A DNA stretch of 24,610 bases from a virus. The stretch lies in IMG/VR virus record IMGVR_UViG_3300035034_000828, positions 1-24,610 of that record; one strand, 5' to 3'. How positions within the stretch are numbered: position 1 is the first letter of the stretch; each line of letters begins with the position of its first letter. This document shows positions 1-24,610 of the stretch, one piece after another. The notes under the pieces were generated by a model. The model ran no database searches, was not told the origin of the DNA, and was given only the letters and a program-made list of their open reading frames with translations. Both the position numbers and the translations under genes were made by a program.

Positions 1-89
1 CACTGATTCCCTTATTCAAGAGGAACACACGTAATCCTGCGAAGTGGAAGCTCGTCAAGACATGGGTGCAATTCCCATTACCTCCACCA

Positions 90-174
90 CATGATCACTG
101 GAAGTTGGTTGCGCCAACCAATAGACAGAAAGATGCCTCTGTACGCGCGGAGGATACGCCAGTGATCATTTGAT
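90..174 (+). other. Intervening segment of permuted tmRNA with long hairpin
   Basis: ATGATCACTGG (91-101) and CCAGTGATCAT (159-169) form a perfect 11-bp stem that brings the end of the acceptor piece next to the start of the coding piece. In permuted tmRNA such a segment is cut out to give two RNA chains held by base pairing. Excision is inferred from that family. Confidence 0.75.
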
Positions 175-272
175 GGGGGTAAATTAGGTTCGATTGGCGG
201 TGGATATGAAGTGGCGTGTCGGCTTGGCCTAAACGTTATCTGGGCAAGAGTGAAAGCTCGAAAATTCTAAAT

Positions 273-320
273 GCAGCAAACGTAAATGCAGCACCTGCTG
301 AAATGGCAATCGCAGCCTAA
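273..320 (+). other. tmRNA proteolysis-tag reading frame
   Basis: The frame reads AANVNAAPAEMAIAA and ends in TAA at 318-320. The first or second GCA would be the resume codon. An AAN start and a hydrophobic A-x-A-A end are the usual pattern of tags that send rescued peptides to ClpXP. The hairpin TAAGCCTCTGGCTTA follows over the stop codon, as is normal for tmRNA. Cellular alphaproteobacterial tags usually begin ANDN; here the third residue is Val, so the tag is diverged but intact. Confidence 0.85.
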
Positions 321-461
321 GCCTCTGGCTTAGTTGCAACCGCCGATCAGTTCGGGGGTCCGAGGGAACCTAGCAACAGAATCCCTCAACTAATTCTGTC
401 GGCTGGTTGATGGACAGCCCGGCTTAGCAGCGGTCATCCACAAAATAAAAAGGAGCCCGAC

Positions 462-1439
462 ATGAAAGATGAGATTTTCAGAACCATCGCCGGGTCCCGT
501 CTGTACGGAACCCACACAGCAAATTCTGACACAGACTACAAGGCAGTCCACTTGCCAACCAAGCGGGAAATCTTGCTGGGTCGCCGGAAGGAAGTCATCA
601 GCTACTCGACAGGGCCGATGGATGATCGCAATGATGCTGACGACGTTGACTTGGAAACGTTCGAGCTTCAACGCTTTCTGCAATTGGCGGCGGATATGCA
701 GACCATCCCGGTCGAAATGCTTTTTGTTGTCGATGGGTGGGGTTCTGCGCACTTTAATTGTGCTGGAAAGCAGTTTTCCACCAAAATCTGGCGGGAAATC
801 ATCAAAAACCGGGACAAAATCCTGAATCGCAACTCGAAAGCGTTCGTCGGCTACTGCAAAGGGCAGGCGATCCGCTACTCGATGCGCGGCAAGAGGCTGG
901 AAACCTACGAGGCGGTGTGTAGCCAACTTCGGTTCAACTCCGCCGGTAGTCTGCGTGTCAGCGACATTCGTGACCGCTTGGAAGCAATCCCCAACGTGGT
1001 TTTCGTTGATCGGGTGCAACCGGACGGTGCGATGCTTCCTTACCTCGACGTGTACGGGCGTCAGTGCCCAATCACGATCAAAGTGAGTGAAGCATTGTCG
1101 ATCTACCACAAGCCGGTGCTGGAAGCGGGCAAAAGGGCGCGTGACGCCATGGATGCCGGTGGTATGGACTGCAAAGCCCTCTACCACGCTGTTCGGATCG
1201 CTGATCAAGGGATTCGGCTCTTTCAGACGGGCAAAATCGAGTTTCCATGCCAAAATCTTCCGATTTTGATGCGAATCAGGAACGGAGAGGTGGAAATTGA
1301 CGAAATTCTGGATATTTTCGACGAAAAGTTGCAGATTTTGTCCGAAATCGGTGAAAATTCACCATTGTCGGCAGAACCCGACCGAAAGTGGATTGACGAC
1401 TTCGTTGTAGAAGTGTATGAAGGCATTGTTCGCGGCTAA
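462..1439 (+). CDS. Nucleotidyltransferase of the DNA polymerase beta superfamily (RlaP/YcgL-like)
   Basis: 325 aa. The N-terminus carries the nucleotidyltransferase signature: GSRLYG at residues 11-16 and SDTDYKAV at 22-29, with D23 and D25 as the likely metal ligands. This arrangement and length match the RlaP/YcgL (DUF4269/COG3541-like) group often found in phages and linked to RNA repair, although substrates are mostly unknown. AAGGAG lies 8 nt before the ATG and supports the start. The gene sits between the tmRNA and the first tRNA, so a role on tRNA or other RNA ends is plausible, but that is inference from position. No ligase or end-healing enzyme is seen beside it. Confidence 0.8.
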   Translation: MKDEIFRTIAGSRLYGTHTANSDTDYKAVHLPTKREILLGRRKEVISYSTGPMDDRNDADDVDLETFELQRFLQLAADMQTIPVEMLFVVDGWGSAHFNCAGKQFSTKIWREIIKNRDKILNRNSKAFVGYCKGQAIRYSMRGKRLETYEAVCSQLRFNSAGSLRVSDIRDRLEAIPNVVFVDRVQPDGAMLPYLDVYGRQCPITIKVSEALSIYHKPVLEAGKRARDAMDAGGMDCKALYHAVRIADQGIRLFQTGKIEFPCQNLPILMRIRNGEVEIDEILDIFDEKLQILSEIGENSPLSAEPDRKWIDDFVVEVYEGIVRG

Positions 1440-1461
1440 CGCCGCGAACACCAAAGTTTCT

Positions 1462-1535
1462 GCTGGGTTCCTCTGGTGAGGTCTCGACGTTGTGAGCGTT
1501 GCTGATGAGTGGTTCAATTCCACCGCCCAGTACCA
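1462..1535 (+). tRNA. tRNA-His(GTG), no G-1, A73
   Basis: Acceptor GCTGGGT pairs with GCCCAGT, followed by A73 and CCA. Anticodon stem CGACG/CGTTG, loop TTGTGAG, anticodon GTG. The D-arm is very short (CCTC-TGGT-GAGG). Position -1 is T and position 73 is A, so the universal G-1:C73 pair is absent, as reported for a clade of Alphaproteobacteria. Confidence 0.8.
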
Positions 1536-1540
1536 AGTTT

Positions 1541-1628
1541 GGGAGGTATCAGCAGTAGGTCGCTGTAGAGGGGTTGTAACCCCCTTCCGGGTAAACCGGG
1601 CGTGGTTCGATTCCACTGCCTCCCACCA
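1541..1628 (+). tRNA. tRNA-Tyr(GTA)
   Basis: Acceptor GGGAGGT/GCCTCCC, D-stem CAGC/GCTG, anticodon stem AGGGG/CCCCT with loop TTGTAAC, long class II variable arm (CCGGGTAAACCGGG), T-loop TTCGATT, encoded CCA. Only 5 nt separate it from tRNA-His, so they are probably co-transcribed. Confidence 0.93.
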
Positions 1629-1632
1629 ACAT

Positions 1633-1661
1633 TTGCATTCCCATAAAAACTGTGGCATAGT
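1633..1661 (+). promoter_or_regulatory. Sigma70-like promoter before 1671 gene
   Basis: TTGCAT (1633-1638), 17-bp spacer, CATAGT (1656-1661). The expected transcription start lies only a few nt before the ATG at 1671, which would give a nearly leaderless mRNA. Confidence 0.4.
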
Positions 1662-1670
1662 TCGCACAAC

Positions 1671-1946
1671 ATGGCTGTCGAAGTATTCAATCTCTACGCT
1701 TACGTCGTGGAAGCGTCGTCAGTCGATCCCGATTTGGCGGTCTTCCTTGGAAGCAATGTTGCCTATGTTATAACTGGCGGCTTTGATCCCGAGCGTATCT
1801 TCGTCCAGTCGGAGCTTATGTACTCCCTAGAGGGGAAACCAGCTAATAAAGTGGCAGTTCATGGGACTTCTGCCGTTGTTGTTTGTGGGCACACTAACGC
1901 AAAAGTCGCAGTCTCACAAATATGTATGTGGGCCATAACAGAGTAA
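1671..1946 (+). CDS. Unknown small protein, possibly virion-associated
   Basis: 91 aa. Not recognised. The sequence is rich in small hydrophobic residues and predicted beta strands (AVHGTSAVVVCGHTNAKVAV near the end), with three cysteines and no clear signal peptide. No strong Shine-Dalgarno precedes the ATG, which fits a near-leaderless transcript from the promoter at 1633-1661. The next gene starts 12 nt downstream and looks like a virion protein, so this one may belong to the same cassette. This is context only. Confidence 0.6.
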   Translation: MAVEVFNLYAYVVEASSVDPDLAVFLGSNVAYVITGGFDPERIFVQSELMYSLEGKPANKVAVHGTSAVVVCGHTNAKVAVSQICMWAITE

Positions 1947-1958
1947 CCGAGGAATCAG

Positions 1959-2933
1959 ATGGCAATTCTAAAAATCGCGACAATCCGAAATGACTTCGAC
2001 ACCATGGGTGGCGAGATTTCCACGGCCAGCGACTACTATGACGTGACGCGCGTAGAGAACGCGATGAAATTGCTTGAAGGCGAGCAGGCAACCATTTCTT
2101 TCACCGCCGCAGCCGGAAACGTGACCTACGTTCATTTTTGCTACGGCTCGACTACCGCCGATGGAAACTTTGACGAAAAGATTGTTAGCCTACGTGACGG
2201 AAACAACGACGAAGTCGCGTTCATTCAGATGGATGAGACTTCGCTTGAATTCGCGGTTGTTGGTGACACGACTACGCGAGCGTCTCCCGGCACGTCAATA
2301 TCCATTGGCACCTTCTCGGTGATTGACCTCGAAATCACAGTCGATGGCACAACGGATATTCAGGTTCGCGGATTCATCAACAGCGCTTTGCAGTTCGATG
2401 AGACCGTGGCAAATACAGGTGGGCTCACGAACCCGGTGCAAGCCTTGTTCTTGTCCCCTTCATCCGGCACCCTAGTCTATCCCACCAGATATGTTTCTGA
2501 GGTGATCGTTGCTGACGAGGACACACGCGGACTACGTCTACGAGAGTTGAAGCCCCAGTCTTTTGGTATATTCAATCAGTGGGACGGAACCGCATCCAGC
2601 GTGGCTGACGGCAGCTTGGCTACCGGTGTATCGACTGACGTTGCCGATGAACGTTCCGCGTTCGGTTTGAGAAATCTTGAGAATGTGGATGCGGCGGACA
2701 TCATTAACCGTGTCGTGATTCAGACCTACGCGCAGCGCGGGGCATCTGGACTGACGTCCATCAACCACTTCTTCCGGTACGAAGACACGACAATCGAGGA
2801 CAGCACAGATATCTCACTCGGGCTGTTCGGGGCCTGGTACATCGAAGAATTTGCAAACAACCCGGATACGGCTGTTGCATGGGTACCGGCTGATCTCGAA
2901 GGTATCCAAATTGGCGTACGCGCCAGAACATAA
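1959..2933 (+). CDS. Beta-rich virion or adhesin-like protein
   Basis: 324 aa. Not assigned to a named family. The residue pattern (many G, S, T, D and V; alternating strands such as GTSISIGTFSVIDLEITVDG; no charged helical core) is typical of phage tail or decoration proteins with a concanavalin- or jelly-roll-like fold. The phrase LFLSPSSGTLVYPTRYVSEVIVADEDTRG resembles phage structural proteins I have seen, but I cannot name one. A GAGG element lies before the ATG. It forms a cassette with the genes on either side, enclosed between tRNA genes and away from the main structural block. Confidence 0.65.
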   Translation: MAILKIATIRNDFDTMGGEISTASDYYDVTRVENAMKLLEGEQATISFTAAAGNVTYVHFCYGSTTADGNFDEKIVSLRDGNNDEVAFIQMDETSLEFAVVGDTTTRASPGTSISIGTFSVIDLEITVDGTTDIQVRGFINSALQFDETVANTGGLTNPVQALFLSPSSGTLVYPTRYVSEVIVADEDTRGLRLRELKPQSFGIFNQWDGTASSVADGSLATGVSTDVADERSAFGLRNLENVDAADIINRVVIQTYAQRGASGLTSINHFFRYEDTTIEDSTDISLGLFGAWYIEEFANNPDTAVAWVPADLEGIQIGVRART

Positions 2934-2943
2934 GGAGACTATC

Positions 2944-3138
2944 ATGCCACTAGAATCTGGTGCACCAACGGTCAACGAAGTCATCGAAAAGCTGCAAGGA
3001 ATGGGCGCTGGCGATCTACCGCTGCGCGTTGCCGACTACGAAGGACGCCATGGCGTTACGGTGTGGTCCCTGCGCAAGAACGTCGTCACGGACGAAGACG
3101 GTGTGATCACTGACGCCTATGTCGTGATCAACGGTTGA
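2944..3138 (+). CDS. Small conserved-looking phage protein, unknown
   Basis: 64 aa from ATG 2944 with AAGGAG just upstream; it lies 10 nt after the virion-like gene, so it is probably in the same transcript. The core (VNEVIEKLQGMGAGDLPLRV, then W-S-L-R and D-G-V-I-T-D-A-Y-V-V-I) resembles short phage proteins in which a helix is followed by a beta hairpin. Function unknown. Confidence 0.65.
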   Translation: MPLESGAPTVNEVIEKLQGMGAGDLPLRVADYEGRHGVTVWSLRKNVVTDEDGVITDAYVVING

Positions 3139-3187
3139 CATCGAGCCAGTTAGCGCTTAATTATGTGTGACCCGATAGGAGACACAC

Positions 3188-3811
3188 GTGGGAAAGCGAT
3201 CTGACTTTGAAAAGCGTCCGAAGGACATGTACCTGACTCCTCGTGAGGCAGTTATTCCTTTGGTTCCATTTCTGCCATCCAAACGGTTTCGTTTCGCTGA
3301 GCCCTGCGCTGGCGACGGAAGACTTGTCGATCACCTCGAAGAACTCACAAACGGTGTGTGCGACTTCATTTCCGACATCGACCCCGAAGGGGTTATCGAA
3401 ATGTTGGCAGATGAAGGAAAACTCCCTTATCGCGACGACGTTCGCGAGCGCGATATTTTCGATATTGACCCCGCCGAACTGGTGGACTATGATGCGGTCA
3501 TAACGAACCCGCCGTGGACGCGAGACAAGAAGTCCGGTTACTTGCTTCACAAGATCATCGAGCATCTTGTCAAGAGCCAGACATCGGTATGGTTGTTGTT
3601 CGACGCCGACTGGATGCAGACGGTGCAGGCAGCAGAGCTTCTGCGCAGCTACTGTGTTCAGATCGTCTCGGTCGGACGCGTTAAGTGGATCGAAGACAGC
3701 AAGATGACCGGCAAGGACAATTGTTGCTGGTACGAGTTCAGATACGATGCGCCGACGATGGGCGCGAGAGCCCCGCTGTTCTGGGGCAGATACAAGAATA
3801 TGGCTGGTTAG
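3188..3811 (+). CDS. SAM-dependent amino-methyltransferase (NPPW type)
   Basis: 207 aa. Motif I is AEPCAGDG (about residues 37-44) and the catalytic motif IV is TNPPW (106-110), the signature of enzymes that methylate an exocyclic amino group, most often adenine N6 in DNA. The GTG start at 3188 has AGGAG upstream. The short length and absence of a clear target-recognition domain make the target uncertain: phage DNA is likely, RNA is possible given the surrounding tRNAs. The stop codon TAG (3809-3811) lies inside tRNA-Val, which begins at 3802, so RNase P maturation of that tRNA would remove the stop from this message. Confidence 0.8.
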   Translation: MGKRSDFEKRPKDMYLTPREAVIPLVPFLPSKRFRFAEPCAGDGRLVDHLEELTNGVCDFISDIDPEGVIEMLADEGKLPYRDDVRERDIFDIDPAELVDYDAVITNPPWTRDKKSGYLLHKIIEHLVKSQTSVWLLFDADWMQTVQAAELLRSYCVQIVSVGRVKWIEDSKMTGKDNCCWYEFRYDAPTMGARAPLFWGRYKNMAG

Positions 3812-3877
3812 CTCACTGGTAGAGCGGGGTCTTTACACGTCCTGTCTGAGTAGGTTCGATTCCTACACCGGCTACCA
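3802..3877 (+). tRNA. tRNA-Val(TAC)
   Basis: Acceptor GGCTGGT/ACCGGCT, D-stem GCTC/GAGC, loop TTTACAC (anticodon TAC), T-arm GTAGG-TTCGATT-CCTAC, A73, CCA. The anticodon stem GGGTC/GTCCT has one T-T mismatch. The first 10 nt overlap the methyltransferase gene and its stop codon. Confidence 0.85.
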
Positions 3878-3883
3878 ATACGC

Positions 3884-3958
3884 GCGCGCGTAGTTGAGTG
3901 GTAAAACGCTGCTGTGACATGGCAGAGGTCGGTGGTTCAATCCCACCCGCGCGCACCA
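3884..3958 (+). tRNA. tRNA-Val(GAC)
   Basis: Acceptor GCGCGCG/CGCGCGC, anticodon stem CTGCT/GGCAG, loop GTGACAT (anticodon GAC), T-arm GGTGG-TTCAATC-CCACC, A73, CCA. The D-stem is weak (three pairs). Alternating CG upstream makes the exact 5' end less certain by sight. Confidence 0.88.
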
Positions 3959-3966
3959 CAAAAGAC

Positions 3967-3995
3967 TTGACGGCAAGAGAATCATGCCGTATACA
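3967..3995 (+). promoter_or_regulatory. Strong sigma70-like promoter before tRNA-Ala
   Basis: TTGACG (3967-3972), 17-bp spacer, TATACA (3990-3995). The expected start near 4002 falls just before tRNA-Ala at 4005. Confidence 0.7.
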
Positions 3996-4004
3996 GGAAT
4001 AACT

Positions 4005-4079
4005 GGGGCGCTAGTGCTAACGGGAACACATCTGTTTTGCAAGCAGAAGTTCGGGGTTCGATTCCCCGGCGCTCCACCA
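4005..4079 (+). tRNA. tRNA-Ala(TGC)
   Basis: Acceptor GGGGCGC/GCGCTCC contains the G3-U70 pair that defines alanine identity. Anticodon stem TCTGT/GCAGA, loop TTTGCAA, T-arm CGGGG-TTCGATT-CCCCG, A73, CCA. Confidence 0.92.
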
Positions 4080-4095
4080 GAATTAGGAGGATACG

Positions 4096-4248
4096 ATGGC
4101 AACGAAGAAACAAAATCGTCGCACGCAAGTCCGCAAGGTGCGCCGTGTCCTCAACAAAAAGATTGACGATGAAGCTCCGAAGCAGATGAGTATTCGGATT
4201 GGAAACGTCGCAAACTACGGGGCTGGCATCAACCGCCGGTCCATCTGA
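4096..4248 (+). CDS. Small basic protein, unknown
   Basis: 50 aa from ATG 4096 with a strong AGGAGG 5 nt upstream. The first half is very basic (MATKKQNRRTQVRKVRRVLN), and the second half reads IRIGNVANYGAGINRRSI. The composition suggests nucleic-acid or ribosome binding, but no family is recognised. It lies between tRNA-Ala and the tRNA-Asn promoter. Confidence 0.7.
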   Translation: MATKKQNRRTQVRKVRRVLNKKIDDEAPKQMSIRIGNVANYGAGINRRSI

Positions 4249-4256
4249 ACGAAGTG

Positions 4257-4265
4257 TGATATAAT
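4257..4265 (+). promoter_or_regulatory. Extended -10 promoter before tRNA-Asn
   Basis: TGATATAAT: a perfect TATAAT (4260-4265) with an upstream TG, the extended -10 that works without a good -35. A small hairpin CACCC/GGGTG follows. tRNA-Asn starts at 4309. Confidence 0.6.
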
Positions 4266-4308
4266 CACCCCTTGTGTGGGTGCAAAGGCTCACAAGCCCC
4301 GCTTCTGT

Positions 4309-4385
4309 TCCCTACGGCCCCTCTAGGCGGGGGGGAACGGCTGTTAACCGTTTTGTGCTGGGTTCGAATCCTAGGTAGGGAGCCA
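4309..4385 (+). tRNA. tRNA-Asn(GTT)
   Basis: Acceptor TCCCTAC/GTAGGGA, D-stem CCCC/GGGG, anticodon stem AACGG/CCGTT with loop CTGTTAA, T-arm CTGGG-TTCGAAT-CCTAG, G73 as expected for Asn, CCA. Confidence 0.93.
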
Positions 4386-4520
4386 AAATTCTAGCTGCGG
4401 CCATCGCATGGCACGGACAGCCTCGGAAGGCCGGGGAATACGTAGTGAAAGGTCAGAAAGCCGTGACGACCTTGAAACGAATCGTTGCAATGATCTCAAG
4501 CACATGCTAGATATCGTTGC
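4386..4520. other. Gap with no convincing gene
   Basis: No tRNA T-arm and no Shine-Dalgarno-led frame is seen. It holds possible short pairings (GGTC to GACC around 4453-4475) but no U-run. It could be the leader of the gene at 4521. Confidence 0.4.
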
Positions 4521-4769
4521 ATGGATAATGAAACGAAAAAGGCATTCTACGATGAATGCGCGGCGATCTTGGGGATTGCCCACGAATGGAATGAACCGGC
4601 CCCACGGCGCACCCGTTGGAACAACCGCAGGATCGGAAATGGACGTTTTGTAGGCTTCGGTCTGGTACAATGCTTTGGGTCGATGTTCCGTGTAGTGTCG
4701 AAACGCGGTACCAAGACGTTCAAGACGAAAGAAGAAGTTTTTGACTACTTGAAAGGCCCGACACCTTGA
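4521..4769 (+). CDS. Small protein, unknown, first of a coupled pair
   Basis: 82 aa. The second half (GRFVGFGLVQCFGSMFRVVS, then a K-T-F-K-T-K-E-E-V-F-D-Y-L run) looks like a compact alpha/beta domain that ends in a helix. No family is recognised. The start lacks a strong Shine-Dalgarno, so it is uncertain. Another frame is open across the 5' half but looks less protein-like. The stop TGA overlaps the TTG start of the next gene, which suggests translational coupling. Confidence 0.6.
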   Translation: MDNETKKAFYDECAAILGIAHEWNEPAPRRTRWNNRRIGNGRFVGFGLVQCFGSMFRVVSKRGTKTFKTKEEVFDYLKGPTP

Positions 4770-5110
4770 AAGAAGACCCACTGTTTTGTCCCGCTTGCGG
4801 ACAGCCTACGACTTACAAACTCAGCCCTGAATGGCTGATGGGACACTTCACCGGTAAGTACGTTGGCATGCTCGCCGGGCTTATCACTGCGCGTAGGATG
4901 AAACGCGGACTTAGTCTACAAGAACTGCTGGTTGCAGCGTACGATAACATGACGCCGACAGCGACGAAAAGAAAGATTCCGAAATATGGCGTAGCCAGTA
5001 TTCGGGTACTGATGACGAACAACAAAGACAAACTACGAAAACTGGGCTGGGAAATCATCGGCCCTCAGAAAACCAAGAACGGCTTTTGGCTTGTTCCTGT
5101 AGAAAGGTAA
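4766..5110 (+). CDS. CxxC zinc-binding, winged-helix-like protein
   Basis: 114 aa with a TTG start overlapping the previous stop (TTGA). The N-terminus has a CPAC knuckle (C8, C11). The rest has helix-turn-helix features: SLQELLVAAYDNMTPTATKR, then VASIRVLMTNNKDKLRKLGW, then a KNGFWLVP wing. Such domains usually bind DNA; a phage transcription regulator is the likeliest role, but no target is visible. A terminator-like hairpin lies about 90 nt downstream. Confidence 0.65.
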   Translation: MKEDPLFCPACGQPTTYKLSPEWLMGHFTGKYVGMLAGLITARRMKRGLSLQELLVAAYDNMTPTATKRKIPKYGVASIRVLMTNNKDKLRKLGWEIIGPQKTKNGFWLVPVER

Positions 5111-5202
5111 GAGATATGAAACGACTCTTGGGTTGGGATCGAATTCGCGGATTTCCGCGCCCGTAGTTCATGAGCGCTGCATGCAAGCGCAACTGGACGC
5201 AA

Positions 5203-5240
5203 GGGCGAGGGGAGACTGTGTCAAACCTCGCCCGTTTTGT
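5203..5240 (+). terminator. Intrinsic terminator-like hairpin
   Basis: GGGCGAGG (5203-5210) pairs perfectly with CCTCGCCC (5226-5233), followed by GTTTTGT. It would end transcription from the 4521-5110 genes before the next tRNA group. Confidence 0.65.
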
Positions 5241-5252
5241 ATCTAAAGAATT

Positions 5253-5328
5253 GGACCGGTAGCTTAGTGGCCTAAAGCAGGGGGCTCTTAATCCTTGATC
5301 GTGGGTTCGAATCCCACCCGGTTCTCCA
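5253..5328 (+). tRNA. tRNA-Lys(CTT)
   Basis: Acceptor GGACCGG/CCGGTTC, D-stem GCTT/AAGC, anticodon loop CTCTTAA on a G-U rich stem GGGGG/TCCTT, T-arm GTGGG-TTCGAAT-CCCAC, T73, CCA. U73 is unusual for Lys. Confidence 0.85.
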
Positions 5329-5334
5329 AAATAT

Positions 5335-5409
5335 GTGCTAGTATCTAATTAGGAAATAGACCCGGTTGTCTACCGGAGAAAGCGGGTTCGAGTCCCGTCT
5401 AGCGCGCCA
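5335..5409 (+). tRNA. tRNA-Asp(GTC)
   Basis: Acceptor GTGCTAG/CTAGCGC, D-stem TCTA/TAGA, loop TTGTCTA (anticodon GTC, T at 37), T-arm GCGGG-TTCGAGT-CCCGT, G73 as expected for Asp, CCA. Confidence 0.85.
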
Positions 5410-5414
5410 AAAAT

Positions 5415-5501
5415 GAACCGGTGACCTGAGAGGCCGAAGGAGCGGGCTTTTAATCCGTTTGCGCAAGCACACCGTGGGTTCGAATCCCACCCGGTTCTCC
5501 A
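5415..5501 (+). tRNA. tRNA with Lys anticodon (TTT) and class II-like body
   Basis: Acceptor GAACCGG/CCGGTTC, anticodon stem GCGGG/TCCGT with the typical Lys loop CTTTTAA, T-arm GTGGG-TTCGAAT-CCCAC, T73, CCA. The D-arm (CCTGAGAGGCCGAAGG) resembles tRNA-Ser, and the variable region is about 15 nt (contains TTGCGCAA), longer than any normal tRNA-Lys. The 3' half matches tRNA-Lys(CTT). Confidence 0.8.
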
Positions 5502-5517
5502 AATTAAGGAGGGTACC

Positions 5518-5913
5518 ATGAATCTGTTTCTCGTAACTGGCGGCAGCAAATTCAAAGGCACCCGCCTCGTGTTCGAAGTCCTTGACAGGCTTCATCTTGA
5601 GCGCAACTTCACGCACATGGTCCATGGAGACGCTGCTGGCGTCGATACAATGGCCCACAGATGGTCGAAGAAAGCCGGGGTTCAGCCAGTTGCCATGGAA
5701 GCGTTGTGGGACTACGACGGAGACGCTGCTGGAACCAAGAGGAACCAGCGCATGTGGGACTTGTTCCAGCCGAAGCTGGTTGTCGCATTCCCCGGTGCAC
5801 GCGGCACTGCGAACATGATGAGAATTTCCTTCAACGGTGGCGCAGAAGTCATTGATGTAGGACTCATCGACACAGACAATCCAAACCCAATCGAGGGTAT
5901 TTGGAAAACCTAA
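5518..5913 (+). CDS. YspA/DprA-like SLOG family protein (DUF2493-like)
   Basis: 131 aa. It has the Rossmann-like SLOG pattern: VTGGSKF (6-12), HGDAAGVDTMA (36-46), GTKRNQRM (72-79) and FPGARGTANM (91-100). SLOG proteins bind nucleotides or nucleotide-derived ligands, and this subfamily is common in phages with unknown function; some relatives act in nucleotide signalling. The start has AAGGAGG 8 nt upstream. It sits between tRNA-Lys(TTT) and tRNA-Arg(ACG), and the TAA ends 1 nt before the tRNA-Arg 5' end, so a terminating ribosome and the folded tRNA would compete for the same RNA. Confidence 0.82.
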   Translation: MNLFLVTGGSKFKGTRLVFEVLDRLHLERNFTHMVHGDAAGVDTMAHRWSKKAGVQPVAMEALWDYDGDAAGTKRNQRMWDLFQPKLVVAFPGARGTANMMRISFNGGAEVIDVGLIDTDNPNPIEGIWKT

Positions 5914-5914
5914 T

Positions 5915-5988
5915 CCCCTGTCCGGTGGTCTACCGGCACCGAGTCTACGAAACTTGGCTGGGAGGTTCGATTCCTCCACAGGGGACCA
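5915..5988 (+). tRNA. tRNA-Arg(ACG)
   Basis: Acceptor CCCCTGT/ACAGGGG, anticodon stem CGAGT/ACTTG with loop CTACGAA, T-arm GGAGG-TTCGATT-CCTCC, A73, CCA. A34 would need a host TadA to become inosine. It starts 1 nt after the preceding stop codon. Confidence 0.88.
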
Positions 5989-5996
5989 TAAAAGGC

Positions 5997-6025
5997 TTGA
6001 CACACAAAACCTGTCGTGTCATGTT
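5997..6025 (+). promoter_or_regulatory. Sigma70-like promoter before tRNA-Gly(TCC)
   Basis: Perfect TTGACA (5997-6002), 17-bp spacer, weak -10 CATGTT (6020-6025). The expected start lies a few nt before tRNA-Gly at 6038. Confidence 0.5.
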
Positions 6026-6037
6026 GAGGAAAGTTTT

Positions 6038-6113
6038 GCGGATATGGTGTTTAACGGCAGCATAACTGGCTTCCACCCAGACGGTGCGGGTTCGAATCCC
6101 GCTATCCGCTCCA
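6038..6113 (+). tRNA. tRNA-Gly(TCC)
   Basis: Acceptor GCGGATA/TATCCGC, anticodon loop CTTCCAC on stem CTGG/CCAG, T-arm GCGGG-TTCGAAT-CCCGC, T73 as expected for Gly, CCA. The D-stem is irregular. Confidence 0.88.
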
Positions 6114-6215
6114 AAATGAGGCTCCGGCGAGCCAGCGTAGCGAATCGTCGGTCGGTTGCACACCGCCTGCTTGACAGGTGATGACCATGTCGGGTCATCG
6201 TAAAAAGTGCCAAAT

Positions 6216-6290
6216 GCGGAAGTAGCTCAGTGGTAGAGCGTCTGCTTGCCAAGCAGAAGGTCGTGGGTTCGATCCCCATTTTCCGCTCCA
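6216..6290 (+). tRNA. tRNA-Gly(GCC)
   Basis: A fully canonical cloverleaf: acceptor GCGGAAG/TTTCCGC, D-arm GCTC/GAGC, anticodon stem TCTGC/GCAGA with loop TTGCCAA, T-arm GTGGG-TTCGATC-CCCAT, T73, CCA. Confidence 0.95.
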
Positions 6291-6297
6291 AGTTTAT

Positions 6298-6375
6298 GCG
6301 GGGTTGGTGAAAACTCGGTTGTGCGCGACGTGCGCACGGTAGCGCCAACTGTCAGGGGACTGTGACCCCGCTCCA
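6298..6375 (+). ncRNA. tRNA-like element: perfect acceptor stem with CCA, no normal T-arm
   Basis: GCGGGGT (6298-6304) pairs perfectly with ACCCCGC (6365-6371), followed by T and CCA, just like a mature tRNA-Gly end. Inside are a 6-bp stem CGGTTG/CAACTG and a nested hairpin TGCGC/GCGCA, but no TTCGA-type T-loop and no clear anticodon arm. It may be a degenerate tRNA or an RNA shaped to use RNase P or CCA-recognising enzymes. Confidence 0.5.
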
Positions 6376-6409
6376 TATTCGTTGCTCGCTCTACGGAACG
6401 AGTTTTCGT

Positions 6410-6483
6410 TGCCCGTTCGTCTAGTGGCAGGACGCTTGACTCTGAATCAGGAAACTGTGGTTCGAATCCACGCCGGGCATCCA
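6410..6483 (+). tRNA. tRNA-Gln(CTG)
   Basis: Acceptor TGCCCGT/CCGGGCA with U1-A72 as typical for Gln (last pair mismatched), D-stem GTCT/GGAC, anticodon stem CTTGA/TCAGG with loop CTCTGAA, T-arm TGTGG-TTCGAAT-CCACG, T73, CCA. Confidence 0.88.
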
Positions 6484-6500
6484 TAAGTAGAAGAACGTGT

Positions 6501-6577
6501 TGTCCTGTAGCTCAGTGGTAGAGCGGGGTCCTGATAAGGCTCGTCAGTCGGTGGTTCAATCCCACTCAGGACAACCA
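6501..6577 (+). tRNA. tRNA-Ile(GAT)
   Basis: Acceptor TGTCCTG/CAGGACA, D-arm GCTC/GAGC, anticodon stem GGGTC/GGCTC with loop CTGATAA, T-arm GGTGG-TTCAATC-CCACT, A73, CCA. Confidence 0.9.
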
Positions 6578-6587
6578 AAATTTTAAT

Positions 6588-6662
6588 GGTTCCGTGGCGT
6601 AGTTGGAAACGTGTTCGCCTGATTAGCGAAAGTCTGAGGTTCGAATCCTCACGGAACTACCA
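6588..6662 (+). tRNA. Second tRNA with anticodon GAT (Ile)
   Basis: Acceptor GGTTCCG/CGGAACT, anticodon stem TTCGC/GCGAA with loop CTGATTA, T-arm TGAGG-TTCGAAT-CCTCA, A73, CCA. Position 37 is T rather than the usual A, and the body differs from the first GAT tRNA, so its identity is less sure. Confidence 0.8.
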
Positions 6663-6675
6663 AAATGAGGCCACC

Positions 6676-7203
6676 ATGTCAACGACGCAGGCTATGAAAG
6701 ACCATCTTGTTGTGGTCCCCTACAAAGGGATCACGATCTTCGTCATGCCTGATTACTACATGGAAGATGGCATCAGAATGCCGGTCGGCCTGACAAGAGC
6801 GTTTGAGATTGCTGATGCGGTAGGCATGCGTCTACCGACCCCGGATATGGTGGATGCGATCTACAAGGCCGCTGAAATCAAGCTGAGCCCGACGCCCATG
6901 GATTGGCGCGGCGCCATGACTTCGATGGACTACTTCATCCGTCACGACGCGAAGATCGAGGAACAACTTGAAGCATACGGCGACGTTACTGGCAAGCTGA
7001 TCGCCGGTCACAAGAAAGACATCGTGAACATTGCCCGCAACAGCAGCAAGGTCGCGATTTACGGTTGGCACCAAAGAAATGGGTTGCCTATCCAGAATTA
7101 CAATGCTAGGTCTCACCACAGGGAATACAAGGACTACAGCCACGGGCTGCGGCTTGTTTCCAAGAACGGGAAAGACAAGCAAGGACGACTTGTACGAGTC
7201 TGA
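6676..7203 (+). CDS. Unknown phage protein with His-rich C-terminal motif
   Basis: 175 aa from ATG 6676, preceded by GAGG; the frame is open further upstream but would run into a tRNA, so this start is preferred. The C-terminal half has GHKKDIV (111-117), YGWHQRNGLPIQ (129-140) and HHREYKDYSHGLRLV (147-161). The spaced His, Asp and Tyr residues look like a catalytic or metal site, and I recall similar motifs in uncharacterised bacterial proteins, but I cannot name a function. No signal peptide or membrane segment is seen. It lies between the tRNA-Ile and tRNA-Leu groups and ends 5 nt before tRNA-Leu(GAG). Confidence 0.7.
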   Translation: MSTTQAMKDHLVVVPYKGITIFVMPDYYMEDGIRMPVGLTRAFEIADAVGMRLPTPDMVDAIYKAAEIKLSPTPMDWRGAMTSMDYFIRHDAKIEEQLEAYGDVTGKLIAGHKKDIVNIARNSSKVAIYGWHQRNGLPIQNYNARSHHREYKDYSHGLRLVSKNGKDKQGRLVRV

Positions 7204-7208
7204 GAATT

Positions 7209-7290
7209 GCCGATGTGGTGAAATGGTAGACACGCTGGTCTGAGAGGCCAGTTCTTCGGAGTGCTGGTTCAAATCCAGTCATCGGCACCA
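7209..7290 (+). tRNA. tRNA-Leu(GAG)
   Basis: Acceptor GCCGATG/CATCGGC, Leu-type D-arm with GGTAGACAC, anticodon stem CTGGT/GCCAG with loop CTGAGAG, class II variable arm, T-arm GCTGG-TTCAAAT-CCAGT, A73, CCA. Confidence 0.92.
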
Positions 7291-7302
7291 AAATACACAC
7301 CT

Positions 7303-7384
7303 GCCGGTGTGGCGAAATGGCATACGCAGCAGGCTTAAACCCTGTGCCTTCGGGTTGTGGGTTCGATTCCCACCACCGGCACCA
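7303..7384 (+). tRNA. tRNA-Leu(TAA)
   Basis: Acceptor GCCGGTG/CACCGGC, Leu-type D-arm, anticodon stem GCAGG/CCTGT with loop CTTAAAC, class II variable arm with CCTTCGGG, T-arm GTGGG-TTCGATT-CCCAC, A73, CCA. Confidence 0.93.
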
Positions 7385-7402
7385 AGAAAATTGAAATAAC
7401 TT

Positions 7403-7481
7403 GCGCGAGTGGGCAAACAAGGTAAAGTCGCCACATTTAGACTGTGGAGTTATGCGGGTTCGATCCCCGCCTCGCGCACCA
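7403..7481 (+). tRNA. tRNA with anticodon TAG (Leu codon CUA), class I body
   Basis: Acceptor GCGCGAG/CTCGCGC, D-stem GGC/GTC with a 12-nt loop, anticodon stem CCACA/TGTGG with loop TTTAGAC, T-arm GCGGG-TTCGATC-CCCGC, A73, CCA. The variable loop is short (AGTTAT), unlike true tRNA-Leu. Confidence 0.78.
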
Positions 7482-7491
7482 AATAACCACA

Positions 7492-7671
7492 ATGAAACGA
7501 AAAACCAAATATACACGTGACTATTTAGCCCCACACGTGGCGCACGTGGCGCATGTGGACCATATAAATGGCGTACCTAACGATAATCGAATTGAAAATC
7601 TCCGGTTCTTGTGCCCCAACTGTCATCAACAGACGGATACTTGGGGACGTAAAAATGCCCGAGCGACGTAA
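7492..7671 (+). CDS. Minimal HNH endonuclease-like protein
   Basis: 59 aa. The core is the HNH motif HVDHINGVPNDNRIENLRFL followed by C-P-N-C-H and QTDTWGRKN. In full-length relatives an N-terminal domain precedes this; here only a short basic stretch and an HVAHVAHV repeat are present, so it is either a remnant or a very small enzyme. No clear Shine-Dalgarno precedes the ATG. The TAA (7669-7671) lies inside the D-arm of the next tRNA, which starts at 7657. Homing-type HNH genes commonly invade tRNA arrays and phage genomes. Confidence 0.65.
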   Translation: MKRKTKYTRDYLAPHVAHVAHVDHINGVPNDNRIENLRFLCPNCHQQTDTWGRKNARAT

Positions 7672-7734
7672 AAGGAATAGCGTACCATCCTCAAAAGATG
7701 GGTTTTGCGGGTTCGAATCCCGCCTCGGGTACCA
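7657..7734 (+). tRNA. tRNA with anticodon CAA (Leu codon UUG), class I body
   Basis: Acceptor GCCCGAG/CTCGGGT, D-stem ACG/CGT with a long loop, anticodon stem CCATC/GATGG with loop CTCAAAA, T-arm GCGGG-TTCGAAT-CCCGC, A73, CCA. The variable loop is short. The first 15 nt overlap the HNH gene. Confidence 0.8.
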
Positions 7735-7743
7735 TAAGTTTCA

Positions 7744-7835
7744 GGTAGTGGGTGTTGGTACACAGGGAGGTTTTATAAACCTTTCAGCGCCCGATTAGCG
7801 TTCTCGACACGGTTCGATCCCGTGCACTACCACCA
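7744..7835 (+). tRNA. tRNA with anticodon TAT (AUA codon) and leucine-like class II body
   Basis: Acceptor GGTAGTG/CACTACC, D-region GGTGTTGGTACACAG similar to tRNA-Leu, anticodon stem GAGGT/ACCTT with loop TTTATAA, a 24-nt variable region, T-arm CACGG-TTCGATC-CCGTG, A73, CCA. The centred loop gives TAT. Bacterial AUA is normally read by a lysidine-modified CAT tRNA, so both anticodon and body are odd. Confidence 0.72.
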
Positions 7836-7848
7836 AAACCGTCTGCGA

Positions 7849-7877
7849 TTGTACTTCCCGAAGTCTTGTGCTATCTT
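7849..7877 (+). promoter_or_regulatory. Sigma70-like promoter before the 7907-9648 cassette
   Basis: TTGTAC (7849-7854), 17-bp spacer, TATCTT (7872-7877). It would start transcription about 20 nt before the ATG at 7907. Confidence 0.5.
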
Positions 7878-7906
7878 TCGGCAATAGTTCAATCGAGGAT
7901 ATCCCC

Positions 7907-8200
7907 ATGTCAACCATCACAATTGTAGACGGTCTAGTCGCAGACGGCGACAGTGCCGCAGTACAGATTCTCGCAGGCCGCTACATGTTTGCCGCTGGCG
8001 GAGCCTTCGGTGGCGGAACGCTGACTTTCAACGTGAATGTTGGGCCAGCAATCGGTGTCCCAGTCACAGACATGTCTTACACGGCTCCGGGCGCAGAGAT
8101 CGTCTGGTTGCCCGCATGCACCGCATTTGTCACTCTTGTCGATTCGACATCCGCTGACATCAATGTGGCGCTCTCAGCGGTGACAGTGGACACTGTCTAA
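7907..8200 (+). CDS. Small beta-rich virion-like protein
   Basis: 97 aa. It is rich in V, T, A and G with alternating strands (MSTITIVDGLVADGDSAAVQ, then YMFAAGGAFGGGTLTFNVNV), the look of a capsid or tail decoration domain. No family is named. It has its own promoter-like sequence and its stop overlaps the start of the next gene by 1 nt (TAATG), so the two are translationally coupled. The place inside a tRNA array, far from the other structural genes, suggests an added cassette. Confidence 0.65.
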   Translation: MSTITIVDGLVADGDSAAVQILAGRYMFAAGGAFGGGTLTFNVNVGPAIGVPVTDMSYTAPGAEIVWLPACTAFVTLVDSTSADINVALSAVTVDTV

Positions 8201-9648
8201 TGCCCCAGTCCGCAATTAGCGCTGCCGCATATTCTGCCGTACTCTCGGCGGTCAGCAGTTCCGTATCCGAAGACCTAGACTTCATCGACCCCGGCGCACC
8301 TCCGGGCGGCGGCGGTGCACCGAGTGTCCCAGCCATTGCGGAATGGTGGGACCCTGACTATTCGAACGCCACCTACTATGAAATTGACGGTAACACCATG
8401 ACCGCCGTCTCAGCAGTTCCAGTAAACGGAAAATTCTGGACACCTGCAATACTTCCTGCCGAAGGTATGTGCTATTTCGAACTGGAAGTTGTTTCCACCG
8501 CAACTGGAAGTGTCTCGAACAGATTCTCTGTAGGAGTTGTTCTGGAAAGCAGGCTAGGGGACTATAACGGCGGCGATCCCATCAACTTCCCAGATGGTGT
8601 AGAACTCCTGAGAAATGGTGTCATCCTTCGCGATGGGGTATCTTTGGTGACTCCTATTCACGCCACGGCAGTAGCCGGTGATGTATTGATGGTTGCCTTC
8701 AATACGTCTTCTCAAAATATCTGGTTTGGATTGAATGGTGTTTGGAGTACGACATCAAACCTACCACCCAGCCCACGTGTGAACGACAATACATTCACTG
8801 CCAATCTTGGTCAAAGGTACTTCCCCGCCGTACGGTTGGACACGGGCGATGGGGCCGGTGATTCCGATGTTGTCCGCCTACGCCTGTCTGAGGCAGAATT
8901 TTCCTACGCACCTCCGGCAAGGTTCGCAGGCATATACGAGATTCAGTATGCCATCGACAATCCGCCCGCTGCTGGCGTTGGAACCGACCCTTACTGGGAT
9001 CAGGTTGTTCTGCTATCCGGTTGGGATGGTACGGACGGAGATCAACCAGAAACAGATGAAAGCTCTGACCCAAAGACATTCTCTTGGGAGGGTGTCAGCG
9101 AAGTAAGCAACACACAATCCAAGTTTGGAGGTACGTCTCTATTCGTCGATGAGGACGATTACATCCAACTCGACGTGACAGAGTTTGCCCCACTCAACGG
9201 CGACTTCACGATGGAGTGCTTCTTCTATTGCACGAACATCTTTCAGTCTGATTTTCTGTTTGGAGACTACAATTTCGCCGGAAACGGCACCTTCGGTTTC
9301 GGACGTAGCCCAAATGAGCGGGTCTATATAAGTTGTAGAAACCTCGACGCACTATATCTCGAAGGGGCTACGACTTTCAGCCTGAATGTGTGGAATCATT
9401 TTGCGATCACGCGGGAGAATGACACACTCAGGGTGTTTTTGAATGGGACGCTTGACGGAACAAAGACCGGAGCGCGGGGAGTGACTCTAATCACCGGAGG
9501 CGATCCGAACTATTACTTGGGAATCGGACGCACTTCAACAGGGTTTGCTCCGAGAACTGGTTGGATCGACGAAATGAGAATCACTAACGGTGTGGCAAGG
9601 TACACGGCATCCTTCACCGCCCCGACTGAGAAATTCCCACGCGGATGA
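8200..9648 (+). CDS. Tail or adhesin protein with SPRY-like and LamG-like domains
   Basis: 482 aa. A Gly/Pro-rich linker (about 31-43) leads to a SPRY/concanavalin-like region (about 47-235). The C-terminal third is a LamG-like lectin fold: WDQVVLLSGWDGTDGD, SKFGGTSLFVDEDDYIQLDV, FTMECFFYC, WNHFAITRENDTLRVFLNGT and IDEMRITNGVARYT are its usual blocks. Such domains bind glycans, so a role in host-surface recognition is likely. The stop TGA (9646-9648) lies within the acceptor stem of tRNA-Ser(CGA), which begins at 9643. Confidence 0.8.
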   Translation: MPQSAISAAAYSAVLSAVSSSVSEDLDFIDPGAPPGGGGAPSVPAIAEWWDPDYSNATYYEIDGNTMTAVSAVPVNGKFWTPAILPAEGMCYFELEVVSTATGSVSNRFSVGVVLESRLGDYNGGDPINFPDGVELLRNGVILRDGVSLVTPIHATAVAGDVLMVAFNTSSQNIWFGLNGVWSTTSNLPPSPRVNDNTFTANLGQRYFPAVRLDTGDGAGDSDVVRLRLSEAEFSYAPPARFAGIYEIQYAIDNPPAAGVGTDPYWDQVVLLSGWDGTDGDQPETDESSDPKTFSWEGVSEVSNTQSKFGGTSLFVDEDDYIQLDVTEFAPLNGDFTMECFFYCTNIFQSDFLFGDYNFAGNGTFGFGRSPNERVYISCRNLDALYLEGATTFSLNVWNHFAITRENDTLRVFLNGTLDGTKTGARGVTLITGGDPNYYLGIGRTSTGFAPRTGWIDEMRITNGVARYTASFTAPTEKFPRG

Positions 9649-9729
9649 TGAACTCGACTGGTGTCGGGGACCGCTTCGAAAGCGAATCGCTCCGCAAGGA
9701 GTGGGGTTCGATTCCTCCGTCATCCACCA
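9643..9729 (+). tRNA. tRNA-Ser(CGA)
   Basis: Acceptor GGATGAT/GTCATCC, loop TTCGAAA (anticodon CGA), class II variable arm GCTCCGCAAGGAGT, T-loop TTCGATT, A73 (bacterial tRNA-Ser usually has G73), CCA. The first 6 nt overlap the preceding gene, including its stop codon. Confidence 0.87.
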
Positions 9730-9732
9730 ATT

Positions 9733-9819
9733 GGAGAGTGATCGGTGCTGGTGCACCGGGCTGTTTTGAAAGCAGAACGTCCCTACGGGGATGGGGTTCA
9801 ATTCCTCCGCTCTCCGCCA
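9733..9819 (+). tRNA. tRNA-Ser(TGA)
   Basis: Acceptor GGAGAGT/GCTCTCC, anticodon loop TTTGAAA on stem CTGT/GCAG, variable arm GTCCCTACGGGGAT, T-loop TTCAATT, G73, CCA. Its 3' half is nearly the same as that of tRNA-Ser(GCT). Confidence 0.92.
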
Positions 9820-9826
9820 ATACAAG

Positions 9827-9855
9827 TTGACAGAATCAGTTCTACCGGTCATTGT
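9827..9855 (+). promoter_or_regulatory. Sigma70-like promoter before tRNA-Gln(TTG)
   Basis: Perfect TTGACA (9827-9832), 17-bp spacer, CATTGT (9850-9855). The predicted start is a few nt before the tRNA at 9867. Confidence 0.5.
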
Positions 9856-9866
9856 GGACCAACTGA

Positions 9867-9945
9867 TGGGGAGTGGAGCGGAATGGTATCGCGCCTGACT
9901 TTGAATCAGGATATTTTGCAGGTTCGAATCCTGCCTCCCCAACCA
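9867..9945 (+). tRNA. tRNA-Gln(TTG)
   Basis: Acceptor TGGGGAG/CTCCCCA with U1-A72 as in Gln tRNAs, anticodon stem CCTGA/TCAGG with loop CTTTGAA, T-arm GCAGG-TTCGAAT-CCTGC, A73, CCA. The variable region is slightly long. Confidence 0.92.
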
Positions 9946-10023
9946 GAAAATACCTCTTGCGAATCACTTGATCCCCTGCTACTGCTAAGGTTCAAACAAC
10001 CTTTAAGAAGTAAGGAGAACGCG

Positions 10024-10239
10024 ATGAGCGATGGAGCAAATGCTGCTGGGGTTCTGGAACAAGTCCAGAATGCGCGGCGAAAGAAGAAGATCGAGAGCCT
10101 CAAGGCGAAGCTGAGCAACATGCTCGACGACCGTGAGAAGGCAGAGAAGGCGCTGGCAGATATCGACCAGTCCATCTTGGACGCACTGACCGATGAAGGT
10201 CTGACCGACGCGGCGTCTGTCGCGGAAGTCCTCGGCTGA
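10024..10239 (+). CDS. Small coiled-coil protein, unknown
   Basis: 71 aa with AAGGAG upstream. Residues about 10-60 form an almost continuous charged helix (VLEQVQNARRKKKIESLKAK, then KLSNMLDDREKAEKALADID), likely a coiled coil. No family is recognised. It heads a group of three genes between tRNA-Gln(TTG) and tRNA-Arg(CCG). Confidence 0.7.
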   Translation: MSDGANAAGVLEQVQNARRKKKIESLKAKLSNMLDDREKAEKALADIDQSILDALTDEGLTDAASVAEVLG

Positions 10240-10285
10240 AATCACGGGGGCGGTGAAAGCCACCCCGCCATTGATGGAGGCACAT

Positions 10286-10441
10286 GTGGCTTATCGCAAA
10301 AAGCACATCAGCACCAAAGATAAGCCTTACAAGTGTGTAGGTTGGGGACCCGGTCCAAACAGCCTTCTTGTACCTAAATTCGCACCAAAAACCGAGAAGG
10401 AACTTGCCAAGATGGAAACCCTTGTTCGGAAATTCCGATGA
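10286..10441 (+). CDS. Small basic protein, unknown
   Basis: 51 aa from GTG 10286, chosen because GGAGG sits 5 nt before it; the frame is open further upstream (GTG 10253) but without a good ribosome site. The sequence begins MAYRKKHISTKDKPYKCVGW and includes GPGPNSLLVPKFAPKTEKEL. It is basic and Pro/Lys-rich, with no recognised family. The stop overlaps the ATG of the next gene (ATGA), so the two are coupled. Confidence 0.65.
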   Translation: MAYRKKHISTKDKPYKCVGWGPGPNSLLVPKFAPKTEKELAKMETLVRKFR

Positions 10442-11094
10442 TTCGCCGCGAGGACTGCTACCTCTCGAAGGAAGACATTGCGCATAACAGGCTTTACAAG
10501 AAAGCTGAAAAACAAACACAAACCATTCTTGGGCACACGATTTACGAGGGTGGTGGGACCACTACAAAAACGTGGGTGAGCGATTACAGCCCCGACTTTG
10601 AAATCTACATCAAGCAGACTTCTGTAGGCAAGAACCCCAAGATTTCTTTCGGCCCGGTGACGACAGCCCTGAACAGTCTTTTCTATGATGGTCATTGGAT
10701 TGAGGCGATGGTGACGCAGAAGAACGTCAAAGGCAACAACCCCGTTCGTGTCTATCTAACTGACGGAACCAACCGCTACAAGCTGTACAGCATCCCGTTC
10801 GAGGAATTGCAGATCATTGGCAAAGCCAACGGCAGATATGATTTTGCTGACACGCCTAAAATGGTTGGTCGGAACCTTCTGCGCACGCACTCTCTCGTCG
10901 CCGACGCCACGCCGACACACTTTTCCGGCAAGGTAGAAATCGTGAAGGTGGATCGCGATCCATTCGATATTCTTTCGGAACGATACCCACGAAAGCCCGC
11001 AAGAAAGTTGACCATGAATACGATGGTTGGTAACAGAACACTTGGAGAGCGCTTGAAAGAGACACTTTCTGACCGAACACACTTGACGCCCTGA
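10438..11094 (+). CDS. Unknown phage protein
   Basis: 218 aa. Alpha/beta composition without a motif I can name: an N-terminal charged helix (YLSKEDIAHNRLYKKAEKQT), a W-V-S-D-Y strand region, then VRVYLTDGTNRYKLYSIPF and a Lys/Arg-rich C-terminus. No signal peptide or membrane segment. It is translationally coupled to the preceding small gene and ends 25 nt before tRNA-Arg(CCG). Codon use looks like the neighbours. Confidence 0.7.
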   Translation: MIRREDCYLSKEDIAHNRLYKKAEKQTQTILGHTIYEGGGTTTKTWVSDYSPDFEIYIKQTSVGKNPKISFGPVTTALNSLFYDGHWIEAMVTQKNVKGNNPVRVYLTDGTNRYKLYSIPFEELQIIGKANGRYDFADTPKMVGRNLLRTHSLVADATPTHFSGKVEIVKVDRDPFDILSERYPRKPARKLTMNTMVGNRTLGERLKETLSDRTHLTP

Positions 11095-11119
11095 CGGGCG
11101 CGAGTTATAAACAACCAAT

Positions 11120-11196
11120 ACCCTCGTAACTCAGTGGACAGAGTTCTTCCCTCCGAAGGAAGCGGTCGCTAGGTTCGAATCCTGCCGAGGGTACCA
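11120..11196 (+). tRNA. tRNA-Arg(CCG)
   Basis: Acceptor ACCCTCG/CGAGGGT, D-stem ACTC/GAGT, anticodon stem CTTCC/GGAAG with loop CTCCGAA, T-loop TTCGAAT, A73, CCA. The outer T-stem pair is mismatched. Confidence 0.9.
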
Positions 11197-11202
11197 AAAT
11201 AT

Positions 11203-11284
11203 AGGTGCAGAACCTAGTCCTCGGAGGTCGGGGAGTGGTCTCCAAAACCATAGGTAAGGGGTTCGATACCTCCTGCATCTGCCA
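11203..11284 (+). tRNA. tRNA-Trp(CCA)
   Basis: Acceptor AGGTGCA/TGCATCT, anticodon stem GTGGT/ACCAT with loop CTCCAAA, T-loop TTCGATA, G73 and A1-U72 as expected for Trp, CCA. At 82 nt it is slightly long in the D and variable regions. Confidence 0.88.
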
Positions 11285-11305
11285 ACTCTATCAGGTGACG
11301 CCAGC

Positions 11306-11488
11306 ATGAACTGTGCCAACGATTCGAATTGCAGAATAAATCCAAAATCCTGTATATGTGACAAATGCGGCAGGACACTGGACGAAATTCTAGTCTGGCT
11401 AAAGATGCCAGAAGATGATCGAGAACACACAAGATGCTTGGTACGAGAAAGACGAAAAGGCGGGAAAAGTATTATCCCACACAACTAA
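11306..11488 (+). CDS. Small Cys-rich DUF1289-like protein
   Basis: 60 aa. Five cysteines (3, 9, 16, 18, 21) precede CGRTLDEILVWLKMPEDDRE, which matches the DUF1289 pattern of a C-x2-C-G-R-T knuckle, an E-I-x-x-W helix and a charged tail. These short bacterial proteins are thought to bind zinc or a metal cluster; the function is unknown. The TAA ends 1 nt before tRNA-Thr(GGT), another near-overlap of a stop codon and a tRNA end. Confidence 0.72.
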   Translation: MNCANDSNCRINPKSCICDKCGRTLDEILVWLKMPEDDREHTRCLVRERRKGGKSIIPHN

Positions 11489-11489
11489 C

Positions 11490-11564
11490 GCCGCTGTAGT
11501 GATAATGGTAGCACAACCCTTTGGTAGGGGGTTAGAAAGGGTTCGATTCCCTTCTGCGGCACCA
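11490..11564 (+). tRNA. tRNA-Thr(GGT)
   Basis: Acceptor GCCGCTG/CTGCGGC with one T-T mismatch, D-stem GTG/CAC, anticodon stem ACCCT/GGGGT with loop TTGGTAG, T-arm AAGGG-TTCGATT-CCCTT, A73, CCA. Confidence 0.88.
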
Positions 11565-11571
11565 ACACTTG

Positions 11572-11594
11572 AAAGGAGGTCCACTATGTCATAG
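11572..11594 (+). other. Two-codon minigene (AUG UCA UAG) with perfect Shine-Dalgarno
   Basis: AAAGGAGGT (11572-11580) is a full anti-16S match, 5 nt before ATG 11586, which is followed by TCA and TAG. Such minigenes, as in the phage lambda bar regions, cause peptidyl-tRNA drop-off. It may instead be a leader for the gene at 11614 or a broken start. Confidence 0.5.
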
Positions 11595-11613
11595 CCAACA
11601 TAGGAGACTAACC

Positions 11614-11859
11614 ATGAACCATCGCCGAAAGAAGTCCCGTATTCACATGGGACAAGGCAGCCGGAACTATCTCAAGAGGAAACTCTCAAACGAGGACTGG
11701 CGTTGGTGGCAGAATACACCTTCAAGTCACCACATAATTTTTCACACGAGACCTCGACGCCGCAAAGAGCGGTACTTCGAACAGCTTGTCCTCAAAGGTG
11801 GGGACGCTGATGATATGGCTTGGCCGCTCGACAGAAAGCCGCACCACTATTACTGGTAA
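11614..11859 (+). CDS. Small basic aromatic protein, unknown
   Basis: 81 aa from ATG 11614, with AGGAGA 6 nt before it. Very basic at the start (NHRRKKSRIHMGQGSRNYLK), with many Trp, His and Tyr, ending in RKPHHYYW. It resembles RNA-binding or ribosome-associated small proteins in composition only; no family is recognised. The TAA ends 3 nt before tRNA-Ser(GCT). The minigene at 11586 lies directly upstream. Confidence 0.65.
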   Translation: MNHRRKKSRIHMGQGSRNYLKRKLSNEDWRWWQNTPSSHHIIFHTRPRRRKERYFEQLVLKGGDADDMAWPLDRKPHHYYW

Positions 11860-11862
11860 CCC

Positions 11863-11949
11863 GGAGAGTGATTCAGGCTGGTGCCTGAGACCGGTTGCTA
11901 ACCGAATCGCCCCGCAAGGGGTGGGGTTCAATTCCTCCGCTCTCCGCCA
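11863..11949 (+). tRNA. tRNA-Ser(GCT)
   Basis: Acceptor GGAGAGT/GCTCTCC, loop TTGCTAA (anticodon GCT), variable arm GCCCCGCAAGGGGT, T-loop TTCAATT, G73, CCA. Its 3' half repeats that of tRNA-Ser(TGA). Confidence 0.9.
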
Positions 11950-11970
11950 ACATCATCAAAGGAGACTTCC

Positions 11971-12141
11971 ATGACCCTAGTCGCAACGGCGTACACACTC
12001 GAAGACGCAATCGCAGAAGCAACCGCCCTAGAAGATATGGGCGAGCTTACGGATCAGATTCTTCGTGACATCGCCTACAACTACGGTGTAGGATACGACA
12101 CGCTTTCCGAGGCGTTGAAATGGGAATTTGAAAACAGTTAG
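11971..12141 (+). CDS. Small acidic helical protein, unknown
   Basis: 56 aa from ATG 11971 with AAAGGAGA upstream. The sequence (AYTLEDAIAEATALEDMGEL, then DQILRDIAYNYGVGYDTLSEAL) is acidic and mostly helical. The stop TAG forms part of the AGGAGA ribosome site of the Pth2 gene, which starts 8 nt later, so the two are probably translated together. A role as a partner or regulator of Pth2 is only a positional guess. Confidence 0.68.
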   Translation: MTLVATAYTLEDAIAEATALEDMGELTDQILRDIAYNYGVGYDTLSEALKWEFENS

Positions 12142-12149
12142 GAGATATC

Positions 12150-12524
12150 ATGCAAGGACCCCGACTCTACATTCTGATGCGGACTGACCTCGATTCCATG
12201 AACCCCGGAAAGGGCATGGCGCAGGCAGCCCACGCGGCGAACATGTTCGCGGTCAGGGCGAGCCTCGCCCCCGGATATTCCGAATGGGCAGAACAAGGAT
12301 TCACGTTCGGTACGACCCTGGTCATGGGCGTGAATGAGGCGCAGCTTTACGACGTTGTCGAAAGCGCGCTGAGGGACGATCTTTACGCGGCAGTTATCCA
12401 CGATTCGTCCTATCCCATCCGTGACGGAGCCGTCACACACTTGATTCCGCTGGACACATGTGGTTATGTGTTCGTGGAAGGGGCGAGCCCCGACTACATA
12501 AGTGAACTGAGCCTGCATCCGTAG
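12150..12524 (+). CDS. Peptidyl-tRNA hydrolase, Pth2-like
   Basis: 124 aa, the usual Pth2 length. The signature MRTDLDSMNPGKGMAQAAHA (10-29) matches the Pth2 active-site segment R-x-D-L-x-M-x-x-G-K-x-x-A-Q-x-x-H-A. The C-terminal half is diverged but keeps VIHD and THLIPLDTCGYVFVEG in the place of the T-x-I-A-P-G region. Pth2 frees tRNA from prematurely released peptidyl-tRNA. Bacteria normally use Pth1, and Pth2 is archaeal, eukaryotic and sporadic in phages. It sits in a tRNA array with a tmRNA, a consistent context. Confidence 0.8.
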   Translation: MQGPRLYILMRTDLDSMNPGKGMAQAAHAANMFAVRASLAPGYSEWAEQGFTFGTTLVMGVNEAQLYDVVESALRDDLYAAVIHDSSYPIRDGAVTHLIPLDTCGYVFVEGASPDYISELSLHP

Positions 12525-12547
12525 GCCAAAAAGAAAGGAGTCTCCTT

Positions 12548-13054
12548 ATGTTGCCTGACCACAAAGTTGACGAAGTGAGGGAATACCTCAAACTGGCACC
12601 TGTTGGGTCTGATGTATACATCGGGTGCGACTCCGAACGCCACAAGAACAGTCAGGGCATCTGGCACGCGCGGTACACAACCGTCGTCGTAGTCTCGATC
12701 CTTGACGAAACTGGCAAGCGTGCTGGTTGCCGCGTATTTGCGACGACCGACAAAATGCAGGACTACGACCAGAAGAAGAATCGTCCGTACATGCGGATGA
12801 TGAACGAGGCATACCGTACGGCGGAAGCCTACCAGCAACTCGAAGAAGACCTTCTCGACTATGAGGTTGAACTTCACCTTGACATCAACAAGTCACAGTT
12901 GCATGGTTCGAACGTCGCCTACGGCAGCGCTGTCGGGTACCTCAAGGGTATCTCTGGGCGTCCGGTCAAGACCAAGCCGGAAGCATGGGCTGCAACGCAC
13001 GTCGCGGACCACGGTGTACGCGGCAAGTTCCGTGACTCGGTGCCGATGCACTAA
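12548..13054 (+). CDS. YkuK-like RNase H-fold protein (DUF458-like)
   Basis: 168 aa. DVYIGCDSERHK (22-33) supplies a strand-1 aspartate, followed by YTTVVVVSIL; ELHLDINKS (108-116) and the C-terminal TKPEAWAATHVADHGVRG (142-159) complete the pattern of the RNase H-like DUF458/YkuK family. These are predicted nucleases; their substrate is unproven. AAAGGAG lies 8 nt upstream. In this setting RNA, perhaps tRNA, would be a reasonable substrate, but that is inference. A GC-rich hairpin follows the stop. Confidence 0.75.
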   Translation: MLPDHKVDEVREYLKLAPVGSDVYIGCDSERHKNSQGIWHARYTTVVVVSILDETGKRAGCRVFATTDKMQDYDQKKNRPYMRMMNEAYRTAEAYQQLEEDLLDYEVELHLDINKSQLHGSNVAYGSAVGYLKGISGRPVKTKPEAWAATHVADHGVRGKFRDSVPMH

Positions 13055-13055
13055 T

Positions 13056-13079
13056 AGGGGCAGGCGTCAGCCTGTCCCA
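13056..13079 (+). promoter_or_regulatory. GC-rich hairpin after YkuK-like gene
   Basis: GGGGCAGGC pairs with GCCTGTCCC over 9 bp (one G-U) around the loop GTCA. There is no U-run, so it may stabilise or attenuate the transcript instead of ending it. Confidence 0.45.
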
Positions 13080-13102
13080 CAACCCGACAAAGATTTTCCC
13101 AG

Positions 13103-13258
13103 ATGGAAAAAGCTACAGAACTTGAGTATCTGCAATGGTTCTACGCTAACGCGGACTTCGGCCCGGCTGATAGCGATGTCCGAGACATCATGAACCAAGA
13201 GTTCGTGCAGGACACCGAGAAAGAACTGCCGGAAGGCTACGAGGACGAAGATGAGTGA
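13103..13258 (+). CDS. Small conserved-looking acidic phage protein
   Basis: 51 aa from ATG 13103. The core EYLQWFYANADFGPADSDVR followed by D-I-M and ELPEGYEDEDE is a sequence type I associate with many short phage proteins of unknown function (aromatic helix, then a D-F-G-P-A turn). It is strongly acidic at the C-terminus. The Shine-Dalgarno is weak. The last 8 nt overlap the start of the next frame. Confidence 0.75.
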   Translation: MEKATELEYLQWFYANADFGPADSDVRDIMNQEFVQDTEKELPEGYEDEDE

Positions 13259-13352
13259 TTCTCTACGTGTGCAGGCATTCGTTTGGGGTGATCCCAAGTG
13301 GCGAGTCGACTTTGACTACAGGGATGATTTGGAGACTGATCCTATCTGGTGA
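13251..13352 (+). CDS. Possible 33-aa protein ending inside tRNA-Ser(GGA)
   Basis: ATG 13251 overlaps the end of the preceding gene (ATGAGTGA). The product begins MSDSLRVQAFVWGDPKWRVD and ends in DPIW. The composition looks protein-like, but the gene is short and unrecognised. Its TGA (13350-13352) lies 20 nt inside the tRNA-Ser that starts at 13331. Confidence 0.5.
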   Translation: MSDSLRVQAFVWGDPKWRVDFDYRDDLETDPIW

Positions 13353-13417
13353 TGGGGGCTGCTTGGAAAGCAGTACGCTCCGCAAGGAGTGGGGCTCGAT
13401 TCCTCCGGTCTCCGCCA
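13331..13417 (+). tRNA. tRNA-Ser(GGA)
   Basis: Acceptor GGAGACT/GGTCTCC, anticodon stem CTGC/GCAG with loop TTGGAAA, variable arm GCTCCGCAAGGAGT, T-loop CTCGATT (C in place of T54), G73, CCA. Confidence 0.9.
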
Positions 13418-13441
13418 ATATGCACTCGCTGCATAGCGGCA

Positions 13442-13461
13442 TTGACGACCTTGCTATTGTG
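13442..13461 (+). promoter_or_regulatory. Recurrent motif copy 1 (TTGAC-N3-NNTGCT-N3-GTG)
   Basis: TTGAC GAC CTTGCT ATT GTG. The same layout occurs at 14505 and 16449, each before a gene start. No sigma70 -10 lies at the right distance, so it may be a phage-specific promoter or regulator site. Confidence 0.4.
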
Positions 13462-13484
13462 CATGCGCAGCATTTTGGTATAGT
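13457..13484 (+). promoter_or_regulatory. Sigma70-like promoter before DUF1127 pair
   Basis: TTGTGC (13457-13462), 16-bp spacer, TATAGT (13479-13484). The start would lie about 20 nt before ATG 13515. Confidence 0.5.
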
Positions 13485-13511
13485 GATCCTACATTAACCA
13501 GAAAGGATCAC
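13483..13511 (+). promoter_or_regulatory. Inverted repeat covering the ribosome binding site
   Basis: GTGATCCT (13483-13490) pairs perfectly with AGGATCAC (13504-13511). The right arm contains most of the AAAGGA ribosome site for ATG 13515. It overlaps the -10, so it could act as an operator or as an RNA hairpin that hides the site. Confidence 0.5.
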
Positions 13512-13514
13512 ACA

Positions 13515-13652
13515 ATGCTCAAGAAGATGTATCGCACGTTCGTGATCGCACGAACAGCGCAGGCACTTAGCACACTCTCCGACCGGCAACTTGCCGACAT
13601 CGGTATCGAACGGCACCAAATATTCCAGCACGCGGAGAAGTCCTATGCGTAA
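13515..13652 (+). CDS. DUF1127-like small protein, copy 1
   Basis: 45 aa. The core ALSTLSDRQLADIGIERHQI matches the DUF1127 pattern L-x-x-L-S-D-R-x-L-x-D-I-G-(L/I)-x-R-x-x-I, preceded by a basic helix. DUF1127 proteins are abundant in Alphaproteobacteria, and some are reported to bind RNA and affect RNA turnover or phosphate and carbon metabolism. Start ATG 13515 with AAAGGA inside a hairpin. The last 8 nt overlap copy 2. A phage-borne copy could tune host RNA metabolism, which is inference. Confidence 0.8.
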   Translation: MLKKMYRTFVIARTAQALSTLSDRQLADIGIERHQIFQHAEKSYA

Positions 13653-13779
13653 ATGGCTGGAGAGGCGCGCACGGCGCGCTACAGTGCGAAGTGAGTTGGA
13701 GGCATACTCCGACCGCGAGTTGAACGACATCGGCCTGAGCCGCACGGATATCGACGGTATCGTGGCACAGGTGACTTAG
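13645..13779 (+). CDS. DUF1127-like small protein, copy 2
   Basis: 44 aa. It begins MRKWLERRARRATVRSELEA and continues YSDRELNDIGLSRTDIDGIV, the full DUF1127 pattern with an Arg-rich helix. Its ribosome site GGAGAAG lies inside copy 1, and the start overlaps that gene, so the two are coupled. They share the S-D-R-x-L-x-D-I-G core but little else, so the duplication is old or they came separately. The last base of the TAG is position 1 of tRNA-Arg(CCT). Confidence 0.83.
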   Translation: MRKWLERRARRATVRSELEAYSDRELNDIGLSRTDIDGIVAQVT

Positions 13780-13849
13780 TCCTCGCCGCTGGGCGGGCTA
13801 GAGCCTCCTAAGCTCATGACAGAGAGTTCGATTCTCTCCGAGGACGCCA
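13779..13849 (+). tRNA. tRNA-Arg(CCT), short D-arm
   Basis: Acceptor GTCCTCG/CGAGGAC, anticodon loop CTCCTAA on stem GAGC/GCTC, T-arm GAGAG-TTCGATT-CTCTC, G73, CCA. Only 14 nt separate acceptor and anticodon stems (CCGC-TGG-GCGG mini D-arm). Its G1 is the G of the preceding TAG. Confidence 0.85.
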
Positions 13850-13853
13850 GTTT

Positions 13854-13924
13854 GCCCCCGCCGCTGAGACGGGCTAGGTTTTCTACACCGAAGCGGGTGA
13901 GTTTGATTCTCACCGGGGGCTCCA
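13854..13924 (+). tRNA. tRNA-Arg(TCT), short D-arm
   Basis: Acceptor GCCCCCG/CGGGGGC, loop TTTCTAC (anticodon TCT), T-arm GTGAG-TTTGATT-CTCAC, T73, CCA. The D region is 14 nt. The T-loop is TTTGATT where most tRNAs have TTCGATT. Confidence 0.82.
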
Positions 13925-13935
13925 ACAACGTGCGG

Positions 13936-13949
13936 CGTCAAATATGACG
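13936..13949 (+). promoter_or_regulatory. Operator-like inverted repeat, box 1
   Basis: CGTCA-AATA-TGACG. Same arms and spacing as box 2, which lies 31 bp further (about three helical turns). Confidence 0.55.
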
Positions 13950-13966
13950 CGTACATACGACATAAA

Positions 13967-13980
13967 CGTCAGATATGACG
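13967..13980 (+). promoter_or_regulatory. Operator-like inverted repeat, box 2
   Basis: CGTCA-GATA-TGACG. It lies just before tRNA-Thr(CGT). Together with box 1 it fits binding of a dimeric regulator on one face of the DNA. Confidence 0.55.
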
Positions 13981-13995
13981 TGTGTACGCTACAAT

Positions 13996-14070
13996 GCTGG
14001 TGTAGCTGAGGGGGATTAGCACCGCTCTCGTAAAGCGGAGACGCAGGTTCGATTCCTGTCACCAGCACCA
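13996..14070 (+). tRNA. tRNA-Thr(CGT)
   Basis: Acceptor GCTGGTG/CACCAGC, anticodon stem CCGCT/AGCGG with loop CTCGTAA, T-arm GCAGG-TTCGATT-CCTGT, A73, CCA. It runs directly into the next promoter's -35. Confidence 0.93.
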
Positions 14071-14104
14071 TTGACATAGATCAGAATATGGTCTATAGAC
14101 CATA
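14071..14104 (+). promoter_or_regulatory. Strong promoter with 18-bp palindrome over the -10
   Basis: TTGACA (14071-14076), 17-bp spacer, TATAGA (14094-14099). TATGGTCTATAGACCATA (14087-14104) is a perfect palindrome centred on the -10, a classic repressor position. It drives tRNA-Thr(TGT) at 14134 and perhaps onward. Confidence 0.7.
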
Positions 14105-14133
14105 AACGAGTTTTATGGCTTGTAGGTCATAAT

Positions 14134-14208
14134 GCCCTCTAAGCATAAATGGTGATGCAACTGTCTTGTAAGCAGAAGAAATCGGTTCGATTCCGGTAGG
14201 GGGCTCCA
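14134..14208 (+). tRNA. tRNA-Thr(TGT)
   Basis: Acceptor GCCCTCT/AGGGGGC, D-stem GCAT/ATGC, loop CTTGTAA on stem CTGT/GCAG, T-arm ATCGG-TTCGATT-CCGGT, T73, CCA. Confidence 0.9.
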
Positions 14209-14216
14209 TTTTGGTA

Positions 14217-14264
14217 TTGCAAAGCTGTAGTACCTGTGCTACATAAAGGGCACTAACGTAGCAC
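14217..14264 (+). promoter_or_regulatory. Possible promoter with inverted repeat before tRNA-Pro
   Basis: TTGCAA (14217-14222), 17-bp spacer, weak TACATA (14240-14245). GTGCTAC (14236-14242) and GTAGCAC (14258-14264) form a perfect 7-bp inverted repeat around the expected start site. Confidence 0.4.
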
Positions 14265-14276
14265 GAAGAAGACAAT

Positions 14277-14351
14277 CAGGGTGAAAGAGACTGGGACATC
14301 GGTGAAGTTTGGAATTTCGCAAGGTCAGTTCGATTCTGACCACCCTGACCA
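14277..14351 (+). tRNA. tRNA-Pro(TGG)
   Basis: Acceptor CAGGGTG/CACCCTG with C1-G72 as in bacterial Pro, anticodon stem TGAAG/TTTCG with loop TTTGGAA, T-arm GTCAG-TTCGATT-CTGAC, A73, CCA. The D-arm is irregular. It is the last tRNA of the array. Confidence 0.85.
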
Positions 14352-14495
14352 ACTTACGGACGTTCATATAGAGAAAACGCAGAACAGTCCAAAATACCTG
14401 CGTGAACCTTACGATGACAATTTGAGCACATCTTCTATATTTTTATATGGCATCCCGCTTACTAGCATGATAGAACGTTCAGAACAAACAAAACC

Positions 14496-14524
14496 GTGTC
14501 AGGGTTGACACCTATGCTTATGTG
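14496..14524 (+). promoter_or_regulatory. Operator-like repeat plus recurrent motif copy 2 before portal gene
   Basis: GTGTCA-GGGT-TGACAC (14496-14511) shares the GTCA-N4-TGAC core with the boxes at 13936 and 13967. Overlapping it is TTGAC ACC TATGCT TAT GTG (14505-14524), the motif also at 13442 and 16449. Confidence 0.5.
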
Positions 14525-14539
14525 TGGGAAAAACACAAC

Positions 14540-16198
14540 ATGAGCAGCAGCACAACACCCAATCCCGTAATCCGGGGCGAAATCGCGGTCCCATTCCGCG
14601 CCTCACCGGTATTGCACCCGGATTATACCTTCTGGGCTCCCCAGTGGGAAATGATTCGTGACGCGGAGATTGGTGAGATCGCAGTAAAGAGGAAAGGAAC
14701 GAAATACCTTCCTCAACAAGCCACGCACAATGCCGAACAATATCGTTCGTATCTTCGTCGGGCTGTGTTCTACAACATGACCGCGCGGACATTGTCCGCC
14801 CTATACGGCACCGTCTTTCGCAGGAACCCGAAGATAACGGGACTATCCGCGAAATTGATGGAATCTTCAAAGAACATCACCAAAGAGGGCATGTCCCTAC
14901 ACCTGATGACCAAGGTGACTGTAAAAGAAGTCTTGGCAGTCGGGCGCTATGGCATGCTTGTCGATGCGAATCCTGATGGAACCGGCGACCCCTACATCGC
15001 GAACTACACCGCCGAGAACATTCTTGATTGGAATATGGAAGAAATCAATGGTCGCTGGCAACTGTCTAAGGTCGTGTTGCGCGAAATCTACTATGAGAGA
15101 AAGGGGCACTTTTCTCCATACGAATACAGCAGCCGCTTCCGCGTCCTTGTCCTAGAAGAAGACACTGACGGCCAATATGTCTACCAGCAACTTGTCTACG
15201 AAAACCATGAAACGGTCGATCCCCTACCTACGGTGGATATGGCCGCTGACGAAGTTTTGACGCCAACCGTTCGTGGCGAGACCTTGAACTACATTCCGTT
15301 CATGATCATCGGACCCTTCACCAATTACCCAGACGTACAACGCCCGCCGTTGCTGGACATCGTTACGCTGAACTACAGCCATTACATGTCCTATGCACAG
15401 CTTGAGCAATCTCTGTTCTACACCGGCTCACCCGTGTGGACCGTACAGCAAGAATCTGGATCAGACCCCGGCGACTATCAAGTTGGACCGGATGTTGTGT
15501 GGATTTTGTCACAGAACGAACAAGCCAGCCTTCTCGAATTCAACGGACGCGGTCTACAGCACCTAGAAAACGCCCTTCGCTCGAAAGAGGCGCAGGTTGC
15601 GTCCATTGGTGGACGTATGATGCCGGGCACCGGTCGAGGTGCGTCGGAATCCGATAACTCCTTGCTGATGCAGGAGAGAAACGAACAGACGCTATTGCTC
15701 AACATCGCCGACACGGTCGATGAAGGTGTGACATTGGTGCTACAGTGGTGGGCTGACTGGTCCAATGCGAGTACCGCTGTTGTAAAGGCCATCACATTCG
15801 AAGTCAACCGGGATTTTCTCACAAAAGATGCAGGTGCGCGGGAATACCGGGCGATCCAACAGATGTACGAGGTCGGAATCATTCCGGCAGATGTCGTGTA
15901 CGACTACCTCAAGCGTTTCGAAGTCATCCCTGAGTGGATGGACAAAGACGAGTACATCAAACTTTTGGGAGACACAAAGCAATTCCCGAACATGGTTGAT
16001 GTTCTGGCGCGCATGAAAGATTTTCCAGACGCGAAAGCGTTCCATGAATACAAGATGATGAAAGAGGGTGCCGTGGAGGTCAAGTCCCCCGGAAACGAGC
16101 CCCCTTCACCCGGAGTCCAAACACAGACAAAAGCCGCGAGGAAGCTCGACAACCAAGACGGAACTGATCCAGACGAAGAAGATTCGACGGGTACCTGA
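14540..16198 (+). CDS. Portal protein (DUF4055-like)
   Basis: 552 aa from ATG 14540; GTG 14522 is an in-frame alternative, and neither has a strong Shine-Dalgarno. Features of the DUF4055 portal family: HPDYTFWAPQWEMIRDAEIG (aa 24-43), then KGTKYLPQ, AVFYNMTARTLSALYGTVFR, the DILDWN-type region (TAENILDW) and a long helical C-terminal half. The portal is the dodecameric channel through which DNA enters and leaves the head. The acidic, Pro-rich tail (PDEEDSTG) is typical of a disordered end. It begins the head operon; the terminase is not in this window. The stop overlaps the next ATG. Confidence 0.85.
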   Translation: MSSSTTPNPVIRGEIAVPFRASPVLHPDYTFWAPQWEMIRDAEIGEIAVKRKGTKYLPQQATHNAEQYRSYLRRAVFYNMTARTLSALYGTVFRRNPKITGLSAKLMESSKNITKEGMSLHLMTKVTVKEVLAVGRYGMLVDANPDGTGDPYIANYTAENILDWNMEEINGRWQLSKVVLREIYYERKGHFSPYEYSSRFRVLVLEEDTDGQYVYQQLVYENHETVDPLPTVDMAADEVLTPTVRGETLNYIPFMIIGPFTNYPDVQRPPLLDIVTLNYSHYMSYAQLEQSLFYTGSPVWTVQQESGSDPGDYQVGPDVVWILSQNEQASLLEFNGRGLQHLENALRSKEAQVASIGGRMMPGTGRGASESDNSLLMQERNEQTLLLNIADTVDEGVTLVLQWWADWSNASTAVVKAITFEVNRDFLTKDAGAREYRAIQQMYEVGIIPADVVYDYLKRFEVIPEWMDKDEYIKLLGDTKQFPNMVDVLARMKDFPDAKAFHEYKMMKEGAVEVKSPGNEPPSPGVQTQTKAARKLDNQDGTDPDEEDSTGT

Positions 16199-16410
16199 TG
16201 AGAAAGATCGTCGGAATAAACCCTGATTTTGCTGACAACGACGAACTGGACATGGACGCCTTGGAAGCCGTAGAGGAATTCCAAGAAGGCCAGATCACTT
16301 ACGACGAACTAAGGGCTTTGGTCGGCCCGGAAACTGCTTCAATGATCAAAGATCAAGTTTATCCAGATTACGATCCCGAATCGTTCTTTGATGACCCTGA
16401 ATCTTTGTAA
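16198..16410 (+). CDS. Small acidic protein, unknown
   Basis: 70 aa, with its ATG overlapping the portal stop (TGATGA), so translation is coupled. Very acidic (DFADNDELDMDALEAVEEFQ, ending DYDPESFFDDPESL). No family is recognised. Its place between portal and scaffold suggests a head-assembly helper, perhaps a short scaffold or protease regulator; this rests only on position. Confidence 0.7.
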   Translation: MRKIVGINPDFADNDELDMDALEAVEEFQEGQITYDELRALVGPETASMIKDQVYPDYDPESFFDDPESL

Positions 16411-16613
16411 AGGAAAAATTTCTATATGACCCGTTTTATGCATTGGTATTGACTTTTATGCTACAGTGCGGTAAACATCCATCATTAGTTCGAGTTCTAC
16501 AGGTCGATGTGACATTTTAGAGCTTGCATAGGAGGCTTCCCAGTCTTCGCCCTCAGACGGTGTCGAGGTTTAACACAAACAAAAAGGGTGCACCACGGGG
16601 TGGTGTAAGGAAA
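16411..16613 (+). promoter_or_regulatory. Intergenic region before scaffold gene, motif copy 3
   Basis: TTGAC TTT TATGCT ACA GTG (16449-16468) repeats the motif at 13442 and 14505. A CACCAC-GGG-GTGGTG hairpin lies just before the scaffold ATG. No other gene is seen in these 203 nt. Confidence 0.4.
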
Positions 16614-17417
16614 ATGGCAACAATCATCTACGATACGCTATCCGCAGTTCCAGAGGACCTGCAAGATTCCGCCAAAGAAGTAGAAGGAAAGTACGAAGTA
16701 AGCGTCGTTCATTCCGGCAAAGTCAAGGAGTTTCGTGACAACAACATCGCCGTCACGAAAGAACGAGACTCTCTACAAGCCGCTTTGGCACAATACGAGG
16801 ATGTAACGGGCGTGACCCTACCAGACCTCGAAACCGGCAAGTTGTCGGACTTCGCAAAGGCCCTTGAGGGTCTACGCGCCACGAAGAAGAAAGTTGACGA
16901 CCACGAACTGGTTGAAAACACTTCGCTAGAAGAAGCTGCTGCGGCTCGTGTGACGGAAGTCACGAACAACATGAAAGAGCAGTTGGCAGCAATGGCGAAG
17001 GATCGTGACGCGCACAAGTCCGCACGAGAAGCCTCCGACCAGCGTGCAAACGCTATGATGGTTGAAAATGCTGTACGTCTCGCCGCCAGCGACCCAGACG
17101 TGGCAATGATCGACAAGGCAGTCCGCATGGTCCTGCCGTCCGCCCTACAGACCTTCAAGGTCGATGACGATGGCAAGGTTACGCCACGGTCACGGGATGG
17201 GACGACAATCTACGGATCAGACGGCGTGACGCCAAAGTCGATCAAGGAATGGCTGTTGGAACAGCGGGAAGAAAACGACTTCCTGTTCAAAGGTTCCAAG
17301 GGCGGAGGTGCGTCGGGAAGCTCCGACAAGTCCACAGGCCGTCTATCAGCGGCTGAGATCGAGAAGATGAAGCCTTCGGAGCGCATGAAGTATGCGCGTG
17401 CGAATGGCCTCAAGTAA
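16614..17417 (+). CDS. Capsid scaffold-like protein
   Basis: 267 aa from ATG 16614, with AAGG upstream. Residues about 40-165 are almost entirely charged helix with heptad features (FRDNNIAVTKERDSLQAALA, then SLEEAAAARVTEVTNNMKEQ), and the C-terminus is basic (KPSERMKYARANGLK), typical of scaffolding proteins that bind the coat through a basic helix. Position directly before the major capsid gene supports this. The linker around 245-258 is Gly/Ser rich. No protease motif is visible. Confidence 0.75.
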   Translation: MATIIYDTLSAVPEDLQDSAKEVEGKYEVSVVHSGKVKEFRDNNIAVTKERDSLQAALAQYEDVTGVTLPDLETGKLSDFAKALEGLRATKKKVDDHELVENTSLEEAAAARVTEVTNNMKEQLAAMAKDRDAHKSAREASDQRANAMMVENAVRLAASDPDVAMIDKAVRMVLPSALQTFKVDDDGKVTPRSRDGTTIYGSDGVTPKSIKEWLLEQREENDFLFKGSKGGGASGSSDKSTGRLSAAEIEKMKPSERMKYARANGLK

Positions 17418-17597
17418 ACAACGGGAGAGCCTACCGGCTCTCTCCCCGCTACGAAGGAAGAAGTCACGGGGTGACGTTTCCTAAAGAATGCCTTCAACTT
17501 TTCTTGGGCTGAGTTGAGGCGATAGTTCAGGCTCGGCGAGCCTGCTTCACAGCCCTTAAACTGAAGCAAGCAAACCGAAAGTCAGGAGACACAAGAC
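17418..17597 (+). promoter_or_regulatory. Intergenic hairpins before major capsid gene
   Basis: GAGAGCC/GGCTCTC right after the scaffold stop, GTCAC/GTGAC (17463-17475) and CAGGCT/AGCCTG near 17533-17549. None has a U-run, so they probably affect mRNA stability or processing of the abundant capsid message. Confidence 0.45.
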
Positions 17598-18524
17598 GTG
17601 ATTACTCTTTTCGAAGCATCCAAGCTCAACCCCGGAGAAGTTCTGCGGAACACCGTGATCGAGCATTTCGCGCGTACAAGCGACCTACTGCGAGTCACGC
17701 AGTTCATCAATGTTGATGGTGGTGCGTACGTCTACAACATGGAAGGCAGCCTGCCGGGCGTAGCATTCCGTGGCGTCGGCGAGGCGTACACCGCATCCGC
17801 CGGAATCATGAACCCGGAGACCGAGCGTCTGCGTGTTGCAGGCGGCGACCTAGACGTTGACCTCGCAACGCTCAAGATGACATCGGAAGATGTCCGTGGC
17901 GCACACGAACTCAAGAAGGTCAAGGCACTTTCCCTGACCATCGGCGCGAAGATGATCAACGGTGACTCCACCGCCGATCCGCGTGAGTTTGACGGCCTCC
18001 GCGTCCGTATCACGGGCGACCAGCTACTGGAAAACGGCTCCACCGATGGTGGTGACGCTCTATCCATCGCAAACCTCCGCGACCTGATCGACCAAGTGGA
18101 CGACCCCACGCACCTGATCATGTCGAAGAAGATGCGCAACCTGCTTTCTGCGGCTGCGACTGACTCGTCCATCGGCGGTTACATCACCTATACGCAGGAC
18201 GAGTTCGGCTCCCGCGTAACGATGTTCGACGGTCTTCCCATCGTCATCATCGACTACGACGCAAACGGTGACCAGATCGTCGCATTCGACGAAGTTGGCT
18301 TCACCGGATCGACCGCTACCGCGACCTCGATCTACTGTGTCAACATGGGTGACGAAGGCGTCATCGGCCTGCAAAATGGCATCATGGAAGTCCGCGACCT
18401 CGGCGAACTTCAGGCACAGCCGGTCATGCGTACGCGCGTCGAATGGCTCGTCGGAATGGCCGTCATGCACGGACGTGCAGCCGCTCGTCTCCGTGGTATC
18501 AGCAACGCAGCGGTCACCAAGTAA
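17598..18524 (+). CDS. Major capsid protein (HK97-fold)
   Basis: 308 aa from GTG 17598 with AGGAGA 8 nt upstream. The layout fits a compact HK97-type coat: an N-terminal helix (ASKLNPGEVLRNTVIEHFAR), a central domain with GDLDVDLATLKMTSEDVRGA, the P-domain-like region THLIMSKKMRNLLSAAATDS, and the A-domain FDGLPIVIIDYDANGDQIVAF and VEWLVGMAVMHGRAAARLRGI. The codons favour C-ending triplets more than the neighbours, as expected for the most highly expressed gene. It follows the scaffold and precedes a cement-like protein. Confidence 0.85.
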   Translation: MITLFEASKLNPGEVLRNTVIEHFARTSDLLRVTQFINVDGGAYVYNMEGSLPGVAFRGVGEAYTASAGIMNPETERLRVAGGDLDVDLATLKMTSEDVRGAHELKKVKALSLTIGAKMINGDSTADPREFDGLRVRITGDQLLENGSTDGGDALSIANLRDLIDQVDDPTHLIMSKKMRNLLSAAATDSSIGGYITYTQDEFGSRVTMFDGLPIVIIDYDANGDQIVAFDEVGFTGSTATATSIYCVNMGDEGVIGLQNGIMEVRDLGELQAQPVMRTRVEWLVGMAVMHGRAAARLRGISNAAVTK

Positions 18525-18530
18525 TCCAAC

Positions 18531-18553
18531 TGAGGGGGTGCTGAGCCCCCTCA
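18531..18553 (+). terminator. Hairpin after major capsid gene
   Basis: TGAGGGGG (18531-18538) pairs perfectly with CCCCCTCA (18546-18553). No U-run follows, so it is more likely a partial terminator or mRNA stabiliser between the capsid and cement genes. Confidence 0.45.
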
Positions 18554-18604
18554 TCAACCCCTCAGCGGTTTACAGACCACTACCTCTCAAGGAGAAACAC
18601 GAGA

Positions 18605-19048
18605 ATGGCACGCTCTGAAGTAAGCTACACCTACGACGCAGACCTCGATTTCCGGGCACCGGGCTCGGCTGCGGTCACCGCGACAGCAGAAATCGGCACA
18701 CTTGCACTTGACAAGCTGTCGAATGCACGTTCTGGCGACCAGAAGAACAAGCTCGGCGCAGAAGGCTACGCTGTAGTCATCGTTGTCGAAGCTCTGGACT
18801 TGGCAGATGCTGACGAAACCTACACCTTCAACGTCGAAGTCACCGGAGGCGGCGGTTCCCCCGCAGCAACGGCAGGCGCACTCGCAGTTGTCGGTACCGG
18901 ACAGTACGTCATCAAGCTCGATGGCCACACGCTGGAGAAGATTTCGGCAGCCGCAGATCGCGACGAACTGGCCCTGAACTTGGTTGTTGCGGGCACCTCC
19001 CCGTCGATCACGTTCAGCGCATGGTTGGCGTACGACCGTCTCAACTAA
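18605..19048 (+). CDS. Capsid cement/decoration-like protein
   Basis: 147 aa with AAGGAG upstream. The sequence is beta-rich (YTYDADLDFRAPGSAAVTAT, VVIVVEALDLADADETYTFN, FSAWLAYDRLN) and resembles the Bbp16-type capsid cement group in its D-A-x-L-x-F start and jelly-roll-like spacing. Such proteins clamp capsomers from outside. It follows the major capsid gene and is closed by a strong terminator, typical for an abundant decoration protein. The family call is tentative. Confidence 0.65.
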   Translation: MARSEVSYTYDADLDFRAPGSAAVTATAEIGTLALDKLSNARSGDQKNKLGAEGYAVVIVVEALDLADADETYTFNVEVTGGGGSPAATAGALAVVGTGQYVIKLDGHTLEKISAAADRDELALNLVVAGTSPSITFSAWLAYDRLN

Positions 19049-19070
19049 GTTGTGACGACATAGAAAATCA

Positions 19071-19099
19071 AAAAGGCGGCGCATGACGCCGCCTTTTTT
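19071..19099 (+). terminator. Intrinsic terminator
   Basis: GGCGGCG (19075-19081) pairs with CGCCGCC (19087-19093) around CATGA, followed by six T and preceded by A-rich sequence, so it may act in both directions. It ends the head gene block. Confidence 0.92.
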
Positions 19100-19127
19100 A
19101 ATGTAACAAAGACAAGGAATCCCGACA

Positions 19128-19781
19128 ATGGCTGCTATCAAACGCGCACCTTCCCACGGAACCAATGCGGCGACCAAAATGGTTGTGGCATATGACTCCA
19201 ACGGTGAACCACTATCCATGACCCGCCTGAACGCGGTTGACCTCGTTCGTCGGGGTGAATTCTTCTGGACCGCTGACGACCGGAACCACGCCCGCCCAGA
19301 GGCTGACGGCCCCGCAGACCCGAAGGCCACCGCCTTCCGCATCTATGACGCCGAAGGCAATTCCGTCACAGCGAAGCCCGCAAATGCGCGAGACATGGTT
19401 CGCTCTGGGGCCTACTTCTGGAACAATCCAACGGACCCCGAAGTGAAGGCTGCGGCGGCTGTTGTTGAAGCGGCAGAGGCTCTACAGAAGGCTGAGGCCG
19501 ACGCGATTCCAACATCCGAAGATGAATACACTATCGTCTCGGACCCAGAAGTCGTGACGGATGTTGCAAAAGAGCCTCTATACGAACAGGCGAAGCGTGT
19601 CACAGGAAGCGACAATCTGGTATCCTACCTCGAAGGGTTCTCTCTGGAAGCCCTGAAGGAAATGGCCTCCAAACGCTACGGCGAGAAGATTCACCACCGC
19701 GCGTCGAAGGAAACAGCAATCGCCAGGATCGTTGAATTCGAAGACGTACGGGCAATCGGAAGCGATCAGGCACCAGCCTGA
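19128..19781 (+). CDS. Virion-region protein with two tandem modules and SAP-like C-terminus
   Basis: 217 aa. Two copies of a module of about 30 aa, at 19-47 (AYDSNGEPLSMTRLNAVDLV, then RRGEFFW) and 69-98 (RIYDAEGNSVTAKPANARDM, then VRSGAYFW), are separated by a Pro/Asp-rich linker. After an Ala/Glu helix, the C-terminus (SLEALKEMASKRYGEKIHHR, then ETAIARIVEF) looks like a SAP/HeH DNA-binding helix pair. A related module occurs in the protein at 22924. Function unknown; position suggests a head or connector role. No strong Shine-Dalgarno is visible. Confidence 0.7.
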   Translation: MAAIKRAPSHGTNAATKMVVAYDSNGEPLSMTRLNAVDLVRRGEFFWTADDRNHARPEADGPADPKATAFRIYDAEGNSVTAKPANARDMVRSGAYFWNNPTDPEVKAAAAVVEAAEALQKAEADAIPTSEDEYTIVSDPEVVTDVAKEPLYEQAKRVTGSDNLVSYLEGFSLEALKEMASKRYGEKIHHRASKETAIARIVEFEDVRAIGSDQAPA

Positions 19782-19804
19782 TCCTCCTTCACTAGGAGAG
19801 ACCA

Positions 19805-20089
19805 ATGGCTCAAGCCTACACGATTCTCGGAAATATCTACAGCGCCAATGCCACCGGCACGGCGGCTGACGCCTATACGAATAGCTCTACCAGACCGGTA
19901 ATCGTTCGTGTGGCCTCCGCTATCGGTGTTCACGTTGATACGAACGTTACTGCAACTGTCGCCAGTGCCTTCATCCCCGGAAACACTGTCGAACTTATCA
20001 ACGTCGATCCCGGTAAATCGCTGAGCGTCATCAAGGCTGCCAGCGAGACCGATGCGCCTGTGATCGTCACCTCGATAGCTCTGGTGTGA
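19805..20089 (+). CDS. Small virion-like protein, unknown
   Basis: 94 aa with AGGAGA upstream. Beta-rich and Ala/Thr/Val-rich (ILGNIYSANATGTAADAYTN, RVASAIGVHVDTNVTATVAS), like small decoration or head-tail proteins. No family is recognised. The next gene starts 1 nt after its stop, so the two are read together. Confidence 0.68.
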   Translation: MAQAYTILGNIYSANATGTAADAYTNSSTRPVIVRVASAIGVHVDTNVTATVASAFIPGNTVELINVDPGKSLSVIKAASETDAPVIVTSIALV

Positions 20090-20090
20090 C

Positions 20091-20876
20091 ATGAATCTAT
20101 CGGCGTACCTACAAGGCTTGATCGCCGGGTACGTTCGTGGTGACAACCTTCCCGCACCACCTTCCAGCCTGCGGCTTGTTCTTTCCACAACAGACCCAAA
20201 ATCAGACGGTTCGGGGCTTTCCGAACCGTCTGTTTCCTATGGCTATTCCAGACAGACCATTTCTTTCAAGACCCCTGTTGCTACTCTAGGCAACGGGGTT
20301 TCTGCTTTCAATAGCAGCGTAATGACCTTTGGCATCGCGACAAGTCAGTGGCCCACCACTCCCTATGCAGCGATACTAGACCAGTCTGACAACATTCTGT
20401 TCTACGGAACATTGAATGTTCAGCGAGCGGCATCAACGGGGGACACGATACCTTTTGCGGAAGATTCTGTACAGTTGCATTTTGGCAACTATTACAGCCA
20501 TTATTTCGGAACACTACTGCTTAATTGGGTACGTGGCACCATTCCCCCAGCAGCCCCTACTTCTCTGCGATTGGCGCTCTCAAAAGCTGATCCCACCCAA
20601 GCAGGGTTGGGTATTGTCGAACCTGTAACCAACTACACTCGCCTTCCAATTACATTCTCAACTCCCGTTTCCTCTCCTACGGGAACTTCGATCCTCAGTA
20701 ATGGTCCGTACATATTCGGTCCAGCCAACGCCGCATGGGGTTTCATCACCCACTGTGCAGTGCTAACATCAACGAATTCGCAACTTTTCCAAGGGCCAAT
20801 TACAGTGCCTCGTTCGGTTAATGTAGATGATTCGTTTGCTGTTCCCACGGGAGCCCTGTCTGTCCTACTGAATTAG
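20091..20876 (+). CDS. Tail fibre-like protein made of two repeats
   Basis: 261 aa built from two homologous halves (about 13-132 and 143-261). Each begins with a V-R-G element and Pro-rich turn (YVRGDNLPAPPSSLRLVLST against WVRGTIPPAAPTSLRLALSK), continues with T-D-P/A-D-P, a T-P-V strand, an aromatic F-G-x-A block, an A-x-L-x-x-x-N strand and a V-(Q/P)-R-(A/S)-x-x-x-x-D-(T/S) ending. This resembles a common phage tail-fibre module; the two may form a dimer-like unit in one chain. It belongs to the tail-side cluster 19805-22838. Confidence 0.72.
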   Translation: MNLSAYLQGLIAGYVRGDNLPAPPSSLRLVLSTTDPKSDGSGLSEPSVSYGYSRQTISFKTPVATLGNGVSAFNSSVMTFGIATSQWPTTPYAAILDQSDNILFYGTLNVQRAASTGDTIPFAEDSVQLHFGNYYSHYFGTLLLNWVRGTIPPAAPTSLRLALSKADPTQAGLGIVEPVTNYTRLPITFSTPVSSPTGTSILSNGPYIFGPANAAWGFITHCAVLTSTNSQLFQGPITVPRSVNVDDSFAVPTGALSVLLN

Positions 20877-20886
20877 GAGAGACCCT

Positions 20887-21402
20887 TTGTCGTGGAGGCC
20901 AACTAAACCAAGAATAGGGCTCACAAGTTCTGCACTCATTAACCTTGATTCGGCACTGATAACGCCGGGCGCGGCTTCGTTCGTTTCTGGGGGCACCTTC
21001 AGCTTCGCAGGATTTCTGTCCCCAAGTGTTCCCGACACTGTCTTCCAAATGGACGGGCAGTTGTTTCTCCGCAACTACTCAGGAGTTTCCGTAACTTTTT
21101 CGGGCTCCGCTGACTCCATCCACGACCACACAAGACTACCGTGGTTCATGGAAGAAGTTGATGGAGGGTCCAAACCATGCGTGGGTGGACTTGAGACAGG
21201 GTCCGTGGTAGCGTTCTCCACATCCTTGACGGGTAAAACTGTGGTGATTCCACAAAGCATCCACAACCTTACACACTCCCCCCGCGTGCGTGTATACAAA
21301 TCAAGCGGGGAAGAAGTTTCCACCGTTGTGACCGTGTCAATGGGACAGGTTACAATAGATTCTAACATCGACCTAACCAACCACACCGCAATCTTGAGGT
21401 AA
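20887..21402 (+). CDS. Virion-like protein, unknown
   Basis: 171 aa from TTG 20887 with AGGAGA 6 nt upstream. The start MSWRPTKPRIGLTSSALINL is basic, and the rest is strand-rich (FVSGGTFSFAGFLSPSVPDT, ending in TIDSNIDLTNHTAILR). No family is named. Context between two fibre-like genes suggests a tail or fibre part. Confidence 0.68.
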   Translation: MSWRPTKPRIGLTSSALINLDSALITPGAASFVSGGTFSFAGFLSPSVPDTVFQMDGQLFLRNYSGVSVTFSGSADSIHDHTRLPWFMEEVDGGSKPCVGGLETGSVVAFSTSLTGKTVVIPQSIHNLTHSPRVRVYKSSGEEVSTVVTVSMGQVTIDSNIDLTNHTAILR

Positions 21403-21408
21403 TATCCA

Positions 21409-22176
21409 ATGGCAGTAAAGCAGTTCTATCACGACATTGACTTGGTCAACGGCCAATTCCTGAATGCCCGTATTCACAACGTATCCAACTCTGGCGAAGC
21501 AACCCTAGCGGGAGCCCTGTCGGCTGCCGAAGCTGGCTTCCAAATTTACAACACCGATATCGGTGCCCTGAAAATCTGGAACGGCGTCACCTTCGATCAG
21601 GTCGCGGCATCCGTTGCTGGTGACGTTGTATTCTACGGTGTCGTCACCGATCTTTCATCCTCTGGCAACCCGCCCACGGAAGCCGCAGGCGCACAGTACG
21701 TTGTCGGCGCCGTTTCCGGTACACTGGCATGGACCGGCATTACCTTCAACCCCACCGCTGAGGTCGAAGAAGGCGATGTAATCCTCTACACCAGCGCAAC
21801 GGAAGCCTACATCCTCCAACGGAATGATGTCTACGCCTCCGAGACTACGGCGGGCAACATCCGCCTAGCGACACAGGCTGAGGTCATCACAGGCGCCGTC
21901 ACAGACGAGGCTGTAACGCCAGCCACGCTCGCTGGCTGGTCCACGACCAACGCCTTTGCAAAGGTCTACACAGCGACTGTGAGCCTCGCGGACAACACCG
22001 CATTCACCGTCAACCACGGGCTCGCTCTTGCCAACAAAGACGCATTCGTGATCAACGTCATGGACAGCAGCGGAAGCCAAATCAGTGTTGACGTTGACTC
22101 CGTCGATTCGAACAACCTCACGCTGACAGCACGACCGGCGGTCGCGAACGTAATCGTCACCATCATCGGCTTCTAA
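21409..22176 (+). CDS. Tail fibre or baseplate-associated protein
   Basis: 255 aa. It begins AVKQFYHDIDLVNGQFLNAR, a start shared by many phage tail-side proteins, with the pattern K-Q-F-x-H-D-I-D-L-x-x-x-x-L-x-N-A-R-I-x-N. The middle has A-T-Q-A-E-V-I-T-G-x-x-x-D-x-A-V-T-P and L-A-G-W (about 165-185), the usual fibre linker in which A-T-x-x-E-x-x-x-G precedes a T-P-x-x-L-x-x-W. The C-terminus (VNHGLALANKDAFVINVMDS) is a short beta domain. Probably a virion structural protein at or near the tail tip. The stop overlaps the next ATG. Confidence 0.78.
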   Translation: MAVKQFYHDIDLVNGQFLNARIHNVSNSGEATLAGALSAAEAGFQIYNTDIGALKIWNGVTFDQVAASVAGDVVFYGVVTDLSSSGNPPTEAAGAQYVVGAVSGTLAWTGITFNPTAEVEEGDVILYTSATEAYILQRNDVYASETTAGNIRLATQAEVITGAVTDEAVTPATLAGWSTTNAFAKVYTATVSLADNTAFTVNHGLALANKDAFVINVMDSSGSQISVDVDSVDSNNLTLTARPAVANVIVTIIGF

Positions 22177-22838
22177 TGGCTGATCGCCTATATAACGCCT
22201 TGGAGGTCCCAGAGATTAACACGTCTCCGGGGCCTTCGGAACCCGGTTTCGTGAAAATCTTCGGGCGAAATGGGCGTGTGTTCGGGATAGATTCTTCTGG
22301 AACAGAATACGACCTAACAGCAACAGGCGGTGGTGGGTCTGGTCCTTCATTGTATCACAGCAGTGGTGAGGTAAACCTTCGCCGTGATGAATGGATCACT
22401 GGCGCGAAGATTGAAACTGGATACAACGAATCAGATTATGACGAACGCGCGGATGACAACTCACAACCAATAGTCTCTTGGGAGCATATTGGGCTCGTGA
22501 TCCCTAGCGGGCGTACACTTGGAAAATTGTACATATCCGGTCGAGGTGATGACGATGAACCCGGCGATCTTGAAATAAACGTTTCTGTCAAAACAGGAAA
22601 CTGGATCAACGGCATCGACAGCGACTCTGAGATTTCCGTCACCACTTTGTACCAAGATGCATTTATGAATCCCTCCGGTGGCCCGGCGTTCGGCGGGAAC
22701 ATAGGTGATATGCACACAAGAGAGATACTGCTCAACTATGTCGCACCATCAAATCTGATGTTTCTAATCTACATCAGAAATGTAGGTAACGGTAGAATAA
22801 GGAAATTTTACCACGCTTGGACCTTGGAAGTTTTCTAA
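22176..22838 (+). CDS. Fibre-like protein with Gly-rich linker
   Basis: 220 aa, its ATG overlapping the previous stop (TAATGG). The N-terminus (PGPSEPGFVKIFGRNGRVFG) looks like a fibre attachment segment, followed by TGGGGSG and a beta domain (about 60-220) rich in D, E and aromatic residues, possibly carbohydrate-binding. No named family. It is coupled with the 21409 gene, so the two probably form one assembly. Confidence 0.7.
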   Translation: MADRLYNALEVPEINTSPGPSEPGFVKIFGRNGRVFGIDSSGTEYDLTATGGGGSGPSLYHSSGEVNLRRDEWITGAKIETGYNESDYDERADDNSQPIVSWEHIGLVIPSGRTLGKLYISGRGDDDEPGDLEINVSVKTGNWINGIDSDSEISVTTLYQDAFMNPSGGPAFGGNIGDMHTREILLNYVAPSNLMFLIYIRNVGNGRIRKFYHAWTLEVF

Positions 22839-22858
22839 ATCCACTTGACCATAGTGGA

Positions 22859-22897
22859 GTGACATTACCACAACACTGTGATATGTTTCCCAAACAT
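22859..22897 (+). promoter_or_regulatory. Promoter with inverted repeat over the -10
   Basis: GTGACA (22859-22864), 17-bp spacer, extended -10 TGATATGTT (TATGTT at 22882-22887). ATGTTT-CCC-AAACAT (22883-22897) is an inverted repeat overlapping the -10, possibly an operator. It starts the 22924-24610 genes. Confidence 0.55.
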
Positions 22898-22923
22898 GGA
22901 ATAAAAAACAATCGGAGACGGAC

Positions 22924-23181
22924 ATGCCGACTCGTGTATACTCACCCAAGGGCGAACCTTTCGATATCCCGAGGCGTGATCTGGCAGACAAACTGATCCT
23001 AGAAGACGGATGGACGCAGACGCCCACAACATCTTCCAGCCCATCAGAAAAAGAATCGGCTCCAAAGCCGAAACGTCGTTACCGTCGAAAGGCGGAACCA
23101 GCGCCCGTCGAAGACGTGGATGAAGACGAGAACTCCGAAAACACGGATACAGAAATAGCCTCGTCAGAAACAGACGAGTAA
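22924..23181 (+). CDS. Small protein with shared module and acidic tail
   Basis: 85 aa with CGGAGACG upstream. The first 32 residues (RVYSPKGEPFDIPRRDLADK, then LILEDGW) are a third copy of the module found twice in the protein at 19128. Then come Ser/Lys-rich and basic linkers (KPKRRYRRKAEP) and a strongly acidic end (EDVDEDENSENTDTEIASSE). Probably disordered after residue 35. The module may bind a common partner, such as the capsid or portal; this is inference. Confidence 0.7.
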   Translation: MPTRVYSPKGEPFDIPRRDLADKLILEDGWTQTPTTSSSPSEKESAPKPKRRYRRKAEPAPVEDVDEDENSENTDTEIASSETDE

Positions 23182-23199
23182 TACTCGGGGTAATAAATA

Positions 23200-23616
23200 A
23201 TGTCTACTGTTGACCAAGCATCAGACGGTGGCCTTGGACTGGCATTCCTTCTGAGCGAGATTAGAGACTTTCGAAAAGGACTTGAAGCACGGGATGAACG
23301 TATCAACGGCTCCATCGACGGACTTCGTAGCGACGTTAGTACGTTGTCGTCAGCGCTAGGTAGATCGCAAGACCATGTGTCTGCGATTGAAGGACGTGTG
23401 CAAGCCTTGCAGACGGACGTTCATGCGATTCGTTCGGATGTAGATGGTATTTTCTCGGAACGTCACACAGAACAGCTACGTCGTGATACGGCGTGGGCTG
23501 GACCTGTACGCGTTTTGAAAAATCTCGCCCTGATCGGCGCGGGCATCGGTGGTGCACTTGCAATCATCACGTTCGGCGTACCTTGGATCACCGCATTCTT
23601 TGTTGTGGTACCCTAA
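23200..23616 (+). CDS. Coiled-coil protein with C-terminal membrane segment
   Basis: 138 aa. Residues 16-95 form a long heptad coiled coil (INGSIDGLRSDVSTLSSALG, then SAIEGRVQALQTDVHAIRSD). Residues 106-137 are hydrophobic (VLKNLALIGAGIGGALAIIT, then FGVPWITAFFVVV). This layout fits XhlA-like or other holin-associated proteins and also phage membrane anchors. It could act in lysis, but no endolysin is seen in this window. The gene follows 18 nt after the previous stop. Confidence 0.75.
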   Translation: MSTVDQASDGGLGLAFLLSEIRDFRKGLEARDERINGSIDGLRSDVSTLSSALGRSQDHVSAIEGRVQALQTDVHAIRSDVDGIFSERHTEQLRRDTAWAGPVRVLKNLALIGAGIGGALAIITFGVPWITAFFVVVP

Positions 23617-23632
23617 ACTATCTTGAAAACCT

Positions 23633-23690
23633 GCCCGCAGTAACACAGCACACGCGGCTGTGAACCGTATTGGTGTGTCTTGTGGCGGGC
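23633..23690 (+). promoter_or_regulatory. Structured leader before phoH
   Basis: GCCCGC (23633-23638) pairs with GCGGGC (23685-23690). Inside are CACAGC/GCTGTG (23644-23662) and a small ACC/GGT hairpin, giving a three-way junction that ends 19 nt before the ATG. It could be a cis-regulatory RNA or a mRNA stabiliser. Confidence 0.4.
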
Positions 23691-23709
23691 GCTATACCGG
23701 AGAAACTAC

Positions 23710-24519
23710 ATGGTTGACGAAGAAGTGCCAGAGGCAACGAGCCAAAAAGCAACCCGCCGCCAGCAGAGGAAAGCAGAAAAGGAACGCCGCCAAGCGCACC
23801 GCGCTCCTAAGCCTCTGATCGCTAGGACACCCACTCAGACCAAGTACATCAAGAGCCTGACTGAGAACGAGCTTACCTTCGGAATCGGGCCAGCCGGTGT
23901 CGGCAAGACCTATGTCCCTGCCCGCATCTACGGCACCCTGCTGATGACAGGAACGATTGAGAAGCTGTACGTTGCTCGCCCCAATGTCGCAAAGACGAAG
24001 CATCGCAACGGCTACCTCCCCGGAACGCTAGAAGAAAAGACGGCCCCATGGTTGGTGCCGATCTTCGAGGGTCTACGGGACTCCATGGGCGGAACCGACT
24101 TCGACCGAATGTGTCGGGAGAAGAAGATCGAAGAAGTGCCTTACGAATATATACAGGGCAGGACTTTCAAAGGGGCCGCATGCATCGTCGATGAAGCTGA
24201 GAACCTAGACATGGACGATCTGTACATCACTCTTACACGACAGGGTGAAGACCTGTCCATGGTGTTGTGTGGTGATCCGCGTCAATCCAGGATTTCCAAC
24301 AGTGGTCTCATGAATGTCGTGCAGATGGCAAGACTTCCGTGGATGGAAAGTGTGTCAGTGGTTGAGTTCACCGAAGACGATGTTGTTAGGTCTCGTCAGG
24401 CGAAGCAATGGGTCATGGCATTCAACCGCTTCAACTTGTCTGATCCTGATATTTGTGGTAATGATGGGGCTCCGAATTCCTTTGGAACCACACCTCCAAA
24501 CTTCCTCAAGCAGGGATGA
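23710..24519 (+). CDS. phoH: PhoH-like P-loop ATPase
   Basis: 269 aa from ATG 23710, with GGAG 7 nt upstream; the frame is open further 5' but would run through the structured leader. Walker A is GPAGVGKT (60-67), Walker B ACIVDEAEN (157-165), and C-G-D-P-R-Q (188-193) follows as in all PhoH proteins. The N-terminus is a basic helix (RRQQRKAEKERRQAHRAPKP). PhoH ATPases are very common in phages; they have been linked to phosphate stress and to RNA helicase or nuclease complexes, but the role in infection is unsettled. An RNA role would suit the tRNA island. Confidence 0.92.
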   Translation: MVDEEVPEATSQKATRRQQRKAEKERRQAHRAPKPLIARTPTQTKYIKSLTENELTFGIGPAGVGKTYVPARIYGTLLMTGTIEKLYVARPNVAKTKHRNGYLPGTLEEKTAPWLVPIFEGLRDSMGGTDFDRMCREKKIEEVPYEYIQGRTFKGAACIVDEAENLDMDDLYITLTRQGEDLSMVLCGDPRQSRISNSGLMNVVQMARLPWMESVSVVEFTEDDVVRSRQAKQWVMAFNRFNLSDPDICGNDGAPNSFGTTPPNFLKQG

Positions 24520-24522
24520 CAA

Positions 24523-24610
24523 ATGGCAATTGTACTTGTAGTCGAAGATGGTACGGGGTTGGCAGCCGCCAACTCCTACCTCACAGCGGCTGACGCCGAC
24601 GCGCTCCTAG
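24523..24610 (+). CDS. DnaT-like/head-tail connector protein, 5' end only
   Basis: 29 codons before the window ends. The sequence AIVLVVEDGTGLAAANSYLT followed by A-A-D-A-D-A-L-L matches the start of a phage family annotated as DnaT-like ssDNA-binding or gp6-like head-tail connector. The start lies 4 nt after the phoH stop. Only the N-terminus is visible, so the family call rests on this motif. Confidence 0.8.
   Translation, partial: MAIVLVVEDGTGLAAANSYLTAADADALL

Follow-up and report, generated by a model that had tools for sequence, protein, structure and literature searches.

Many marine phages have previously been found to carry a split tmRNA, and the named relatives of the phage analysed here are among them. 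Among 402 phages, 133 distinct tmRNA structures have been described, 53 of them two-piece, and 50 of these 53 belong to marine or aquatic phages (PMC9004378). The same source covers the methylophage Melnitz and the pelagimyophages, an unrelated myophage group in which, as at our locus, a marine phage carries an alpha-type permuted tmRNA (PMC9004378). Permuted tmRNA is processed by tRNA enzymes, which leave an RNA of two pieces paired to each other (PMC11915505). Closer to the present case, the Sphingobium phage Lacusarx is a distantly related, syntenic siphophage and a distant relative of DSS3Phi8, and its description reports a tmRNA together with 24 tRNAs and proposes a counter-tagging role (PMC5648845); the DSS3Phi8 paper gives 24 tRNAs and leaves a tmRNA unmentioned (PMC4961962). 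A 2014 listing named about ten phages with ssrA, among them mycobacteriophages (Bxz1 group, Wildcat) and Bacillus phage G (PMC4131195), and the impression that phage tmRNAs are mostly one-piece, voiced in an earlier reading of this DNA from its letters (the sequence-only reading), agrees with that listing. The accompanying view of a split phage tmRNA as unusual is not supported, given the 53 two-piece structures and the presence of one in every DSS3P8-like phage that we checked. The tmRNAs of the Bxz1-group mycobacteriophages, Wildcat and Bacillus phage G are, we assume, one-piece.

Here we analyse a whole IMG/VR virus record of 24,610 bp (the window, starting at contig position 1). We consider it very probable that its first gene is a functional-looking, circularly permuted ssrA of a DSS3P8-like siphophage, serving ordinary trans-translation as a supplement to the host. 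To the known two-piece tmRNAs of phages the window adds one diverged sequence.

The tmRNA Gene and Its Parts

By blastn, the contig groups with the roseophages DSS3P8, vB_RpoS-V10, DSS3_MAL1 and MD18 and with Rhodobacter phage RcXuper, its MCP (capsid) region showing 76-79% DNA identity to five roseophage/Rhodobacter phage genomes. It has both the common capsid gene and the syntenic translation block of the DSS3P8-like siphophages and can be assigned to that group; judging from these relatives, its hosts would be marine Rhodobacteraceae-type bacteria.

The sequence-only reading had proposed a phage-encoded circularly permuted tmRNA at the start of the window and had suggested a search with the Rfam alpha-tmRNA model. 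That model (alpha_tmRNA, RF01849; gathering cut-off 50 bits) matches positions 10-391 on the + strand with 76.2 bits (E 2.5e-19), and the Rfam model tmRNA_permuted (RF04321; gathering cut-off 47 bits) matches 27-320, + strand, with 85.3 bits (E 2.5e-15). The following features were read at and beside the locus.

1-89, + strand: acceptor piece (3' half of a standard tmRNA), with CCA at 87-89; matched by RF01849 and RF04321
27-31, + strand: 5' arm of the P2 helix, ACACG, pairing with 215-219 (CGUGU); paired in 9 of 9 relatives
62-78, + strand: T arm, stem AUGGG/CCCAU, loop UGCAAUU; the stem covaries across relatives
79-85, + strand: 3' strand of the acceptor stem, UACCUCC; all seven positions pair with 175-181, U83 with G177
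90-174, + strand: intervening segment of 85 nt with an 11-bp stem (91-101/160-170); presumably removed on processing
175-391, + strand: coding piece (5' half of a standard tmRNA plus the mRNA-like part); within the RF01849 match, 10-391
175-181, + strand: 5' strand of the acceptor stem, GGGGGUA, with G177 in the G3-U70 pair; this stem, too, covaries across relatives
273-320, + strand: tag frame AANVNAAPAEMAIAA (273-317) and stop UAA (318-320); the RF04321 match ends at 320
462-1439, + strand: RlaP-like (NrdC.11-like) nucleotidyltransferase ORF (PF10127, E 1.1e-8; tblastn), separate from the tmRNA

Every element that had been named beforehand is present: the CCA closing the acceptor piece at 89, the coding piece from G175, the 7-bp acceptor stem between the pieces with G177-U83 as its third pair (G3-U70), the 11-bp hairpin between them, and the tag followed directly by a stop (TAA in the DNA). 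The acceptor piece lies upstream of the coding piece, which opens with GGGGG at 175. A one-piece reading of the locus was rejected, since the one-piece model RF00023 had no match reported there in the Rfam search and the permuted order is clear. ARAGORN made no tmRNA call at 1-391 while calling 26 tRNAs in the window. The Melnitz gene has a predicted glutamine riboswitch, whereas no riboswitch was found at the window tmRNA in the Rfam search.

Like the two-piece tmRNAs of alphaproteobacteria (RF01849/RF04321), the window gene combines this order with a G3-U70 acceptor stem, P2, a T arm, a resume region and a tag. G3-U70 is the alanine identity element, and position 3:70 is G:U in all 113 sequences scored. 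Translation of the tag probably resumes at the first GCA (position 273); most relatives have the register ANVN, which here would correspond to a start at the second GCA. As to the ends, the RF01849 match begins at window position 10, which is model position 40, and the RF04321 match at 27; because the window is the whole contig, the acceptor piece may extend beyond it on the 5' side. In DSS3_MAL1, MD18, RcXuper and the contigs L006 and L007, full-length model matches begin 41-55 nt upstream of each one's RF04321 start, and in DSS3P8, vB_RpoS-V10 and RpAliso the match begins at model position 40, as in the window. The coding piece probably ends near 391, an approximate 3' end taken from RF01849 and close to the 388 proposed earlier.

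Two parts of the molecule depart from the usual type. The T loop (67-73, UGCAAUU) departs from the usual alpha loop GGCGGUA, and the D-region (185-195, GGUUCGAU) from the alpha type GGAUCGAC; both differ from most DSS3P8-like orthologues, the D-region change being common to RpAliso. RpAliso shows the same paired departure of T loop and D-region, but with a canonical UUCGACU T loop. It is possible that the two departures represent a coupled change. Two contigs found with a window-like D-arm motif (L024 and L025) are not close orthologues: both are one-piece, with RF00023 scores of 69.8 and 67.5 bits.

Distribution among Phages

A permuted tmRNA occurs in all six named relatives (DSS3P8, vB_RpoS-V10, DSS3_MAL1, MD18, RcXuper and RpAliso) and in two IMG/VR relatives, that is, in 8/8 DSS3P8-like relatives checked. 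In this group the gene belongs consistently to the translation block. The named orthologues share with the window the permuted anatomy, the RlaP-like nucleotidyltransferase downstream, the hydrophobic-AA tag end and, in most, a long intervening stem. Beyond the group, permuted tmRNAs were found in the Erythrobacter phages XM05 and vB_EliS-L02 and in CcrRogue (phiCbK group); Sinorhizobium phage phiN3, fetched only for its nucleotidyltransferase, gave no permuted tmRNA match. A scan of viral contigs for one conserved 27-base motif gave at least 120 matches. In DSS3_MAL1 the gene is annotated as ssrA, and the other inspected relatives are without a tmRNA annotation at this place. Because ARAGORN misses the window copy and several deposited relatives are unannotated, RF04321 is worth running on roseophage genomes.

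Structural Constraint and the Question of Decay

Three helices with 17 pairs in total were compared across nine DSS3P8-like sequences: pairing holds in 100% of cells, and six pairs, one of them in the P2 helix, have changed on both sides. The score for covariation was 0.356, a value that none of 500 shuffles attained, and sliding the partners by 1-3 columns gave at most 0.047. The window has A-U at acceptor pair 7 and the 112 other sequences scored have G-C, which reads as a compensatory change private to the window copy. The tag frame and its stop are retained in all DSS-like relatives, at a mean column identity of 56%. A pseudogene reading was rejected on the covariation.

On the alpha model, the window gene scores 76 bits versus 294-311 bits for the tmRNAs of 12 sampled Rhodobacteraceae hosts. 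Because it falls so far below the host scores and receives no ARAGORN call, a loss of some tmRNA function is conceivable. The low score would also fit a host ssrA copy that the phage captured (an attachment site would be one route) and that now drifts as a neutral or decaying passenger, and ssrA is often the integration site of phages and islands (PMC11915505). This origin is nonetheless highly improbable, in view of the compensatory changes, one of them the window's own, the universal retention of the gene in the group, and the fact that the gene is present whole and not as a 3' fragment; moreover, DSS3Phi8 is described as lytic, and the att site proposed for it is a tRNA-Met, not ssrA (PMC4961962).

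The intervening segment also differs from that of the hosts, 85 nt versus 22-25 nt in 11/12 sampled Rhodobacteraceae. The folding energy of 55-200 was -54.2 kcal/mol, whereas shuffled sequences averaged -39.3 (z -3.9). A stem of 8-14 bp stands at the same place in 8/9 DSS-like phages; the stem sequences differ between phages yet pair within each phage, with a mean of 9.75 bp for a phage's own arms versus 4.1 for arms mixed between phages of the DSS-like group. The other viral contigs gave 10.8 versus 5.5, in a sample biased by a fetch motif that includes part of the spacer. More generally, the intervening segments of phage permuted tmRNAs have a median of 88-98 nt, most with a stem of at least 8 bp; in the 11 hosts with the 22-25 nt segment, the stem is 3-6 bp long.

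The Tag

Host tags were drawn from 12 genomes of one family, Rhodobacteraceae, reached via a 16S motif, and the tag survey used a simple script, not a covariance alignment. The window tag AANVNAAPAEMAIAA differs from all 12 of these host tags (type ANDNRAPVALAA, 12-13 aa). The other DSS-like phage tags are AANTNAAPVAQAIAA, ANTNAAPMEMAIAA, ANINNAPMEMAIAA, ANENFAPMEMRLAA and ANENFAPVEMAVAA, and one further tag contains ANDDRAPALAIAA, probably with an N-terminal extension. Compared with the DSS3P8-like orthologues, one Ala codon is added in the window tag (AANVN), as it is in L006. Among 74 unique tags of other viral contigs, a set that may include prophage or host fragments, LAA is the ending of 59 and IAA of eight. 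The window tag ends in -IAA, and a hydrophobic-AA degron closes every DSS-like tag. The window tag can be described as unlike those of hosts at the third residue and in length, with a conventional degron end that is typical of its phage group. The tag had earlier been called diverged, which is apt relative to the 12 Rhodobacteraceae sampled and not relative to its own phage group, where it is typical and keeps the common C-terminus.

The third-residue region bears on what such a tag might do. All eight unique host tags read AND, as against ANV, ANT (2), ANI, ANE (2) and AND in the DSS-like set, a contrast that would be expected if the host tag's conserved Asp (ANDN) had been exchanged for V, T or I, so that peptides rescued in infection avoided the host adaptor/protease route or were degraded differently. 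In the DSS3P8-like phages, the adaptor-facing part of the tag would then be altered (ANDN to ANVN, ANTN or ANIN), with the host adaptor bypassed and the ClpX end kept. If true, an adaptor-bypassing tag of this kind would mean that protein quality control is retuned by the phage. We think it rather unlikely: every DSS-like tag retains the degron, RcXuper and RpAliso retain an acidic residue and L007 the D itself, and D is also found in most other viral tags (47/74). Should the shift prove functional, the question why phages carry a tmRNA could well be tested on cultured Ruegeria phage pairs.

SmpB and the Proposed Mode of Action

No SmpB gene was found in the 11 phage records searched, by a search in which most control genomes gave a match. 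Because none was found in these relatives, the phage tmRNA presumably uses host SmpB, and a self-contained replacement of the host system, as raised by the sequence-only reading, is unlikely; a re-labelling of rescued peptides, its other suggestion, may occur. The same negative result, however, is what one would see if the phage RNA competed for host SmpB or AlaRS and so dampened host trans-translation, and a precedent exists in a molecule like that of mycobacteriophage DS6A, consisting of a tmRNA-like domain (TLD) only, which inhibits tmRNA, perhaps by titrating SmpB (PMC4131195). The DS6A type has no coding piece or tag, whereas the window has a tag frame and a 3' region; coding piece, resume codon, tag and stop are constrained in all DSS-like relatives and would be superfluous in a pure decoy. 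Interference of this kind therefore has, in our judgement, only a slim chance of being the role of the gene.

Ordinary trans-translation in infection, within the phage's translation-support block, is the most likely role, and by analogy the tmRNA would most likely supplement that of the host as phage tRNAs supplement host tRNAs. The setting supports this assignment, because it holds at least 26 tRNAs in the same block (ARAGORN), a PTH2 peptidyl-tRNA hydrolase and the RlaP-like nucleotidyltransferase. From its anatomy we infer for the window tmRNA a two-piece RNA that is charged and used in tagging. The precursor would be cut at both ends of the intervening segment by host tRNA-processing enzymes, and the two resulting chains would stay joined via the acceptor and P2 helices. 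Host AlaRS would recognise G3-U70 and charge the molecule, which host SmpB, EF-Tu and the ribosome would then use, with stalled ribosomes rescued in infection, during host mRNA degradation. The tagged peptide would pass to the host Clp protease through its -IAA end.

Genomic Neighborhood

Locus maps of the eight DSS3P8-like relatives show the RlaP-like ORF downstream of the tmRNA in each; homologues of this nucleotidyltransferase occur in about 1,500 phage records. Five of the eight relatives have a GOLLD RNA (RF02032) upstream of the permuted tmRNA, at a distance of 58-879 nt and in the same orientation.

L002, 8467-8900: GOLLD RNA match
L008, 3506-3939: GOLLD RNA match
L003, 7420-7883: GOLLD RNA match
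L005, 4119-4586: GOLLD RNA match
L006, 3970-4412: GOLLD RNA match

RcXuper, RpAliso and L007 gave no GOLLD match, and in the window the corresponding side of the tmRNA falls off the contig. In the two Erythrobacter phages, GOLLD matches below threshold lie about 5-6 kb away from the tmRNA. That GOLLD generally accompanies phage permuted tmRNAs was rejected, with matches in 0/40 other tmRNA-bearing viral contigs, and our literature search found no title on such a pairing.

Within the tRNA-rich block, the PTH2-type peptidyl-tRNA hydrolase occupies 12150-12521, and a small HNH endonuclease ORF (7444-7668) sits among tRNA-Leu genes, one of which overlaps it with its end and another with its start. 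Rfam matches to tRNA-Sec at 9732-9816 and 11862-11946 were rejected, since their anticodon loops, when inspected, are those of tRNA-Ser (UGA and GCU, respectively). These two tRNA-Ser genes are unlisted by ARAGORN, and further tRNA-Ser-like arms lie near 9650-9730.
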